NCBI RefSeq assembly: GCF_016595435.1
Contig: NZ_JAENIJ010000022.1
Location: 1-64,000, forward strand
Length of the DNA stretch: 64,000 bases
Origin: Luteolibacter pohnpeiensis
GTDB taxonomy: Bacteria > Verrucomicrobiota > Verrucomicrobiia > Verrucomicrobiales > Akkermansiaceae
Direction of reading: 5' to 3'
Position numbers and translations under genes: made by a program. The notes under the pieces are model-generated. The model was not told where the DNA came from. It ran no database searches and saw only the letters and a program-made list of their open reading frames with translations. Positions 1-64,000 of the stretch are shown here, one piece after another (position 1 is the first letter of the stretch; every line of letters begins with the position of its first letter).

Positions 1-117
1 GGGGACGGCAGATGAGGAAAGCTAATAGGCTTCAAATAGTCGTACCAGCTTTTTATGAGATCTTTCGGCAATTATTTTTGGCAAACGGTCTATGCAATTC
101 ATTGAAATCCGAGCGGA

Positions 118-741
118 TCAATCGCGACGCCGACGGGCACGCTCTTCCAAAAAGATCTCGGAAAGCCGGAAGCAGCGACGTGCCAAATCCCTCGCATCCT
201 GATCATTGATCAGCGCCACTCCTTCCTCACTGACTTCAGCGAGGAAAATTTTCCACGCTTTTACAGCGACAACATCTGGATCCAATTGAGGGCGCGGATT
301 CGGATTGTTCCGGTTCTGGGGCGCTTGACCAACGGAACCTTCTGCGACTGTTTCACCTGCAGCCTGACTTTCCTCATGATGGGCGTTTGCCCCCTTTCCT
401 TTCCGACGACGACGCTTCTTCTTCGAATCGTGCGATGGCTGACCGGAGGAAATCGTGGCAATCGGTTCCTCGGAAATGGTGGGGATCACATCGTTTTCCG
501 ATACATCAGAATCTGAAGAGGTCGGCTCGGATTTCGGCGCTGGTTCCTGAGCAACAATTTCAGCAGATGCTTGCTTTGGCTCAGCGACCATCTCAACCGG
601 AGCAGACTCCTTCTCGGCCGTGTCCGATTCAACCTCGACTGCCTTTTTCGCTTTTTTCCTGGCGCGAGGGTTCGAGATACGGCGGACCTTAGCTGCCGGT
701 TTGGAACCGGTATCTTCCGGTGTGATTTCTTCTTCGCTCAT
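118..741 (-). CDS. Hypothetical protein with a low-complexity N-terminus and a conserved basic C-terminal helix
   Basis: No family is recognised. The first two thirds are rich in Ala, Pro, Ser, Glu and Lys, with a basic patch (KKKRRRRKGKG) near the middle, which suggests a disordered, possibly nucleic-acid-binding tail. The last 50 residues look folded: a helix of the type KAWKIFLAEVSEEG, then DARDLARRCFRLSEIFLEER and a terminal run of Arg. No signal peptide or membrane segment is seen. The ATG at 741 is preferred over one at 768, because the 768 ATG lies inside the terminator hairpin at 763-782 that follows the pseudopilin gene. The gene is downstream of the gsp operon on the same strand but separated by that hairpin. 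A function cannot be assigned. Confidence 0.6.
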   Translation of the reverse strand: MSEEEITPEDTGSKPAAKVRRISNPRARKKAKKAVEVESDTAEKESAPVEMVAEPKQASAEIVAQEPAPKSEPTSSDSDVSENDVIPTISEEPIATISSGQPSHDSKKKRRRRKGKGANAHHEESQAAGETVAEGSVGQAPQNRNNPNPRPQLDPDVVAVKAWKIFLAEVSEEGVALINDQDARDLARRCFRLSEIFLEERARRRRD

Positions 742-754
742 GTTGATATTGGTA

Positions 755-782
755 GAGAAAATGCCCACCGACTCCGGCGGGC
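755..782 (-). terminator. Rho-independent terminator after the gspG-like gene
   Basis: On the minus strand the arms GCCCGCCG and CGGTGGGC form an 8-bp stem with one G-U pair around the 4-nt loop GAGT, followed by ATTTTCTC. The same positions on the plus strand have an A-C mismatch, so the signal is oriented for minus-strand transcription. It lies 35 nt past the pseudopilin stop. Confidence 0.7.
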
Positions 783-816
783 ATTTGAAAAATCAGGTAG
801 ATTCTAACTGAATGAA

Positions 817-1377
817 TTAGGACTTATTCAGGATATCGTCTCTATTCGAAGGGTCTTTTTGATCCGTGGTGCTGGTTTTGCCGTCTTTGCCAGCAGACCA
901 AAGGTCGAAATCTGGATTCCAAGCATCTGTATTAACCTTACCATCTGGAAGTTCACCTGGACGATAATAGTATTCATTACCCCAAGGATCGACAATTCGG
1001 GCAGATCCGCCAGATCCATCAATCCAACCCTGAGGATTATCGTCAGGGTTCAATTGAGGCAGGTAAACCTTGTGTCCGTTTACGGCACCGCCTTCTGTGT
1101 CGTCCTCCACATCGCCCCAATACAGAGCGCGATAGAGGGGATTAGAATCATTCGGCTTTTCTCCACCAGCTGGATAAACGCCGTTGTCCAATTTGTAGTT
1201 TTCTAAAGCATCGGAGAGCAATGCCAGTTGAACACTAGCGGTGCTCCGCGCCTGCTTGTCCTTCACGAACCCCATGCCAACCATGATCATGGCGGCAAGG
1301 ATAACAATGATCGTAATGACCGCGAGGAGCTCGACGAGCGAGAAACCCCGAGCCGAGGTGGATTTGGTGATTTTCAT
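817..1377 (-). CDS. gspG: Type II secretion pseudopilin, GspG-like
   Basis: Small prepilin-like protein expected to be processed by a prepilin peptidase and to form the trunk of the type II secretion pseudopilus in the inner membrane and periplasm. The N-terminus is MKITKSTSARG followed by FSLVELLAVITII: a short basic leader, cleavage after Gly11, Phe at +1 and Glu at +5, then a hydrophobic helix of about 20 residues. The C-terminal part carries the GspG-type segment DPWGNEYYYRPG and acidic residues near the end that could form a calcium site. An open frame extends upstream to 1440, but the ATG at 1377 gives a normal leader and avoids overlap with gspF, 40 nt upstream. It could also serve a type IV-like competence pilus; the DPWGNEY motif favours GspG. 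Confidence 0.85.
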   Translation of the reverse strand: MKITKSTSARGFSLVELLAVITIIVILAAMIMVGMGFVKDKQARSTASVQLALLSDALENYKLDNGVYPAGGEKPNDSNPLYRALYWGDVEDDTEGGAVNGHKVYLPQLNPDDNPQGWIDGSGGSARIVDPWGNEYYYRPGELPDGKVNTDAWNPDFDLWSAGKDGKTSTTDQKDPSNRDDILNKS

Positions 1378-1417
1378 GTTCCTTCGAATAATTCGGATCC
1401 TATGAGTATTCTTGATC

Positions 1418-2710
1418 TCACGTTTGCTCGCCCATAGCACCGATGACCTTGATCAGCGGGAGGAACAGCGCGAAGACCACGGAACCAACAACCAATGCCA
1501 GGAAGACGATCATGATCGGCTCGAGAATCGAGGTCAAAGCGGTCACGGCGTTATCAACTTCATCGTCGAAAACGTCTGCTACTTTCAGAAGCATTTCAGG
1601 CAGCTGACCGGTTTCTTCACCCACGTCCACCATGGAAATCACCATGTCTGGGAATACGCCGCAGGCCTGCAGTGGGCTGACGATTGATTCCCCTTCTTTC
1701 ACGGCCTCGTGAACCTTCTCGATGGCTTGGGAAATAATCACGTTACCCGCTGTGTCACGGGTAATGTTCAACGCTTGGAGAATCGGCACACCTGAGGTTA
1801 CCAGGGTTCCGAGAGTTCGGGAGAAACGGGAAACGGCACTTTTGCGCTGGATGTCACCAAAGATCGGCATCCGAAGTTTCATGGTATCGATTTTCTGACG
1901 GCCACCTTTGGTTTTACCCCACATGTTGTAGAGGAAGACCAGCAAGCCGATGAACACAAAGATGAACACCGCGTTTGGAAGGAAGAACGGTCTTGCGATG
2001 AAGAACTCGGAGGCACCGAACACGATCCGGGAAATCAGCGGGAGTTTCTCATTCCCCATTTCCGCGAACATGTCCTTGAACTTCGGAACGATGAAAATCA
2101 TCAGGAAGACCAAGATACAAACGGCGATGAACATCACGATCACCGGATAGACCATCGCGGAAACGATCTTGTTCTTCAGTTTGGCCGCTTTTTCCTGGTA
2201 CTCAGCAAGACGGTTGAGAACGATTTCAAGAACACCGCCCAGCTCACCGGCTTTGACCATGTTCACATACAGCTTGTTGAAAATCCGTGGATGCTGGGAA
2301 AGCGATTCCGAGAACGTCGAACCACCTTGCACCGAATCAGCAAGAGTCGTAACGGTCGCTTTCAAAACCGGATTGGGCTCCTGTTTTGCAAGCACGCTCA
2401 GACTCCGAAGCAACGGCAGACCGGAATCGATCAGAGTTGCGAGCTGGCGAGTGAAGATCATGAGGTTTTTTGCCTTCACCTTGCCGCCGACAGCGGACTT
2501 GGTCGCCTTGCTCTTAGCGGCGGCTTTGCCCTTGGTTTTGGCGGCTGCTTTCTTCGCACCCTTCGGAACTTTCCCTTCTTCAACGATTTGAGTCGGGTAA
2601 TATCCGCTGGCGCGCAGTTTCTGGATCGCCTCCTGTTCGGAAGCGGCGGCGATGACACCTGTGGTTTGCTCGCCCTTTGAATCGAGCGCTGCGTATTGGA
2701 AGTTGGCCAT
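1418..2710 (-). CDS. gspF: Type II secretion/type IV pilus inner-membrane platform protein GspF/PilC
   Basis: Inner-membrane platform protein that couples the cytoplasmic ATPase to pseudopilus assembly. The 430 residues hold two GspF domains (about 80-205 and 290-410), each followed by membrane segments (about 195-225, 250-275, 400-425). Family signatures include FTRQLATLIDSGLPLLRSL and the second-domain SRFSRTLGTLVTSGVPILQAL. The N-terminal domain (MANFQYAALDSKGEQTTGVI) is typical. Unusual is an Ala/Lys-rich linker at about residues 50-78, longer and more basic than usual. The gene lies downstream of the two ATPase genes and upstream of the pseudopilin gene, all on one strand, so the four probably form one transcript. 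Confidence 0.92.
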   Translation of the reverse strand: MANFQYAALDSKGEQTTGVIAAASEQEAIQKLRASGYYPTQIVEEGKVPKGAKKAAAKTKGKAAAKSKATKSAVGGKVKAKNLMIFTRQLATLIDSGLPLLRSLSVLAKQEPNPVLKATVTTLADSVQGGSTFSESLSQHPRIFNKLYVNMVKAGELGGVLEIVLNRLAEYQEKAAKLKNKIVSAMVYPVIVMFIAVCILVFLMIFIVPKFKDMFAEMGNEKLPLISRIVFGASEFFIARPFFLPNAVFIFVFIGLLVFLYNMWGKTKGGRQKIDTMKLRMPIFGDIQRKSAVSRFSRTLGTLVTSGVPILQALNITRDTAGNVIISQAIEKVHEAVKEGESIVSPLQACGVFPDMVISMVDVGEETGQLPEMLLKVADVFDDEVDNAVTALTSILEPIMIVFLALVVGSVVFALFLPLIKVIGAMGEQT

Positions 2711-2811
2711 GGAGGTAGGTCTTTACAAGGAGTGGGGTCTTTTTTTGGAGGATTAGAACGGCTGGCTTTCGAAAGAGCGATTTGAAAAACCACAATTTCC
2801 GAAAAAGGGCA

Positions 2812-4476
2812 TCAGGTGTATTTGAGAACTTCTTCAATCGTCGTCGCGCCCATGTAGATGCTGCGCAGACCATCTTCACGCAAGGTGTTCATTCCCAACT
2901 CCATCGCCTTCTGCTTGAGCACAACGGACGGAGCGCGATCGGTGATCAATTCCCGAATTGGATCTGAGATATTCAGCAACTCGTAGAGGCCTCGGCGCCC
3001 CTTGTAACCGGATTGGCCGCATCGTTCGCAACCCGCACCGGTGTAAAACTGTTTGTCTCCCAACTCATGCGGAGAAACACCAAGCTGGCTAAGGATCGCC
3101 TCACTCGGCTCGTAGGGTGATTTGCAATCCTTACAAATGGTCCGCACCAGACGTTGAGCAAGAACACCTTCCAATGAAGCTGAAACCAGGAACGGTTCGC
3201 AACCCATGTCGACCAGACGGGTCACAGCACCTGGCGCGTCGTTGGTGTGGAGGGTGGAAAGCACCAAGTGTCCCGTAAGCGCAGCTTGGATCGCAATCTG
3301 TGCGGTATCCTTGTCCCGCATCTCTCCAATCATGATGCGGTCCGGATCCTGACGGAGGAATGCCCGGAGAACCCGTGGGAAATCCAAACCAATCGACTCA
3401 TTGATCGGGATCTGGATGATGCCGTCGATGTCATACTCGACTGGATCTTCAGCGGTAAGCAACTTGGCATCAACGGTGTTGATCCGGCGGAGTGCTGCGT
3501 AAAGAGTGGTGGTTTTACCTGCACCGGTAGGACCGGTCACAATGAAAATGCCGTTTGGCTTCTCAATGGTGTCGCCAATGTATTCGTAAATATTGTCCGG
3601 AAGACCGAGGTTTTCCAAAGACAGGTTGACCGAAGAACGGTCGAGAACCCGGAGCACGACGGATTCGCCGTGGTGGGTAGGAAGTGACGAAACCCGCATG
3701 TCGACCTGCTTGTCGCCGACCTGCTTCACGATCCGGCCGTCTTGAGGAATCCGGCGCTCGGCGATGTTCATGTTCGCCATCACCTTGACCCGGGAAAGGA
3801 TCGGCAATGCGAGGTGAACCGGCGGTGGCGCCATTTCATAGAGCGCACCGTCCACCCGATAGCGGATCTTGAAGTCCTTCTCGAATGGCTCGAAGTGAAT
3901 GTCAGACGCCTTTTCCTTGATCGCTTGATAGAGAACCAAGTCGACGTAGCGGATGATCGGGGCCGAATTCGCTTCGGATTCGGAATCACCTTTGAGCTCA
4001 CCACCACTTTCAAGTTGGCCGAGGATGTCATCCATCGCTTTGCCTTCTCCGCCGTAGCACTCGTTGATCTTTTGTTCGACGAGGTAATCAGGAGCGATCA
4101 CGAGGACCACTTCACGACCGAGCGCGAAGCGAAGATCCTCCATGGTTTGTGGATTCAAAGGATCCACCAAAGCCACGTGGAGGCCGACATCATCGAAATT
4201 CACGGGCAAGGCACCGTGGAGGCGGGCGGTACCTGCTGGAAGCAGGGAGAGCAAAGCGGCTGGCGGGGTGTAGCCGGAAATATCCACCTGCTCTGCGCCA
4301 AGTTCGGAAGCAATCACTGGCCAGATGTCATCCTTATCATTGATGACTTGGTAGTCGGCGAGGATTTCGGCGACTTGCTTGCCGCTGTGGTCAACCTCGG
4401 CGAGAATATCCTGGGCGAGAGCGCGATCGACAAGACCGCGGGATTTGAAAAGATCAATAAGCTGTTTGTTGTCCAT
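2812..4476 (-). CDS. gspE: Type II secretion/type IV pilus assembly ATPase, second tandem copy
   Basis: Cytoplasmic hexameric ATPase that powers pseudopilin assembly. An N-terminal MshEN-like domain (about 1-140) is followed by the catalytic core: Walker A GPTGAGKT at 315-322, Asp box around EDPVEYDI (343-350), Walker B IMIGEMRD, His box LVLSTLHTND, and a zinc site with C448, C451, C483 and C486. The start is the ATG at 4476; the longer open frame to 4608 overlaps the preceding ATPase gene and adds an unrelated segment. The gene follows its paralogue with a 19-nt gap. Key motifs fall at the same residue numbers in both copies while the N-terminal domains differ, so the two have diverged and may serve different machines or form a mixed hexamer. 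PilB is an equally fair name. Confidence 0.9.
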   Translation of the reverse strand: MDNKQLIDLFKSRGLVDRALAQDILAEVDHSGKQVAEILADYQVINDKDDIWPVIASELGAEQVDISGYTPPAALLSLLPAGTARLHGALPVNFDDVGLHVALVDPLNPQTMEDLRFALGREVVLVIAPDYLVEQKINECYGGEGKAMDDILGQLESGGELKGDSESEANSAPIIRYVDLVLYQAIKEKASDIHFEPFEKDFKIRYRVDGALYEMAPPPVHLALPILSRVKVMANMNIAERRIPQDGRIVKQVGDKQVDMRVSSLPTHHGESVVLRVLDRSSVNLSLENLGLPDNIYEYIGDTIEKPNGIFIVTGPTGAGKTTTLYAALRRINTVDAKLLTAEDPVEYDIDGIIQIPINESIGLDFPRVLRAFLRQDPDRIMIGEMRDKDTAQIAIQAALTGHLVLSTLHTNDAPGAVTRLVDMGCEPFLVSASLEGVLAQRLVRTICKDCKSPYEPSEAILSQLGVSPHELGDKQFYTGAGCERCGQSGYKGRRGLYELLNISDPIRELITDRAPSVVLKQKAMELGMNTLREDGLRSIYMGATTIEEVLKYT

Positions 4477-4495
4477 GGACGAGAAGCGGTGGGAT

Positions 4496-6175
4496 TTATT
4501 CGGCGTCGGACATCGTGGCGTGGACCACTTCGTTGCCGGAGGTGAGACCAGAAAGCACTTTGCGGATACCATCCTCGCGGAGGGTTCGCATGCCAAGCTC
4601 GCGAGCACGGCGTCGGAGTTCGGTAGTGGTAAGGCCGTTGTTGATCATTTGGCGAACTTCGTCATCGATCACGAAGATCTCGAAGATACCCATCCGTCCG
4701 CGATAGCCACCGCCACGGCATTTGTCACAGCCGACAGGGCCGTAAATGGTCGCTTCTGCTAGGCGGGTAGGATCCAGCGAGAGGGATCGAATTTCTTTTT
4801 CGGTCAATTCGGCAGGAGCTTTACAAACCGGGCAAAGTTTACGCACCAGACGCTGGGCAAGAACGGCGCGAACCGCAGACGCGATCAGGAACGGCTTGAC
4901 GCCGATATCGGCCAGACGGGCAACGGCGGACGGTGCATCGTTGGTGTGCAAGGTCGAGAAAACCAAGTGACCGGTTAGAGATGCGTTGATCGCGATATTC
5001 GCGGTTTCCGCATCCCGGATTTCCCCGATCATGATGATGTTCGGGGCCTGACGAAGCATGGCGCGAAGAGCGGCTGCGAAGGTCATACCGACATCCGCTT
5101 TCACCATCACCTGGTTGATACCTGGCAGCTCATACTCGACCGGGTCTTCCACCGTGATGATCTTTTTGTCCGGGCGGTTGATGACGTTGAGACAGGCGTA
5201 GAGGGTCGTCGTTTTACCGGAACCGGTCGGACCAGTAACGAGGAGAATGCCGTCTGGAAGTCCGAGCATTTGTTCGAACAGCGCCTGGTCATCGGAGAAG
5301 AAACCAAGCTCAGGCAAACCGAGGACCAGCGCGGACTTGTCGAGAATCCGCATCACGATGGACTCGCCGTGGTTGGATGGCACGGAAGAAACCCGGAGGT
5401 CGATTTCCTTGTCGCCCATCTTCAGCTGGATCCGACCGTCTTGTGGCAGGCGCTTTTCCGCAATCGACATGCTGCCGCTCATCACCTTGAGGCGGGCAAT
5501 CATCGGCGGCAGGAGTTTCTTCGGATGCGAGTCCACCTGAACCAACTTGCCGTCCATCCGGTAACGGATACGAACGGAGGTTTCGAGAGGCTCGATGTGA
5601 ATATCCGAAGCTCTCAAACGGAAGGCTTCGGTGAGAATTTGAGTAACCAGGCGGATCACCGGGGCATCTCCGGTCTCCGAGCCAGCTTCAGCATCACCAG
5701 TGGTGACTGAAAAGGATGAAAGATCATCGCTGCTCGCGGCATTTTCAGCGCCGTAGATTTCCCGAATGAAATGTTGGATTTCCCGGTGCGTGGCGCAGGT
5801 CAGATTCAGCTCCCGCTCCAGAATGTGCGGCAGTGTGTCGAGCACTTCGAAATCGAGCGGGTCAGCAACGGCAACAGTGAGGTAAGTCCCATCGTCGACG
5901 ACAGGCAGCACTTTATAGCGTCTTGCCACATCGGCTGGGATCGTGGATGTGATCTCAGAATTGAAATCAACGTCCGCCAAACTGACGTAGGGAACCCCTG
6001 CGTTCGTAGCGAGGGTATGAGCGACGTGCTCTTCGCCGAGAGCGGTATGGGCGAGCAAATGCTCAACCAACGTCTCATTTCCCGAAAGGGAGGCGCGCGC
6101 GTTCGCCACCTGTTCCGCGCTCACCATACCGGCTTCGGTGAGCAATTCCGCGAGATAATCTTCGTTTGAAAACAC
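4496..6175 (-). CDS. gspE: Type II secretion/type IV pilus assembly ATPase, first tandem copy
   Basis: First gene of the gsp operon, 559 residues. An MshEN-type N-terminal domain (about 1-140, containing VPYVSLADVD and IPADVARRY) precedes the ATPase core: Walker A GPTGSGKT at 315-322, Asp box VEDPVEYEL, Walker B IIMIGEIRD around 380-388, His box FSTLHTND around 406-413 and a tetracysteine zinc site at C448, C451, C483 and C486. All catalytic motifs are intact. The start ATG is supported by the normal N-terminal domain. It is followed 19 nt later by a second ATPase gene, then gspF and gspG. No secretin, prepilin peptidase or other gsp gene lies in the window, so the rest of the apparatus must be elsewhere. 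Confidence 0.9.
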   Translation of the reverse strand: MFSNEDYLAELLTEAGMVSAEQVANARASLSGNETLVEHLLAHTALGEEHVAHTLATNAGVPYVSLADVDFNSEITSTIPADVARRYKVLPVVDDGTYLTVAVADPLDFEVLDTLPHILERELNLTCATHREIQHFIREIYGAENAASSDDLSSFSVTTGDAEAGSETGDAPVIRLVTQILTEAFRLRASDIHIEPLETSVRIRYRMDGKLVQVDSHPKKLLPPMIARLKVMSGSMSIAEKRLPQDGRIQLKMGDKEIDLRVSSVPSNHGESIVMRILDKSALVLGLPELGFFSDDQALFEQMLGLPDGILLVTGPTGSGKTTTLYACLNVINRPDKKIITVEDPVEYELPGINQVMVKADVGMTFAAALRAMLRQAPNIIMIGEIRDAETANIAINASLTGHLVFSTLHTNDAPSAVARLADIGVKPFLIASAVRAVLAQRLVRKLCPVCKAPAELTEKEIRSLSLDPTRLAEATIYGPVGCDKCRGGGYRGRMGIFEIFVIDDEVRQMINNGLTTTELRRRARELGMRTLREDGIRKVLSGLTSGNEVVHATMSDAE

Positions 6176-6244
6176 TGGGCTTGGAGTCCTTGGAGTGAAA
6201 GTTTAACCCAACAATGGGCGTATTACCCACGCTGTGCGTGTCGC

Positions 6245-6274
6245 AGATTGGTCAACCCCGCCCACCCTTGTCAA
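6245..6274 (-). promoter_or_regulatory. Possible sigma-70-type promoter of the gsp operon
   Basis: In the 192-nt gap between ftsW and the first ATPase gene, the minus strand carries a perfect TTGACA at 6274-6269, followed after 18 nt by CAATCT, which is a weak -10 match. The gap also contains a second TTGACC just downstream. The -35 box is strong, the -10 box is not, so this is tentative. Confidence 0.3.
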
Positions 6275-6367
6275 CCTGGCACCGCGTAAGTTTTCATTGA
6301 ATTTTCCCTTACATCCGTTTCAAGCCCACAAGTGATGGCTCATGTAACCACCATGCACATCCAGTAA

Positions 6368-7516
6368 TCAGAGCCGAACCGCCATCCGTTGCTCTCGTGC
6401 AAGCGGGTATTCCAAAGCCCGCACTTCTCGTGTATTTCGTTGAATGCCAACTAGCAAACCAACCGAGATCAAGCTACAAACCAGGTTGGTTCCCCCATAA
6501 CTCACGAAGGGTAAAGCAACACCATCATTCGGCAGCAGAGCCGTGGTCACTCCCACATGCATCATAGCCGGAATCACCAGAATGCAGGTCAATCCAAGCG
6601 CGAGGCATCGATTGAATACTTGATCCGCCTGAACGGCGATTCCAACGCCACAAACCGCGATCAGCACGTAACAAATGACAATCCCCAGGGTGGCGACCAG
6701 GCCAAGCTCTTCACCGATGGCCGGGAGAATGAAATCGCTGTAAGCGAGGGTGAGAGTGCCGAATTTTTCCACTCCATTGCCCAATCCAACGCCAGTGGCG
6801 CCGCCATTTCCGAGCGCGTAGAGTGCGTGCAGGTGCTGGAAATTGATGCTCTGGGAATAGGCTGGGTTTTCGAGATCAAGCCATGCCTGAATCCGCGCCC
6901 AGCGGTTCGGATCATTGTAGACGTAAAAAGCTGCCGCAAACATCCCCCCCAAAGCGGTAGGAACCAGATAAGCCAGTCGAACGCACACGCAGAAGAAAAT
7001 AGCACCGGTAACCACAGCGAGCGAAAGCGCGGTCCCCACGTCCGACTCAAGCATGATCAAAAGGACCGGCACACCCGCCATGGCACCTGGAATGATAAAG
7101 CCACGCCACAAGGTCTTGGTCTCGGTCTGCCAACGGGCAAACCAACCGGCGAGTGATAGCACAACGGCGATTTTAGCAAATTCTGATGGTTGAATTTGCC
7201 CGGCTCCCGCGATCCCGATCCAGCGCTTGGAGCCCCATTGCTCCACGCCGATCCCCTTCACAAAACAAAGCGCCAGAGCGATGCTCGCAGCGATCAGTAT
7301 AATCGGATAAAATTTCCGCAGCGTGTTCTGGTGAATAAAGACACAGCAGATCGCAATGACCAGCCCGACTCCGAACATGATGCATTGCTTGAGCAACAAC
7401 CCGTAGGGCGTCGTTGATTCAGATGCCCAAACACTCGTGCTCGCAAGCATGGTTAGCCCGAGTGCAACCAGCGCACCCACACATACAATCAACAAAATCG
7501 AAGCGTGGCGGAGCAT
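6368..7516 (-). CDS. ftsW: Septal peptidoglycan polymerase FtsW (SEDS family)
   Basis: Multi-pass inner-membrane glycosyltransferase that polymerises lipid II at the septum together with its class B penicillin-binding protein. The 382 residues show about ten hydrophobic segments and SEDS signatures: KRWIGIAGAGQIQPSEFAKI, the central loop with LESDVGTALSLAVV, GNGVEKFGTLTLAYSDFILPAIGEELG, and PFVSYGGTNLV near the C-terminus. RodA is the close alternative; placement in the dcw cluster, in the same orientation as the ftsI-like gene, favours FtsW. It lies 15 nt downstream of the LysM gene. The genes that often follow ftsW in dcw clusters (murG, murC, ftsQ, ftsA, ftsZ) are absent, and the gsp operon follows instead. 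Confidence 0.9.
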   Translation of the reverse strand: MLRHASILLIVCVGALVALGLTMLASTSVWASESTTPYGLLLKQCIMFGVGLVIAICCVFIHQNTLRKFYPIILIAASIALALCFVKGIGVEQWGSKRWIGIAGAGQIQPSEFAKIAVVLSLAGWFARWQTETKTLWRGFIIPGAMAGVPVLLIMLESDVGTALSLAVVTGAIFFCVCVRLAYLVPTALGGMFAAAFYVYNDPNRWARIQAWLDLENPAYSQSINFQHLHALYALGNGGATGVGLGNGVEKFGTLTLAYSDFILPAIGEELGLVATLGIVICYVLIAVCGVGIAVQADQVFNRCLALGLTCILVIPAMMHVGVTTALLPNDGVALPFVSYGGTNLVCSLISVGLLVGIQRNTREVRALEYPLAREQRMAVRL

Positions 7517-7531
7517 GCGAAGTTAGACAGG

Positions 7532-8320
7532 TTAACGCGGGATTTTCAAATTCATGCCCACACGAAGCTTGCGGGCGTCGGTGATGCCATTGAGTTTCAT
7601 CAATGCCTTTTGATCCACTTTGAATCGGTTCGAAATCCGCCAGATGCTATCGCCCTCCTTGACCGTATAGCTTTCAGACGAAGCGCTCGAAGTCGTAGTG
7701 GCAACAGTTGGGAGCTGTCTGTTAGGGCGGACCAAAATAGCCCGTGGAGCAGTCTCGGATTGATCATACGGCTGAGACTCGACCAAACCTCGATCCCGAT
7801 CCGACACCGCTGCCTGACGAATCTTTTCCACTTCAGGCGGGTCGACAGCAACGATCCGTTGTGGTGGAAGTTTCAAAATGGCACCCGGCACCAGATCCAT
7901 ACGGTTATTTGCTTCGCGCAACTCATTTTCGTCGACTTTCTGCTGCTCGGCAATCCGCGAGTAGTTATCGCCGGCTTTCACCCTGTAGGTCGAGTCCTCA
8001 GGACTGAGTTTAGTTTGGCGCTGCTGCACCTGGACTCTCCCCGAGGTGACTGTGGCAGCTGCTGCCACTCTCTTCGGAGCTTCCACATGATTTTTGTCCA
8101 AAAATCTCTGGTGGAAAATGATCAACCCGATCGCGACCACGTGAATCAAAACGATGATGGTTAATGCCCGGGCAATCTTCGAACTATGATCGCCAGGATA
8201 ATCATCGGCCGAAGCAACGGCAGCGCGCTGTTGCTTCCGACGCTGGGTCACAGCGCTGAGGCGCTTCAAGACGCTTTTCCGAACTGGGCGGCGTTTGACG
8301 GGAAGGGTGTGCGGTTTCAT
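7532..8320 (-). CDS. Membrane-anchored protein with two LysM domains, within the dcw cluster
   Basis: Probably binds peptidoglycan from the periplasmic side of the inner membrane. The 262 residues comprise a basic cytoplasmic tail (1-48), one membrane helix at about 50-70 (ALTIIVLIHVVAIGLIIF), a LysM domain at about 111-152 (TYRVKAGDNYSRIAEQQKVD, ending AILKLP) and a second at about 217-261 (YTVKEGDSIWRISNRFKVD, ending MNLKIP). No catalytic domain is present. It sits between murD (16 nt upstream) and ftsW (15 nt downstream) on the same strand, so it is very likely co-transcribed with septal synthesis genes. A role as a division-site peptidoglycan-binding or scaffold protein is inferred from position only. 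Confidence 0.85.
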   Translation of the reverse strand: MKPHTLPVKRRPVRKSVLKRLSAVTQRRKQQRAAVASADDYPGDHSSKIARALTIIVLIHVVAIGLIIFHQRFLDKNHVEAPKRVAAAATVTSGRVQVQQRQTKLSPEDSTYRVKAGDNYSRIAEQQKVDENELREANNRMDLVPGAILKLPPQRIVAVDPPEVEKIRQAAVSDRDRGLVESQPYDQSETAPRAILVRPNRQLPTVATTTSSASSESYTVKEGDSIWRISNRFKVDQKALMKLNGITDARKLRVGMNLKIPR

Positions 8321-8336
8321 GCGTGGGAACTAAGAG

Positions 8337-9647
8337 CTAACGGAGTTGATGGACGAGGGCGCGGAAGGTATCGCCGCGTTCCTCATAGCCGGAAAATTGA
8401 TCGAAAGATGACGTGCCAGGTGAAAGGATGATGGTGGAACCACGAGGAGCCAATGTGCGGGCAGCGGCGATCGCTTCCCCCAGGGATGGAACCGATCGGC
8501 TGGTTACCGATTTGGAAAAAAGCTCAGCAAGCGGATCTGCAATCTGACCGAAAGTTACTGCAGCCAGCGCTTTCTTTTCTAACAAAGGCAGGACCGGTCT
8601 GTAGTCCAATCCTTTATCTTTGCCACCGGCGATCAGGATGACAGGTCGCGTTTGCGAACGCAAGGCGCTTTCCAACGCATGGAGATTGGTCGCTTTTGAA
8701 TCATTGAGATACTCCACCCCATCCAAAGTGCGAACCAGTTCACAACGATGTGGGGGTGGCGCGTAGCCACGCATGGCTTCCCGCATGACATCCAATTCGA
8801 TCCCCAACTCTTTGCAGGCTGCCAGAGCGGCCATTGCATTTTCCGCATTATGCAAACCGCGCAATCCAGTTTCATGATCGAGATCCAAAACGATCTCGCC
8901 ACCGTGTTTCACGACATGGCCATCCGAATACCAATCAGCTTCCGGGTTGGTGGTCGAAAACGAAATCCTCGGCGGCGCCAGATCCCCGATTTCCTCTCCA
9001 TCACGGACCACCGCGGCATCAGACGAAGTTTGATTTTCAAAAATCCGCAACTTGGCCACCCGATAGGATTCGACGGTTGGATAACGGTCCATGTGGTCCG
9101 GCGCGAAGTTCAGCCAGACAGCCACTGCAGGATGCAGGGTGCGAATGGTTTCCAGCTGAAATGAACTCAACTCTAACGAAACCGCCGCAGGTTGGTCTTT
9201 TTGCAATACGATCTCTGCAAAAGGAACTCCATAGTTGCCGCATGCGGAACCTCCCAAGCCGGCATGGGAAAGAATCCGGGCCACCAGCTCGGTCGTCGTG
9301 GTCTTGCCGTTCGTTCCGGTAATGCCGACGATACGGCCTTCATAGTAGCAGGACGCTAGTTCCACTTCACCGATCACCTCACCGGCATGCTTCGAAAAAG
9401 CTTCCACATACGGGCCATAGGTATCGATGCCCGGGCTCACGACCAACAAATCGCAAACCAAGGAAGCCCCCTGCTCTGCTGTTGCATTCGGATGGATTTC
9501 CACCTGTTCCGGCATGCCCTGAAAGGCAGCTGGACCCGCACTATCCCACGCTGAGACAGTCGCCCCTTCACGCAAAGCCAAGGCCGCAGCCGCACGACCA
9601 CTGCGGCCGACACCTAAAATTGCAACATGTTTCCCTGTTAGATTCAT
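8337..9647 (-). CDS. murD: UDP-N-acetylmuramoyl-L-alanine--D-glutamate ligase
   Basis: Adds D-glutamate to UDP-MurNAc-L-Ala in the cytoplasm using ATP, the second ligation step of stem peptide synthesis. The N-terminal nucleotide-like fold begins VAILGVGRSGRAAA; the P-loop is GTNGKTTTT at about 111-119. Further marks are the Mur-ligase motifs LSSFQLE and LNFAPDHMDRY, the substrate region YLNDSKATN, and a C-terminal segment with SPGTSSFDQF. Length (436 residues) is normal. The gene starts 3 nt after the mraY stop and precedes the LysM gene by 16 nt. Confidence 0.95.
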   Translation of the reverse strand: MNLTGKHVAILGVGRSGRAAAALALREGATVSAWDSAGPAAFQGMPEQVEIHPNATAEQGASLVCDLLVVSPGIDTYGPYVEAFSKHAGEVIGEVELASCYYEGRIVGITGTNGKTTTTELVARILSHAGLGGSACGNYGVPFAEIVLQKDQPAAVSLELSSFQLETIRTLHPAVAVWLNFAPDHMDRYPTVESYRVAKLRIFENQTSSDAAVVRDGEEIGDLAPPRISFSTTNPEADWYSDGHVVKHGGEIVLDLDHETGLRGLHNAENAMAALAACKELGIELDVMREAMRGYAPPPHRCELVRTLDGVEYLNDSKATNLHALESALRSQTRPVILIAGGKDKGLDYRPVLPLLEKKALAAVTFGQIADPLAELFSKSVTSRSVPSLGEAIAAARTLAPRGSTIILSPGTSSFDQFSGYEERGDTFRALVHQLR

Positions 9648-9650
9648 CGG

Positions 9651-10883
9651 TTAGGCAATCTTCAGAATGGCGAGGCCGAACAGGGCCAACATGATGGAAA
9701 GAATCCAAAAACGGATGATCACCTGGCTTTCGTGCCAGCCTAACAACTCGAAATGGTGATGGATCGGCGACATTTTGAAGATGCGCTTTTTCCGCAATTT
9801 AAAGCTACCAACTTGGAGAATGACAGACATCGCTTCCATCACAAAGACACCACCGATGATGACCAGCAGCAGTTCTTGTTTAGTCGCAATGGCCGCCGTC
9901 CCGAGCGCTCCACCAATCGCCAACGATCCGGTATCGCCCATGAAGACTTTGGCGGGATGGCAATTGAACCATAAAAATCCAAAGCATGCTCCGACCAATG
10001 CCATCAGGAAAACCGCAAGCTCACCAACGTATCGGTTGTGCGGGATCACCAAATACTCAGCGGCCATAAAATAGTGACCAGCAAGATAGGCCAAGAGCGA
10101 GTATGACAATGCGACACTGATGGTGCAACCGGTGGCCAAACCATCCAAGCCATCGGTTAGATTCACTGCATTGGAGCAACCAATGATGACCAGCACGAAG
10201 AAAGGGATCACCAGCCATCCAAGGTTGATCAGTGGAGTCTTGAGCAATGGAAAGGATATCGCGCCAACGTCAATCGGGATATCCTTACCTGAAGCATCCT
10301 TACCGAGAATATATCCCGCAAAACGGCCTGCCAGTTGATCATGACTTGCCCCATGACCTGAAATTTCAGGCTTAAAGAAAATGAACAACACCGCGACCAG
10401 TGCGATCATGAACTGCCAGAAAAGTTTGGTGCGGCTGCTGAGTCCATCCGATGATTTCTCGACCACTTTTTTATAGTCGTCACAAAATCCTAACAACCCA
10501 CACGCGGCCATAGTGCAGGCACACACCGCTACGAATGGATTCAGCGGACGTGCAAATACCAAAGTCGAGATCAACACCGCGCCGATGATGATGACACCGC
10601 CCATCGTTGGCGTGCCAAGCTTTCCGCCGTGAAGCTCTGCCAGTTTGTGAACTTCAGCTGCCGTCCGGATCGGCTGACCGACTTTGAGCGAAATGAGTTT
10701 ACGAATGACTCTCGGACCAAAAACAATGGATAGCATGAACGACATCAGCCCCGCGCAGGCAGCTCGGAACGTGATGTATTGGAACAAATTGAGAAAACTG
10801 AAAGTATGAGCCCACGCGAAATCACCTGTTGGATTTTCGTGTTGAAAAGCTTGATACCAAAAATCGTAAATTGCGGTCAGCAT
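9651..10883 (-). CDS. mraY: Phospho-N-acetylmuramoyl-pentapeptide-transferase
   Basis: Integral membrane enzyme that transfers phospho-MurNAc-pentapeptide to undecaprenyl phosphate, making lipid I. About ten membrane helices are visible. Signatures are TPTMGGVIII near the N-terminus, the DD pair in GFCDDYKK, NLTDGLDGLATG, the cytoplasmic VFMGDTGSLAIGG, and SPIHHHFELLGW near the C-terminus. At 410 residues it is somewhat longer than the roughly 360 of E. coli MraY; the extra length is mostly an N-terminal segment and a loop near 170-190 with a KDASGKDIPID-type sequence. It overlaps the end of murF by 7 nt, which suggests translational coupling. Confidence 0.96.
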   Translation of the reverse strand: MLTAIYDFWYQAFQHENPTGDFAWAHTFSFLNLFQYITFRAACAGLMSFMLSIVFGPRVIRKLISLKVGQPIRTAAEVHKLAELHGGKLGTPTMGGVIIIGAVLISTLVFARPLNPFVAVCACTMAACGLLGFCDDYKKVVEKSSDGLSSRTKLFWQFMIALVAVLFIFFKPEISGHGASHDQLAGRFAGYILGKDASGKDIPIDVGAISFPLLKTPLINLGWLVIPFFVLVIIGCSNAVNLTDGLDGLATGCTISVALSYSLLAYLAGHYFMAAEYLVIPHNRYVGELAVFLMALVGACFGFLWFNCHPAKVFMGDTGSLAIGGALGTAAIATKQELLLVIIGGVFVMEAMSVILQVGSFKLRKKRIFKMSPIHHHFELLGWHESQVIIRFWILSIMLALFGLAILKIA

Positions 10884-12250
10884 GAGGTTCGGGGAAAGGC
10901 AGCGTGCATCACTTTTTCGATGGTTGCGGTCCGGCTTCCTTTGAAAAGCACCGCATCGCCGGGCTTGGTCTCACGTGTCAGCCAGGAAGCGGCTTCATCA
11001 AAATCGGTAAAATAGGGAGCATCGCCAGCTCCAACGGCAATGCCTTCCGCCCCTTGACCTACGGCGATCACCGTAAGATTGCGGGCCGCAGCGAGTTCAC
11101 CGGTCCGTTGATGAGCTGCGGGCGCAAATGGCCCAAGCTCGCCCATCCGGCCCAGCACGATGATTCGTCGCGAGCCAGCCTCAACCGGAGTCTCCGCGAG
11201 AGTATCAATCGCCGCCGCCATCGATTCAGGATTCGCATTGTAAGTATCATCAATCACGGTGACGCCCTCGTAATCGAAACGCCGCAACCGTCCACCGGTG
11301 AGAACAGCATACTGCAAAGCATCTGCGATTTCTTCAGGAGGCACCCCGAGCTTCCAGCCCACACCGGCTGCCAACAGGGCATTGGTAACCATATGTCGAC
11401 CTGGCACCGGCAAGGAAACCGAGACCGGTGTCTCGCCGTGAATCACCAGATCAAATTGCGAACCATCGCCCGTGAAGCGGAGATTCTCGGCTCTGACCAA
11501 ACCACGGCCATTGCCCACTGGTATGAGCATGGCATGCGTTCGCTGCCGGAAGTATTCGTTAAAGTCACAAGCGGCGGGAACAAACAACTTCCCGTCTTCC
11601 GGCAGTGCTCTGGCGAGTGTGCCTTTTTCCTCCGCGATCGCTTCCCTCGATCCTAAAAACTCGATGTGGGCCGTGCCGATGTTGGTGATGATGCCGTATT
11701 TCGGTCTGGCGATCTCACACAATGGTGCAATCTCACCAGAGTGATTCATGCCCATTTCCCAAACGGCCGCGGTATGCTCTGGCGTGGTCGAAAGCACGGT
11801 GAGCGGAACCCCGATATGATTGTTGAGATTCCCTTTGGTCGCTGAAACTTGATATCGCTTCGACAGAACGGCCGCCGTGAAATCCTTGGTGCTGGTTTTA
11901 CCGTTCGATCCGGTAATGGCCACGACCGGAATGTCCAACTGCTTCCGCCACCAGCAGGCAAGCTGCTGAAGACAAAGCAGAGTATCGGTAACAACGATGA
12001 CCGCAGTACCAGATGGCGGAGCTTCACCTTCCCACGATTGAACCACCGCCACAACGGCGCCATTTTCCAGAGCTTTGCGGGCGAAATGATCGCCGTTGAA
12101 GTTTTCACCGCGTAGCGCGAAGAACGCCGAATGATCCGGAAGCTTGCGTGTATCTGTTGATACTCCACCGCTCACCACAACTTCGCGATCTCCTACGGAC
12201 ACCGTAGTGCCCAGGATTTGCGCGAGTTCTCGAGCGGTGATCGGTTTCAT
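10877..12250 (-). CDS. murF: UDP-N-acetylmuramoyl-tripeptide--D-alanyl-D-alanine ligase
   Basis: Adds D-Ala-D-Ala to the UDP-MurNAc-tripeptide, completing the cytoplasmic pentapeptide precursor. The N-terminal substrate domain contains GGVSTDTRKLPDHSAFFALRGENFNGDHF split over about 28-56; the ATP-binding loop is TGSNGKTSTKD at 113-123. Other Mur-ligase marks are MGMNHSGEI, NIGTAHIEFLGS and DDTYNANPESMAAAI. The length of 457 residues is typical. It overlaps murE by 4 nt (ATGA) and mraY by 7 nt, placing it in the tightly packed core of the dcw operon. No ddl gene is found in the window. Confidence 0.95.
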   Translation of the reverse strand: MKPITARELAQILGTTVSVGDREVVVSGGVSTDTRKLPDHSAFFALRGENFNGDHFARKALENGAVVAVVQSWEGEAPPSGTAVIVVTDTLLCLQQLACWWRKQLDIPVVAITGSNGKTSTKDFTAAVLSKRYQVSATKGNLNNHIGVPLTVLSTTPEHTAAVWEMGMNHSGEIAPLCEIARPKYGIITNIGTAHIEFLGSREAIAEEKGTLARALPEDGKLFVPAACDFNEYFRQRTHAMLIPVGNGRGLVRAENLRFTGDGSQFDLVIHGETPVSVSLPVPGRHMVTNALLAAGVGWKLGVPPEEIADALQYAVLTGGRLRRFDYEGVTVIDDTYNANPESMAAAIDTLAETPVEAGSRRIIVLGRMGELGPFAPAAHQRTGELAAARNLTVIAVGQGAEGIAVGAGDAPYFTDFDEAASWLTRETKPGDAVLFKGSRTATIEKVMHAAFPRTSC

Positions 12251-13746
12251 CTCTGTTCGGAAAGTTCCTGCGCACGATCGCGCAGCGATTTGGAAGCGTG
12301 CTTCCGATCGTCAAAATCAATAGTTTTGTCTGCAAACTGCTGGTAGGTCTCGTGCCCTTTTCCAGCGATCAGAACAATGTCACCGGAGCGTGAAGCACGG
12401 ATGGCGAAATCGATGGCTTCGGCACGATCCACGATGCTCCGGTAGTTTTTATTCGTCATACCGGCTTCGACCTGGCGGATAATTTCAGCCGGGTCTTCCG
12501 AGCGCGGATTGTCGGACGTGATAATGCAAGCATCGCTATGGCGGGACGCTGCAGCAGCCATTAAGGGACGCTTGCCGTTATCGCGATCACCCCCACAACC
12601 AAATACGGTGATCAATCGACGAGGATTGAGATCCCTCAATGTGCGGCAAACGTTTTCGAGAGCATCAGGCGTATGGGCGTAATCCACAAAAACCGTGGCA
12701 CCACCGGCATTTCCCACGTTTTCCAGGCGACCTGGGACTTGTGGTGAATCAGCCAAAGCCGCAATCGCATCGCGCGGACGAATTCCGCAGGCATTGGCAG
12801 CGGCAATGGCAGCCAGGATATTGTAAACATTAAACCGCCCGATGAGCGGCGAGCGCACCAGGAAAGTCCGGCCTTTTGCCTGCAGCTCGAACTCCATGCC
12901 CCGGGCATTTTGACGAAGGTTGTTCGCCCGGAAATCGCAATGCACGCCGAAGCCGAAACGGATCATCGGCAAACGCCCTTCCAGCGAAGCGGCGAGATCC
13001 GCTCCGTAGGCATCATCGATGTTGATGATCGCGGTGGATTTCTTCCCACGTGGATCTGCGGCAAGCGCTTCGAACCAATCCGCCTTCGCCTGGAAATAGG
13101 CTTCGATCGTGCCATGATAATCGAGATGATCCTGGGTGAGATTGGTGAACACCGCCGCATCAAATCCGATGGCAGCGGTCCGTTTTTGATGAATCCCGTG
13201 AGAGGAAACTTCCAATGCCACACCACGGCAACCGTTGTCACGCATCCGACCGAGAAGCTCGGATAACTCCAGAGATCCCGGTGTCGTGTGTTTGGCAACA
13301 TCAATGGTTTCACCATCGTCCGTTAAAATCGTTCCGAGCAAGCCAGCCCGATGCCAGGCGGCTTTCATGATGTGATGAATCAGGAAAGTCGTCGTGGTTT
13401 TTCCATTGGTTCCGGTCACTCCAGCAACGGCAAAATCCTTCCAGGGATTGCCATAAAACTCGGAAGCCATGAGCGAAAGCGCCAACCGGCTATCCGGCAC
13501 GTGGATCCAAGTGATCGTGGACGCCAAATCTTTCGGAGGTGCGGTTTCCGCAAGAATCGCGACTGCGCCGGCAGCGATCGCTCCCTCGATGAATTGATGA
13601 CCATCGACGGTGGTGCCACGGATGGCAGCGAAAAGAGTCCCAGCCTCAACATGCTTCGAAGATGCGGTAAGGGAGGCAATTTCCAGATCCAACGGACCGG
13701 AGACCGTGAGACGGGAAAGACAGGTGGTGAGATCACGCAAATTCAT
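12247..13746 (-). CDS. murE: UDP-N-acetylmuramoyl-L-alanyl-D-glutamate--2,6-diaminopimelate ligase
   Basis: Adds the third stem-peptide residue. The P-loop is GTNGKTTTT at about 112-120, the likely carbamylated lysine is K221 in FQAKADWF, and the specificity motif is DNPR at 412-415, which in characterised MurE enzymes marks meso-diaminopimelate use rather than lysine. The C-terminal domain has GKGHETYQ. These residues indicate a meso-DAP peptidoglycan, as expected for a Gram-negative cell. Length 499 is normal. The gene overlaps both ftsI and murF by 4 nt, so the reading frames are likely translationally coupled. Confidence 0.96.
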   Translation of the reverse strand: MNLRDLTTCLSRLTVSGPLDLEIASLTASSKHVEAGTLFAAIRGTTVDGHQFIEGAIAAGAVAILAETAPPKDLASTITWIHVPDSRLALSLMASEFYGNPWKDFAVAGVTGTNGKTTTTFLIHHIMKAAWHRAGLLGTILTDDGETIDVAKHTTPGSLELSELLGRMRDNGCRGVALEVSSHGIHQKRTAAIGFDAAVFTNLTQDHLDYHGTIEAYFQAKADWFEALAADPRGKKSTAIINIDDAYGADLAASLEGRLPMIRFGFGVHCDFRANNLRQNARGMEFELQAKGRTFLVRSPLIGRFNVYNILAAIAAANACGIRPRDAIAALADSPQVPGRLENVGNAGGATVFVDYAHTPDALENVCRTLRDLNPRRLITVFGCGGDRDNGKRPLMAAAASRHSDACIITSDNPRSEDPAEIIRQVEAGMTNKNYRSIVDRAEAIDFAIRASRSGDIVLIAGKGHETYQQFADKTIDFDDRKHASKSLRDRAQELSEQR

Positions 13747-15683
13747 CGGGAAGCAGAAGTGGCAACAGGTGGTGAGACGGGTTCCGATGGCTGCAAATTC
13801 ATGCGAATGGCGGCACGGGCAGCAATACGGGAAAAAATGGGACCAGCTGTGGTCCCGCCGACGCGGCCTACCCCCACTGGTCTGGGATCGTCAAGGACGA
13901 CGTAGCAAACAAAGGCCGGATCTTCCGCTGGCATCATTCCCGCAAAAGAAAGTATGTAGTGGCCTACCATGTAGCCTTTGCCGTCCGCTCTGAGTTTCTG
14001 CGCGGTTCCCGTTTTCCCCGCGACATGAAATCCTTGTACGTTTGCCCTGGTCGCCGTGCCTCCGGACGAAGTGACCTTCGTCAAGGCCGCCCGCATTTCG
14101 GCAGCAGCCTTTGGCTTGATCGTTTCACACACCACTTCGGGATCAAAACGCTGCACCACCGTGCCATCATTCGCCACGATGGACTTTACAATATGGGGTT
14201 TGCGGAGCTTGCCATCGCCAGCGATGACACAGTAAGCCGTCGCCATTTGAAGCGGGGTCACGCTCAAAGCATAACCAAACGCTGCTCTTGAGAAGGTTGT
14301 AGGATTCCGGCTCTTGGGATTCAGACCACGACTTTCTCCACTCAGGCTAACGCCGGTCTTACGGCCAAAACCGAATCGATCCTGATAGTCGTAAAAACGA
14401 TTCATCCCAACCTGCCTCGCCAGGCTGTAGGCGCCGATGTTGTTCGAATACTTCAGAATTTCTTCGACCGAAATCGTTCCTTTGGGGTGCTCATCGGTAA
14501 CAACCGCCCCATTGTCGTCCTTGAAATAACCGTTGTGACAAAAGATTTTGGTTTGAGGACTGACCAATCCTTCATTGAGGGCACTCGAAACCGCTACGAT
14601 TTTAATCGTCGAGCCCGGTTCATAAATCGCCTGGATCGCAAAGTTGTAGCTATTCTTAGAAACGGTCTCGAGCCGATTGAGATCGAAATGGGGACGACTT
14701 GCCATCGCCAGGATTTCGCCGGTTTTGGGATCCATCATCACCACCGCTCCCCGCTCGCCGTTGAATTCCTTCAAACCCGCATCCAATTCCTCTTCAACAA
14801 TGGCTTGCAATTGCATGTCCAAAGTCAACTGGACGTTCAACCCGGCTCTCGGCGGCAATAAACTTCCCGGATCACCCGGCAATCGCAATCCGCCCGTAGA
14901 GCGCCGGTATTCACGCCAGCCATCTTTGCCAGCGAGATACTCTTCCATTGCTGATTCGATCCCGAATTTTCCGACAACTTCTTCATGTTTGTTGCCATCT
15001 TCATCCGTCCGCTCCGAATAACCGGTGAAGCCGATGACATGTGTCGCCAAGTGAGGTGACGTGTAAACCCGTTTCAGCGAGCCATCGAAATCAAATCCAT
15101 GGATGCGGTTTTCATCCACGATGTCGCGAAGTTTTTGCGCAATGTCATCCGGGATATCCTTGGCAATCGTGAAGTATTCGCCGGTGTTGTCCACGATTCG
15201 CTTGCGTAGGTCCTCCTTCCGCATGCCGAGTGGCCTGGCGAGAATTCCAATTGCATAAGCGAGATGTTTCTGAACGATGACATCCTCGGATTCCGTCGCC
15301 AAAATATCATTCCGCAGCCGCTTGATTCTGCGTGACTGATCACGAGGTGATAGGCTCGACCAATCCGGGCTGTTGTGCGCCTCCTCATAGGCCAAGCCCC
15401 ATGACGCTTCATTCTCGTCGTAAAGGTGATTTTTATCCACCCACAGGCTGCAAACTGGAACACTCTTGGCCAGGGGCTCATCGTTGCGATCCACGATCAT
15501 GCCGCGGATTGCAGGGAGTGTTTCACGACGCTCGAAAACGCTGCTGGATTGCTCCGCGTAGTGTTCGCGTTCGACCAACTGAATTTGGACCAATCTTGCC
15601 GAGAGCGCACTCAGCCCGGCCACCAGGACCGAGCACAGAACGATGCAGCGAGATTGGAATTGTCGGGTCACTATGAATTTCAA
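13743..15683 (-). CDS. ftsI: Class B penicillin-binding protein, septal transpeptidase FtsI/PBP3-like
   Basis: Bitopic inner-membrane D,D-transpeptidase that cross-links septal peptidoglycan, normally paired with FtsW. A membrane anchor spans about 12-35, a PBP dimerisation domain about 55-270, and the transpeptidase about 290-630 with SxxK at S358-TIK361, SNN at 413-415 and KTG at 557-559, all intact. There is no PASTA domain. The frame opens at TTG 15683, whose TTGA overlaps the ftsL stop; a GTG at 15671 is an alternative start losing four residues. The order ftsL-ftsI-murE matches dcw clusters of many phyla. The 646-residue length is at the upper end for the family because of a larger N-terminal domain. 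Confidence 0.93.
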   Translation of the reverse strand: MKFIVTRQFQSRCIVLCSVLVAGLSALSARLVQIQLVEREHYAEQSSSVFERRETLPAIRGMIVDRNDEPLAKSVPVCSLWVDKNHLYDENEASWGLAYEEAHNSPDWSSLSPRDQSRRIKRLRNDILATESEDVIVQKHLAYAIGILARPLGMRKEDLRKRIVDNTGEYFTIAKDIPDDIAQKLRDIVDENRIHGFDFDGSLKRVYTSPHLATHVIGFTGYSERTDEDGNKHEEVVGKFGIESAMEEYLAGKDGWREYRRSTGGLRLPGDPGSLLPPRAGLNVQLTLDMQLQAIVEEELDAGLKEFNGERGAVVMMDPKTGEILAMASRPHFDLNRLETVSKNSYNFAIQAIYEPGSTIKIVAVSSALNEGLVSPQTKIFCHNGYFKDDNGAVVTDEHPKGTISVEEILKYSNNIGAYSLARQVGMNRFYDYQDRFGFGRKTGVSLSGESRGLNPKSRNPTTFSRAAFGYALSVTPLQMATAYCVIAGDGKLRKPHIVKSIVANDGTVVQRFDPEVVCETIKPKAAAEMRAALTKVTSSGGTATRANVQGFHVAGKTGTAQKLRADGKGYMVGHYILSFAGMMPAEDPAFVCYVVLDDPRPVGVGRVGGTTAGPIFSRIAARAAIRMNLQPSEPVSPPVATSASR

Positions 15684-16021
15684 GGGGTGGCCGAAGCCAC
15701 GCTTTCACGAGCGGGAGGAGCTGGATCGACCTGCTCAATCAGTCCCAGTGGAATGGCACACAAAGTGGATGAGTTTTCCTCAAGCTGCTTGCGAATCGCA
15801 TATCGGTTCAGTAACTGATCCATCCGGTAGTCGGTGGTTTTGACATCAAGTCTGTATTGGTCCACCCGGCGATCAATGGCGTCGATTTCCCGCACCACCT
15901 GGATTTGCTGGTTCTTGTAGTAGACGTGCAACATGCCTCCGCAAGCTGCGATCAAAGTGGCAGCGATCAGAGCGAAGTAGACGGATGCGGGAGTGCGTGG
16001 ATCCGATTTGCGACGATTCAT
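15680..16021 (-). CDS. ftsL: FtsL-like divisome protein
   Basis: Short bitopic membrane protein expected to link the division scaffold FtsQB to the FtsW-FtsI synthase. The 113 residues contain a short basic cytoplasmic tail (MNRRKSDPRTP), one membrane helix at about 14-33, and a heptad-like helix from about 38 to 85 (VVREIDAIDRRVDQYRLDVK and on), followed by a Pro/Ala-rich end. Sequence similarity to FtsL is always low; the call rests on size, topology and position between rsmH and ftsI. The stop overlaps the ftsI start by 4 nt. Confidence 0.75.
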   Translation of the reverse strand: MNRRKSDPRTPASVYFALIAATLIAACGGMLHVYYKNQQIQVVREIDAIDRRVDQYRLDVKTTDYRMDQLLNRYAIRKQLEENSSTLCAIPLGLIEQVDPAPPARESVASATP

Positions 16022-16027
16022 GAGATT

Positions 16028-17590
16028 TTAAAGGAGTTGGGCGACCCGCAATTTGGCACTGCGCGATCTTGGGTTTGCGGAAATTTCAGCGGCTCCAGGA
16101 GCGATTGCCTTGCGGGAAAGCAGACGAAATTGGAAATCAGGATTTGGGCGTGGCTCAGGCCAGCCGGGTTCATCCAAAAACTCGGTAGAGCGGTGACGCA
16201 AAAAGCGCTTCACCATCCGATCTTCGAGGCTGTGGAACGTGATAATGAGCAATCGTCCGCCTGGTTTGAGCACGGATGGCGCAGCAGCCAAAGCATCGGC
16301 CAGCGATTCCAATTCCTCATTCACCGCCATGCGGATCGCTTGAAAAGCTCGCGTTGCCGGGTGAGTCCTGCCGTGGCGGCCGATGTTTTTTTCGATAAAA
16401 TTGGCCAAATCCAACGTGGTGTCGAATGCCTGTTGCTCGCGTCGCTTGACGATGGCGGCTGCGATACGCCGGGCTTTTGGCTCCTCGCCGAATTCAAAGA
16501 AAATCCGAACCAGATCCTGCTCCGACCAGCCGTTCACCACGTCCGCCGCCGTCCTTGGGCTGGATGGCCCCATGCGCATGTCGAGCGGGCCATCTTTCTG
16601 GAATGAAAACCCACGAGCTGCTGAGTCCAGCTGCCGCGATGAAACTCCGAGATCCAGCAACCAGCCATCGGCTCTTTCACCGTTGCGGATGGCGGGCGTT
16701 TGCAGTGCTTGTGAGAAATTTCCTTCCCACGTCGAAAAGCGATCTCCGAACGGCGCGAGCCGCCGGCTCGCATGCGCAAGCGCTTCAGGATCGCGATCGA
16801 TTCCTAGAACACGAGCGCCTGCTTTCAGAAAAAGCTCGCTGTGGCCGCCACCGCCGAGTGTTCCGTCGATGATGAACTTGTCCGGGCCAGCCTCCATCCA
16901 TTCGACCGTCTCCTGCGGAAAAACCGGCAGATGATAGCCGCCCGGTGCAAGAGGTTGCTCCGAGAAATTTGCAAAATCATCCGGCTGCCGCACCGACAAC
17001 CAGCCAGAAGCGGTGCGGGCAGCCGTCTTTTGATTGGCGGTAGAAAGTGCTGTCCCGAGCACTTCCGGCCGCCCAGCCAAGAAATCTCCCAATGGCCGCA
17101 CCGACAACCAGCCAGAAGCAGCGCGGACCATTGGTCTAAAAAGCGAAAGAGCATCCATCCCGAGAGCGCTCTTCCGCCCAGCCAGAAAATGATCCGAATG
17201 CCCCACCGACAACCAGCCAGGAGCGGTGCGGGCATCCGTTGGATCGACGGTATCCGGCGCCGTCCCTTGCGCCGCGAATCGTCCAGTCATGAAAAGTCCC
17301 GATGGTCGCGCCGACAACCAGCCAGAAGCGGCGCGAACCATCGATTTGATTAGCGAAAGAGCGTCTGTCCCGAGATCACTCTTCCGCCCAGCCAAGAAAA
17401 CCGCCGGACGCCGCGCCGACAACCAGCCAGGAGCGGTGCGGACATCCGTTGGGCATGTTGGGGAAAATCCTGTCCCGAGGATTCTCCCGCTGCCGGAAAA
17501 AATTCCCAACGCCGACGAGCAAGCGAGAGCGGCCGGAGCCGCTGTGGGGCGGACCGCTTGCTTCGACGGGGTTGGTGGGGTGAACAGCAT
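16028..17590 (-). CDS. rsmH: 16S rRNA (cytosine(1402)-N(4))-methyltransferase with a repeat-built N-terminal extension
   Basis: RsmH (MraW) methylates N4 of C1402 in 16S rRNA. The catalytic part begins near residue 217 (GGYHLPVFPQETVEW), has the SAM motif IIDGTLGGGGHS at 240-251, GIDRDPEAL, and LLDLGVSSRQLDSAARGFSF, and is about 305 residues, the usual full length. The first 210 residues are unlike any RsmH I know: five near-repeats of 35-36 residues centred on GWLS at 55, 90, 125, 160 and 196, with FLAGR and LG(T/M) following. These are encoded by the structured DNA repeats listed separately. The ATG at 17590 lies 35 nt after the mraZ stop and the frame is unbroken, so a fused extension is possible. 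Alternatively translation starts near residue 198-200 (TTG or GTG just before RQPDDF) and the repeats are an untranslated leader. The start is uncertain; the enzyme call is firm. Confidence 0.88.
   Translation of the reverse strand: MLFTPPTPSKQAVRPTAAPAALACSSALGIFSGSGRILGTGFSPTCPTDVRTAPGWLSARRPAVFLAGRKSDLGTDALSLIKSMVRAASGWLSARPSGLFMTGRFAAQGTAPDTVDPTDARTAPGWLSVGHSDHFLAGRKSALGMDALSLFRPMVRAASGWLSVRPLGDFLAGRPEVLGTALSTANQKTAARTASGWLSVRQPDDFANFSEQPLAPGGYHLPVFPQETVEWMEAGPDKFIIDGTLGGGGHSELFLKAGARVLGIDRDPEALAHASRRLAPFGDRFSTWEGNFSQALQTPAIRNGERADGWLLDLGVSSRQLDSAARGFSFQKDGPLDMRMGPSSPRTAADVVNGWSEQDLVRIFFEFGEEPKARRIAAAIVKRREQQAFDTTLDLANFIEKNIGRHGRTHPATRAFQAIRMAVNEELESLADALAAAPSVLKPGGRLLIITFHSLEDRMVKRFLRHRSTEFLDEPGWPEPRPNPDFQFRLLSRKAIAPGAAEISANPRSRSAKLRVAQLL
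16982..17488 (-). repeat. Five-copy array of a 105-108 nt two-hairpin repeat upstream of the rsmH catalytic region
   Basis: Copies are anchored by the plus-strand motif GACAACCAGCCAG at 16995, 17103, 17208, 17313 and 17418, so the period is 108, 105, 105 and 105 nt, always a multiple of three. Hairpin A of each copy has a conserved 15-nt loop (ACAACCAGCCAGRAG on the plus strand) with an inner stem of about 6 bp, a one-nucleotide bulge and an outer stem of 6-8 bp whose sequence differs between copies. Hairpin B lies about 40 nt further on (17043-17066, 17143-17177, 17241-17284, 17353-17387, 17461-17488), with the plus-strand loop GTCCCG best kept in the first and last copies and stems that again vary with pairing preserved. 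Most wobble pairs form only on the minus-strand RNA, which is the mraZ-rsmH sense transcript. No spacers are present, so it is not a CRISPR array. No other copy was noticed in the window. Confidence 0.85.
17515..17566 (-). other. Nested GC-rich stem-loop just inside the rsmH open frame
   Basis: Outer arms AGCAAGCG (17518-17525) and CGCTTGCT (17555-17562) pair over 8 bp. Inside, AGCGGC (17528-17533) and GCCGCT (17538-17543) form a second stem with a 4-nt loop. On the sense RNA the structure lies about 25-75 nt after the ATG at 17590 and about 25 nt before repeat hairpin B of copy five. It could slow ribosomes or belong to the same structured leader. It lacks a U-run on the minus strand, so it is not a standard terminator. 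Confidence 0.5.
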
Positions 17591-17625
17591 GTTGCTGTTG
17601 GGTGTGTTGTTTGGTGAAAATGAAA

Positions 17626-18081
17626 TCAGTCGTAGGTTCCAAGATCGTCTTCTTCGGCTTCGCCGAATTCGATCTCCATGGCTTTCTGGTAGTAGGCTTC
17701 GTTCCAGAGCTCGAAGTAGGAATTGCGGCCCAGCAGGACCACAGAACCTTCCGGCTTCAGATGCGCGCTTTCGCTCAAATCTTTGGGAACCAGTAGCTTC
17801 CCCTGCTCATTGACGATTACCTCGCGGCAGCGCCCCGCAAGACGCCCCAGCCTTCTGGTTTTGTCCGCGGTGGTCAGTTCCGCTTCCTGAATGTCTCGAA
17901 CCCGGCGCTCATAGTCCGCACGTGGCAAGACCTTCACCACCGGCATGTCGTGACTCTTGGCCAACATCAAAATCAAGGACTCCCCTACAGGAGGCCGATA
18001 CCCACTCGGAATGGAGGTCCGATATTTCGGATCCATTTTGTGGATATGAAAACCCAGGAAAGTCTGACCGGTATCAATCAA
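17626..18081 (-). CDS. mraZ: Division/cell-wall cluster transcriptional repressor MraZ
   Basis: AbrB/SpoVT-fold protein that in other bacteria represses its own dcw operon. Two half-repeats are visible: FHIHKMDPKYRTSIPSGYRP and, later, VNEQGKLLVPKDL. The first half lacks the usual Gly-Arg after the Asp-x-Lys (DPKYR instead of DPKGR), so it is somewhat diverged. The ending is acidic (GEAEEDDLGTYD). There is no ATG at the expected place: a TTG at 18081 gives 151 residues, close to the family norm; a GTG at 18120 or TTG at 18123 would add about 14 residues, and an internal ATG at 18036 would remove the conserved FxG lead-in. It is the first gene of the dcw cluster, followed by the repeat array and rsmH. 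Confidence 0.85.
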   Translation of the reverse strand: MIDTGQTFLGFHIHKMDPKYRTSIPSGYRPPVGESLILMLAKSHDMPVVKVLPRADYERRVRDIQEAELTTADKTRRLGRLAGRCREVIVNEQGKLLVPKDLSESAHLKPEGSVVLLGRNSYFELWNEAYYQKAMEIEFGEAEEDDLGTYD

Positions 18082-18458
18082 GAGGAAAACTACAGTGCGC
18101 CGAAGTTCTCTCAAATACACCAAAACTCACCAATGGCGTCAATTCCAAACTAAATGCCGGATCGTAAAATTTTAGATCGCTTATTTTTAACAACTTACAG
18201 GATAAATGCGAATGGGTTAATCATCAAGTTTTCCAAAATTTTTTAACCCCAACTGAAGTTTTTAAACAAAATTGCGCTCTCAAGCAATGTAAGTAATATC
18301 GGGGATTCGATCAATCTCAATGGCATTCAGCAAGCCAAGTGTACTGAAAAACTCTCAAAACCACCTTCCGAGGCACCTCAATGGAGAAAACCGAAAAAAG
18401 GGTGAACTTGTGGCGTTTTTGCTCGCGAATCGCCATCCCCTCTTCGGAAATCAACATC
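18082..18458. promoter_or_regulatory. AT-rich divergent region between mraZ and a small plus-strand gene
   Basis: This 377-nt stretch holds no convincing gene and is much richer in A+T than its surroundings. For mraZ, the minus strand offers TTGATG (18227-18222), a 17-nt spacer and TATCCT (18204-18199) as one of several weak promoter candidates. Two copies of TTGGTG, ten nucleotides apart (minus strand, 18133-18128 and 18123-18118), resemble the spacing of MraZ operator boxes, which are direct repeats of 10-nt period, but the core is TTGGTG rather than TGGGN. For the plus-strand gene no clear promoter was seen. All sites are tentative. Confidence 0.35.
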
Positions 18459-18758
18459 ATGAACGCCGCCGAACTCGCTCAATCCGCCGCAAATGATGCC
18501 ACACCACCACCGGGCATCAGCCCAGCGTTGCGCGCCTTATGGTTGGCAAGAGCTGGAAATTGGGAGGCCGCCCATGATCTTTGCCAAGACATTCCCGGGA
18601 AAACCGGCAGCTGGATTCACGCATGGCTGCACCGGGAAGAGGGCGACCAGTTCAATGCCGAATACTGGTATGGCCGCGCAGGAAAGCCCGTTCCTCCGCG
18701 CACCATGCCGTTGGCAGAAGAATGGATGAAAATCGCCGACGCCCTCTCCGGGGATTGA
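18459..18758 (+). CDS. Small conserved hypothetical protein
   Basis: A 99-residue soluble protein without signal peptide or membrane segment. It contains the TPR-like stretch SPALRALWLARAGNWEAAHD at about 23-42, then WIHAWLHREEGD and NAEYWYGRAGKPVP. I have the impression that short proteins with this Trp-rich pattern (WxHAxLHRxEGD...YWYxRAG) recur as uncharacterised proteins in several phyla, but no function is known to me. The ATG at 18459 was chosen over an upstream in-frame ATG at 18381 because the conserved part begins only after it. It converges on the M42 peptidase gene with an 8-nt gap. Confidence 0.7.
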   Translation: MNAAELAQSAANDATPPPGISPALRALWLARAGNWEAAHDLCQDIPGKTGSWIHAWLHREEGDQFNAEYWYGRAGKPVPPRTMPLAEEWMKIADALSGD

Positions 18759-18766
18759 GCTCTGAC

Positions 18767-19846
18767 TCACAAATACCGGGTCAGCTCATCCACCGTGGTC
18801 TGATCCAGCTTTTTGGCCAAGGCCACGGCCAAATTGACCATGCACTCGTAGTCTTTGAGATCGATGATGGCGTTGTGAGAATGAATGTATCGCGCTGGTA
18901 CACCGAGCACAATGCTTGGAACCCCTTCATTGGCCAGATGGAATGAACCCGCGTCTGTTCCTCCGGCACGGCGCATGGCGATCTGATGACTGATTCCTTC
19001 TTTCCGTGCGGTATCGATGGCAAGATGTGCCAAGCGCGGGTTCATGATGGCGCTGGGGTCAAACATCCGAATCTGGACACCGCCCCCCAAGCGGCCTTGG
19101 GAATCCGCATGGGACATCCCAGGCGTATCATCCGCCGGCGGCCCTTCGAGCACGATCGCGACGTCCGGTTTGATGTAATTCGCGGCCGTTTTGGCACCAC
19201 GCAGACCCACTTCCTCCTGCACCGTCCCACCAAAAATCAACCGGTTCGGATAGGTCGATTGAGTGAGAATTTGTCCCGCCTGAATCGCCCCGGCCATGCC
19301 AACTCGATTGTCGAACGCCTTGGCCATGAACCAGTCCTTTTGCTTCATCGGTGTGAATGGCGACCATGGTGCGATTGGATCTCCCAGTGAAACCCCAAAA
19401 ACCTCCTGCGCCTCGCGCCGTGATGTTGCACCGATGTCGATGAAAAGCTGATCGATGGTCATGACCTGACTACGCTGGGCCGCTGTCAGTTGATGCGGTG
19501 GCTTTGAGGCGACCACACCGTGGATTTTTTCACCACTCCGCGTCAGAACCTCCACGCGCTGGGCCAATAAATTGTGTTCCCACCAACCACCAACAGCCAC
19601 GAAGGAAATGAACCCATCGAGCGTGATCGATTGCACCATGAATCCCACTTCATCCATGTGACCGGCGATCAATACGCGCGGCCCTGGAGCGTCCGTCTCG
19701 CAAAAGACCGAGCCGTTTTTGTCCGTGGAAAGATTTCCGCAGCCTTCCATCTCATCCACAAAAATTGCCCGGACTTCATCCTCGTGACCGGAAACCGAGT
19801 GGGCTTCCGTCAATTCCTGTAAAAGAGAAACGGCCTTCTGACGCAT
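18767..19846 (-). CDS. M42 family metallopeptidase (glutamyl aminopeptidase/YsdC-like)
   Basis: Cytoplasmic di-metal aminopeptidase of the family that forms tetrahedral dodecamers and trims small peptides. Metal-binding and catalytic residues are in place: H63 and D65 in AGHMDEVG, D179 in AFDNRVG, E211-E212 in QEEVGLRGA, E234 in VLEGPPADD and a late His in YIHSHNAI. The PDZ-like insertion typical of the family lies at about 70-165. Length 359 is normal. Peptidase T and endoglucanase-M annotations occur for relatives; an aminopeptidase role is the safer inference. It seems to be a single gene, convergent with the small gene on its downstream side. Confidence 0.9.
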   Translation of the reverse strand: MRQKAVSLLQELTEAHSVSGHEDEVRAIFVDEMEGCGNLSTDKNGSVFCETDAPGPRVLIAGHMDEVGFMVQSITLDGFISFVAVGGWWEHNLLAQRVEVLTRSGEKIHGVVASKPPHQLTAAQRSQVMTIDQLFIDIGATSRREAQEVFGVSLGDPIAPWSPFTPMKQKDWFMAKAFDNRVGMAGAIQAGQILTQSTYPNRLIFGGTVQEEVGLRGAKTAANYIKPDVAIVLEGPPADDTPGMSHADSQGRLGGGVQIRMFDPSAIMNPRLAHLAIDTARKEGISHQIAMRRAGGTDAGSFHLANEGVPSIVLGVPARYIHSHNAIIDLKDYECMVNLAVALAKKLDQTTVDELTRYL

Positions 19847-19894
19847 GGCGAAATCTCACTTCAGAGCCAGCCCCGTACCAAGCCTCAATTTTGC

Positions 19895-21364
19895 TCAATG
19901 AGCGGGTTCAGGCGCTTCTGGATCATCGGAACGATCAAACAGTTTCTCCATGCGATCCAGATAATTGGAGATTTCGTCATCGCGAGTTTTCGGCTTCGAT
20001 TTCAGCCGCTCCTTCAATTTCAGATAGTCATCAAATTCACCACTGGTCTCGCGCGCTCTGGTGATTTCGAACCAATCCAGAACATCCCTTCCGCGATCAG
20101 CCCGGGTGGACATCACGCTGCGATGCTCCTGCAGTTCCTGGATTTTTGCCGCAAGACCGTTGGAATCACCGTGCGATATCGAGCTCAGCACGGATTGGTA
20201 TTCTTGAAGCAAAGGGCGGTAAGAGGGAAAGCAGCGATAACTCAATCGCAACAGGGCATCTTCCGCGATTTTTACCGCGTCGGCCCGCTCGCCAGCATCC
20301 AACTTGATCACTTCCTCCCAAGAACCTAGCGGCACATCTTTGGATTCGCCATCCTTGTTGCGGAAACGAAGCCGCAAAATGTCCTCCAGCCCTTTTTCCG
20401 TATCCTGAATCGTCAGGATGTCCGTTAAGGGAGGTGTTCCATTCATCGCAAGCTGGAGCATCCACCACTTGGCCATGCTGGTTTCGGACAAATTCAGTTC
20501 CGGGAAATACTTTCTCAACAAGTAGGGCATTTCTCCTTGGTAAGAGGCAGCTTCACCGAGGAAGTCATGAAAGCCTTCTTTTCCCTTCGGCTGCTCTAAC
20601 AACGCCAGCACCAATGCCCCCGATGAAACCTGGAACGCCGCACGGGTGGCAGCATCCAGATTCGCCCAGTCTTCCTGTTTCACCGCAAAAAGACCATCGA
20701 GCTTGAAAAGCCCACCCCGCTTGAACAAGGCATCATACAAACGTCGATCGCTCTCGCCATTTTTCCAAGAGATGGCTTCGGTCATTCCCGCAACAAGCCA
20801 AGCAGGAACTAACAACGGAGTTGTCGAAGCAGTCGGCCGATCCCGTAGCGCCCGTTCGTAAATCAGCGACTCAAGCACGCCGCGATTCAACAGATCCTTC
20901 TGAAGCCCCCTGCCCATGTGCATGAACAAGTTCAACCGGTAGCCAGCTTCATTGAAGGTGCTCTGCACCGCCAACGATCGCCGTGGAAGCGGATCGCCCT
21001 GTTTGCCGACCAAAGTGATCACGATCGGGATCACTGGGGCTTTCGCATCCGGCTGCGGCTGGTCGTCTTGTTGTTCGGTTTCCCCTAGCAGTTTTAAAAA
21101 ATCCGCCTTCGTTTGCTCAGCCAAAATCGCGACCATTCCGCGTTGCGTACCATCTCCCCCGAGCACCTCAAACTGATGCGAGCTGCTGATCACCTTCTCC
21201 ACTTGAGGACCGATTTGCGGCGGCTCAACAATCGGAAGATCGACGGGCGGCAATTCTGCGGGTGCCTGCTCCAGCGGTGGAGCCTCCACCTCGGGTTGCG
21301 AATCCTGAGCAAAGCACCAACTGGTGGTGATCAGCGCGGAGATGATCAGGCTTTTCGCTTTCAT
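19895..21364 (-). CDS. Secreted protein of unknown function, possibly a degenerate gluzincin-like peptidase
   Basis: A signal peptide (MKAKSLIISALITTSWCFAQ) precedes a Pro/Glu-rich linker (about 24-55) and a folded region of some 400 residues. Part of it, LLVPAWLVAGMTEAI at about 193-207, recalls the PxWLxEGxAxx segment that follows the HExxH helix in MA-clan peptidases such as DUF1570 proteins. The helix before it reads LESLIYERAL, without the His residues, so if related it is catalytically dead. The C-terminal 150 residues are charged and helical. It is followed 11 nt later... in transcript order it lies downstream of the unknown membrane protein at 21375-22043, with a 10-nt gap, so the two are probably co-expressed. 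The family link is an inference. Confidence 0.65.
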   Translation of the reverse strand: MKAKSLIISALITTSWCFAQDSQPEVEAPPLEQAPAELPPVDLPIVEPPQIGPQVEKVISSSHQFEVLGGDGTQRGMVAILAEQTKADFLKLLGETEQQDDQPQPDAKAPVIPIVITLVGKQGDPLPRRSLAVQSTFNEAGYRLNLFMHMGRGLQKDLLNRGVLESLIYERALRDRPTASTTPLLVPAWLVAGMTEAISWKNGESDRRLYDALFKRGGLFKLDGLFAVKQEDWANLDAATRAAFQVSSGALVLALLEQPKGKEGFHDFLGEAASYQGEMPYLLRKYFPELNLSETSMAKWWMLQLAMNGTPPLTDILTIQDTEKGLEDILRLRFRNKDGESKDVPLGSWEEVIKLDAGERADAVKIAEDALLRLSYRCFPSYRPLLQEYQSVLSSISHGDSNGLAAKIQELQEHRSVMSTRADRGRDVLDWFEITRARETSGEFDDYLKLKERLKSKPKTRDDEISNYLDRMEKLFDRSDDPEAPEPAH

Positions 21365-21374
21365 GAAGAGTAGC

Positions 21375-22043
21375 TTAGAACGGCGAAGGCTGCCCCAAGC
21401 CCATTTGATCCGGCAACCTAGGCTGCAGAATCAAGCGATCTCCATCAATCTTGAGCACCGCCATTTTCCTGGCGATTTCGATTTCCGGTTCCAGCGCTTT
21501 TGCCAGATTGCGATAGGATGGGAGCACCAGCAGCAGAAATCCTTGCGGCACCACCAGCTTTCCGAATCTGCCGCCACTCAAGGGCTTGGGGAGTCCGCTG
21601 AAGTATCTGCCACCTTCGAATTGGAGTTCTCCCGATTCCTCGTTCAATTTCAAAAACATCGATACCGTGAACGGCTTTCCGAAAACGGTTCGCTCCGTGA
21701 TCACCTCGGCACGGCCATCCTCCATTCGGATCCACACGCCTTTCAGTTTAACCATGCCGGAGAACCAACCACCCTGCTTCATATCAAGGGATTGGTAAAT
21801 CCAGGCATTTAGCTGCTCCTCATTCAGTGGCAGCGGATAGCCGCGATTCAATGAGTTCTGCAATACCGCACGCATGTCGCGCTGCTGCACCTTGTCGATG
21901 CCGACATAACCGCCGATGTCCGTCAGATCCTGCGGCTGAGCAACAAAATAGAGCGCGACGACCAGTCCCACCGTGCAAACGAGCAGCGCCAGCGATACCA
22001 GCGTGCCGAAACAGCCCTTCTTCTTTGGTTCGTCTTCGCTCAT
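21375..22043 (-). CDS. Hypothetical membrane-anchored protein
   Basis: A 222-residue protein starting MSEDEPKKKGCFGTL, with one membrane helix at about 13-35 (LVSLALLVCTVGLVVALYFV) and a periplasmic part of about 185 residues. The periplasmic part contains LPLNEEQLNAWIYQSL and alternating hydrophobic strands (VWIRMEDGRAEVITERTVFG, FTVSMFLKLNEE), suggesting a beta-rich lipid- or ligand-binding fold. No family is recognised. An open frame continues upstream to 22148 but would overlap the zinc-ribbon gene, so the ATG at 22043 is preferred. It probably forms an operon with the FmdB-like gene upstream and the secreted protein downstream. Confidence 0.65.
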   Translation of the reverse strand: MSEDEPKKKGCFGTLVSLALLVCTVGLVVALYFVAQPQDLTDIGGYVGIDKVQQRDMRAVLQNSLNRGYPLPLNEEQLNAWIYQSLDMKQGGWFSGMVKLKGVWIRMEDGRAEVITERTVFGKPFTVSMFLKLNEESGELQFEGGRYFSGLPKPLSGGRFGKLVVPQGFLLLVLPSYRNLAKALEPEIEIARKMAVLKIDGDRLILQPRLPDQMGLGQPSPF

Positions 22044-22086
22044 GGGTGGCGTTCTAACATGCGAGTCGTTTTCTGGCAAAAAGAAC

Positions 22087-22362
22087 TCATTCAGCGGATT
22101 TAGGTCCAGCGCTGTCGGACTTTTTCTCAGATTTGCCACTTCCGCCATCGGCCTTAGCGCCAGCTTGGTAGGAGGATGACCGATAGTCGGTCTGATAAAA
22201 TCCAGTCCCCTTGAAAATCAACCCGCCGCCTGTCCCCAGAAGACGCTTCACTTGACCGCCGCATCCTGGCTCCGGGCAGTCAGTCAGTTTGGCATCATTC
22301 ATACTTTGGAAAACCTCAAAACGTTTTCCGCACTTTTGACATTCGTAGTCGTAGTTGGGCAT
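22087..22362 (-). CDS. FmdB family zinc-ribbon protein
   Basis: Small putative regulatory protein. The N-terminus MPNYDYECQKCGKRFEVFQS and the pair CPEPGCGG give the family's four-cysteine zinc ribbon (CxxC...CxxxxC). It is followed by a Gly-rich KRLLGTGGGLIFKGTGFYQTDY motif typical of FmdB-like proteins and a low-complexity, Lys/Ser-rich tail to residue 91. Relatives were first noted near formamidase and amide-transport genes; the molecular role is unsettled. It is the first gene of a three-gene minus-strand group and is divergent from the L,D-transpeptidase gene. Confidence 0.85.
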   Translation of the reverse strand: MPNYDYECQKCGKRFEVFQSMNDAKLTDCPEPGCGGQVKRLLGTGGGLIFKGTGFYQTDYRSSSYQAGAKADGGSGKSEKKSDSAGPKSAE

Positions 22363-22600
22363 ACAGTCTAGCTCCCGTTACCAAAGTCCAAAGCTGGGCG
22401 CAACCCCATCGGCGGGAATATTTCGCTCTGATTCCGGGGTTCCGTTGATTTCCCGATGAAATACCTGGCAAAAGCACTATCTTGCCGCCCCTTCGCTTAG
22501 GACCCGAGGAATAACCCCGTGGTCTAATGCGTCTCACTTGCACAAATGGGTGATCTGTTCACTTGACCTCATCGCCCATCCAATCAAACCTCCCATGTTC

Positions 22601-23218
22601 ATGAAATTCATTTCCCCGCTTGCCCCAATCATCGCACTGAGCGCTCCCGGGCTTTTGCTAACCTCATGCTTTTCCAACCCTGGCTCGGATTATCTGGCAG
22701 GCATTGGCGGTCCGGTGCAGCGCCAGACTTCCGGCGAATATCACAAGCCACCTGCCATTCCGGATGATGTCTCGTATTGGGACGGCGACGGCGTGCAAGG
22801 CTCTCCGTTGGTGAAAATCAACCGCGCCCAACAAAAGGCCTTTTTCTACAAAGGCGGAGTACTTGTCGGCGTATCCCGCATTTCCTCAGGAGATGAAGAT
22901 CATGGCACCCCACCGGGGACTTATAAAATCACGGAAAAAGACAAAGATCACGGTTCTTCGGTTTATGGCGTTTTCAAAGACGCGGCGGGTCACACGATTG
23001 ATGACGATGTCGACATTCGCGTGAAGCCGGTTCCACCTGGTGCCCACTTTGTTAAAGCACCGATGCCGAATTTCATGCGCTTCAACGGTGGTGTTGGCAT
23101 GCACACCGGTTACCTGCCCGGCTACGCGGCATCCCACGGATGCGTCCGCATGCCGAATCACATGGCGGAGAAATTCTTTGAAAACACGCAGGTCGGCACC
23201 CCTGTGATCGTCGAATGA
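22601..23218 (+). CDS. L,D-transpeptidase (YkuD domain) lipoprotein
   Basis: Envelope enzyme that makes 3-3 peptidoglycan cross-links or attaches proteins to the stem peptide. The N-terminus is a lipoprotein signal with lipobox LTSC at 20-23 (counting from the ATG at 22601). The YkuD domain follows from about 65: KINRAQQKAFFYKGG, GTPPGTYKI, and the catalytic block MHTGYLP...SHGCVRMP with Cys about 181. An ATG at 22595 is an equal alternative. The stop overlaps the next gene's ATG (ATGA, 23215-23218), so the rhodanese is translationally coupled. Whether the lipoprotein stays at the inner or goes to the outer membrane cannot be told. Confidence 0.88.
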   Translation: MKFISPLAPIIALSAPGLLLTSCFSNPGSDYLAGIGGPVQRQTSGEYHKPPAIPDDVSYWDGDGVQGSPLVKINRAQQKAFFYKGGVLVGVSRISSGDEDHGTPPGTYKITEKDKDHGSSVYGVFKDAAGHTIDDDVDIRVKPVPPGAHFVKAPMPNFMRFNGGVGMHTGYLPGYAASHGCVRMPNHMAEKFFENTQVGTPVIVE

Positions 23219-23574
23219 GTTCGTTTTTACCCGATCCTGCCACGACTGCTGAGATCTCCCCTTCAGCAGTCGCCGCTTGGATCAACCTTCCTCCGGATCA
23301 ACGACCACGACTCATCGACTGTCGGGAGGCGGATGAGCTGGCGATTTGCAAACTTCCGGGCATCGAATGGATTCCATTGGGTGCCTTTCCCGAAAGATGG
23401 CAGGCTTTAATCAGCAATCCGAATCTGGGCGTCGTCATCTACTGCCACCACGGCATGCGCTCGCTCCACGCCGCCATGTTTCTCCGCTCAAAGGGATGCG
23501 CGAATGCATTCTCGATGTCCGGCGGAATCGACCTTTGGTCGACCTCCGTCGATCCTGATATTCCACGCTATTGA
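23215..23574 (+). CDS. Rhodanese-like domain protein
   Basis: Single-domain rhodanese (119 residues) with the catalytic cysteine C77 in the loop VIYCHHGMRS, and the typical RLIDCREADE near the N-terminus and MSGGIDLW near the C-terminus. The active-site loop CHHGMRS matches sulfurtransferases close to GlpE and the ThiF/MoeB-linked type. It has no signal peptide, so it acts in the cytoplasm, which makes its 4-nt coupling to an exported L,D-transpeptidase curious. Likely roles are thiosulfate or persulfide sulfur transfer, with the partner unknown. Confidence 0.88.
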   Translation: MSSFLPDPATTAEISPSAVAAWINLPPDQRPRLIDCREADELAICKLPGIEWIPLGAFPERWQALISNPNLGVVIYCHHGMRSLHAAMFLRSKGCANAFSMSGGIDLWSTSVDPDIPRY

Positions 23575-23684
23575 GTCGCCCTCAGCCGAAGACACCATCA
23601 CTCGCTGGCTTGAGGCGCGACTGATCCCGGTGTTGGTTGCGTTCCGGAGCAAACCGTGTCAATCTGACGCGCAACCGCATCCCT

Positions 23685-24854
23685 GTGTCTGTGCAATCCG
23701 GCTTCCTTGAAAAACTAATCGCTCGGCTTGATCGCGTTGAGCCCAGCGAGGTTCAACAAATTCTCGTTCGGCTAATCCGGGAGAAAGGTTTTTTAACCAA
23801 AGTCTTCGATGCCTTGCACGAAGGGGTCATCATCATCGATCACGATGGGATGATCGAATTCATCAATCCGGCCGCTTGCCAGTTTTTCGGCCTCAAGGCT
23901 GAAAAAGCAATCGGTCAAAAAATCTCCAGCCAGATCCGCGGTCTGGACTGGAAAATCCTCAGCAAACCCGGTCGCACGATTTCCCGTGATCTGGAAATCT
24001 TCTATCCAGAAAACCGCTATCTGAATTTTTACCTCGCGCCGATCGAAGACACCGGCAGCCCGCTTGGGCATGTCATGCTGATCCGCGACTTGACCGTAAC
24101 CCGAGCCGAAGCCGAGCAAACTCTGGAATCCGAGCGCCTCAATGCTCTCACCCTCTTGGCTGCAGGTGTAGCTCATGAAATCGGCAACCCATTAAATTCG
24201 CTCGACATTCATTTGCAGCTACTTGGGAGAAAAATCCGTAAACTCCCCCCCGGCGATCGGCCAGCGCTTGAAGAGCACCTTTCGACCGCACGGCAGGAAA
24301 TCCAGCGATTAGACACCATCTTAAAGCAATTCCTGCACGCCGTGCGCCCCACGGCGGCAGTGCGTGAACGGTGCGATATTCACCAGATTTTGCATGAAAC
24401 CCTGAAGTTATTGGAACCAGAGCTGGCATCTCGACACATCGCGGTGCAGCTGGATCTGGCGCAGAATTTACCTCCGGCCCAGCTCGATCCCGGGCAATTT
24501 CAGCAGATTTTCTACAATCTCATCAAAAACGCCTATCAGGCGCTACCCAGTGAAAACGGTCGCATCATTCTGCAGACGAAATTCAGCGAGTATGAGTTTC
24601 TCATCACCATCCAGGATAACGGCACCGGTATTTCTCCAGAGCACATGGGCGCGCTATTCGAGCCTTACCGCACCACCAAGCAATCCGGGACCGGGCTAGG
24701 ACTCCTCATTGTCCGCCGCATGATCCGGGAACATGCAGGAGAAATTGAGATCGAAAGCGAAGAGGGTCACGGCACCCGAATTCTCATCCGCCTGCCAAGA
24801 ACCGAACGGACGGTACGCTTACTGGGTCCACCTACTCCAACCATCGATCTCTAA
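23685..24854 (+). CDS. NtrB-like sensor histidine kinase with PAS domain
   Basis: Cytoplasmic kinase without membrane segments. From GTG 23685 it holds a PAS domain (about 40-140, with GVIIIDHDGMIEFINPAACQ), a HisKA helix with the phospho-acceptor H164 in AAGVAHEIGNPLNS, and an ATPase domain with the N box NLIKNAYQAL, DNGTGIS and GTGLGLLI. The frame is open back to TTG 23637; the GTG was chosen because it directly precedes SVQSGFLEKL, where a folded helix begins. The next gene, a sigma-54 activator, follows after 10 nt, so this is a cognate pair of the NtrB/NtrC layout. The signal sensed is not evident. Confidence 0.85.
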   Translation: MSVQSGFLEKLIARLDRVEPSEVQQILVRLIREKGFLTKVFDALHEGVIIIDHDGMIEFINPAACQFFGLKAEKAIGQKISSQIRGLDWKILSKPGRTISRDLEIFYPENRYLNFYLAPIEDTGSPLGHVMLIRDLTVTRAEAEQTLESERLNALTLLAAGVAHEIGNPLNSLDIHLQLLGRKIRKLPPGDRPALEEHLSTARQEIQRLDTILKQFLHAVRPTAAVRERCDIHQILHETLKLLEPELASRHIAVQLDLAQNLPPAQLDPGQFQQIFYNLIKNAYQALPSENGRIILQTKFSEYEFLITIQDNGTGISPEHMGALFEPYRTTKQSGTGLGLLIVRRMIREHAGEIEIESEEGHGTRILIRLPRTERTVRLLGPPTPTIDL

Positions 24855-24864
24855 AGCTACTGCC

Positions 24865-26223
24865 ATGCTCCCCACCTTGCTCATCGTCGACGACGAACGC
24901 GCTACCCGAGACGGCCTCCGGGCCGCGCTTGAGGAAGAATTTGAGGTATACGTCGCATCCGGCACCCAGGAGGCGCTTACGATCCTCAAGTCCGAGTCCA
25001 TCCAGCTATTGCTGACAGACTTGAGACTTGGTGGAGAATCCGGGATGGATTTGCTGCAAGCCGCACTGCAGCTTCCCGATCCGCCGGTTGCGATTATGAT
25101 GACGGCTTACGGCTCGGTTGACACAGCAGTTGAGGCCATGCGGCGTGGCGCTTGGCATTTTGTGACGAAACCGCTGAATCTGGATGAAGTGGAAATGCTT
25201 CTCAAACGGGGCCTGCGTTCGAAAAACCTCGAAACCGAAAATCGCCAATTGGTGACTCAAGTTCGCCAAAGCCATAAAATCGACAAACTGATCGGCAAAT
25301 CATCGGCCATGAACCGTGTCTTTGACCTGATCCGTCAAGTCGCCCCCACCCGCGCGACGGTTTTGATCGAGGGCGAATCAGGAACCGGAAAAGAAGTGGT
25401 TGCGCACACCCTGCATCATCTTTCGGGACGTCCCGCGGCCAAACTGGTCATCGTCAACTGCGCAGCCCTTTCTCCGCAGCTGCTGGAGTCCGAGCTTTTT
25501 GGCCATGAAAAAGGAGCTTTTACCGGAGCCTCGCAGCGACGGATTGGCCGCTTCGAACAAGCCGATGGCGGAACCTTATTTCTCGATGAAATCGGTGAAA
25601 TTGACGGCTCAACCCAAGTTAAACTGCTACGATTGCTCAGCGAGCGGACATTGGAACGGGTCGGCTCGAATCAACCGATCAAAATCGATGTTCGCGTGAT
25701 CGCGGCGACCAACAAGAATCTCCGTGAAATGGTCGATGCAGGAACTTTCCGCGAAGACCTTTATTTCCGCCTGAATGTGGTAAAAATCGACATGCCACCG
25801 CTGCGAACCCGCAAGGAGGACATCGTTCTGCTGGCAAATGCATTTTTGCAGGAATTCGCAAAAGACAACAATCGGCCACAAAAACCGCTCACGGATGGCG
25901 CCATGCAACTCTTGCTCAATTATCCATGGCCCGGGAACGTGAGGGAATTGCGAACTGCGATCGAACACGGCGTCGTGATGAGTAACGATTCCGTCATCGA
26001 CACCAAGCACCTTCCGGCATTCCTTTTCACACCGGTTCACGAAACCCTGCCTCTGGTTAAAAACTCCCTTGATGCACCCGCCGAATTCAATTTGCATGCG
26101 CTTGAAGTCAACGCCATCCGCGGTGCTCTCGCTACCGCTGACGGCAACCGGACACGGGCGGCGGAACTTCTGGGCCTTAGCCGAAGAACGCTCCAGCGCA
26201 AGTTGAAGGAACTCAATCTCTAG
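24865..26223 (+). CDS. NtrC-like sigma-54-dependent response regulator
   Basis: A 453-residue transcription activator: receiver domain with phospho-acceptor D52 and K102, AAA+ domain with Walker A GESGTGKE at 170-177, the sigma-54 contact loop GAFTGA at 217-222, Walker [10 protein letters not shown], arginine finger region NVRELRTAIEH, and a Fis-type helix-turn-helix at the end (NRTRAAELLGLSRRTLQRKL). All activator features are intact. The ATG at 24865 lies 10 nt after the kinase stop; an open frame to 24733 overlaps the kinase and adds nothing conserved. It presumably controls sigma-54 promoters elsewhere. Confidence 0.93.
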   Translation: MLPTLLIVDDERATRDGLRAALEEEFEVYVASGTQEALTILKSESIQLLLTDLRLGGESGMDLLQAALQLPDPPVAIMMTAYGSVDTAVEAMRRGAWHFVTKPLNLDEVEMLLKRGLRSKNLETENRQLVTQVRQSHKIDKLIGKSSAMNRVFDLIRQVAPTRATVLIEGESGTGKEVVAHTLHHLSGRPAAKLVIVNCAALSPQLLESELFGHEKGAFTGASQRRIGRFEQADGGTLFLDEIGEIDGSTQVKLLRLLSERTLERVGSNQPIKIDVRVIAATNKNLREMVDAGTFREDLYFRLNVVKIDMPPLRTRKEDIVLLANAFLQEFAKDNNRPQKPLTDGAMQLLLNYPWPGNVRELRTAIEHGVVMSNDSVIDTKHLPAFLFTPVHETLPLVKNSLDAPAEFNLHALEVNAIRGALATADGNRTRAAELLGLSRRTLQRKLKELNL

Positions 26224-26259
26224 AATCGCCCCCTTGTTTTTCCCAAATCCTTTCAATTC

Positions 26260-28083
26260 ATGAGTAACAGCTCCTCCGTTGTTGATACCGGCACCTTGAT
26301 CCGCCGGATTTTGTTTTTCCTGGTGATGGTCCTGTTAGCTCTGGGTAACCTTTTCACACTTTTTGGCGGCCTGACTTCGCCGCAAGCGATGGATCAGGCG
26401 CAAATCGCCCGGGAAATTGCTCGTGGTAACGGCTTCACCACCAAATTCATCCGCCCGGTTGCCTACTATCAAGCATCCCAAGCCAAAGGCGGAGCGGTGC
26501 CGTTTGACGGATTCAAAGACACCTATGAATCCCCGCTGAACCCTCTCATCAACGCTGCAGTCTTCAAATTGATTGGTGCCGACGATGCCGACGCCTGGAA
26601 AATGGGACCAAAAGAAATGGTCTATCAACTGGACCGGGTGGTGGCGACCGTCTGCGTGTTCTTCTTTCTACTTTCGATCGGTGTGACTTACCTGTTGGTT
26701 TCACGGATTTTCGACGCAAAAATCGCCGGAGTCACGGCCTTGCTGATGCTGTTCTGTGAGACGTTCTGGAATTATTCGCTAAGTGGATTGCCGCAAATGT
26801 TGATGCTGTTCCTCTTCTCCTGCGCGATCTACTTCGCCTATCGAGCCGTTGAAGCATCTTCTGAAGGACGCTCACCGTTTGTTCCTGCAATTGTCGCCGG
26901 GGTATTCTTTACGCTTTTGGCGCTCGCACACTGGATGACCGTCTGGATCGCGCTTGGTTACATCATTTACGCAGCAGTCGCCTTCCGACCACGCGGTGTG
27001 ATCGGCATCTCGGTCATCGTGTTGATCCTGCTAGCTTCGATTTACCCAATGATACGGGCCAGTGATGCCTCAGGAACTCCATTTGGCACCGCCTTTTTGA
27101 CTGTCTACAACGGTCTCGCCAGTGGATCGGAAGAAACCGTCATGCGCACGGACGACTTGGAAACAGCTCCTCTATCACTGGATGGACTCACCCTGAAAAC
27201 CGTCCGCTCCACCCTGATTCAGTTCTCTCAAATTATCCCGTTCTTAGCGGGAATTTTGGTCGCCCCGGTGTTTTTCCTGTCGCTTCTCCACCCGTTCAAG
27301 CGCGCAGCAATTGCAAATTTCCGCTGGCTGATCCTCTTGATGTTCGTAGGAGCGGCAGTTGGATTGGCACTCTATGGCATCACTTCTGACCCATTGGACC
27401 CCAATCAGATTCACCTCCTATTCGCTCCAGTGATGACCGCATACGGGTTGGCATTCATTTCCATCCTCTGGAGTCGCCTTGAAATTGTCGCCCAAAACAG
27501 CTTTTTGAAAAACGCTCACCTGTTTGTGATTGTTACGATTTGCGCTGCCCCACTTGCCATCGCGATGCCAACCAAAGCCATAGCTGGTATTCGTCAACAA
27601 GGTACTGGTGGTCTGAACAACTGGCCTCCATATCGCCCGGATGCGCTCAATATTCCACTGCGCCAGTGGATTCCGGAGAATGAATTGATCGTATCAGATC
27701 AACCATGGGCCGTAGCTTGGTATGCAGACCGCAAGAGCATTTGGATTCCGCCTACCGCAAAAGCCTTCAAAAAATACGAGGAAATCGGAGAGAATTTCCA
27801 AACACCCATTGGCTGCATCCTGATTTCACCGACTTCGCATGAAGCAGGTGGAATGGCTGGAATTGCCTATAAATACCGGGATTTCACCTCGTTGGTCATC
27901 GACGGCAGAGTTGCAGCCTCCACACTCAACACGAAAGACACGGCGAGTGCTTTCCAACTGGATCAGAAACCCGATGTCCAGGAAATCGCCCGACGCTACC
28001 ATTACCGTTTCGCGCTCGTTCCTCTCGATCTTGTGATCTATATGGACCGTCCACTCCGCCTTGCAGACGAAGCGTCCCAGTAA
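26260..28083 (+). CDS. Multi-pass membrane protein, possible GT-C-type glycosyltransferase
   Basis: A 607-residue protein with about ten hydrophobic segments. The first periplasmic loop starts AMDQAQIAREIARGNGFTTKFIRPV, which resembles the acidic first loop of PMT/ArnT-type GT-C transferases (an Asp early in the loop, then a RxxxxGxG pattern), and segments such as FETFWNYSLSGLPQMLMLF-like stretches in the second helix pair support that. The C-terminal 150 residues form a soluble periplasmic part (QWIPENELIVSDQPWAVAWY). If it is a GT-C enzyme it would move a sugar from a polyprenyl-phosphate donor to an envelope acceptor. The family call is moderate; the acceptor is unknown. It stands 36 nt after the NtrC-like gene and 2 nt before xseB. 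Confidence 0.6.
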   Translation: MSNSSSVVDTGTLIRRILFFLVMVLLALGNLFTLFGGLTSPQAMDQAQIAREIARGNGFTTKFIRPVAYYQASQAKGGAVPFDGFKDTYESPLNPLINAAVFKLIGADDADAWKMGPKEMVYQLDRVVATVCVFFFLLSIGVTYLLVSRIFDAKIAGVTALLMLFCETFWNYSLSGLPQMLMLFLFSCAIYFAYRAVEASSEGRSPFVPAIVAGVFFTLLALAHWMTVWIALGYIIYAAVAFRPRGVIGISVIVLILLASIYPMIRASDASGTPFGTAFLTVYNGLASGSEETVMRTDDLETAPLSLDGLTLKTVRSTLIQFSQIIPFLAGILVAPVFFLSLLHPFKRAAIANFRWLILLMFVGAAVGLALYGITSDPLDPNQIHLLFAPVMTAYGLAFISILWSRLEIVAQNSFLKNAHLFVIVTICAAPLAIAMPTKAIAGIRQQGTGGLNNWPPYRPDALNIPLRQWIPENELIVSDQPWAVAWYADRKSIWIPPTAKAFKKYEEIGENFQTPIGCILISPTSHEAGGMAGIAYKYRDFTSLVIDGRVAASTLNTKDTASAFQLDQKPDVQEIARRYHYRFALVPLDLVIYMDRPLRLADEASQ

Positions 28084-28085
28084 AA

Positions 28086-28418
28086 ATGGCAGCGAAAAAG
28101 TCAAAATCCGCCGAAGCTCCTGACGAGGCGACCTTCGAGGAAGCCATTTCCCGACTGGAATCCATCGTCGAATCGATGGAGCACAGCCAGCTAGCTCTGG
28201 AGGAATTAGTCGCTCATTATGAAGAGGGTTCCAAACTTCTAGGCCGCTGCGAAGCAGTGCTGAAGTCCGCTCGCAACCGGATCGAATTGATCACTCTGAA
28301 AAACAGAAGTGAAATCGGACTCGCATCGGATTCAAGAATCGACCACTCTTCCGGACTCCAAGATTCAGCCGCCCCTCCGGACGATAACGACGACGATGAC
28401 GACATCCGCCTCTTTTGA
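28086..28418 (+). CDS. xseB: Exodeoxyribonuclease VII small subunit
   Basis: Small subunit of exonuclease VII, which binds the long helices of XseA. The core ATFEEAISRLESIVESMEHS, LALEELVAHYEEGSKLL and C-terminal helix with CEAVLKSARNRIE are typical and occupy residues 14-70. Unusual is a 40-residue tail ending in a run of Asp (DDNDDDDDIRLF). Acidic tails with this RLF ending are common in XseB of some phyla. xseA is not in the window. The last 23 nt overlap the start of dxs in another frame. Confidence 0.9.
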   Translation: MAAKKSKSAEAPDEATFEEAISRLESIVESMEHSQLALEELVAHYEEGSKLLGRCEAVLKSARNRIELITLKNRSEIGLASDSRIDHSSGLQDSAAPPDDNDDDDDIRLF

Positions 28419-30300
28419 GCCATACGCCCTCGGGCCTATCCTTTCATTCATCAAATCCCCCGACGATGTCAAACACCTCGCCGATGATGAGCTTATCGAT
28501 CTCGCAGCCGAGATTCGCGAAACATTGATCAAATGCCTGTCGAAGACAGGCGGTCACCTGGGACCCAATCTTGGCGTTGTTGAACTGACCATTGCGCTCC
28601 ACCGGGTTTTCAACACCCCGCAGGATAAGTTTGTTTTCGATGTCGCTCATCAGGGGTATGTCCACAAAATGCTCACTGGAAGGGCTGATCGGATCGACAC
28701 AATACGGACCTACAAGGGCCTGAACGGGTTTTTACTCCGATCGGAATCGGAGCATGATTCTTATGGCGCCGGCCATGCCGGAACCGCGCTTTCGGCAGCC
28801 CTCGGGATGGCCGCAGCACGGGACCTCGCTGGCGGTAATAACCACGTGGTGGCTGTTGCGGGAGACGCTGCTTTCACCTGCGGACCCACTCTTGAAGCTC
28901 TTAACAACATCGCGGAAACGACTCGCAAATTCATCGTCATTCTCAACGATAACGAATGGTCGATTGATAAAAACGTCGGAGCAGTCGCGCGATATTTCAA
29001 TGCGCTCCAAACTCATTCCACGTATTCCGCAGTCCGAAGCAAGGCTGCGGAATTCGTCGAAAAGGTCGCTGGCAGAACCATGCGGTCTTTTGCCCATAAA
29101 GTGGAGGAGGGAGCCAAAAACCTGATTTTCCCGAACGTATTGTTCGAAAAATTCGGCCTTCGCTACTTCGGCCCCATCGACGGACACGATCTACCTTTGC
29201 TGGTCAAAACCTTCGAGCATCTGAAGACTCTCAACGAACCAGTTGTCCTTCACATCATCACTGAAAAGGGCCGTGGCTATCAGCCTGCACTCGATAATCC
29301 GGGCAAATTTCACGGCCTCGGGGCCTACAAAATTGAGGACGGCTCGACCGATGTCGCCACCACTCCGACCTGCTCGGAAATTTTCGGCCGAACCGTGACC
29401 GACATGGCCAAGAACGATCCGAAGATCGTCGCGATCACAGCGGCCATGCCCGGCGGAACCAAGCTGGATATTTTCAAAGAAGAGCTGCCAGATCGCTATT
29501 TTGACGTCGGGATTGCTGAAGAACACGCTGCCTTATTTGCATGCGGGATGGCAGCCGAGCACTTCCGGCCGTTTTTGGCAATCTACTCGACTTTCATGCA
29601 GCGCGCCTACGACATGATCATTCATGACATGGCCTTGCAGGGCTTACCGGTGCGCCTCTGCATGGATCGCGGCGGCCTGTCTGGTGACGATGGCCCGACC
29701 CACCATGGCCTATTTGACATTGGCTACCTGCGGCACATTCCGGGGCTGATTCACATGCAGCCAAAAGACGAGAATGAGTTCGTCAACATGCTGCACACGA
29801 TGGCCGCGTATGACGATGGCCCTTCTGCCATTCGTTATCCGCGGGGCACCATCAAAGGAACCAAGATTGATGAAACTCCAACCATCCTGGAAATCGGTAA
29901 AGCCGAGGTCGTCGCCGATGGTACCGATATCGCCCTGATCGGACTTGGGACCATGTTCGAGATGGCGGAAACCACGAAAAAAGCCCTGGAGGAAAAAGGC
30001 TACTCCGTCGCACTGATCAATCCGCGTTTCATCAAGCCCCTTGATGCCAGGGTGATTCAGGAATACGCGACCAAATGCAAAGTGATCTGCACCTTTGAAG
30101 ATCACGTCCTCATGAATGGGTTTGGTGCTTCCGTGATTGATTTACTCCACACCCAAGGAATTTACACCCCAGTCGAGAGAATTGGCTGGCCCGATGAATT
30201 CGTGGAACATGGGAAACCTGAAGTGTTGCGCGAGCTTCATGGACTCACAGCCCAGAACGCTGTCACCAAAGTGCTGAAGCATTTTTCCAGCGCCCAGTGA
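28396..30300 (+). CDS. dxs: 1-deoxy-D-xylulose-5-phosphate synthase
   Basis: Thiamine-diphosphate enzyme that condenses pyruvate and glyceraldehyde 3-phosphate, the first step of the MEP isoprenoid pathway. Visible signatures are GGHLGPNLGVVELT near residue 50, the ThDP/Mg site GDAAFTCG followed by NDNEWSID, the middle-domain DVGIAEEHAALFACGMA, and the transketolase region DRGGLSGDDGPTHHG. The ATG at 28396 gives 634 residues, matching the family; it lies inside the end of xseB. The xseB-dxs arrangement is common. A terminator follows 9 nt after the stop. Products would feed, among others, the squalene/phytoene synthase at 46587-47426. Confidence 0.93.
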   Translation: MTTSASFEPYALGPILSFIKSPDDVKHLADDELIDLAAEIRETLIKCLSKTGGHLGPNLGVVELTIALHRVFNTPQDKFVFDVAHQGYVHKMLTGRADRIDTIRTYKGLNGFLLRSESEHDSYGAGHAGTALSAALGMAAARDLAGGNNHVVAVAGDAAFTCGPTLEALNNIAETTRKFIVILNDNEWSIDKNVGAVARYFNALQTHSTYSAVRSKAAEFVEKVAGRTMRSFAHKVEEGAKNLIFPNVLFEKFGLRYFGPIDGHDLPLLVKTFEHLKTLNEPVVLHIITEKGRGYQPALDNPGKFHGLGAYKIEDGSTDVATTPTCSEIFGRTVTDMAKNDPKIVAITAAMPGGTKLDIFKEELPDRYFDVGIAEEHAALFACGMAAEHFRPFLAIYSTFMQRAYDMIIHDMALQGLPVRLCMDRGGLSGDDGPTHHGLFDIGYLRHIPGLIHMQPKDENEFVNMLHTMAAYDDGPSAIRYPRGTIKGTKIDETPTILEIGKAEVVADGTDIALIGLGTMFEMAETTKKALEEKGYSVALINPRFIKPLDARVIQEYATKCKVICTFEDHVLMNGFGASVIDLLHTQGIYTPVERIGWPDEFVEHGKPEVLRELHGLTAQNAVTKVLKHFSSAQ

Positions 30301-30308
30301 CACAAAAA

Positions 30309-30345
30309 ATCCCCGGAGTTTGAACTCACGGGGATCTCTTTGTTT
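30309..30345 (+). terminator. Rho-independent terminator after dxs
   Basis: ATCCCCG (30309-30315) pairs with CGGGGAT (30329-30335), and inside the loop GAGT/ACTC can pair further. The stem is followed by CTCTTTGTTTT. On the opposite strand the preceding A-run gives U residues after the stem, so it could also serve the small lipoprotein gene arriving from the right. Confidence 0.75.
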
Positions 30346-30379
30346 TCGTAGGTGTTATGGCTAAAAATAACAAAGAAAC

Positions 30380-30538
30380 TTATTCGGTGCCGCCAGTTTT
30401 CACGGCCTCGGTCTCTACTTTCTGACCAAGTTTTTGCATATCCTGCCCAAAACCCTTTGTGGTCGCGCAGGAACTGGTTGCAAAACTAAAAGCCGTAGCA
30501 GCGGAAAGTGCGAGAAGGCCGAGGGCACGACGACGCAT
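30380..30538 (-). CDS. Entericidin A/B-like small lipoprotein
   Basis: A 52-residue lipoprotein precursor. The start is the ATG at 30538 (MRRRALGLLALSAATAFSFATSSC): three Arg, a hydrophobic stretch, and a lipobox SSC. The mature part CATTKGFGQDMQKLGQKVETEA fits the entericidin pattern GxGxDxxxxGxxIExxA, with K-V-E in place of I-E. Entericidins are small envelope lipoproteins linked in enterobacteria to a bacteriolytic toxin-antidote pair; in other phyla they are often single and of unknown role. Only one copy is seen here. It converges with dxs across the terminator. Confidence 0.75.
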   Translation of the reverse strand: MRRRALGLLALSAATAFSFATSSCATTKGFGQDMQKLGQKVETEAVKTGGTE

Positions 30539-30901
30539 TTTTGATTTGTGACTGGAAAATTGGTGGGAGATGAAGATCGGATGCATGATCGAGTCATTGC
30601 AAGAAGTTTGCCATCATTCAAAAACTCACTCATTGCATTCATAATCAATCATTTACGATTTTCCTCAGTTCCAACCGCGTCCTTCTAAAAATGCAAATTG
30701 CACGAGGAGGTTGGATTTCGCAGCATCATGCATATTGCAATATGCATCACGGTCGAATTTCGATCTGCACGATTTGCCACCTTCCACAATTACCCCAATT
30801 CCATATTACTCATTGTCTGTCATAGCCTTACAAGTAAACTCGATTAGGGCACGCTGAATGATAAAGAGAGAGATTCCCACCGCCTCTTCTCCCGAAACTC
30901 C
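30539..30901. promoter_or_regulatory. AT-rich intergenic region with a perfect 20-bp palindrome
   Basis: This 363-nt stretch holds no convincing gene. It separates the entericidin-like gene from the sigma-54 activator at 30902. The notable element is a perfect palindrome, ATGCATATTG followed by CAATATGCAT, at 30728-30747, with a smaller near-palindrome TGCAAATTGCA about 45 nt upstream. It is a good candidate binding site for a dimeric regulator. A GGCACG at about 30847 recalls the -24 box of sigma-54 promoters, but the required GC at -12 is missing. Confidence 0.45.
30728..30747. promoter_or_regulatory. Perfect 20-bp inverted repeat, candidate operator
   Basis: ATGCATATTG and its exact reverse complement CAATATGCAT are directly abutted with no spacer. 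The site lies 155 nt upstream of the AlgB-like regulator start, a distance suited to an activator or autoregulatory site. The flanking bases do not extend the symmetry. The binding protein is unknown. Confidence 0.5.
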
Positions 30902-32275
30902 ATGGACATCCTTATTGTTGACGACGAAAAATCGATTCGCCTCACCACTTCACTCGCTCTTGAAAATGAAGGGCATTATGTTGAAACCGCAGAAGATGGA
31001 CCAACCGCCCTTCGGCGTCTAAAAGAAGAGAATTTCGACCTCGTGTTTTTGGATCTCCGCCTGGGAGATGAAGATGGCTTGGAGGTATTGCAGCAAATTC
31101 TTTCCTCCAAACCACGCCAACTGATTACCATCTTCACCGCTCATGCTTCGGTGGCTACAGCGGTGAAAGCCACCCAGCTCGGTGCATTTGACTATTTGGA
31201 AAAGCCGTTCACGCCGGATCAACTGCGCGCCATCTTGATTAAGGCGAAAAAAGCCATCCAGACTCAAGGTGAAGTGACCCGACTTCAGGAAACCGTGCAG
31301 GAACTGAAGAGCGAGGCAAAACACTCATCCCCTCCCCTTCAGTTTGCATCCGAAGACAAACGAACTCGGGATGAATTCGATACCCTGTTCCGTGCTGCAG
31401 CCACCAACGCATCTGTGCTCATCCTCGGAGAAAGTGGAACGGGCAAAAGCGTCATCGCACGTGAGGTCCATGAACGATCCCATCTGCGAGACAAGCCTTT
31501 CGTTACCGTCAGTTGTCCATCGCTCTCCAAAGAATTGTTAGAGAGTGTTTTGTTCGGCCACATCAAAGGATCATTCACCGGAGCAATCCGCGATACTTGG
31601 GGAAAAGTTCATGCTGCTGAGGGCGGCACCTTGTTCCTCGATGAGATCGGTGAACTTCCCATGGAGATTCAGCCAAAGCTGCTCCGTTTGTTGCAGGAAC
31701 GCGAATACGAGCGATTGGGCGAAAACAAAGTCCGCTCCAGCAACGTGCGCGTCATTGCCGCTACCAATCGGGATCTAACAGAAAGTATCGCTTCCGGCGA
31801 TTTTCGTGAAGATCTCTACTATCGCTTGAACGTGATTTCGATCACGGTCCCTTCACTCCGCGATCGCCCGGCGGATCTATTCCAATTTGCAACTCAGTAT
31901 CTGGAGTTCTTTTCCAGCCAAATGGGTCGAAAAATCGATGGCTTCAGCGAAAGCGGCAGATCCGCCCTGATGCGCCATTCATGGCCAGGTAACTTGCGGG
32001 AACTTCGCAATGCCATCGAGCGCGCGGCGATCCTTGCACGTGGCAACAAGATCGAAGCGGAGGACTTACCTCGTCCAGCTCCCCTTGCTGCAAACGATCT
32101 CAAAGAAAAAGTCGGTGGTCTCGGCATTGGTGGCGAACATTCGCTCGATGAGATCGAGCAGGCCCATTTAGGCAAGGTGTTGGAATGGGCACCATCCCTC
32201 CAAGATGCAGCGGCTATTCTCGGGATCGACAAAGCGACCCTCTACCGCAAAAGGAAACGCTTTGGAATGGAGTAA
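30902..32275 (+). CDS. Sigma-54-dependent response regulator, AlgB-like
   Basis: A 457-residue activator with receiver (D51, K101), AAA+ domain (Walker A GESGTGKS at 176-183, Walker [10 protein letters not shown]) and a C-terminal Fis-type helix-turn-helix ([20 protein letters not shown]). The sigma-54 contact loop reads GSFTGA (223-228) instead of the usual GAFTGA; I cannot tell from sequence whether this weakens sigma-54 engagement. The next gene is a membrane kinase with HAMP and PAS domains, the layout of the AlgB-KinB pair of Pseudomonas, although orthology is not shown. Its upstream region carries a perfect palindrome. The gene is followed after 18 nt by the kinase gene. Confidence 0.92.
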
Positions 32276-32293
32276 ACGCCATCGATCTTGATC

Positions 32294-34111
32294 ATGCTTC
32301 GCGTCCGACTTTTCTACGGTTTATTGACACTTGTTGTCCTCCTCTGGGCAGTGGGAGCTACGGCTTTGCTCCTGATGCGGGACGCGAGTAAAAATTACGA
32401 ACGTCGCCTGGAGAAAAACTACAATGCGATCAGTACTGCGCAGGGGATTCGAACCATCACCTCAACCATCAATTCGCGCTACCTTCCTGTTCTCGCTGGC
32501 CCGCCTCGAGCTGAAGGACCGGAGCGAACCAGTTATGACACGATCTACAGTGAACTGGATTCCCGCCTTGCGACTTTAAAAGAAGAAGCAAGCCATGAGT
32601 CGAACTGGGATGACGCGATCACAAGGCTCGAAAATTCGATTCAAGCTTACTCCGATGGCTATGAAAAATATTTCGGTGGCGGCGTCACGGAACGTGATGA
32701 AAGAGAGCTGCTCCTTGTATTCATCGCCAATCAAACTCAGCAACTGACAAGCAATGCTGACACGATCGTCAGCCTGGCAGAGGAAAAACTTTTCTCCGGG
32801 ACACGCCAACTGCGTGAAGAATCTCGAAAAGATGTCTACTTCGTTACCACCCTGGTTCTGTTAGGTACGACGATTGCCATACTCATCTATAGCCAACTGG
32901 TTCACCACATGGTTGATCCGATCGTTGGTCTGAAGCATTCGATTGAAGAAGTGAGGAATGGAAATTTCGAGCTATCCCTGCCTACTCCCACCCCCGGCAG
33001 TGAATTTGGCTCCGTCGTTTCCGCGTTCAATGACATGGCCCATGAGCTGCGAATTCATCGTGGTGAAACGGACGAGCACATCAAACGTGCGAGCCTGGTA
33101 AATCGCGCCATTCTGGAAGCAATCCCGTCGCCACTTTTCGTCTTGGGGGACGATGGCCGTATCCTGCAGATCAATCCGTCTGCAGAGAGATTAACCGAAA
33201 GCTTGGGAGTTTCCGGTCGGCTTCCGCTGAAAATTCAGAAGATCATGGATCGATGCAAGGAGGAAGGAAGCCACTTCCTGCCCGAAGATCCACGCGAAGC
33301 CCTTCTGTTCCGTATTAACGAAGAAGAATTCTTCTACCTGCCCAGAATCTTCCGTTTCATCTCAGAGGACCAAACCCGTTCAGGTTGGGCGGTGCTGCTC
33401 CATAACGTCAGCCGCATTCGCTGGCTGGACGATATGAAAACCAACCTGCTTTCTACGGTCAGCCATGAGATCAAAACACCTCTAACAGGAATTCGCATGG
33501 TTCTCCACTTGTTGTTAGAGGAGAAATCCCTCAAGCTAGACCCGATGCAACACACCATGGTTACATCTGCCAATGAGGACTGCGAGCGTTTGTTAGTAAC
33601 ACTCAATACGCTGTTAGACCTATCTCGCGCTGAAAGCGGAACGACCTATTTGGCAAGGGTTCCGGTGCAACTTGCTGAGAGCCTCAATCGGGCGGCGCGC
33701 CTCTACAAGAGCGCTGCTTCGGCAAAAGATATCGTGATCGATGTCGAACTGCCGGAACTGGAATTACCTGAAGCTTATGCAGATCCCTTGAGATTGGACG
33801 AGGTCCTCAATAATCTCATCTCCAACGCCATCAAACACAGCCCCAGCGGCAGCACCATTACATTGCGACTAAGCAAGCCTGAAGCCGAGTTCCTCCGCGT
33901 TTCCGTCATCGACCAGGGCGATGGCGTTCCGGAAGAATTTCAAGGAAGAATCTTCGAGCGTTTCTTCCGTGCATCCGATGAAAGCATTGATGGTGTAGGT
34001 CTCGGCCTATTCATTTCCCGGGAAATCATAAGAGCCCACGAAGGTCGCATTGGTCTGTTAGATCGGACCAACGACGAAACTGTTTTCTATATTGATGTTC
34101 CAATCGCCTGA
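32294..34111 (+). CDS. Membrane sensor histidine kinase with HAMP and PAS domains, KinB-like
   Basis: A 605-residue kinase: membrane helix at about 8-28, a periplasmic helical sensor region of about 150 residues, second helix at about 181-200, HAMP domain (HHMVDPIVGLKHSIEEVRNG), PAS domain with AIPSPLFVLGDDGRILQINPSA split around 276-297, HisKA with H391 in VSHEIKTPLTG, and an ATPase domain with NLISNAIKHS, DQGDGVP and GVGLGLFIS. The ATG at 32294 is preferred over a TTG six nt upstream. With the AlgB-like regulator before it and a lone receiver overlapping its end, it may phosphorylate two partners. The periplasmic signal is unknown. Confidence 0.88.
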   Translation: MLRVRLFYGLLTLVVLLWAVGATALLLMRDASKNYERRLEKNYNAISTAQGIRTITSTINSRYLPVLAGPPRAEGPERTSYDTIYSELDSRLATLKEEASHESNWDDAITRLENSIQAYSDGYEKYFGGGVTERDERELLLVFIANQTQQLTSNADTIVSLAEEKLFSGTRQLREESRKDVYFVTTLVLLGTTIAILIYSQLVHHMVDPIVGLKHSIEEVRNGNFELSLPTPTPGSEFGSVVSAFNDMAHELRIHRGETDEHIKRASLVNRAILEAIPSPLFVLGDDGRILQINPSAERLTESLGVSGRLPLKIQKIMDRCKEEGSHFLPEDPREALLFRINEEEFFYLPRIFRFISEDQTRSGWAVLLHNVSRIRWLDDMKTNLLSTVSHEIKTPLTGIRMVLHLLLEEKSLKLDPMQHTMVTSANEDCERLLVTLNTLLDLSRAESGTTYLARVPVQLAESLNRAARLYKSAASAKDIVIDVELPELELPEAYADPLRLDEVLNNLISNAIKHSPSGSTITLRLSKPEAEFLRVSVIDQGDGVPEEFQGRIFERFFRASDESIDGVGLGLFISREIIRAHEGRIGLLDRTNDETVFYIDVPIA

Positions 34112-34724
34112 CAATTCCGGAGCAGCAAGAGGCACCGCCCTTCGCCACATTCTGGTCGTGGATGATGAGCCCACGCTCAGGCTCGGATTTGCTTACGCAC
34201 TCACGAACGCATACACCAAAGTCGAAACTGCATCCTGCGGGCGGATCGCCCTGGATAAAATCGCGGAAGCACACTTTGACCTCATCATCCTCGATTTGCG
34301 CATGCCGGATATTGACGGAATCGGGGTGATCGAAAGCCTCCGCCGCGCAGGAAATCAAATTCCCATTGTCCTGTGCAGCGCCGCTTTAACACCAGGTGCC
34401 GCCCTGAAAGCGATCCGCAACAGCGTTGTCGATTTCCTATTAAAACCAGTCCACCCCGCTGACCTGCGTGAAGTGGTGCAATTCATTCTGAACTCGCCTG
34501 AAGAACCCATCGCACGGGCACTGAAATCTGCGCGTGAAGGCCGTTTGGAAGATGCTGTGGAAGTACTTGCCGAGGATCAGGCACCTTCAAAGCGGAGCAG
34601 CGCATGGTTGGATTTCCTCAAATCCCTGTTAGCTGAAGATCGACCAGACGACGCAACTTTGTCCGATAGACTGTTGCGCTTCACTCTTTCCAGTCTGGCA
34701 TTCCGCGCCGCTCACACGGCCTAA
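34095..34724 (+). CDS. Single-receiver response regulator with an uncharacterised C-terminal region
   Basis: The receiver domain spans about 15-135 with D67 as phospho-acceptor (ILDLRMPDID), the acidic pair VVDDEP and the switch residues LCSA and K in LLKPVHP. The remaining 75 residues are helical (ARALKSAREGRLEDAVEVLAED, then a DFLKSLLAED segment) and look like a short TPR-like extension rather than a DNA-binding domain. The ATG at 34095 overlaps the kinase end by 17 nt, which implies coupled expression and a shared kinase. Output is probably protein-protein interaction. Confidence 0.8.
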   Translation: MFQSPDNSGAARGTALRHILVVDDEPTLRLGFAYALTNAYTKVETASCGRIALDKIAEAHFDLIILDLRMPDIDGIGVIESLRRAGNQIPIVLCSAALTPGAALKAIRNSVVDFLLKPVHPADLREVVQFILNSPEEPIARALKSAREGRLEDAVEVLAEDQAPSKRSSAWLDFLKSLLAEDRPDDATLSDRLLRFTLSSLAFRAAHTA

Positions 34725-34746
34725 CTACCATTTCCAACCAATCCCG

Positions 34747-35676
34747 GTGAAAGTTCAGTTGATTATCAATCGTGGTTCCGGTGCCAGTGATCGTGGGCTG
34801 AACATCGAGGAGTTCGCGAAAGAGCTAACAAAAGAATTCGCCAAAAGCGGCCACGAAGTGACCTCGCACATGGTTCCGCCTTCATCGATAGAGCAAACGA
34901 TTCGCAGTGCGATGAATGAACGTCCGGACGCCATCATCATCGGTGGTGGAGATGGGACTGTTTCTACTGCGGCACGCCTATTGGGCGGAAGCGACATCGC
35001 GCTGGGAGTCTTACCCATGGGCACATTCAATCTAGCAGCAAGAGACTTAGGAGTTCCTTTGGATTTGTCTGCCGCCATTCAATTTTTGGCCAATGCCGAA
35101 GCTCATCAAATTGATGTGCTTGATGTATCCGGCCACGCCTGCCTGTGCACCACGATTCTCGGATTCTACCCTGAGTTTGCCAGCATCTTTGAACGACGGG
35201 ATCACGGTGGCGTATGGTGGAAAAAGACCATCAAGCTCATCACTGGCGTGCCAAAAATTTTCAGTCACGCCAGACATTTGAACATTTCATGGATCGGCCC
35301 AAATTTGATTGGCCACGCCAAAACCAAGTTCTCTGCTTTCGTTCCTGGTTCATATCGAGCTACGGCAGGTATCGTACCTGCTCGGACTGACTTCAACTGT
35401 GGAACCCTGACCGGCTATGTTGGCATGCAGAAAACAGCATCATCTGCTCTTCGAGGAATCATCGATTATGTGCTCGGCAGGCATGAACTCAATCCCGAGC
35501 TGAAGGTTGTCAAAGCTTCTGAATTGGAACTTCGAGCTCATCGCCGCAAGCATTGCACCATCATGCTTGATGGTGAAATCATGCGTCTGCCATTTCCGAT
35601 CAAACTTCGCATCCTACCCGGGCACCTCAAGGTTCTCACCAGTTCTGAAAATCTCCGACCAGAGACTGAAAAGTAG
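34747..35676 (+). CDS. Diacylglycerol/lipid kinase family protein, YegS/BmrU-like
   Basis: Cytoplasmic lipid kinase-like protein of 309 residues starting at GTG (VKVQLIINRGSGASDRG). The nucleotide-binding motif GGGDGT is at 66-71, followed by LGVLPMGTFNLAARDLGVP, the family's GTxNxxAxxLG pattern. The C-terminal beta-sandwich ends in MLDGEIMRLPFPIKLRILP, the usual DGE substrate motif. Known relatives phosphorylate diacylglycerol, phosphatidylglycerol or sphingoid bases; the substrate here is open. It follows the receiver gene by 22 nt and precedes the phosphoesterase by 14 nt, so a regulatory operon linked to lipid turnover is plausible. Confidence 0.85.
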   Translation: MKVQLIINRGSGASDRGLNIEEFAKELTKEFAKSGHEVTSHMVPPSSIEQTIRSAMNERPDAIIIGGGDGTVSTAARLLGGSDIALGVLPMGTFNLAARDLGVPLDLSAAIQFLANAEAHQIDVLDVSGHACLCTTILGFYPEFASIFERRDHGGVWWKKTIKLITGVPKIFSHARHLNISWIGPNLIGHAKTKFSAFVPGSYRATAGIVPARTDFNCGTLTGYVGMQKTASSALRGIIDYVLGRHELNPELKVVKASELELRAHRRKHCTIMLDGEIMRLPFPIKLRILPGHLKVLTSSENLRPETEK

Positions 35677-35690
35677 TTCTTTAATCCGTA

Positions 35691-36530
35691 ATGCCCTGCC
35701 TGCTTCATTTATCAGATCCTCACTTCGGCGCCCTTGAGCCGATAGCCGCATCGGTTTTTCTTTCGCACGCGGCAGATCTCGCTCCCGACATCACTGTCTT
35801 GAGTGGGGATCTAACGATGCGCGCCAGACGTGATGAACTCGAAAGTGCCCGCGATTTCGTCGATGCCCTACCCACCCCGCGCTTATTGATTCCCGGCAAC
35901 CATGATGTCCCGGGGTTTAATGGTCCATTCTCGCGCTTTTTTGCCCCATTTCATCGCTACCGTTCTTATTTCGGAGAGGATCTCGAACCTGAACTCATTC
36001 TCGATGGGGTGCATTTGGTATCGTTGAACAGCACGCGGCCGTTTGGCCTGAACTTGGATTGGTCAGAAGGGTTTCTAACCGATCATCAAATTTCCGGTAT
36101 GGTCTCGAAATTCAAAGCCGGATTGCCAGACCATTTTAGAGTCCTGATCTTGCACCATCCATTGCTCGCACCAAGCCATCATCAAAGGAATGTGGTGAGT
36201 CCATTGCCTGAACTTTTGGCCGCCATGGGTAAAGCCAAAGTGGACCTTGTGTTATGTGGTCATTTCCATACCTCTACCCTAGCTACAGCAGGCACGATCG
36301 GCGGCTGGGCCTCGGTCGTTTCACAAGCTCCAACGGTTTGTTCAACGAGGATTCAAGGTGAACCGCAGGGTTTCCATAAAATCTCTATCTCTAACAATCG
36401 TCTGGAAATTACACCATTCGTTTTCGCAAAAGATCGTTTTCTCCCCAGACAATCGGTCCACTTCCATCGGGGAAAAGATGGTTGGGGCCGCGAAGAGCAA
36501 TCACCTGCAAACGAACTTCTAACCACCTAA
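35691..36530 (+). CDS. Calcineurin-like metallophosphoesterase
   Basis: A 279-residue di-metal phosphoesterase with all five motifs: D9 and H11 in LSDPHFG, D40 in LSGDLTMRA, GNHD at about 70-73 (LIPGNHDVP), LILHHPLL, and CGHFHTS. It lacks a signal peptide. Closest known types are CpdA-like cyclic-nucleotide or small phosphodiester hydrolases and UDP-diacylglucosamine-like hydrolases; sequence alone does not decide. It is the last gene of the plus-strand group that starts with the AlgB-like regulator and lies just downstream of the lipid kinase gene. Confidence 0.85.
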   Translation: MPCLLHLSDPHFGALEPIAASVFLSHAADLAPDITVLSGDLTMRARRDELESARDFVDALPTPRLLIPGNHDVPGFNGPFSRFFAPFHRYRSYFGEDLEPELILDGVHLVSLNSTRPFGLNLDWSEGFLTDHQISGMVSKFKAGLPDHFRVLILHHPLLAPSHHQRNVVSPLPELLAAMGKAKVDLVLCGHFHTSTLATAGTIGGWASVVSQAPTVCSTRIQGEPQGFHKISISNNRLEITPFVFAKDRFLPRQSVHFHRGKDGWGREEQSPANELLTT

Positions 36531-36597
36531 TTCTGACACCAAAAAGCGCTGCCAGGATTTTTTCCCGACAACGCCTATGGCTGGATTTAAGAAGTTC

Positions 36598-37626
36598 TTA
36601 TCGATTTCCTGCACCCAGTGAAACCATTTCACGGGATGGACCGATTTGGATTTCATTTGCAACTTTCATCACTCCTGGGACTCCGCGCACGGCGATTTCA
36701 GCAATCGCTTTTGCCTCAACCGAACGGACTCGTCCTTTGAGAGTGGCAGTGCCTTCAAAAACCGTGGCAGAAATCGAATCATCATTGATGCGTGGATCCA
36801 TCTTCAGCACTCGTGCCGCAAGTTCATTGATGCGATCCGGCGAATAGTTTTTGTCACTCATCGCTTCCATCTTCAGGTCGCTGTTGATGTTTAATTGATC
36901 CGCATTCACATCGAAGATCCCGGTCACGTAAACATGGCGAACGAGGCGGTCATACTCGCCTTTGCTACCAACTTCGCCGTGAAGTTTTACCACTCCGTCT
37001 TTGACCTCAGCTGAAATGGAAAGGCCATCATAAAGCGGATCATCAGCGATCAGTTCGTTGATCTGCGCTGCCATTTGCCGATCGGTTCGTATCCCTTCAA
37101 AGGATACCTCCAACCGATTATCGATCATGGTCACGCCTTCGATGTGGGACACAATTTCTCTCGCAATTTCCTGTTCATCCCAAGTTCCAACCGTTCCGTC
37201 GAGATGCACCAAGCCTCCTTCACTGGAAACTGAAATATTGCTCGCATCAATCGCTGGATCCTTTTTAAGCGCTGTAGCAATGCTCTTGTTGAGGTCATTG
37301 GTATCACCCGAATACTCTGTGATCTGGATTTGATTGGAAACTGCCAACACATGATCGACCGCCATCGCCCTGGCCGCTGCACGCTCAGCGATGTTCAGGG
37401 ATTTCGCCTTACCGGTGAGAATCGCGATTCCATCCTTCAATTGGATGTCGAGAGGCGATTTGGAAAGCTGGGAATCGGAATTGACTTCTAAGGTAACGAA
37501 TTCCGCCGTTTCTGCGCCAGGTGCAGGTGGTGCAGCAGGAGTGGCGTAAGCCATGGTGGAGCTGATTGCCATCGCCGCGAGCCACAGGAAGCGATTGCCT
37601 GGTGATTGATGCGTTTGTGTTTTCAT
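36598..37626 (-). CDS. Secreted protein with four BON domains
   Basis: The 342-residue product begins MKTQTHQSPGNRFLWLAAMAISSTMAYA, a signal peptide cleaved after Ala-Tyr-Ala. Four BON domains follow at about 40-105, 110-180, 185-255 and 260-330; the pattern DGIAILTGKAKS, GGLVHLDGTVG, DGVVKLHGEVG, EGTATLKGRV marks each central strand. BON domains bind phospholipid surfaces and occur in OsmY-like stress proteins and DolP. A protective or scaffolding role in the periplasm is likely. The ATG at 37626 is chosen over the open frame to 37695 because the signal peptide starts there. The 248 nt upstream hold no gene. Confidence 0.82.
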   Translation of the reverse strand: MKTQTHQSPGNRFLWLAAMAISSTMAYATPAAPPAPGAETAEFVTLEVNSDSQLSKSPLDIQLKDGIAILTGKAKSLNIAERAAARAMAVDHVLAVSNQIQITEYSGDTNDLNKSIATALKKDPAIDASNISVSSEGGLVHLDGTVGTWDEQEIAREIVSHIEGVTMIDNRLEVSFEGIRTDRQMAAQINELIADDPLYDGLSISAEVKDGVVKLHGEVGSKGEYDRLVRHVYVTGIFDVNADQLNINSDLKMEAMSDKNYSPDRINELAARVLKMDPRINDDSISATVFEGTATLKGRVRSVEAKAIAEIAVRGVPGVMKVANEIQIGPSREMVSLGAGNR

Positions 37627-37874
37627 GGCGTCCAAAAATGAGTTGATCGTCGGTTGATCCGACAATTTCCTCATCGCAATCGCTGTGCCAGACACCCACT
37701 TCTGCAGCTAACTCACTGATGACGAGCCGCCTTCTTAACACTTCAGCTCCACTCCACCACCTCGGGAGTTTTCTGAATTCATGCATGAACCCTTTTCAGA
37801 TCAGGCATTTTGCATGATCAAAATGAGGATTTTAATACGCCGCCAACCCGACGATTTGAGTGATTCAGCGGCTC

Positions 37875-38966
37875 TTAAAACATCACCCGAATGGCTACCG
37901 TTCCAAAGTTTGAGGCCTCATCCTGCTCACGGTATTCTTGGGTTCGGATCGTGTGAACGTAGCTGAATTCAACATTCCGATAGCGCACGCCTAGTCCGAC
38001 AAACACTTCGCCCACCCAGACTTCCCGTTTGTTGCCAGTCTCAAAGGATCGAAAAACCGGCCCATCCAAGGTCGCATCGTAGCCAACCACCCGAGCAGTC
38101 GCGCCAAACAAGGTGTAGATTGACACGTTGCCAACGTAGAGCTCGGAGCCATCACTGAAATAACGATGCGAATAGGCGGTGGATGACAATCGAGGATCGG
38201 AAAAATCGGTCGGAAGATTGAAACCCGCGCGGAAAAATCCGCCGAGATAGGCCTCAGTCCGGAATGTCCCCAACCGAAGGCCCCATTCCGTCAATCCGTC
38301 CATTCGGAACCAGCCACGTTCAATATCGACGAAGTCTGCACGACGCTTTTGAACAAAACTGATATCGGCAGTGACTTCGTTCGGGACCTGATCGTCCCAG
38401 CCATTGAACTTCTCCATGTTACGAAGGTCATGGATGAAATCCTGCGTTTCCTCTGCCTTCGAGTGTGGGCCGATAGTCCCTACCGTAAACTCGACCGAGT
38501 TCAAAATCCGATCGTCTTTGACATGGAGTGAAAATCCGAGCCCGAGCCAACCTGCGTAGCGCCTTTGGCCGACAGGCTGGGTGTAAGGTTCATAGTCCTC
38601 CGGTGTGTACATCAACTGGGTGAGGGAAAACCCATAATTGTAGCGGACTTTGTCAGGATCCTGGAACCCGGTGATTCGGCGGAAAATGTTGAACGACTCA
38701 TCATCGCCCGAAAACCGACGCAAGACCCCTTGGAACGCGCCCAGATCATCGGCTGTTTCGTTAGGTGAAATCCACGAAAGACGGGCACCGTTGGTGTAGT
38801 CACGGTCTTCTCCCGCAAACAAATCGTTATCCAGATAGAAAGTCAGATATCCGCCGTTTACTGAAGTCTCGCGCTGAAGCGGGATATCATCCCCATACGA
38901 TACACTAACAGCTGTGGTAAGGGTCGAGAGGACCGCGATGGGGAGAAAGGGCTTTTTGAAAATCAC
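37875..38966 (-). CDS. LpxR-like outer-membrane protein (DUF2219, lipid A deacylase family)
   Basis: Outer-membrane beta-barrel of 363 residues with a signal peptide (MIFKKPFLPIAVLSTLTTAVSVSYG). The barrel start YLDNDLFAGEDRDYTNGARLSW, split over 42-63, matches the family pattern with Asn-Asp and Thr-Asn-Gly, and GTIGPHSKAEETQDFIH at about 163-179 covers the region of the catalytic His/Glu in Salmonella LpxR. The last residue is Phe, as usual for barrels inserted by the BAM machine. LpxR removes the 3'-acyloxyacyl group of lipid A; whether this homologue does so is not shown. The start is GTG at 38966, with a promoter candidate 30 nt upstream. Confidence 0.85.
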   Translation of the reverse strand: MIFKKPFLPIAVLSTLTTAVSVSYGDDIPLQRETSVNGGYLTFYLDNDLFAGEDRDYTNGARLSWISPNETADDLGAFQGVLRRFSGDDESFNIFRRITGFQDPDKVRYNYGFSLTQLMYTPEDYEPYTQPVGQRRYAGWLGLGFSLHVKDDRILNSVEFTVGTIGPHSKAEETQDFIHDLRNMEKFNGWDDQVPNEVTADISFVQKRRADFVDIERGWFRMDGLTEWGLRLGTFRTEAYLGGFFRAGFNLPTDFSDPRLSSTAYSHRYFSDGSELYVGNVSIYTLFGATARVVGYDATLDGPVFRSFETGNKREVWVGEVFVGLGVRYRNVEFSYVHTIRTQEYREQDEASNFGTVAIRVMF

Positions 38967-38999
38967 GGCGGAAAGTTGTTATAGAGAGGGAAGCGGACG

Positions 39000-39027
39000 A
39001 TTTTAGTCGAATATCCGGTGCTGTCTA
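39000..39027 (-). promoter_or_regulatory. Sigma-70-type promoter candidate for the lpxR-like gene
   Basis: On the minus strand TAGACA (39027-39022) and TAAAAT (39005-39000) are separated by 16 nt, each matching five of six consensus bases. The expected start of transcription gives a leader of about 25-30 nt before the GTG at 38966. Confidence 0.45.
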
Positions 39028-39190
39028 GCAGGCGAAATCGATTTTTCCAGTTCAATCCCGGCACCGCTCCGAGAATCGCAATCAACTCACTTCCCCCGCA
39101 CTGCCGACTTGCCCACGCAGCCAGCCGATTCTAGTTTTCTAAACAAGGACGCCAAACCCAGCGTTACTGAATCCTCAAAACCCAGATTCC

Positions 39191-41149
39191 ATGAGTTCCA
39201 AGAAATCCACTTCGGCTGATCCAGCGGAAGCCACTTACAAGCCCGACAAGAAATTTGCCAAGAAAGCACGCATCTCCTCCTTATCAGAATATCAGGAACT
39301 CTATCAGGAATCGATCCGTAAACCGCAGAAATTCTGGGCCAAAGAAGCGAAGGAATTGCAGTGGAGAAAACCCTGGTCCAAGACCCTAAAGTGGGATCCG
39401 CCATTCGCTGAATGGTTCACGGGGGGCGAACTGAACGTCTGCGAAAACTGCGTGGATCGCCATGCCGAAGGCCCACGGAAAAACAAAGCCGCCATCATCT
39501 GGGAAGGTGAACCTGGCGACAAGCGGGTCATTACCTACGCCCAGTTAAAGCGCGAGGTCTCGAAATTCGCCAATGTTCTGGAAAAGAACGGCATTGAAGC
39601 TGGCGACCGCGTGCTCATCTACATGCCGATGGTCCCCGAAGCGGCCATCGCGATGCTTGCCTGCGCGAGAATTGGAGCCGTTCACAATGTCGTCTTTGGT
39701 GGCTTCGCAGCGGATGCCATCCTGGATCGGTTAGAAGATTCCGGAGCCGTTGCCGTGATCACTGCGGACGGTGGCTGGAGGCGCGGCAAAGTCATTCCAC
39801 TGAAGCCAACCGTTGATGACGCACTGCAAAGATTTTCCAAAGTCCGCCGCGTCATCGTTCTGAACCGCTGCGGCAATGATATATCCATGCAGGAAGGGCG
39901 GGATGTCTGGTGGGCAGATGAAATGGAAAACGTTTCGGCCCAACACACGGCGAAAGGGTTCGATTCGGAACACCCGTTGTTCATACTTTACACCTCCGGC
40001 TCCACCGGAAAACCCAAAGGCATTCTCCATACCTCCGGCGGCTATCTCACCGGAACCTATGCGACCTGCAAATACATCTTCGATATGCGGGATGACGATG
40101 TTTATTGGTGCACGGCGGACGTCGGCTGGATCACCGGTCACTCTTATATCGTCTATGGCCCATTGGCCAACGGAGTGACCCAAGTCATGTATGAGGGCGC
40201 GCCCAATTTCCCGGATTTCGGGCGATTCTGGCAAATGATCGAAGAATACGGAGTCACCATTTTTTACACCGCTCCCACTGCCATTCGCGCCTTCATCAAG
40301 GCGGGGGATGCATTCCCGGCAAAATATGATCTTTCCTCGCTTCGCCTCCTTGGCTCGGTCGGTGAGCCGATCAACCCCGAAGCCTGGCTGTGGTATCACG
40401 AGCATATCGGCGGCGGCAAATGTCCGATCGTTGATACCTGGTGGCAGACGGAAACCGGGGCCATCATGATTTCACCTCTGCCGGGGGCCACACCGTGCAA
40501 ACCGGGAACCGCCACCCTGCCCTTTTTCGGCATCGATGCTGCCGTGCTGGATGACGCCGGTAATGAGTGCAAACCGAATGAGGATGGCCGCCTGGTGATT
40601 CGCCAGCCCTGGCCATCCATGACGCGCACGCTCTACAAGGACAAAGCCCGATTCAAAAAAGTCTACTGGTCGGATTATCCCGGATTCTATACCGCCGGAG
40701 ACGGTGCCCGCCGCGATAAGAAGGGCAATTTCTGGATCATCGGTCGACTGGACGATGTGCTGAATGTTTCGGGCCACCGTCTCGGAACTGCTGAAATTGA
40801 AAGCGCACTGGTGGCGCATCATGCCGTTGCTGAAGCGGCGGTGGTAGGTCGCCCTGACGATCTCAAAGGGCAAGCAGTCGCAGCCTTCGTGACGTTAAAG
40901 ACTGGCTATGAAGAATCGCCGGAATTGGTGGTCGAACTGCGCAATCACGTCGCCCACGTGATCGGCGCCATCGCCAAACCAGACGATGTCTACTGCACGG
41001 CCGCGTTACCCAAAACGCGTTCGGGAAAAATCATGCGCCGCTTGCTGAAAGAGCTTGTGTCAACCGGCAAAATATCTGGTAACATCACCACGCTTGAAGA
41101 TTCAGAAGTAATCACTAGCCTTCAAAAAAAGATCACTGGCGGAAGTTGA
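39191..41149 (+). CDS. acsA: Acetyl-CoA synthetase (AMP-forming)
   Basis: Activates acetate to acetyl-CoA via acetyl-AMP in the cytoplasm. The 652 residues show the N-terminal ACAS domain ([18 protein letters not shown]), the adenylate loop [11 protein letters not shown] at about 263-273, [10 protein letters not shown] around 416-425, the hinge region [17 protein letters not shown], and the acetylatable lysine K613 in [10 protein letters not shown] Trp in the pocket region (WWQTE) agrees with acetate over larger acids. The divergent lpxR-like gene lies 224 nt away. A possible promoter is TTGCCC (39109-39114), 17 nt, TAGTTT (39132-39137). Confidence 0.95.
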
Positions 41150-41246
41150 GATCCGCAGCCTTACTTTCCCGACCCAAATGACCCGAACACGATACTTTTT
41201 CGCCAAAATTGCTCAAAATTTCGGCATTCACCGGCGAAATATACGG

Positions 41247-42047
41247 ATGACAGATGCTGCCAGCGAGATGCATCTCCTGCGCGAGGCGGAAGCTCATTTG
41301 GGAGAAATCATTTGGGATCGGGTTGAAAACATTGAGGCTCTTTCCGTTGAATATTGGAATCTTCGGAAACTCATCAAGGAACGCGAGGCGCTGGTGGAGG
41401 AACTCAAGCAACGGGAATCCCACCTTTCGCTGGCTCACGAAGAACGCTCCACCCTGCTGAGCTCCACCGCCAATCCGCAGGAAGCCTTGATCCAGCAACG
41501 CCAGGCGATCGTTTCCCAAATGGAAAAACTCACGATCCGCCGTGATGAGATCGTCCAGCAAGCGCGGGATGTCCGCCGGACTTACGATGGGCTCAACTTG
41601 AAATTGGAAGTTCTCACCCGCGACAATGGCGCGGCGGAAGAAATCCATTCCGTGAAAACCAGACTCGCCGCGTTGAAAGCCAACTTCGCCGCGTTAAAAA
41701 CGGAACGGGTCCGGGTGGCCAACGAAATTGATGCCGGTGAGGCAAAAATCGACGCCCTCAACGAGGAATATCAGGAAACTTCAAAAGGCATCCGTAGCCA
41801 AGCCTCGCAAGCGTCTCAACAAATCGGAGAAACCAACCGCGGCATTTCCAGTCTGCGTTCAGAGCTTGCGTCGATCGACACCCAGATGAATCACCTCTAT
41901 ACCGAGATTGGTCGCTACGTCAGCCGCAACGTCGAAGCCGATCCCGCTTGCGCTCAAGCCGCCAAGCCTAAGAACGGTTTGATTCAGGTGATGAAGGCGT
42001 TGAGACACTCCATTCTTCTGAATCACCAACTTTCCGGCATGAACTGA
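41247..42047 (+). CDS. Hypothetical coiled-coil protein
   Basis: A 266-residue protein dominated by predicted helix with heptad patterns from about 25 to 225 (LRKLIKEREALVEELKQRES, LTIRRDEIVQQARDVRRTYD, LAALKANFAALKTERVRVAN). No membrane segment or signal peptide is seen. The C-terminus has RYVSRNVEADPACAQAAKPKNG and a short helix. The ATG at 41247 is preferred to one at 41178, since the first 23 residues of the longer form are basic and unlike the rest. Possible structural or division-associated role, but no family is recognised. Confidence 0.65.
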   Translation: MTDAASEMHLLREAEAHLGEIIWDRVENIEALSVEYWNLRKLIKEREALVEELKQRESHLSLAHEERSTLLSSTANPQEALIQQRQAIVSQMEKLTIRRDEIVQQARDVRRTYDGLNLKLEVLTRDNGAAEEIHSVKTRLAALKANFAALKTERVRVANEIDAGEAKIDALNEEYQETSKGIRSQASQASQQIGETNRGISSLRSELASIDTQMNHLYTEIGRYVSRNVEADPACAQAAKPKNGLIQVMKALRHSILLNHQLSGMN

Positions 42048-42057
42048 GCAAGCCCTC

Positions 42058-43362
42058 TCAATTCATCAATCGCTCCGCCGATTCTTTGGTGGCGACGTTG
42101 ATAAAACGGACTTGGTCCTCTGATTTCCGAATCAGAGCCAGATAGCGACGCTGACCGGTCAGCACGAGCTCGCCTGCTGTGACTGGCTGATCGTTCTCGC
42201 GTGCGGACGCCACGAGGATCAACCCCGATGCCATCAACTTATCAGCAGCATCTTGCGAATCCATCCGCACATCCCAAACGACGGCAGCCGATACCTCGCC
42301 ATCGGGAAACAGCTGGTAAGCATCGCCTAACCAATGTGAAGAGATCTCGTTTGCAGCCTTCTCATCCTCCAAAGCATCGAGCCAAAGCTTCAATCCAAGC
42401 CGCCCCGCTGTTTCGGAAAGGAATGGTTCTTCCGGCAAGTCCGGCAGACTCATCACATTCGGCGTGATACCCCCAACCTGCTTGGCAAAAATCTCCGCAG
42501 TCGTCAGTGGAGGATTTCGCAGAACATTCTGGAGTTTGTCATTTCCAGCCTGATAGAGCGCTTCCGCATAGCCTCTTCCTTCGGACTCTGGAAAGCGAAC
42601 CAAGCCCCGCATGAATGGCGACAGACTCTCAAAAAATGCGGCCGCTTCGGGATTTTCGTTCATTTTCATGAACCCGATCGATCTCGCCATATCGGAGAAA
42701 TATCGCATCTCGGCTGCAGCGGCACTTCCTTCGTGCAGGGCCTCACGCGCGCGATCTTGGTCATCTCCCGGATAGGCTGGTGGCGGTGCAAAGTTTTGAT
42801 TCAACAAAATCCGGACCAGCACCCGGAACAGCGCTGCCTGATTCGGAATGTTCTCGATATCAAATCGATCCGTCACCCAGCCATCGCCACTTTCTTCATC
42901 AAACCAAGCGATAGCTCCGAGCGAATTGATCGCGGAAAATTGCCCAAGAAGACGGTCATCCGGCCCCAACCATCCGATCAACGAATAAGCTTCCTGGCGA
43001 TCATCCATCCCGGCTGGGCCATATCGGCTTTCGTACGATGCAGCGATGCGATCGCTCAATTCTTCCGTGGCGATCCGGTGCACCACCGGATTGGATTGGA
43101 ACTTCAGGCTGAACTCACGTTCCGCTCTGTCCAAAAATTCCTGAGGCACCGCAAACTCACCGCCACCTTGTGCCAGTGACCGCAGCGCTTCGTTCTCCCT
43201 CGCCAGGAGATCATTTTCCTCACGGGCAATACGAAGCTGGTTCAGCAAATCCGACTGGTCACCACGCTGATTGGCAGCTTCACGATGAAGCCCCCTCAGA
43301 ATGCCTCCGGCTCCGATAGCAGCACCAATTAGAATTGGCAGAACCGTTCTAGCCGAAGGCAC
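42058..43362 (-). CDS. Membrane-anchored hypothetical protein
   Basis: A 434-residue protein starting at GTG (VPSARTVLPILIGAAIGAGGIL): a single N-terminal membrane helix at about 6-23, then a heptad helix (LLNQLRIAREENDLLARENE) and a large helical domain. Stretches such as EFLDRAEREFSLKFQSNPVV and DAADKLMASGLILVAS are not from a family I know. The architecture, one helix, a coiled coil and a long alpha-helical periplasmic domain, resembles the paralogue array at 59623-64000, though sequence similarity is not obvious. It lies 19 nt downstream of a small secreted protein gene. Confidence 0.6.
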   Translation of the reverse strand: MPSARTVLPILIGAAIGAGGILRGLHREAANQRGDQSDLLNQLRIAREENDLLARENEALRSLAQGGGEFAVPQEFLDRAEREFSLKFQSNPVVHRIATEELSDRIAASYESRYGPAGMDDRQEAYSLIGWLGPDDRLLGQFSAINSLGAIAWFDEESGDGWVTDRFDIENIPNQAALFRVLVRILLNQNFAPPPAYPGDDQDRAREALHEGSAAAAEMRYFSDMARSIGFMKMNENPEAAAFFESLSPFMRGLVRFPESEGRGYAEALYQAGNDKLQNVLRNPPLTTAEIFAKQVGGITPNVMSLPDLPEEPFLSETAGRLGLKLWLDALEDEKAANEISSHWLGDAYQLFPDGEVSAAVVWDVRMDSQDAADKLMASGLILVASARENDQPVTAGELVLTGQRRYLALIRKSEDQVRFINVATKESAERLMN

Positions 43363-43381
43363 GGACGAAGAAATACTCGAA

Positions 43382-43960
43382 TTAATGGCCTACAGGCTTC
43401 GCCTTGGGATTTGCCAGCTTTTCCTTGGCATCTGCATCGAACGGGTTGACCTCGATTGCGGAAGAATCCGAACCATAAATTTCACGGAAGGTTTTGCCGG
43501 GAAGCAGGTTGATGGTAATCGGAGCACTTCGCTGGCCCTCTGCATTGTAGAAATAAATGACCCGTTGAACTGGGATTTCCTTGCCAGAGTTCTTGTCGAT
43601 CCGGCGGGTCCGGCTATCAAACATCTGTTCTTCCACCAATTGGCCGTCCGTCTTCCGATAACCATAGCGGACTCTGAATAATTCCTGCTTCTGGCCGCCG
43701 TCGTAAATGATGCAGCTCAGTGGATTGCCAGACTCATCCATGCGATAAATGGTCACCATGGTTGGATATCCACCTTTTGCGGCGAATGTTTTCTTCACCA
43801 TCGTCTTATTGTTATCCATGCGCTCAAATTGAGCCTGGGAGCCGTCACGATAATGGATGACGCGAACATTCTCCCCCTTCACCTCAAGATCCTGGCCTTG
43901 TAAAAGTGTTAGCGATGCCAGAAACAAGGCCGTCAGCTTCAGGGTTTTCAGTCGCTTCAT
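43382..43960 (-). CDS. Small secreted protein of unknown function
   Basis: The 192-residue product has a signal peptide (MKRLKTLKLTALFLASLTLLQG) and a beta-rich body with regularly spaced strands: VRVIHYRDGSQAQFERMDNN, YPTMVTIYRMDESGNPLSC, LFRVRYGYRKTDGQLVEEQM, PVQRVIYFYNAEGQR. The pattern, short strands ending in D-G or N-A-E-G turns, resembles YD/RHS-like or MORN-like hairpin repeats of secreted proteins. No catalytic motif is seen. It is the first gene of a two-gene minus-strand group and is divergent from folP. Confidence 0.6.
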   Translation of the reverse strand: MKRLKTLKLTALFLASLTLLQGQDLEVKGENVRVIHYRDGSQAQFERMDNNKTMVKKTFAAKGGYPTMVTIYRMDESGNPLSCIIYDGGQKQELFRVRYGYRKTDGQLVEEQMFDSRTRRIDKNSGKEIPVQRVIYFYNAEGQRSAPITINLLPGKTFREIYGSDSSAIEVNPFDADAKEKLANPKAKPVGH

Positions 43961-44012
43961 GTGACGAAGGCTAGAAATTCAGTCGAAATGTGCAAGCCAC
44001 CAATTTCACTCC

Positions 44013-44861
44013 ATGCACTGGAAAATACGCGGAAATAAGGTCGATCTCAGTCAGATAGGCATGATCATGGGAATTCTGAACGTAACTCCGGATTCGTTTT
44101 CAGACGGCGGCAGTCATGCGGATGTCCCGACTGCACTTGCCCATGCTCATCGCATGATTGAGGACGGTGCCGACATCATCGATATCGGTGGCGAATCGAC
44201 CAGGCCTGGCGCCGCCGCAATTCCAGTGGACATCGAAATTCAACGAACCTTGCCGATCATTCGCGCATTGCGGTCTGAATGGGATGGGTTGATCTCGATC
44301 GATACCCACAAGAGCGCTGTCGCAGCCGCTGCGCTGGAGGCAGGCGCAGACATCGTGAACGATATCTCCGGCTTGGAAGGCGATCCCGAGATGACTGCAG
44401 TCTGCAACGCCGCCGGATGCGGAGTGGTCGTCATGCACATGCAAGGTGATCCGCGTACGATGCAGCTAGCGCCTGCCTATGAAGATGTCACGGCAGAGGT
44501 AAAAACGTATTTCACGCGTCGACTGGAAACATTGGAGCGTGCTGGAATGGACCTTGCGTCCATTTGTCTCGATCCAGGTATCGGCTTCGGCAAAAGCGCC
44601 GCACACAATCTCGAACTCATCCGCAATTTGGATAAAATCAGCCCGGCAGCTTCGCCCGTGTTGCTCGGCGTTTCCCGCAAGTCCTTTATTGCCAGCACGC
44701 TTGGAAACACCGATCTTTCCTTGCGCGATTGGCCGACGGTGGCGCTCACCTCATACGCCCGCGAACGTGGCGTCATGATTCACCGTGTCCACCAGGTGAA
44801 ACGAAATGCCCAAGCACTTCGCATGACCGAAGCGATCATGGGCCTGAGCCGAAAAAACTGA
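44013..44861 (+). CDS. folP: Dihydropteroate synthase
   Basis: Condenses p-aminobenzoate with dihydropterin pyrophosphate in folate synthesis. Signatures are MGILNVTPDSFSDGG at 19-33, the pterin site DIGGESTRPGA at about 57-67, VNDISGLEGD, DPGIGFGKSAAHN and the late RVHQVK. Length (282) fits. The usual neighbours folK, folB or glmM are missing nearby; the gene is convergent with the amidase gene, with only 2 nt between stops. The target of sulfonamides, all binding motifs appear intact. Confidence 0.95.
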   Translation: MHWKIRGNKVDLSQIGMIMGILNVTPDSFSDGGSHADVPTALAHAHRMIEDGADIIDIGGESTRPGAAAIPVDIEIQRTLPIIRALRSEWDGLISIDTHKSAVAAAALEAGADIVNDISGLEGDPEMTAVCNAAGCGVVVMHMQGDPRTMQLAPAYEDVTAEVKTYFTRRLETLERAGMDLASICLDPGIGFGKSAAHNLELIRNLDKISPAASPVLLGVSRKSFIASTLGNTDLSLRDWPTVALTSYARERGVMIHRVHQVKRNAQALRMTEAIMGLSRKN

Positions 44862-44863
44862 GA

Positions 44864-45922
44864 TTAGCGTCTACCGGCAGTCGCTGTACTGACGTTACTC
44901 CGGTAGCACTCTACCGCGTAGACGACTGACTCAGCGATCAGGTTCTGGTAAGCATCACTGCTGATGAGTTTTGCTTCGTATGGATTCGACATGAATCCAC
45001 CTTCAAAAAGGATTGCTGGATGGCGCACGCCTGACAAAACGCTGAAGCGAGCGCGCTTGATACCTCGGTCGAATGTGGTGACGCCTTTCTTTTGCAAGAG
45101 CCGCAGGGTGTATCCATGAACCGCAGTTGCCAACGCGATGTTGGCTGAATCGTGTTGATTGCCAGCTCTGGAAATGCTGTCCGCAGCGACAACGCCACGG
45201 CCATAGTGCGCCACTCCGGGAGGAGAGAGGGTGAAAGTCTCAATTCCTCGCGCGCTTCGGCCTCCAGAATTGAAATGCAGCGAAATGAAAAGCGCATTCT
45301 CTTGCACCGCATTGGCGATATCCACCCGCCCTTGTAGCGAAACATATCGATCGGAGTCACGTGTCATGATCACCCGAAATCTTTCGGGTCTTGATTCAAG
45401 GATCGCTTTGACCCGATAGGCCAGCTTCAGGGTGTAATTTGCCTCTGTTCCGATGGAATTGGTGGAACCCGGATCTTTGCCACCGTGGCCGGGATCGAGA
45501 ATGATCGTTCGGAAATTCCCAGCATCGGAGATGAATTGCGGCCTCAGAACCGGATCGATGAGCTTCGTTAAATCGAGGCGGGAAACGTAAGTTTTCGAGC
45601 CTTGCTCCACGACAGGATTCGAGAGGATGAACTTCACATTGTTCATCAGGCATTCTTGCGCACCGACCTGCAGCTTCATTTCGATGCTCTTGCTATCGAG
45701 GACCAATCGATCTCCGGACTGCTTGAAACTGGTGAACTTGTAAAAATTCTTCACCCCTTCAACCGCCACGTATTCCTTGCCGTTGATCTTCGTAACATCC
45801 CAGCCTGCCTCATTTTCAGCATGCGCAGCCGTTGGGAAACCAGTTCCGATGGTGATCAAACCTGTTGTCAGAAATGACAAACACAGACGTAATAGGGATT
45901 TCGGGTGGGGAAAAACGGCCAT
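44864..45922 (-). CDS. N-acetylmuramoyl-L-alanine amidase (Amidase_3)
   Basis: Periplasmic zinc amidase that cuts the bond between MurNAc and the stem peptide. A basic N-terminus with a hydrophobic stretch to about residue 35 (FPTAAHA) is the export signal. The catalytic domain starts IILDPGHGGKDPGSTNS, with zinc ligands expected at that His, the Glu in GTEANYTLK and the His in FISLHFNSGG; a late Glu is seen in LFEGGFMSN. An N-terminal region (about 40-125) with copper-amine-oxidase-like strands, as in other amidases, is possible. A promoter candidate lies upstream: TTGTCA (45984-45979), 17 nt, TATTTC (45961-45956). Confidence 0.9.
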   Translation of the reverse strand: MAVFPHPKSLLRLCLSFLTTGLITIGTGFPTAAHAENEAGWDVTKINGKEYVAVEGVKNFYKFTSFKQSGDRLVLDSKSIEMKLQVGAQECLMNNVKFILSNPVVEQGSKTYVSRLDLTKLIDPVLRPQFISDAGNFRTIILDPGHGGKDPGSTNSIGTEANYTLKLAYRVKAILESRPERFRVIMTRDSDRYVSLQGRVDIANAVQENALFISLHFNSGGRSARGIETFTLSPPGVAHYGRGVVAADSISRAGNQHDSANIALATAVHGYTLRLLQKKGVTTFDRGIKRARFSVLSGVRHPAILFEGGFMSNPYEAKLISSDAYQNLIAESVVYAVECYRSNVSTATAGRR

Positions 45923-46106
45923 GAGATTTGGGTTCTGTGGCTTATCGAGATCCCAGAAATACCTTTTTCACCGATAGTTGACAACCGGTTTTCCCTTACT
46001 TGAAACAAATGCCCGGGTTTTATGAAAATCCGCAAGCACGAGCTGTGCGGAAATTCAATCAACCAGATCACATGCCGGGCAGCTTAATTAGCTTAATTCC
46101 AGCACC

Positions 46107-46559
46107 TTAAGGCACACGAAAGATTTTATGATCTGATGTAGTTGGATCTTTCACATACTGCCCTGATGCGAAGCCAGATACGTCAACTTCATTGTAGGGC
46201 GGGTACGGACTCAAAACGATATTCGGCTTCACCGTCTTTTCTGCAACCGGGTATCTAGAGGAATCGGGTCGACTCGTGGGCACATCAGAGCGATAGGAAT
46301 CGTTCGATCCATAAGCTCCACCCTGGCCATAAACATCGCCAGCGCGTCGTTGCTGATTTTCCTGATACGCTGCAACGCCTGTTCCGACTGCGGCGCCAAT
46401 TGCAGCACCTCTCACGACGTCGGCACTGCTGTCACCCGCAATCGCGCCAAGCGCGCCACCACCCAATGCTCCAAGACCAGCTCCTTGCTGTTGATAAGGG
46501 GAACAAGAAGCCAGGAGAAGGAGCAAGCCGGCAGCCGCTGGATAGATGATTCGTTGCAT
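46107..46559 (-). CDS. Glycine-zipper lipoprotein
   Basis: A 150-residue lipoprotein precursor: MQRIIYPAAAGLLLLLASC with lipobox LASC, followed by a glycine-zipper region GAGLGALGGGALGAIAGDSS and GAAIGAAVGTGVAAYQ at about 27-66, as in 17-kDa surface antigen and OmpA-linked lipoproteins (Gly-zip 2TM family). The rest is Gln/Gly/Ser-rich with a conserved-looking end, PYPPYNEVDVSGFASGQYV then VPTTSDHKIF-type residues. Likely outer-membrane located. The ORF ends at 46107 after KIFRVP. It is on the same strand as, and 27 nt downstream of, the phytoene synthase-like gene. Confidence 0.8.
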   Translation of the reverse strand: MQRIIYPAAAGLLLLLASCSPYQQQGAGLGALGGGALGAIAGDSSADVVRGAAIGAAVGTGVAAYQENQQRRAGDVYGQGGAYGSNDSYRSDVPTSRPDSSRYPVAEKTVKPNIVLSPYPPYNEVDVSGFASGQYVKDPTTSDHKIFRVP

Positions 46560-46586
46560 GTATTTTTGACGGGTGTGTTTGCTAGG

Positions 46587-47426
46587 TTATTCGATCATGT
46601 GGTTTCTAGCAACTAGTTGCTTCGAAAGTAGGGCAAGTTTTCTGGCTTTCGATAACTCGTAGCGCTTGTCAAAAACCCGGAATCCATCGTCCCGCATCTT
46701 TTTCAGCAGGGTTCGATAGATATCCCCCATCACTCTTGCAGCGATCAATTCCTGAAAGTCCTCCATGGGGAGCAGCCGATCAGCTTGATCAAAATAATCT
46801 TCAGCGCGTGCTGCCTCGAACTCCATCAATTCGATAAAACGTGCATCGCCCAGCTTCGATTGGAGATCTTCCACCCCATAGTCAAATTGCTTCAGATCTT
46901 GTAGTGGCAGATAAATTCTGCCGCCATTATTCAGATCCTCATGGATATCGCGCAGAATATTCGTAAGTTGCAAGGCCTTCGCTAGGGTCAGCGCGTAGGC
47001 TTCGCTTTCAGGATTTTTGCAGCCAAAAAGCCGGATCGATACAAGGCCCACAGCTCCGGCCACGTGCCAGATGTAATCTTCAAGCGCCTCCCAATTATCA
47101 AATCTCTGGATTTCCAGATCCATTTTGCAGCCTCTGGCAATCGCACCGAGCAAGTTTCCCGGGATTTGATGACGAAGTTTCAATTCCTCGACTTCCCGCT
47201 GGAAATCATCAGGTGAGGTAAATTGATTTTCGACTCCATCGATCCAGGAGGCCAATGCCGCCGCTCGTTCCGCAAGTGGCCGATCCGGCTCGTCGGCGAG
47301 ATCGTCCATGGTCCGGCAATACGCGTAAAAAACCACCATGTCGTCGCGCCGCTCCTTGGGAAGGAGCTTCAGCGCCAATGCGAGATTGGATTTCGCTTTG
47401 CGGGTGATTTCAGACGCGGACCGCAC
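46587..47426 (-). CDS. Squalene/phytoene synthase family protein
   Basis: Head-to-head prenyl synthase joining two farnesyl or geranylgeranyl diphosphates. The two Asp-rich motifs are DDLADE (about 36-41, in YCRTMDDLADE) and DIHED (in LTNILRDIHEDLNNGG), with the typical RIYLPLQDLKQFDY afterwards. Both presqualene-type (HpnC/HpnD, squalene) and phytoene (CrtB) roles fit; hopanoid synthesis is an option, but no partner gene is near. The start is GTG at 47426, only 3 nt after the lepB stop, so translation is probably coupled to signal peptidase. Length 279 is normal. Confidence 0.88.
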   Translation of the reverse strand: MRSASEITRKAKSNLALALKLLPKERRDDMVVFYAYCRTMDDLADEPDRPLAERAAALASWIDGVENQFTSPDDFQREVEELKLRHQIPGNLLGAIARGCKMDLEIQRFDNWEALEDYIWHVAGAVGLVSIRLFGCKNPESEAYALTLAKALQLTNILRDIHEDLNNGGRIYLPLQDLKQFDYGVEDLQSKLGDARFIELMEFEAARAEDYFDQADRLLPMEDFQELIAARVMGDIYRTLLKKMRDDGFRVFDKRYELSKARKLALLSKQLVARNHMIE

Positions 47427-47429
47427 AAG

Positions 47430-48659
47430 TTAATGGATAAAGCCCCAGTGACCGGTCGAAAATGGCCAAAGTGAGAACAAAGCAGGGCCAACCAGGTTGA
47501 ACTCTTTCACCGTTCCCCAATAGCGGGAATCCAGAGAGTTCCCGGTGTTGTCACCAAACGCAGCATACTCGCGTAGGCCTGGAGGTGCATCCGCACTCAG
47601 AACCAGTTGATCCGTAGGCTTGGTCAGATACTGATACTTACCCACTTCAGGTGATGCCAAAACGTAGCCGTGATGATCCTTTGAAAAGGGCGGACCTCCT
47701 TTAGCAACTCGCTGGAATCCCGGCTCCTGAGCCACTTTCCCGTTCACGAGCAAATTCGGTGTTTGGATCGACAAGCTATCCCCCGGGACGCCTCCAAGTC
47801 GTTTGATGTAGTGAGTTCCACCAGCCTGCTCATGAGCTCCACCCGGTTCAGCGCTCGCCTTCTCCCGATCATATTCCTCGATTCCTCGAATACCCAACGT
47901 ATCGAACACGAACACTTCACCCCGGTGTGGGCGGCGGAATTGATAGGACATTTTATCGACCAGGACCAAATCGCCTGAATCCAAATAGCCTTCGCAAAGC
48001 ACCGTTCCCGCAGGAATCATACCGCCGTTGGTGTAGGCCTTGTTGAATGCATCACGCAGTCCAATCTCAAGCATTTGGGAAGCCGGGCCAGGCAACTCAA
48101 TGCTCGAACCATCACGACAAATGATGCGTGAGCGGGTGAAGAAATGAAGCTTTTGGTAGTCCATCACCGGAAAATGCCCACCTGGAAAACTAATGAGGCA
48201 GTCACGATCGCTCACCACTTTGACGTAGTTGCGCCCCTTGGTTGCCATCTGGAGCATCCGAGTCGGGAAGCTGGGCCATTTTTCTTTCGACTCTTTGGTG
48301 CCGACAATGCCGTTCAAAGTTGGCTGCATCGAGCCGGTTGGAATCCGGAATGGCTGCAAATAATACGCTCGAAGCCCAAGTGCGATGACGATCGCAACGA
48401 ACATCACTTCGACATTCTCCTCAAACCAGCCTTGTGGCTTTTCACGTGGAAGCGAATTCTCGCAGATCGCTTTCAATTGCTTTGAGGCTTCGTTGCTCTT
48501 TTCGCGATCCCCCTCCTTCACGGCTTTCAGCAGATCCGCCCGCCGGGATTCAATTTCCTCCACCCTATCCGGCTTGAGAAGATCCCGCTTATAATTGACG
48601 AACTTGCGAGCGCCTTTGGCCAAAAGCTTCGCATCCTTCTTCCACTTTGCCGTGAACAT
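47430..48659 (-). CDS. lepB: Signal peptidase I
   Basis: Membrane serine protease that removes Sec/Tat signal peptides. Catalytic S110 lies in PTGSMQPTL and K236 in LVDKMSYQFRRPHRGEV; further boxes are YIKRLGGVPGDSLSI and GDNTGNSLDSRYWG. One membrane helix spans about 82-98. The protein is unusual in two ways: an 80-residue cytoplasmic N-terminal extension of charged, helical sequence precedes the helix, and an insertion of about 100 residues separates the Ser and Lys boxes, giving 409 residues in total. Similar large forms are known from several Gram-negative phyla. The next gene starts 3 nt after the stop. Confidence 0.93.
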   Translation of the reverse strand: MFTAKWKKDAKLLAKGARKFVNYKRDLLKPDRVEEIESRRADLLKAVKEGDREKSNEASKQLKAICENSLPREKPQGWFEENVEVMFVAIVIALGLRAYYLQPFRIPTGSMQPTLNGIVGTKESKEKWPSFPTRMLQMATKGRNYVKVVSDRDCLISFPGGHFPVMDYQKLHFFTRSRIICRDGSSIELPGPASQMLEIGLRDAFNKAYTNGGMIPAGTVLCEGYLDSGDLVLVDKMSYQFRRPHRGEVFVFDTLGIRGIEEYDREKASAEPGGAHEQAGGTHYIKRLGGVPGDSLSIQTPNLLVNGKVAQEPGFQRVAKGGPPFSKDHHGYVLASPEVGKYQYLTKPTDQLVLSADAPPGLREYAAFGDNTGNSLDSRYWGTVKEFNLVGPALFSLWPFSTGHWGFIH

Positions 48660-48812
48660 GGCTGGAGCATCCTATTCGTTGCCCAAAACTGCAAGCGCCA
48701 AGCAAACCGTAATACAATCTGGAAGAACCAACTCAGACCTTCCTAAGAACCTTCAAACTCGATCCAGAGGAAGAGATCGATTTTGAAACCAAGCCCAAAC
48801 CATCAAAACAAA

Positions 48813-48836
48813 AGAGGCGGGCCGAAGCCCGCCTCT
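48813..48836 (-). terminator. Strong bidirectional terminator with UUCG loop
   Basis: AGAGGCGGGC (48813-48822) and GCCCGCCTCT (48827-48836) form a perfect 10-bp stem with a CGAA loop on the plus strand. On the minus strand the loop is TTCG, a stable tetraloop closed by C-G, and the stem is followed by TTTGTTTTGATGG. It closes the PEP-CTERM gene pair 36 nt after the stop. The T residues on the other side allow reverse use too. Confidence 0.9.
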
Positions 48837-48871
48837 AAAAAATATTCAGGAATCAAAATCCCGTCACCGCA

Positions 48872-49504
48872 TTAGCGGCGGCGGCGAAGAAGCCCAAGAG
48901 CACCAAGAGCACCAAGAAGTGCTACGGAAGGTTCTGGGACAACTCCGAATGTAAGACCAGTTGCTGATCTGACAGGGTCGGTTCCTACAAAAGGATCATC
49001 ATAGTCAGAGGCAGATCCATCAGCAGGAAGAATAAATGACGCATCAGTCAGAATGCCTGCCTGAACTCCATCTGAATCAAACCAAACTATCGAGAAACTA
49101 TCTCCCTGAGAAATACCGAGTTCTCCAAGAACCAAGTCCGTAATTCCCGTAATTCCGCCATCACCACCGGTGGTAACAAAATCACCTTCAGAATAAAGGG
49201 AGGTGTCGGTGGTTAAATCACTTGAAAGAACCAAAACGTTGGTTGTAGCAGTGCCACCAGTAGTTAACACAACTTCAGTGCCGGCAGTTAAATCAACAGA
49301 GTCGTATGTGGTGGATAAACCAGATCCGTCCGTATCAATGATAATACCCCAGTAGAGACCATTAGATACCGTACCGCTTGCATCTGCAAAATTTGATGTC
49401 ACACCACCAGCAAATGCATTGTTAAAATTAAGTGTTACAGTAGCAAAAGCAGGACTAGCAAAACCAAATGCGGCAACCAAGCTCAGTATAATTTTCTTTT
49501 TCAT
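48872..49504 (-). CDS. PEP-CTERM sorting domain protein
   Basis: A 210-residue exported protein: signal peptide MKKKIILSLVAAFGFASPAFA, a Thr/Ser/Gly-rich body of beta-type sequence with many Asp (possible calcium sites, DTDGSG and GDGGITG), and a C-terminal sorting tail of VPEP, a short hydrophobic stretch (SVALLGALGALGLL) and RRRR. Such tails are cut by an exosortase, which is not encoded in this window. The gene follows the TIGR02597-like gene by 24 nt and ends before the UUCG terminator. Base use is more A-rich than in the surrounding housekeeping genes. Confidence 0.9.
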   Translation of the reverse strand: MKKKIILSLVAAFGFASPAFATVTLNFNNAFAGGVTSNFADASGTVSNGLYWGIIIDTDGSGLSTTYDSVDLTAGTEVVLTTGGTATTNVLVLSSDLTTDTSLYSEGDFVTTGGDGGITGITDLVLGELGISQGDSFSIVWFDSDGVQAGILTDASFILPADGSASDYDDPFVGTDPVRSATGLTFGVVPEPSVALLGALGALGLLRRRR

Positions 49505-49528
49505 AATTTAATTAATAACAAGAATCAA

Positions 49529-50548
49529 TTAAAGTTCACTAACATAAGAAGGCGTAGCAGTCCAGTCGATATCACCAACAGGAGCAGTCGATACGCGTCG
49601 ATAAACATAGCCTACGCCAGCTTTAATCGTGTAAGCGTCCGTTTGAATACCAGAGACTCCAAGAAGACCGATCCAATCAGTTCCATTCCAAACCAAAATC
49701 TCACTGGCAGCTTTGTTCACACCCGTCGATGCATTATTGAATGCAAGCAAACGGTCACCAGCTGTGAAGCCCAATCCAAGGGATCCAATGGTCTGGTCAA
49801 CAGGACTAAAGAAACTAATGCGATTATCCTGATTGCCCGTACCAAGCTTAGAGATGAGCGCTCCACTCGCATAAGTAGGAACCTCTCCGCTAACAATCAG
49901 ACTTTCGATAGCGGTAGCACCACTCCGAAGGATGAATGATTCGCCTGGATAGAGAATTGTATTCGAGGCTGTACCTGAGCCACCAACGAGCTGAACCCAG
50001 CTACTACCGCTCCAAACGTATTGCAAGTTAGAAGCGAGGTTCTCACCTGCTGTTGTTCCACTGAATGCAAGAACGCGAGTTCCAGCAGGAAGATCGGAGG
50101 AAAAGAACGAAGATAACGTCCACGCTTTGGAAACCGAGACCATATCTCCAGCAACAACAGCGGAAAGATCACCACCACCAACAACTGACACAGTCAGTGA
50201 ATCTGTGGAAGTAGCAGTCACAAGGGCCATCAAACCTTCGCCATCTCCCGACGTTACAACGCAAATGTAAGGGGTGCTAGAATCGGATGAAAACTCATCG
50301 GCCTCAAATGAAGCACTTGAAAAGGAAATCACAGACCCGGAGACCGAAGTTACCGCTCCTGAAAACTCTGTAGACCTCTGAAGAGGAATAGAGATAGCAA
50401 CATCAGTATTAGCAGGAACTGCAGCGCTACCATCGGTAACACCAAGGCTAACATACCCAACAGGAGTGGTTTTCGCGGTAACCTGCGCGGAGGCAGCGCC
50501 GCATGCGGCTAGTGCGGCTAAAATTGAATAAGAAATGAATGGTTTCAT
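49529..50548 (-). CDS. Secreted protein of the TIGR02597 type
   Basis: A 339-residue exported protein with signal peptide MKPFISYSILAALAACGAASA, opening with TAKTTPVGYVSLGV. The body is Ser/Thr/Gly/Val-rich and of beta type, with the recurring elements YVWSGSSWVQLVG and ILVWNGTDWIGLLG, and ends in GVGYVYRRVS. These features agree with the TIGR02597 family, which I recall as a Verrucomicrobiota protein family of unknown function; I give the family link with moderate confidence. Relatives tend to lie next to PEP-CTERM genes, as here. A 246-nt upstream region contains several AT-rich stretches; a promoter could be TTGCGG-18 nt-TTTATT on the minus strand, weak. Confidence 0.75.
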   Translation of the reverse strand: MKPFISYSILAALAACGAASAQVTAKTTPVGYVSLGVTDGSAAVPANTDVAISIPLQRSTEFSGAVTSVSGSVISFSSASFEADEFSSDSSTPYICVVTSGDGEGLMALVTATSTDSLTVSVVGGGDLSAVVAGDMVSVSKAWTLSSFFSSDLPAGTRVLAFSGTTAGENLASNLQYVWSGSSWVQLVGGSGTASNTILYPGESFILRSGATAIESLIVSGEVPTYASGALISKLGTGNQDNRISFFSPVDQTIGSLGLGFTAGDRLLAFNNASTGVNKAASEILVWNGTDWIGLLGVSGIQTDAYTIKAGVGYVYRRVSTAPVGDIDWTATPSYVSEL

Positions 50549-50794
50549 GACGGCTTGGAGTTTGGCTGGGGACTGATTTTGTTCGAGAATAATCGTGTTT
50601 GGGTTTGTGGCATGTTCGTCACATGCATGGTATTTTTTGAGGCTGATTCAGCTTTCACCGCTAATAAAGCAGGCCAGCGGCCAATCCCGCAAGAAAATTT
50701 GTCGAAATTTTTTCGCTAATTTTGGTTTTTTTTGGCCAGTCAATATCACTCCTAACTCGTTCGCTACCAATGATTGGATTGCAGCGTTTGAAAA

Positions 50795-51736
50795 TCATGG
50801 CCAATGAGTGATCGATTTCAGGAAGGTCAGACGATCTGCTATTTCCTGCTGGGTGAGCGTTTGAAGCCGACGGGTGGAAAATGCTTCGCAGGTGAACGAT
50901 GCCACCACAGTTCCCTGCACCACTGCCTGACGAATATCATCGAAAAGGAACTCGGATTTGGTGGTTGCGGCGAGGTAGCCGGCCAGGGCTCCGAGGAAGG
51001 AATCGCCAGCGCCGGTCGGGTCAGCAACTTCGGTCAGAGGAATCGCCGCACAGCGGAAAAGTTGTGGTTCCGCATCGCTGCCCGATGAAAACAGAATCGC
51101 TCCAAACTCTCCGAGCTTGATGACTACGTGCTGCGGCCCTTTTTCAAGCAATCGTTTGCCTGCAACGATGAGATTGCTGGTCCCCACGAAATCCCGTGCT
51201 TCGCTCTCATTGATGACCAGGAGATCGATCCGCTTGAGCACCTTGTGGAGCGACTCATTGGCGATCGAGATCCACAAGTCCATGGTATCGGCCACGACGA
51301 ATCGCTTTTCCGCCGTGCATTGATTGAGCAGCTCCAATTGGTTATCGGGCGCCATATTGGCCAAAACAATGATCGGAATGCCTGCAGCCGTGCTCGGAAC
51401 ACTCACTTTCCAGTCTTCCAGCACGTTGACCGCCACCTGCTTGGTCGTCCGGTCGTTCATGTTTTCATGATATTCGCCCGACCAGAAAAAGGAATCACCC
51501 TCGGATTTCTCCAGGCCATCCAGATTGATTCCGCGACTTTCGAGCAGATCGATGTGCTCTTGTGGGAAATCCTTGCCGATAATCCCCACCAGATGAACGG
51601 AAGGAGAATAGTATGACGCTGCGATAGCCGCATAGGATGCTGACCCGCCGAGAAGGTTAACGGCCTCTGCTGTTGGAGTCTTGACGTTATCGATCGCGAC
51701 CGAGCCGCCGATTAGGATGGGGGTAGGATTGGCCAT
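50795..51736 (-). CDS. PfkB family carbohydrate kinase
   Basis: Ribokinase-fold sugar or nucleoside kinase of 313 residues. The N-terminus has ILIGGSVAIDNV and the substrate Gly pair in LLGGSASYAA; the ATP/anion-hole motif DPTGAGDSF with the catalytic Asp is near residue 250. NESEAR in the middle is typical. The early motif GSVAID and the FFWSGEYHENMNDR region recall a subgroup of sugar kinases with unclear substrate, so the class is given without a specific name. It starts 11 nt after thiE, so both are probably co-transcribed, though a functional link is not evident. Confidence 0.88.
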   Translation of the reverse strand: MANPTPILIGGSVAIDNVKTPTAEAVNLLGGSASYAAIAASYYSPSVHLVGIIGKDFPQEHIDLLESRGINLDGLEKSEGDSFFWSGEYHENMNDRTTKQVAVNVLEDWKVSVPSTAAGIPIIVLANMAPDNQLELLNQCTAEKRFVVADTMDLWISIANESLHKVLKRIDLLVINESEARDFVGTSNLIVAGKRLLEKGPQHVVIKLGEFGAILFSSGSDAEPQLFRCAAIPLTEVADPTGAGDSFLGALAGYLAATTKSEFLFDDIRQAVVQGTVVASFTCEAFSTRRLQTLTQQEIADRLTFLKSITHWP

Positions 51737-51747
51737 AAAAATGGAGT

Positions 51748-52380
51748 TCAGGAATGATTTAGCGAGTCTTTGAAAAATCGGGCAGCTTCAGAAATGTTCT
51801 CAGCTTGGAGCAAATCCGAAACCACGACGATCCGACGCGCTCCAGAATTGATGACCAAGGGCAGCGTCGTCCGGTTGATCCCGCCGATGCAAAACGCCGG
51901 CAGCGCTGAACCGACTTCAGCTTCCATGATGGGGATATTTTCCAGTCCGATGGCCGGGCGTCCGGGTTTGGTCGGCGTTGGGAAAAGCGGACCAAAACCA
52001 ATGTAGTCAGCCCCTTCCGCCAAAGCGGCTCTCGCCTGATTCAGGGAATGCGTTGAACGGCCGACGATTTTTCCGGGGCCGACGATTTTTCTCACTGCCG
52101 CAATTTCGCCATCGTCCTGGCCGATATGGACACCATCGGCATCCAATCCAGCGGCCATTTCGGGGAAATCATTCAGAATGAAAGGCACTTGGGCTTCGCG
52201 ACAAAGCGGGATGAGCCGCGAAGCGACATCGCGAATGAGATCAAGCTCCTTCCCCTTCGCTCTCAGCTGCAACAAATCCGCCCCGCCCTTGAGCAATTCC
52301 CGAGTGACCTCTTCCGCATCGGTCGCCGAAACGTAGCCGAGATCAAGGATCGCGTAGAGCTTCGGGTCGGAAGGAAGCAT
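51748..52380 (-). CDS. thiE: Thiamine-phosphate synthase
   Basis: Couples hydroxymethylpyrimidine pyrophosphate to thiazole phosphate. The 210-residue TIM barrel has LLQLRAKGKELDLI, the diphosphate and Mg residues FILNDFPEMAAGLDADGVHIGQDD split over about 73-96, GRSTHSLNQARAALAEGADYIGFGPLFPTPTKPG and the late GGINRTTLP. All fit ThiE; TenI is less likely because the catalytic residues are intact. No other thi genes or TPP riboswitch are seen nearby. The gene lies between accC and a PfkB kinase gene. Confidence 0.9.
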   Translation of the reverse strand: MLPSDPKLYAILDLGYVSATDAEEVTRELLKGGADLLQLRAKGKELDLIRDVASRLIPLCREAQVPFILNDFPEMAAGLDADGVHIGQDDGEIAAVRKIVGPGKIVGRSTHSLNQARAALAEGADYIGFGPLFPTPTKPGRPAIGLENIPIMEAEVGSALPAFCIGGINRTTLPLVINSGARRIVVVSDLLQAENISEAARFFKDSLNHS

Positions 52381-52418
52381 CAGCTTGGAGAAATGGGGAT
52401 CGTGTCAGCTCAGCAGGT

Positions 52419-53777
52419 TCACTTCGACTTCAGCCGCTCTTCCAAATAGCGAGCAACCCAGCCGATATCGTAATTTCCTGATGCAAAATCCGGATGCGCG
52501 ATGATTTCCTGCTGGAAAGGAATCGTGGTCTTGATGCCGTTGATCATGAACTCCGACAATGCCCGGCTCATCCGAGCGATCGCGATTTCCCGGGTGGCAC
52601 CGGTGACGATGAGCTTGGCGATCATCGAATCATAGTAAGGAGGAACCGAGTAGCCCGAGTAAACGTGGGTATCGACCCGGACTCCCTTGCCGCCGGGCGC
52701 ATACCAGAGGGTGATGGTGCCTGGGCTTGGGGCGAAATTGTTGTAGGGATCCTCCGCGTTGATGCGGCATTCGATGGCGTGGCCGCGTGGAATCACTTCC
52801 AACACGTGGCGGGAAAGCGGCTCACCCGCAGCGACCCGGATTTGCTCTTTGATCAATTCACAGCCCATCACTTCTTCCGTCACCGGGTGCTCGACCTGGA
52901 TCCGGGTGTTCATTTCCATGAAATAGAAGTTCTCTGCGGCTTCATCGACCAAATATTCGATCGTTCCAGCATTCTGGTAACCAATCGCTTTGATCAGATT
53001 CACCGATGCCTCACCCATGCGTTCGCGCAATTCGGGAGTCAGCAGCGGTGAAGGACATTCCTCGATGATTTTCTGGTTGCGGCGCTGCATGGAACAGTCC
53101 CGCTCGCCAAGGTGAATGAAATTGCCATGGGAATCGGCAATCACCTGAAATTCAATATGGTGCGGATTCAGCACCAGCTTTTCCAGGTAGCATTCACCGT
53201 TGCCGAAGGCAGCTAGAGCTTCGTTCGAAGCGGCTCGGAACAGGGAGATGAATTCCTCTTCCTTAAAGCAAGGGCGCATTCCGCGTCCGCCGCCACCTGC
53301 GGTGGCTTTGATCATGACTGGCAGGCCGATTTTCTTGGCTTCTGCCAAAGCCGTTTCCGCATCAGCCATGATGCCGGAGCCAGGAGTTACGGGCACTCCA
53401 TTGGCGACCGCCGTTGCGCGGGCAGTCGCTTTGTCGCCCATCATCGAAATCACTTCCGCAGATGGCCCAATGAACGTGATGCCGGAAGTGCGGCAAATTT
53501 CCGCGAAGCGGGCATTTTCCGAAAGGAAACCGTAGCCGGGGTGAATCGCGTCAGCACCGGTGATTTCCGCAGCGGCGATGATGCGATCCGGCTTCAGATA
53601 GGATTCCTTGCTGGGGCCGGGTCCGATACAGACGGCTTCGTCTGCAAGCTGGACGTGCATGGAATCCACATCCGCCTCCGAATAGACGGCGACAGATTCC
53701 ACACCCAATTCGCGACAGGCGCGGATGATTCGGAGGGCGATTTCGCCACGGTTAGCTACCAGAACGCGTTTGAACAT
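52419..53777 (-). CDS. accC: Acetyl-CoA carboxylase biotin carboxylase subunit
   Basis: ATP-dependent biotin carboxylase that charges the biotin on AccB, the first half of malonyl-CoA synthesis. The 452 residues have the N-terminal [20 protein letters not shown], the ATP-grasp loop [26 protein letters not shown] and the catalytic Arg nearby, and RINAEDP. Length is typical. It follows accB by 51 nt on the same strand, the usual accB-accC operon; accA and accD are not in the window. Confidence 0.96.
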
Positions 53778-53828
53778 GGGTCAGTTGGACGAATTTCTGT
53801 CTTTCAGATTGCGAGGGCGGATCTTGAA

Positions 53829-54299
53829 TTACTTGATCCGGAAAAGCACATCGCCGAATTGAACCGGTGTCGCGTCTTCGGCAACCACGGCGCAGATCGT
53901 GCCGGATTTCTCGGCTTTGATTTCGTTCATGACCTTCATCGCCTCGATGATGCAAAGCGTTTGGCCTTCGGAAACCGTGCTGCCGACGTCGACGAAATTC
54001 GGCGCGTCAGGAGCGGACTTGCGGTAAAAAGTTCCAACCATCGGCGAGGTGATTTCCGAACCTTCAGCAGCAGGAGCGGCGGCCGGGGCACCAGAAGCTG
54101 CAGGAGCGGCCACGGCGACAGGGGCTGCGGCAGGTGCGGCAGCCGGAGCGGTTGGCAAGCTGGCGAGCAACGCGCGAAGATCTTCGAAGTCAGGACCTTT
54201 CTTTAATTTTAAATGAAAGTCCTTCTTGGTGAGATCGAAATGAGTGAGGCCATGCTCGTTCATGAGCTCGACGATTCGGCGGATTTCCTGGAGGTCCAC
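53829..54299 (-). CDS. accB: Acetyl-CoA carboxylase biotin carboxyl carrier protein
   Basis: A 156-residue carrier with an N-terminal helical region (VDLQEIRRIVELMNEHGLTH), a long Ala/Pro linker (about 50-80) and a biotinyl domain from about 84; the modified lysine is K122 in EAMKVMNE. The start is GTG at 54299. It is the promoter-proximal gene of accB-accC. A promoter candidate is noted upstream. The downstream gap of 51 nt before accC has no terminator-like hairpin that I can see. Confidence 0.94.
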   Translation of the reverse strand: MDLQEIRRIVELMNEHGLTHFDLTKKDFHLKLKKGPDFEDLRALLASLPTAPAAAPAAAPVAVAAPAASGAPAAAPAAEGSEITSPMVGTFYRKSAPDAPNFVDVGSTVSEGQTLCIIEAMKVMNEIKAEKSGTICAVVAEDATPVQFGDVLFRIK

Positions 54300-54364
54300 G
54301 GTAAGAAGGGGATTCGGAGTTGGTAAGAAAGGGAGACCGCCCGGGCGGCGCGCCTCAGTCCTTC

Positions 54365-54394
54365 AAGGTAGAAGGCCGAAGGAAACAGCGTCAA
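54365..54394 (-). promoter_or_regulatory. Possible promoter of accB-accC
   Basis: Minus strand: TTGACG (54394-54389), 18 nt, TACCTT (54370-54365). A second TTGACG lies 8 nt further upstream, giving a direct repeat. The -10 box keeps only the T-A----T frame, so this is tentative; it would leave a leader of about 60 nt before the GTG. Confidence 0.35.
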
Positions 54395-54479
54395 GCGTCA
54401 ACCCGAGTCGAAATCTTTCCAAACTAAAATCGCATTGCTCCGGAGCGCCCCGCGACTTTGAATCCGCGCCGCCAACGTC

Positions 54480-55106
54480 ATGCAACCGTTCAATGTCCTT
54501 CCCCGCCCCGCCATGCCCGGGGAACTCGTTCCGGCTGATTATTTTGCGCCCTTCAACGTCGAAGAAATCCGCAGCAATGGCCGACCTTTGGAAGTCGATC
54601 TCGGCTGTGGCGATGGCGCATTTCTCCTGGCGATGGCTCGAGAATACCCGGATCGGGATTTTATCGGAGTCGAGCGCCTGCTTGGCCGGGTCCGCAAGCT
54701 ATGCAAAAAAATCACCCGCAGCGGATTGAGCAACGCCCGCATCCTGCGACTGGAAAGCCGCTACACTGTGGAGTGGTTGTTGCCCAAAAACTGCGTCTCC
54801 CGCCTGCATCTGCTCTGCCCGGACCCGTGGCCGAAGTACCGCCATCACCGCCGACGCCTGATGCAGAACGATTTTTTTGAAGCCGTCCGGCAGGCCCTTG
54901 AGCCCGGTGGTGAGTTTCTGTTCATGACCGACCACGAGGAATATTTCCACTGGGCCTGCGAACGGATGGATGCTTACGGGAAATTCGAACGGCTCGAATG
55001 GCAGGAAGACACGTTCTTCTATCCAAAGACCGATTTCCAAATGCAGTGGGAAGCGGAAGGCAAATCGATGTGGCGCCTGCGCTGCCGCAAACCGATCAAT
55101 GCGTGA
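54480..55106 (+). CDS. trmB: tRNA (guanine(46)-N(7))-methyltransferase
   Basis: SAM-dependent methyltransferase that makes m7G46 in the tRNA variable loop. The 208-residue protein has the SAM motif EVDLGCGDGAFLLAMA at about 38-53, FIGVERLLGRV, the catalytic/tRNA motif LHLLCPDPWPKYRHHRRRLM and MTDHEEYF. All are typical of TrmB. The gene is convergent with comEC and overlaps it by 11 nt at the 3' ends, an unusual tail-to-tail overlap. No clear promoter was seen in the 180 nt shared with accB. Confidence 0.93.
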   Translation: MQPFNVLPRPAMPGELVPADYFAPFNVEEIRSNGRPLEVDLGCGDGAFLLAMAREYPDRDFIGVERLLGRVRKLCKKITRSGLSNARILRLESRYTVEWLLPKNCVSRLHLLCPDPWPKYRHHRRRLMQNDFFEAVRQALEPGGEFLFMTDHEEYFHWACERMDAYGKFERLEWQEDTFFYPKTDFQMQWEAEGKSMWRLRCRKPINA

Positions 55107-57351
55107 GCCGCACGGAGGATTGATCGACAAAGCCATCGACCCACAATTCGCCATCGCTGCCAATCCGCACGGTGACGCCACCCGTTTTTCCCTGATCGAT
55201 CACTTGGATGCCGCGCGAGCTCCAGTAGTCGATTTCTCCCGGCTTGAGCCTCTCCTCCGCCGGATAGCTGGCATTCGAGGCGATGATTGCCTTTGGGTTG
55301 ACCCGATCCAGAAAGCGATCGCCTAAATGTGAGTCGGTTGGATGTCTGCCGACGATGACAAGATCTGCGCTGAGGTCTTTGCCGCTCTTGAGAAGCTGCT
55401 GCTCGATCACATCCCCGGCATCGCTCATGAACAGGATTTTCCAGTTTCTCCAATGAAGCCGGTAAACTGCAACGCGGTTATCCGCCATGATGTTCTGAGC
55501 ACGAGATGGCGGCGTATTGAGACACTCCAGCCATGCTCCATCCGGAAAATTCAGGCCTGCGGTTTCCTGGACGAAGCGCTTCTTGAGGTCACGATCCGTG
55601 TCTGACAACCAAGACCGATAGGCTGGGCTGCGTGCCAGCTCCACCGGCAGCAACACTTGTTTGATCGGGAATGCCTCCCGCACCATCGGCTGCGTCGCGA
55701 TGTGACTGCCATCGGGATGACTCAAAACGACGGAATCCGGAGAAATTCCCAATCGCCGCAACGACGGTGCGATCCGGTATTGAAATGAATTCCGATCGCC
55801 ACAATCCATCAACACCGCGCCCTCTCCCCAACCGCCGGAGAAACACCCCGCACCGGCTCCATACTTCAAATCGTAGATCAACAACTGCGCCGAACCCTTT
55901 GCAGGGATCTGAAAATGCGAAGCTGGCAATCTGCCAAACCAAGCCGCCGTAGCCACGCAAACATTCGCCAGTGAGGCCGTGCCTTGAGTGGTCCAAGCCG
56001 CTGCCCGGCTCGAAAACGGATGCAGCGCCGCCGATAACAACGCCAGGGCCATCATCGGATAAACGATCAGAATCAGCGGCAAATTCGCGATGATCGAAAC
56101 CGGAGTCAGCAACCGGAAATGCCAAATCGTCAGCGGCGTCGACCCGATCCACGCCGCTGTCGACACCGCGAGCGATTGCGCCGTGCGTCGACGAATCCAC
56201 AGTCCCCCAGCTCGCCATTTGCCCATCAGTTCAGACGGCAAATAATTCTCCTCCGCTCCCATCCAGGAAAATGCCCGCATCGCCCACGCGGTCCCGATCG
56301 CGATCACCGCGACCACGCCGTAGGACAATTGAGCACCCGCTTGGAAGATGAGATTCCCATTCCAAAGCAACATTCCCAGCAACACCGCACCCAGCACATT
56401 CAGAAGATCGGGTCTGCGTTTCCAAACGAATGCCATGAGAAATACCGACGCCATCCAGGCCGCGCGAACCGCTGGCGAACCATTCCCGGTGATCCACGCG
56501 TAGCCGAACACCAATGGGATAAGCGCCAAAACCGCCGTGCGCCGGGGAACTCTAACAACTCGCAGCAACAGCCACGCAATCCCGGCAACCATCGCCACAT
56601 GCATGCCACTCACCGAGAACAAGTGAAGTGTCCCTGAACTCCGGAAGGCATCTAACAGCTCATCCGAATCGCGCGGATGATCGCCCATCACCACCGCACG
56701 GATGACTCTCGCCTCCTGCGACTGCTCGTCCAAACCTGCGGTGATTCCCTGACGAAAACCGACCCGAATCCGTTGAGCCAATTTTGCCCAAGCTCCGGTT
56801 TGCACCACGATTTGCCGCCACCTTGAGGCCTCAAAAACCGCAGAAATCCCCTCACGCCGCAACCACGCAGCTTCGTCGAATTCTCCCGGATTCCTTGGTT
56901 CTGGTAGGGGCAAGAAATCGCCACCCGCCTGCACCATCGCTCCTGTGACAGGGATTTCCCCACTGCCAGACCAATCCACCTTCGCCCCTGCAAATGGACC
57001 TTCAGTGACCTCGACCGGGGCTGACCAATAGCGGCCCGTGCCAGAAGCCGAGTCCAGCACCCTGCCTTTCAGCTCTGCATGGCCACGTTGCAGCATGGCC
57101 TCTCCCAGTTGATCGCGATGCGCATTCCGCTGTTGAAAAATGCCGACCGCCACCGCGCAAATCAGCGCCAGGGTAAACCCGCGCCGCCAATTTCCATCGA
57201 GAAACCCGAACAGCGAAAGGCACGCCGCCATGGCAAAACCGAGCCGACCATCGATGTCCGCCAAGACGATGCATGCGACAACGCAGATCCCCGCAACGAA
57301 CAACGGGTGCCGCCCGCAAAATGCCGAAACCACCCTCGCTGCTTGCTTCAT
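55096..57351 (-). CDS. comEC: DNA internalization-related competence protein ComEC/Rec2
   Basis: Inner-membrane channel for single-stranded DNA uptake in natural transformation. The 751 residues hold an N-terminal membrane region and OB-like DUF4131 domain, the Competence domain with GTLHLFSVSGMHVAMVAGI at about 240-258 and several helices, and a C-terminal metallo-beta-lactamase-like domain (LIYDLKYGAG, VVLSHPDGSHIAT, VIVGRHPTDSHLGD), which in place of HxHxDH reads HPDGSH, so the nuclease site is altered. comEA is not nearby. With the T4P/T2S-like genes it hints at competence, but that is inference. Confidence 0.92.
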   Translation of the reverse strand: MKQAARVVSAFCGRHPLFVAGICVVACIVLADIDGRLGFAMAACLSLFGFLDGNWRRGFTLALICAVAVGIFQQRNAHRDQLGEAMLQRGHAELKGRVLDSASGTGRYWSAPVEVTEGPFAGAKVDWSGSGEIPVTGAMVQAGGDFLPLPEPRNPGEFDEAAWLRREGISAVFEASRWRQIVVQTGAWAKLAQRIRVGFRQGITAGLDEQSQEARVIRAVVMGDHPRDSDELLDAFRSSGTLHLFSVSGMHVAMVAGIAWLLLRVVRVPRRTAVLALIPLVFGYAWITGNGSPAVRAAWMASVFLMAFVWKRRPDLLNVLGAVLLGMLLWNGNLIFQAGAQLSYGVVAVIAIGTAWAMRAFSWMGAEENYLPSELMGKWRAGGLWIRRRTAQSLAVSTAAWIGSTPLTIWHFRLLTPVSIIANLPLILIVYPMMALALLSAALHPFSSRAAAWTTQGTASLANVCVATAAWFGRLPASHFQIPAKGSAQLLIYDLKYGAGAGCFSGGWGEGAVLMDCGDRNSFQYRIAPSLRRLGISPDSVVLSHPDGSHIATQPMVREAFPIKQVLLPVELARSPAYRSWLSDTDRDLKKRFVQETAGLNFPDGAWLECLNTPPSRAQNIMADNRVAVYRLHWRNWKILFMSDAGDVIEQQLLKSGKDLSADLVIVGRHPTDSHLGDRFLDRVNPKAIIASNASYPAEERLKPGEIDYWSSRGIQVIDQGKTGGVTVRIGSDGELWVDGFVDQSSVRLTH

Positions 57352-57357
57352 CGCCGT

Positions 57358-58050
57358 TCAGGACATGCCCCACTCTTGCAACTTGTGACGGGCATTCCCG
57401 GCATGTCTGGAATCGGGAAACTTCTCGATCACCTTTTTCAACGCAAGCGCCGCGCGGCCACGATCTCCGAGTGACTCTTCGAAAATCTCCGCGATGCGAA
57501 ATTGGAAAAATGCTTCATCATCCTGCGACCACTTCTGATGCAGCAACGCGGAGTGAAGGGTGGCGATGGCCTCCATCGGCTCATGAAGTTCTTCCCGCTG
57601 CAGCTTGGCCATTTCCATCCAAGGAACCCGATCATCCGGCCTCTGCTCGGCAATCGCCCGAAATACTTCGATCGCCCCCTCAAAATCACCCTGCCCGATC
57701 AAGACGCGGGCATCGTGCATCGGATCCGGCTCCGCAGGTGCTCCGCTGCCGAAAATCCCTTGCGAAATCCGGTCCGCAATGGTCGGCAATACGTAAACGG
57801 AAAACAGGATGCCGATGAGTCCGGCGGAAACCAGGGTAAGAATGATGCCGTTGAGGATTCGTTGTCCCTCTAGGGTTTCGCGCTCATCCTTCAACGCTGG
57901 CACCACATAATCCGGGTCGCCCGCGTTCACAGCGGCGGATATTTTCTGATCCATCTGTGCCAGCTCAACTCCAGAGCGCGCGAACATCATCCAGAACGCG
58001 GCGATTGCAGCGAGCAAGATTCCAACACCGAGCCAACCTTTCATCCGCAT
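57358..58050 (-). CDS. Membrane protein with TPR repeats
   Basis: A 230-residue protein with two membrane helices at about 4-22 and 65-90, the second pair around a short loop, and a soluble C-terminal part with TPR units (ARVLIGQGDFEGAIEVFRAI, AIATLHSALLHQKW, RAALALKKVIEKFPDSRHAG) from about 112 to 225. The final repeat pattern ALKKVIEKFPDSRHAGNAR is typical of YfgC/BamD-like tetratricopeptides. The function is unknown. Start: ATG 58050; an in-frame GTG at 58053 is not preferred. It starts 4 nt before comEC in transcript order (stop 57358, comEC ATG 57351), so the two are probably co-transcribed. Confidence 0.75.
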   Translation of the reverse strand: MRMKGWLGVGILLAAIAAFWMMFARSGVELAQMDQKISAAVNAGDPDYVVPALKDERETLEGQRILNGIILTLVSAGLIGILFSVYVLPTIADRISQGIFGSGAPAEPDPMHDARVLIGQGDFEGAIEVFRAIAEQRPDDRVPWMEMAKLQREELHEPMEAIATLHSALLHQKWSQDDEAFFQFRIAEIFEESLGDRGRAALALKKVIEKFPDSRHAGNARHKLQEWGMS

Positions 58051-58110
58051 CACAGCTTGAACCGTCGTCCATTTCCCACATCCTTTAAAGCAGAAAATCA
58101 GGAATCCATC

Positions 58111-58137
58111 GCCTGCCGAAAGCGCATTTCAGCAGGC
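58111..58137 (-). other. Strong stem-loop downstream of the RelE-like gene
   Basis: On the minus strand GCCTGC-T-GAAA pairs with TTTC-G-GCAGGC across a 5-nt loop (TGCGC), giving an 11-bp stem with one G-U pair. It sits 24 nt after the stop of the gene at 58162-58524. No U-run follows, so it may be a weak terminator, an mRNA-stabilising end, or a leader element of the TPR gene. Confidence 0.5.
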
Positions 58138-58161
58138 TATTAGCAGGCCAAATCCGACGCT

Positions 58162-58524
58162 TTACACGCGTTTCGCGTTGCGACCTTCGTCGATCAATTT
58201 CCAAAAATGCTTCGATCCCGCCAACGCCTCATCTTCTGAAAGCGGCATTTTTGAGCGGAACAGAAAATCGGAGAACGTTCCTTTGTGCAGCACCCGGTGG
58301 ACGACCACATTTCCATCGCGGACTTGAAAATAAAACCGGAAATCCTTCGCCCGGAAACGATACAGAATTTTCCCGTCGCGTTCGATCTTGCCAAACCGGC
58401 CGTCGGCCAAGGTTTCGACATCCTTCTCGGAAACTTTGAATTCATCCAACAGATCAAGCTGCTCCAATGTCCCCAAAGAGGAAATTTCCGCAGCGCTGAT
58501 CTCATTAAAAACTATCTGGAGCAC
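58162..58524 (-). CDS. Small RelE/ParE-like hypothetical protein
   Basis: A 120-residue cytoplasmic protein starting at GTG 58524 (VLQIVFNEISAAEISSL). The middle part RFGKIERDGKILYRFRAKDFRFYFQVRDGNVVVHRVLHKGTF, spread over about 44-85, has the strand order and basic residues of the RelE/ParE toxin superfamily, but no obvious antitoxin gene is adjacent, and the N-terminal 40 residues (LEQLDLLDEF) are an addition. It may be a solitary RelE-like domain with another role. I have the impression that similar proteins are common in Verrucomicrobiota. It is divergent from the deacetylase gene. Confidence 0.65.
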   Translation of the reverse strand: MLQIVFNEISAAEISSLGTLEQLDLLDEFKVSEKDVETLADGRFGKIERDGKILYRFRAKDFRFYFQVRDGNVVVHRVLHKGTFSDFLFRSKMPLSEDEALAGSKHFWKLIDEGRNAKRV

Positions 58525-58643
58525 AAGGCGGAGAGTTCAGAATCGGCGACCAGGAATCAAGAAACATCAGTTTCGCGGGAACTCTTTTGTGGATTTCTCC
58601 GTCTTCCTTGATTGTTTTCTCCAAATTCACGATTCTTTCCCTC

Positions 58644-59558
58644 ATGCGCTGCTTTTATTCTCAGGACCTTGAGCTCGAACTTCCTGCCGGGCACCCGTTC
58701 CCGATGGATAAATTCCGCGTTTCAAAAGACATGCTGCTGCAAAACGGCATCCTGCGGCCGGAGGAAATCATCGATGTCCGCATGGCCAACAATCACCTGA
58801 TCCAGCGCGTTCACGAACTCGACTACATCCGCAAGATCGAATCCGGCACGCTCGATCGCAAAGAGCAAATCCTGCTCGGCCTCCCTGCCTCGCCGCGCCT
58901 GTTTGCGCGCAGCGCCACCGAGGTGGAAGCGACCCGTCTCGCCTGCCACTCCGCCCTGGAAGAAGGCGTTGGCATCTGCCTCGCTGGCGGGACGCATCAC
59001 GCCTTCCGCGAGCATGGCGAGGGCTACTGCGTTTTTAACGACATCGCGATCGCCATCCGCGATCTGCAGGACAAGCAGCCGAACATCAAGATCATGGTGG
59101 TCGATACCGATGCCCACCAAGGCAATGGCACCGCCGCCCTGCTCGGCAATGATCCACGGGTTTTCACTTACTCGATCCACGTCGGAAAAAACTACCCGAC
59201 CCGGAAATCCACCAGCTCGCTCGATGTCGAAACGGTTCGCTACGTCGAAGGTGAAATGTATCTGCAGCAGCTGTTCACCTCGCTGGCAAACGCCCTCGAT
59301 CATTTCGCACCGGATCTGGTAATCTGGATTTCCGGAGCGGACAATCATCGCAACGATCGCTTCGGCCAAATGCATCTTTCGCTAAAGGACATTCAGCGGC
59401 GCGATGAAGTGCTGCTTTCCGCGTTCATCAAAAACCGCATTCCGGTCGCGGTGCTCTATGGCGGCGGATACAATCGCCAGCCGGAATTTACGGCCAAGTT
59501 GCATCGCAACACCATCGCCACCGCCAAGCGACTCGCTGCTCAGTATCGCGGGCTTTAA
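58644..59558 (+). CDS. Histone deacetylase family protein
   Basis: Zinc amidohydrolase of the class that includes acetoin-utilisation deacetylase AcuC and bacterial HDAC-like amidohydrolases. The 304 residues carry the charge-relay stretch GGTHHAFREHGEGYCVFND (two His in tandem), the zinc ligands in VDTDAHQGNGTA (Asp and His) and the Asp in ISGADNH, followed by an active-site-like GGGYNR. The usual Tyr near the end is in this GGGYN motif. Start: ATG 58644, which gives a normal N-terminus MRCFYSQDLELELPAGHPFPM, split in family style; an upstream in-frame ATG at 58587 is less likely. Substrate unknown: acetyl-polyamine, acetyl-lysine and acyl sugar are all possible. Confidence 0.85.
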   Translation: MRCFYSQDLELELPAGHPFPMDKFRVSKDMLLQNGILRPEEIIDVRMANNHLIQRVHELDYIRKIESGTLDRKEQILLGLPASPRLFARSATEVEATRLACHSALEEGVGICLAGGTHHAFREHGEGYCVFNDIAIAIRDLQDKQPNIKIMVVDTDAHQGNGTAALLGNDPRVFTYSIHVGKNYPTRKSTSSLDVETVRYVEGEMYLQQLFTSLANALDHFAPDLVIWISGADNHRNDRFGQMHLSLKDIQRRDEVLLSAFIKNRIPVAVLYGGGYNRQPEFTAKLHRNTIATAKRLAAQYRGL

Positions 59559-59622
59559 AAAGACGGGGGCGCTCCCTTTACCCTTGGAGCTACAACTGCG
59601 TTTCGATAGAAATTCGAAACTG

Positions 59623-60891
59623 ATGAAGCCCGTTCTTTTTGCTCCACCCGCATTGGCGTTGATTGTCTCTTCTTTTTGGATTGGCGGGCTTCAAAGCAAA
59701 TTGGCATCCGCTCAAAAGGAGATTGCAGATCTTCATCGATCGAACAGGCCGTCGGCATCGATCTCAGGAAACGACTCATCCCGTTCCAACCGTCCGACCG
59801 CTGCATCGGATTGGCAATCCATCGCAGCTCGAAATTCCATCTTGGATTATGGATTTTCCGGCACGCGCGAGCGCACTCGCCTGATTCGACAGATCAACCA
59901 AATGTCGGCCGACGAGTTGTTTGCTGGCTACGATGAGTGCCAGACATTGGACGAAAACTCGACCGAGCGGAAGTTTCTCGAAAACACAATCCTGATGGCG
60001 CTCACGGAGAAAGCTCCCGAACGCATGCTGGAGCGATTTTTTAGCGAAGACCTTGAGCGTCCTTCTAATAAACTCAATTTCCTTGCCGAAGCGCTGTCGA
60101 ACTTGGCAGATCGCGACCTAACAACTGCAGGCAACTGGTTGGACCAACAAATCGCTGCGGGTGCGTTTGATCGTCCGACGCTTGATGGCACGAACTCGAA
60201 CCGTTCATTGTTAGAAAGCGCGCTTCTCTCCAAAATCATCCGCACCGATCCGCAAGCAGCTGCTGCACGTTTGGAAAACATTCCGGAACAACAGCGAACG
60301 GCAACTTTTTGGTCCATGTCTTCGGATATCCCCGATGCGGCAAAACTCAACTTTGTCGAACTGGCCCGGCAATTTCTTCCAGCCTTGGAATCGGTCTCTG
60401 CCGATCCTGGTCAACGCTTGAAGAACAGCTCAACGGATGTTGTCACCCGCATGATGCCCGGCTCACCTTCCGCCGGTGGGTATGACGAGGCTTCAGCCTA
60501 CCTCGACCAAATTTCGGCATCGCCGATCGAACGCGAAGCCGCAGTGCAAGCCATGGGCCAGGCGCGATTGGTTGCGCTTGCGACGAAGCAATCCATCTCC
60601 GCCACTGAGCTCGATGCATTTCGTTGTTGGGCAGCAACGCAATCGCCAGAGTCGGTCGATCGCGATACGGGCCGAACGCTCGCATCTCTCGCAGTCTCGA
60701 CAATGAAATACGAGGACGCTGGAAAACTCGCGCTGCACTATCAGAACACCACTGGCAGCGATGAAATCCTGGTGAATTTCCTCAGCCAATCCGCTTCCTC
60801 GAACCATCCGGAACAAGCAAGCGCTCTCGCTGAGAAAATCTCCGATCCGCAAAAACGTAACGAAGTCCTGCGCCTCATCAACCGCCATTGA
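59623..60891 (+). CDS. Membrane-anchored helical-repeat protein, paralogue 1 of 4
   Basis: A 422-residue protein: N-terminal helix (MKPVLFAPPALALIVSSFWIGG), a short coiled-coil (LQSKLASAQKEIADLHRS), a disordered Ser/Arg stretch and a helical domain with repeats of a degenerate pattern DxxxAxxWLDQQ (NWLDQQIAAGAFDRPT at about 165-180, and later). The ATG at 59623 lies 64 nt after the deacetylase stop; the open frame upstream runs inside that gene and is a shadow. The repeat type recalls TPR/HEAT-like solenoids of uncharacterised Verrucomicrobiota proteins. Function unknown; the four-gene tandem suggests duplication. Confidence 0.7.
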   Translation: MKPVLFAPPALALIVSSFWIGGLQSKLASAQKEIADLHRSNRPSASISGNDSSRSNRPTAASDWQSIAARNSILDYGFSGTRERTRLIRQINQMSADELFAGYDECQTLDENSTERKFLENTILMALTEKAPERMLERFFSEDLERPSNKLNFLAEALSNLADRDLTTAGNWLDQQIAAGAFDRPTLDGTNSNRSLLESALLSKIIRTDPQAAAARLENIPEQQRTATFWSMSSDIPDAAKLNFVELARQFLPALESVSADPGQRLKNSSTDVVTRMMPGSPSAGGYDEASAYLDQISASPIEREAAVQAMGQARLVALATKQSISATELDAFRCWAATQSPESVDRDTGRTLASLAVSTMKYEDAGKLALHYQNTTGSDEILVNFLSQSASSNHPEQASALAEKISDPQKRNEVLRLINRH

Positions 60892-60903
60892 ACCCAGCCG
60901 CGC

Positions 60904-62178
60904 ATGAAAATCACCCTGCCTCTCTCGTTGTTGATCTTGATCATCGCTTGCTGCATCGGCTGGCCATTGCAACAGAAACTCACTGCAGCTCAGCAAACCC
61001 GGGATCGACTTAAATCAACCGCCGTCAATCAATCAACCGCACCCGGTTTTCGATCTTCACGATCTCCTCGCGAGCGCGCTAATTTACAGGCGATCGCCGA
61101 CGATGCGATCCAACGCCATCAAAACCGAAGGACGTCCCGATACTTTGGCATTTTGGTGGACGATGCAGACCTCGAATTCATGGATCAACTGGCCCGCCTC
61201 AACACCGCTGAGTTGTTAGAATTGATCGATCACCTGCAAAGCATTTCCGATCCAGGATTCGACATTTCAGAACTCGTCATGTTGGCCGTCCAGGCACTCA
61301 AAGAACGCGATCCGCTGGCGACCCTAACTTTGTTGATCGAAAAGTCGGAAGTGCTGAACGGGAACCCCATGCGCACCGCCCTGCTCGGTTCGGCTCTTGG
61401 TGCGATCTGCGATTCTGATCCCGATGCCGCGCTGGCTTGGTTTGACCAACATGAAAGCGACTTACTACCGGCAACTGCCGATGGTGTGAAGAGCCTGATC
61501 ATGCGCTCAGTTTCGCTAAAAAATCCGGCACTTGCGTTCGAGCTGTTAGATCGATTCAACATCAATCCGTCGGGAGACCCCGTGCGGGAAATTCTTTTTC
61601 AAAAGCGCACGCCGGAGCAGCAACTCGCGGCCCTTGATGCGTTTCGAAATTACACCCAGTCGATCGCAGACGAGGACTTGCGCAGCAACACCTTCAACAG
61701 CGGTTTCACCAACTTAAGCGTCATCATTTCAGGCGATGGATTCGATGCAGCATCTGCTTGGGTAGGGCAGGCAGATCTCAACCCGGAGGAAAGAGAACTC
61801 TTCGCCCAATCCGCCGCATGGGTTCCCAAATCAACGGAAGAAGCAAGCCAATGGATGAATTGGATTGAACAAAATTTCGATCCTGAAACCACCGATCGCA
61901 TCGTTGCCAGCCGTATTCAAAAGTGGGCCTCATTTGAAGCTGAGGCTGCAGGAAAGTGGATCACCAACACCGATGAAGGCCCGGTAAAAACGGCAGCGAT
62001 CCAATCCTTCCTCAACACCACCACAGGGACCAACCTTACCTACGCAACCGAATGGGCGCTCAATCTAACAACACCTGATAGCCGTAACCTCGCATTGGAG
62101 ACCATTCACAACCAGCTTCAGGAAATGGATCCCGCTGCAGCTGCAACATTCGCTGAAGAACATGGCCTCCAACCTTAG
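60904..62178 (+). CDS. Membrane-anchored helical-repeat protein, paralogue 2 of 4
   Basis: A 424-residue protein with MKITLPLSLLILIIACCIGWPL as membrane anchor, then LQQKLTAAQQTRDRLKS as coiled coil, an Arg/Ser-rich linker and a helical domain. The marks of the family appear in DPDAALAWFDQHESDLLPAT (about 176-195) and ATEWALNLTTPDSRNLALE. It starts 12 nt after paralogue 1, and its end overlaps the open frame (but not the chosen start) of paralogue 3. Similarity to its neighbours lies in architecture and in the AxWxDQ motif more than in overall identity, so the duplication is old. Confidence 0.7.
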   Translation: MKITLPLSLLILIIACCIGWPLQQKLTAAQQTRDRLKSTAVNQSTAPGFRSSRSPRERANLQAIADDAIQRHQNRRTSRYFGILVDDADLEFMDQLARLNTAELLELIDHLQSISDPGFDISELVMLAVQALKERDPLATLTLLIEKSEVLNGNPMRTALLGSALGAICDSDPDAALAWFDQHESDLLPATADGVKSLIMRSVSLKNPALAFELLDRFNINPSGDPVREILFQKRTPEQQLAALDAFRNYTQSIADEDLRSNTFNSGFTNLSVIISGDGFDAASAWVGQADLNPEERELFAQSAAWVPKSTEEASQWMNWIEQNFDPETTDRIVASRIQKWASFEAEAAGKWITNTDEGPVKTAAIQSFLNTTTGTNLTYATEWALNLTTPDSRNLALETIHNQLQEMDPAAAATFAEEHGLQP

Positions 62179-62206
62179 CGGTCACCCTTTAGAAACATCA
62201 ATCGCT

Positions 62207-63430
62207 ATGAAGCTCCACCTTTTCATACCACCCGCCATTTCTCTCCTGATCGCGGGCTGGTGGCTGATTCCTCAGGCCAAAGAAATCACGCATCTTGAGT
62301 CTACCGTTGCTCATCTAACAAAGACAGCAAGGCCTGACCGAACCCACCCCAACCCGCCAACTCACGACCTTCGAGATTGGAAGAAATCCGCGGTGCGACT
62401 TTCCAATGAGCTATCCGATCAACAACGCAAGGAGTTCGATGGGCAACTGAAGGTCATGAGCCGCAGGGATTTACTCGCAGTGCTGCTCGAAATGGAAGCA
62501 ACCGAACTTTCTGAAGCAGAGAAATCCTTGGCACGCTCTTATTTGAGGCAGTTGTTTTCACTCGACCCGCAATTGACCTTCGATCAGTTCGGCGGTCACC
62601 TCTTCGATCAAACCAAGTTGTTCGCGACTTCGCTTCGATTCTGCTTCGGGGGCTGGGCAAAATCGGACCCCGCTTCTGCCACTGCCTGGCTCGATCAACA
62701 AATCGTCGACGGTAAGTTCGAATCCCAAAATCCCTCTCATGATTTTTTACGAAGAATCCTGGAGAACCATATCTTCCACGGGCTCCTCGTCACCCATCCG
62801 CAGCAAGCAGCGGCCCGGCTGGAGTCTTACACCCATGAACAACGGAAATTCATTTTATCATCGTTCTATCAAGTCCCGGAGGATGAACAAATTGGTTATG
62901 CGACCTTGATTCGCTCATCATTTTCCCCGGAGGATGCGACGGTGGCATTCAGTCATTTTATCGAGCCCTATGCCATAGGACCACAACTTTCGAAGTCCAA
63001 GATTTACGAACAAGCAACCGCTGCCATGAACCGCATCGACGCCTCTCCGGCTGAGCGCGAAACAATGATCCAGGCAGCCATTCCCCACACGTTCCGTGAC
63101 ATCGCTGACCAAGGAACGGTAACGATCGGCGATCTCGATGAGTTTCGCCAGTGGTGCGATGCCGAGGCCCCCGCCATCACCGCGAAGCTCACGGGCGAGG
63201 TGCTTGCCGCAGCAGTCACCCGCTCCGAAAATCTGCATTATGCCGAAGCTGCGGAGATGATCATGAGCTATCATCAATCCGACCCCAGCGACGAAACGAT
63301 CACCCGTTTCCTCGAAGGCGAATCGACACCTGATTACCCGGAAATCGCCACGCAGCTCGCTGGGCTCATCTCGGACGAATCACTCCGCCGCGAGTGGATC
63401 GAGCGCCTTCAACCCGATTCATCTCACTGA
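62207..63430 (+). CDS. Membrane-anchored helical-repeat protein, paralogue 3 of 4
   Basis: A 407-residue protein with MKLHLFIPPAISLLIAGWWLIP as anchor, then coiled-coil residues KEITHLESTVAHLTK, a Pro-rich linker and a helical domain with SDPASATAWLDQQIVDGKFE at about 156-175, which closely matches the NWLDQQIAAGAFD of paralogue 1, and TATAAMNRIDASPAERETMIQ-like later helices shared with paralogue 1 (ISASPIEREAAVQAM). So paralogues 1 and 3 are most alike. The ATG at 62207 is preferred to one at 62162, which would place 15 residues before the membrane helix and overlap paralogue 2. The stop overlaps the next ATG by 1 nt. Confidence 0.7.
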   Translation: MKLHLFIPPAISLLIAGWWLIPQAKEITHLESTVAHLTKTARPDRTHPNPPTHDLRDWKKSAVRLSNELSDQQRKEFDGQLKVMSRRDLLAVLLEMEATELSEAEKSLARSYLRQLFSLDPQLTFDQFGGHLFDQTKLFATSLRFCFGGWAKSDPASATAWLDQQIVDGKFESQNPSHDFLRRILENHIFHGLLVTHPQQAAARLESYTHEQRKFILSSFYQVPEDEQIGYATLIRSSFSPEDATVAFSHFIEPYAIGPQLSKSKIYEQATAAMNRIDASPAERETMIQAAIPHTFRDIADQGTVTIGDLDEFRQWCDAEAPAITAKLTGEVLAAAVTRSENLHYAEAAEMIMSYHQSDPSDETITRFLEGESTPDYPEIATQLAGLISDESLRREWIERLQPDSSH

Positions 63431-64000
63431 TGAAAATCTCACTCGCTCTCTCGGTTCTCATCCTTCTCGTCGCCGCCTGGTTGCGCACGACCAATCATCA
63501 GCACGTTTCCGAACTGCGCGCTCAGGTCACGGCTTTGCGGGGAAAAACGAACGAGACATCGAACAAAGCGGAATGGCACGCCAGCAAACGCGAGCTACGA
63601 CCGTCCCACGAATCCAACCTGAAGGCGCTCACTGTAGATTCGTTGGATTACCTCCACGATATCGAAGCAGCGTCTTACAATGAACAAAACGAATTCTCAC
63701 CCAGATATGGCGAATTGCTGGCGCGCATCAAATTGCTCGACACCGATTCCTTCGAGCAATTCATCACCGCTGTCCGCGATGCGGATGACCTTAGCCAATC
63801 GACACGCGAAGATTTCCTAGCCTGGGTCATGGCCACGTTTAGCTCGAAAGATCCCCATGGAGTCCTCGACATCTTTACGCGCGGTTTTGATTTTCCGGGT
63901 TGCTCCCGATTTCGATCGCTCGCGATCAACAACACGATTTCCTCACTTGCCTCAGATGATCCCTATGCAGCAGCTGCGTGGCTGGAGCAACATGGCAAAG
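63430..64000 (+). CDS. Membrane-anchored helical-repeat protein, paralogue 4 of 4 (cut by window end)
   Basis: Partial gene. The ATG shares its A with the TGA stop of paralogue 3. The 190 residues visible begin MKISLALSVLILLVAAWLRT (membrane helix), then HVSELRAQVTALRGK (coiled coil), a charged linker, and helical segments ending DDPYAAAAWLEQHGK, the same family mark as WLDQQ and WFDQH of the others. The frame is open to the last base of the window, so the C-terminal half is missing. It continues the 4-gene plus-strand tandem with 1-nt spacing. Confidence 0.75.
   Translation, partial: MKISLALSVLILLVAAWLRTTNHQHVSELRAQVTALRGKTNETSNKAEWHASKRELRPSHESNLKALTVDSLDYLHDIEAASYNEQNEFSPRYGELLARIKLLDTDSFEQFITAVRDADDLSQSTREDFLAWVMATFSSKDPHGVLDIFTRGFDFPGCSRFRSLAINNTISSLASDDPYAAAAWLEQHGK

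Follow-up and report, generated by a model that had tools for sequence, protein, structure and literature searches.

In ECF48, ECF52/SCO4117, ECF53 and IutY a sigma domain, a transmembrane helix and an extracytoplasmic domain are joined in a single polypeptide, and release of the sigma domain via proteolysis has been proposed or shown, according to the sections of the ECF review that deal with these groups (PMC8999054). The three ECF groups are there named for Actinobacteria (PMC8999054); IutY, in the portion of the source used here, is from Pseudomonas putida (PMC5411451). ECF42 carries a C-terminal TPR extension of ∼200 residues that is expected to bind other proteins, and the string 'verrucomicrob' is absent from the review's main text (PMC8999054).

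The locus described here lies at the right-hand end of a 64,000-nucleotide stretch of Luteolibacter pohnpeiensis DNA (contig NZ_JAENIJ010000022.1, positions 1 to 64,000), hereafter the window. It encodes pairs of proteins, A and B, of a family for which, alone or fused to sigma, no description was found among literature titles and abstract openings. Our main reading, to which we give a probability of roughly 0.55, is that A and B together form a heteromer anchored in the membrane, an envelope module for binding or sensing that is sometimes wired to a sigma factor; the complex, its ligand and its mechanism we infer.

Four A-B pairs in tandem

A first-pass annotation described a four-gene tandem, and four consecutive plus-strand genes are indeed present, with gaps of 12, 28 and −1 nt. 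A1 (59623..60891), an A-type protein of 422 aa, comprises a helix (residues 3–41), a linker (41–60) and an alpha-solenoid (64–421); its B-type partner B1 (60904..62178; 424 aa) has a helix at residues 4–45 and a solenoid at 55–419. A2, also A-type (62207..63430; 407 aa), overlaps by 1 nt its B-type partner B2 (321 aa), which runs from 63430 to 64395 of the contig, 63430..64000 being the in-window part. Extension of the locus to the right, a check that the annotation had recommended, revealed four further genes of the same two kinds on the same contig (64479–65687, 65695–66981, 67109–68401 and 68398–69663; contig and window numbering coincide). The complete tandem is eight genes, or four A-B pairs, its end marked by a 6-phosphofructokinase (PFK) gene. 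Seven of the eight have full length and a single open frame; B2 is the shortest among 73 B proteins (median 433 aa).

The annotation was right to treat the four genes as related; what it missed is that two kinds of protein, A and B, alternate along the tandem. Copies 1 and 3, which it had singled out as alike, share 27% identity (7e-38), and copies 2 and 4 are likewise alike (23–24%, 6e-19 to 2e-23, using the whole of copy 4). A copies within a single tandem show 25–31% identity. A and B are themselves connected by common descent (hhalign probability 99.4, E 5.7e-22, 392 columns). No match above curated cut-off was obtained for A and B against Pfam and NCBIfam, nor for the B protein of another locus of this genome (C179) against Pfam or that of one relative against NCBIfam. 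Judged from their sequences, A and B are two ancient homologous subfamilies within one unnamed family.

All four window proteins begin with one to four leading residues followed by a 17-residue hydrophobic window (Kyte-Doolittle 1.96–2.64); in A1 hydropathy places the transmembrane segment at residues 4–20 (59632..59682, plus strand). AlphaFold models of A1 and B1, the two proteins modelled, are all helical (pLDDT 84.6 and 85.7): the hydrophobic segment extends as a single helix to residue 41 (A1) or 45 (B1), and an alpha-solenoid follows, with the A1 linker (residues 41–60) at low confidence. We infer that the long N-terminal helix is a coiled coil. Hydropathy and models agree with the membrane anchor and helical solenoid originally claimed, and hhalign together with the two models indicates related folds. 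The (A/N)W(L/F)(D/E)Q mark, put forward as a shared feature, does occur in each of the four. Sought as [AN]W[LF][DE][QH], it appears once per protein, at residues 171 (A1; NWLDQ, residues 171–175, 60133..60147, plus strand), 178 (B1), 160 (A2) and 183 (B2), always with Q; 2000 shuffles gave a mean of 0.008 and a maximum of 1 for the four proteins together. It is not kept throughout the eight-gene tandem: genes 5 and 8 have none, gene 6 has it at position 288, and gene 7 reads NWLDH.

B is the next gene after A for 76 of 83 A-type ORFs, at a spacing of −46 to 91 nt (B start taken from the model alignment) that includes a 4-nt overlap in 13; three of the other seven lie at a locus end and four elsewhere. 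The within-genome distances of A and B correlate at 0.92 (73 pairs, 87 comparisons), compared with 0.63±0.08 on permutation, and none of 2000 permutations reached so high a value. By these sequence comparisons A and B are encoded as a pair and diverge in step. Plain pairs are under purifying selection (dN/dS 0.10–0.20 for same-site pairs of two relative species).

Distribution and genomic setting

The lineage restriction proposed at the outset is borne out: among 337 genomes sampled from the phylum (E 1e-10) the family is found in nine, this genome included, all from the window's own family. Within that family 54 of 145 genomes match at 1e-5, 47 of these at 1e-12 or better. A pair is also present in a culturable relative, Haloferula sp. 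BvORR071. The idea of an expanding family fared less well, recent expansion not being supported by cross-genome matches: all eight proteins match another genome better than they match five loci fetched from their own, and recent tandem duplication was rejected.

Immediately upstream is the HDAC-like gene (58587..59558, plus strand) to which the annotation drew attention. The gene is real (Pfam Hist_deacetyl, 1.1e-53); a role tied to it is not supported, because HDAC and PFK genes adjoin without pairs in three relatives (G476, G135 and G474). In a survey of 12 loci, the HDAC-PFK site holds no pairs in those three relatives, two pairs in two others and four in this genome; in G452 the HDAC and PFK genes lie 2.2 kb apart with no A or B, and five pieces without HDAC (L147, L151, L153, L154 and L155) are uninformative. 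The HDAC gene is incidental to the pairs: it marks the site of insertion and is no working part. No neighbour gene is generally conserved across 60 other A-B loci and five from this genome; the commonest neighbour family, ABC ATPase-like by eye, is present in seven genomes.

Fusion of A to ECF sigma factors

Also missed by the annotation was the same-genome context. Elsewhere in the genome three A proteins, one of them diverged, form the C-terminal ends of proteins that begin with an ECF sigma factor; overall, 19 of the 83 A-type ORFs carry sigma. Pfam Sigma70_r2 and a region-4 model score above cut-off in C179, C185 and C22 of this genome and in one protein each of G053, G141 and G026, and no Pfam or NCBIfam sigma match was found in the window's four proteins (for B2, its in-window part). 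A1–A4 can be aligned with sigma-fused A from end to end, and B also sits behind A in the fusions. All 19 fusions have, as judged by hydropathy only, a hydrophobic 17-residue window (1.74–2.75) at residues 234–287, between sigma region 4 and the C-terminal domain and homologous to the A1 anchor; the segment is internal and therefore not a cleaved signal peptide there. Near the A start, 18 fusions have a Met and the other a GTG-coded Val, and in 12 of the 19 the Met is followed by Lys or Arg (raw count). Internal translation from this Met found no support: a Shine-Dalgarno-like word (score at least 4) is present in only one of 19, as compared with 8/44 plain A genes, 5/71 B genes and 18% of 1718 internal ATG codons (one locus, L085, being scored at a Met five residues too late).

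Tethered sigma genes number four in this genome (C179, C185, C22 and C133), and there are seven A genes without sigma, of which one is broken; at C254 the second A carries a frameshift, possibly through assembly error. The search for a tethered sigma came up empty in ten of 16 genomes, all chosen because they contain plain A genes. Plain A-B pairs therefore probably act on their own, and for the same reason sensing by them is an analogy with the fusions. Since A is also fused to a sigma factor in the same bacterium, the data suggest that A and B make up a reusable module for sensing or binding outside the cell.

The word TTTGTCC lies upstream of 7 of the 19 sigma-A genes (6/511 other genes, 0/61 plain A, 0/78 B). 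Because it was picked by eye from counting output, independence is limited to the held-out set; by counting, 6- to 8-mers and dyads were no more frequent upstream of the 19 genes than in block shuffles. TTGTCC, to which the word was loosened after inspection of the held-out set, occurs there 15–70 nt before the start in 9 of 17 sigma-A genes and 6 of 23 sigma genes whose C-terminus is of another kind (0 and 2 on the opposite strand; 1 and 0 for the word reversed), against 0/60 plain A, 0/78 B and 9/468 other genes. The stricter TTTGTCC gives 3/17 and 5/23 (0 and 1 on the opposite strand; 2 and 0 when reversed). The 17 are genes that the full-length profile covered beyond the sigma part, although the A model does not match two of them (G126 and G465); G108:C16 was covered in a similar way but was counted with the 23. 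For some sigma-A genes the start codon was guessed mechanically; for C185 and C133 the true start was decided by eye. In this genome three of 11 matches to a two-part motif sit 40–44 nt before tethered sigma genes; none falls before the fourth such gene (C179) or on the window's contig. The upstream motif is ECF-like and no more than compatible with self-transcription, and offers a direct reporter assay.

At one sigma locus of two close species (G141 and G026) the A-B block is completely different, although the sigma part is conserved in 82% of residues and the flanks in 87–94% of bases, as if the block had been swapped. This is the one locus at which a clean block replacement was seen; of seven pairs whose sigma parts are at least 0.80 identical, six show none. 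In G053 a sigma head ends near the sigma/A junction with no A-B behind it.

Proposed role, alternatives and known systems

In the reading we favor, A and B would form an inner-membrane heteromer with solenoids in the periplasm, perhaps in contact via the coiled coils next to the membrane, and would bind a ligand outside the cytoplasm, either a protein or a polymer. Where A is fused to sigma, ligand or stress would alter the A-B complex such that the sigma domain is freed or unmasked, by intramembrane proteolysis (as described for IutY) or conformational change; sigma would then drive transcription of other genes as well as its own. The window's stand-alone pairs would be sigma-free versions, which may bind with no direct effect on transcription or hand the signal on to a different partner. 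Pairs would be gained, lost and exchanged as units.

Of the roles offered by the first-pass annotation, an envelope complex is still a candidate, and a structural array found neither specific support nor refutation. A structural role would make the pairs self-assembling periplasmic scaffolds or envelope spacers, with sigma fusions merely anchoring sigma. A membrane anchor plus solenoid suits scaffolding, copies stand in tandem, and ten of 16 plain-A genomes yielded no tethered sigma; yet recognition fits better than a housekeeping scaffold, given the divergence of A copies within a tandem, the variation between zero, two and four pairs at a single site, the many same-family genomes without a match and the A-B block replaced beneath a conserved sigma. 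We consider the scaffold unlikely. Alternatively, sigma-free pairs could tune the tethered sigma factors present in their own cell, whether as decoys, as co-receptors or by donating partners. The coexistence of both gene types in this genome and the full-length alignment of A1–A4 with sigma-fused A accord with this, but those ten genomes and the lack of TTGTCC upstream of all 60 plain A genes render it decidedly improbable. That the tandem is a relic of degenerating, functionless copies is the most improbable of these suggestions: B2 is ∼100 residues shorter than other B proteins and an A gene of C254 is frameshifted, but seven of eight genes are intact and the same-site pairs of two relatives evolve under constraint.

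A bolder proposal, which we hold to be quite unlikely, is that A-B pairs are interchangeable sensor cassettes: a conserved, membrane-tethered ECF sigma head would change specificity via whole-block replacement at the sigma/A junction, with sigma-free tandems, the present eight genes among them, as sibling receptors and as the stock that supplies the cassettes. The conserved Met near the A start, the bare sigma head of G053 and the replaced block of G141 and G026 would be traces of cassette traffic. Were such exchange general, sigma input would change while output stays, and tandems would provide a testable repertoire.

As to structure, no TPR, HEAT or PPR family profile matches A or B, and Foldseek returned no match at E 0.001 or better for either. 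Among the folds in its tables VIA-align gave a best Z of 9.8 for A, at an rmsd of 11.1 over 329, and of 12.0 for B, at an rmsd of 16.4 over 343; both fall in the range (below ∼13) for which the tool warns that helical repeats may have merely a common arrangement. With PPR, HEAT/karyopherin and importin alpha solenoids A and B have the overall helical solenoid in common, a likeness of general shape more than of family. DdvA (PDB 8rw5), by its structure title a dimeric transmembrane anti-sigma factor and so likewise a protein that regulates sigma from the membrane, ranks 34th for A in Foldseek (E 0.083, TM-score 0.18), no better than dozens of unrelated solenoids, and we claim no homology; no Pfam anti-sigma domain was found in the sigma-fused A extension.

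ECF42, as summarized in the relevant part of the review, resembles sigma-A in that sigma is joined to a domain of helical repeats; the text mentions no membrane segment for it, whereas sigma-A has a hydrophobic helix ahead of its repeats (PMC8999054). With ECF48, ECF52, ECF53 and IutY, to the extent that the same source portrays them (PMC8999054), the fusions share the order of sigma, transmembrane helix and extracytoplasmic domain. Unlike these, the sigma-A extension is the A solenoid with a separate gene, B, behind it, and the window's own genes are without any sigma domain. A family lacking a Pfam or NCBIfam name is here linked to signalling across the membrane: one and the same module of two proteins stands by itself and also makes up the outer half of sigma factors tethered to the membrane.

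The A–B tandem and the kinship of its proteins

The four consecutive genes reported in the first-pass annotation are present at the positions it gave (A1, 59623–60891; B1, 60904–62178; A2, 62207–63430; B2, 63430–64395). The contig carrying the window (its positions 1–64000) has 81,208 bases, and extending the locus to the right, as that annotation proposed, adds four further genes past B2 and then a 6-phosphofructokinase gene (PFK). BLAST comparison of all eight tandem proteins separates them into two strictly alternating sets: A (genes 1, 3, 5 and 7; mutual identity 25–31%) and B (genes 2, 4, 6 and 8; 21–27%), the best A-versus-B match being 3e-5. That copies 1 and 3 had seemed closest to each other at first pass was the visible end of this alternation. 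B2 (L010:5431-6396; contig 63430–64395) falls ∼100 residues short of the length of other B proteins, and 83 nt separate it from the start of A3; its C-terminal quarter therefore seems to have been deleted.

Profiles of A and B (8 and 9 sequences, respectively, all from the genome of L. pohnpeiensis) align end to end with a probability of 99.4 (E 5.7e-22), and on sequence grounds the two sets are related. Structure prediction was also suggested at first pass: AlphaFold models of A1 and B1 (mean pLDDT 84.6 and 85.7, from 26 and 25 sequences) each show a long N-terminal helix (residues 3–41 in A1, 4–45 in B1), a weak linker and 21 helices. Matches to these models among solved structures amount to general solenoid resemblance only, and no Pfam or NCBIfam family scored above its cut-off.

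Pairing, distribution and the HDAC–PFK site

We surveyed 60 regions of other genomes of the same family together with five of L. pohnpeiensis. B lies next on the same strand in 76 of the 83 A-type ORFs found; three stand at a locus end, and among the other four are the first half of a frameshifted A (cluster C254) and a gene (L100) whose B scored just under the cut. The C254 frameshift falls between two halves of the cluster's second A gene (L011:9296-10532), where sequencing or assembly error is possible. Distances from A to B range from −46 to 91 nt, with a 4-nt overlap in 13 pairs. A and B distances correlate at 0.89 overall (73 pairs) and at 0.92 within genomes, versus 0.63±0.08 when partners are permuted inside genomes (0 of 2000 as high). 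At the level of sequence this co-divergence shows that the pair is a unit; it says nothing of contact between A and B proteins, because linked inheritance alone can produce it.

Within the family the A model matches 54 of 145 genomes at 1e-5, and in 47 of them the match reaches 1e-12; the weakest seven may represent something other than A. In a sample of the phylum, nine of 337 genomes match at 1e-10, L. pohnpeiensis among them, and each of the nine belongs to the window's own family. Named relatives (29 loci) are Verrucomicrobiota, among them Haloferula sp. BvORR071, a Luteolibacter MAG and MAGs labelled Akkermansiaceae, Verrucomicrobiaceae or Akkermansia.

An HDAC-like gene (HDAC) and PFK flank the tandem. 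The two adjoin in three relatives (57, 57 and 26 nt apart, from mechanically assigned starts), two A–B pairs lie between them in two relatives, and four do so in L. pohnpeiensis. Pairs at this site in genomes G141 and G026 show no greater similarity to those of the window than to other pairs (nearest to the first A is C254, at 33%, and to the second A1, at 32%), so the site gathers different pairs. They are under purifying selection (dN/dS 0.10–0.20), with lower values in the neighbours (HDAC 0.08, PFK 0.02); the pairs evolve faster. Inspection by eye showed a long, imperfect inverted repeat in both genomes, located between HDAC and the first A (GGAGGTCGCGGAGAG ... CTCTCCGCGACCTCC; L049:10485-10741, L052:10523-10824).

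Sigma-fused A genes and their upstream motif

At loci C179 and C185 of L. pohnpeiensis, ORFs of 658 and 705 residues, respectively, begin as an ECF sigma factor (the Pfam models Sigma70_r2 and r4 score above cut-off in both) and end as A. A third, more diverged fusion is found at C22, and B follows directly at all three loci. The genome's fourth such sigma protein, C133, runs on into a stretch that looks helical and goes unrecognized by the A model. Fusions account for 19 of the 83 A-type ORFs; the hydrophobic segment that opens plain A is internal in them (residues 234–287), an argument for placing A and sigma on opposite sides of the membrane. A Met occurs at most 12 residues before this segment in 18 of the 19, often as Met-Lys, the way plain A begins. 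A quick tree of 81 A domains, which carries a long-branch warning, needs nine changes between fused and plain states, counted without direction, at least three of them forced by starred branches. Other tethered sigma factors (sigma plus a C-terminal extension) bear C-termini unrecognized by the A model (L134:6319-8367, L072:6321-7907, L081:13597-15165), in some of which WA..DP-like repeats can be seen by eye, and the group appears modular.

The word TTTGTCC, noticed by inspection upstream of the first 19 sigma-A genes, precedes seven of these, 0/61 plain A, 0/78 B and 6/511 other genes. In a later-fetched set of 40 tethered-sigma genes it precedes 3 of 17 sigma-A and 5 of 23 with other C-termini. 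The looser TTGTCC, chosen after those counts were seen, lies 15–70 nt before the expected start in 9/17 and 6/23, respectively, compared with 0/60 plain A, 0/78 B and 9/468 other genes; in the first 19, some with mechanical starts, there are five. A two-part form, AAAWWWTTGTCC-N16/17-GG(TGTT or ACAG), stands ∼40 nt before tethered-sigma genes (upstream of L135 8027, L134:8360-8470, upstream of L013 ∼6005; L186-L225), including those whose C-terminus is not A. In L. pohnpeiensis, TTGTCC-N15-17-GGTGT has eight matches and TTGTCC-N15-17-GGACA three (reversed patterns, three and four); three of the eleven precede tethered-sigma genes (C22 by 44, C133 by 41 and C185 by 40 nt), and this search gave no match for C179 or on the window's contig. 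The motif looks like an ECF −35/−10 pair, which makes it a likely promoter through which tethered-sigma genes would transcribe themselves.

Possible cassette exchange and the proposed role of A–B pairs

G141 and G026, two species of the genus, share a sigma-A-B locus whose flanks are 87–94% identical in DNA. Of the first 200 aligned positions, which cover the sigma part, 163 are identical, against 101 of 397 in the remainder past the linker; B shows 37% identity over the aligned part. DNA similarity is lost around residue 177 of the sigma protein and returns ∼39 nt short of the end of B; the 2,660 unmatched bases between (L074:5187-7846 versus L075) comprise the linker, A and B. For neighbouring genes dS is 0.07–0.58, for sigma-A 1.4. 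Such a break occurs in only this one of seven tethered-sigma pairs with sigma identity of at least 0.80; identity in the rest of the protein is 0.93–0.95 in three of the others and 0.61–0.75 in three. At a second locus (G019 versus G006) similarity ends near residue 165, but the downstream flank differs too. A sigma gene in G053 (L046:16203-16930) has the motif 42 nt upstream and no A-B behind: its sigma head ends near the sigma|A junction, and past the linker the frame merely overlaps an opposite-strand ORF. The product of the convergent gene there is presumably a hydroxypyruvate isomerase. We read these loci as putative traces of A–B cassette exchange rather than as a demonstrated mechanism.

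With the portion of the fusions that spans sigma, linker and membrane segment as query, we searched 16 genomes chosen for plain A genes, among them four (G000, G141, G026 and G053) with sigma-A already known. Ten (G036, G131, G013, G122, G024, G065, G033, G059, G052 and G120) gave no match at 1e-20 in a frame of >450 residues; these are mostly fragmentary assemblies, in which a tethered-sigma gene truncated at a contig edge could escape the search. An A–B pair was seen in nine of the ten (the B of G036 is cut by a contig end), and the A of G059 is known from its A-model match alone. Judging from these ten genomes, plain pairs probably serve a purpose in their own right.

The simplest role common to plain and fused pairs would be a membrane-anchored A–B heteromer whose solenoids bind something, perhaps a ligand, outside the inner membrane; the main rival holds that the pairs have a structural role. 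On the heteromer reading, binding by A–B in the fusions would be wired to the sigma factor. For the putative step in which sigma is freed, IutY, a fused sigma/anti-sigma protein (PMC8999054), offers a precedent.
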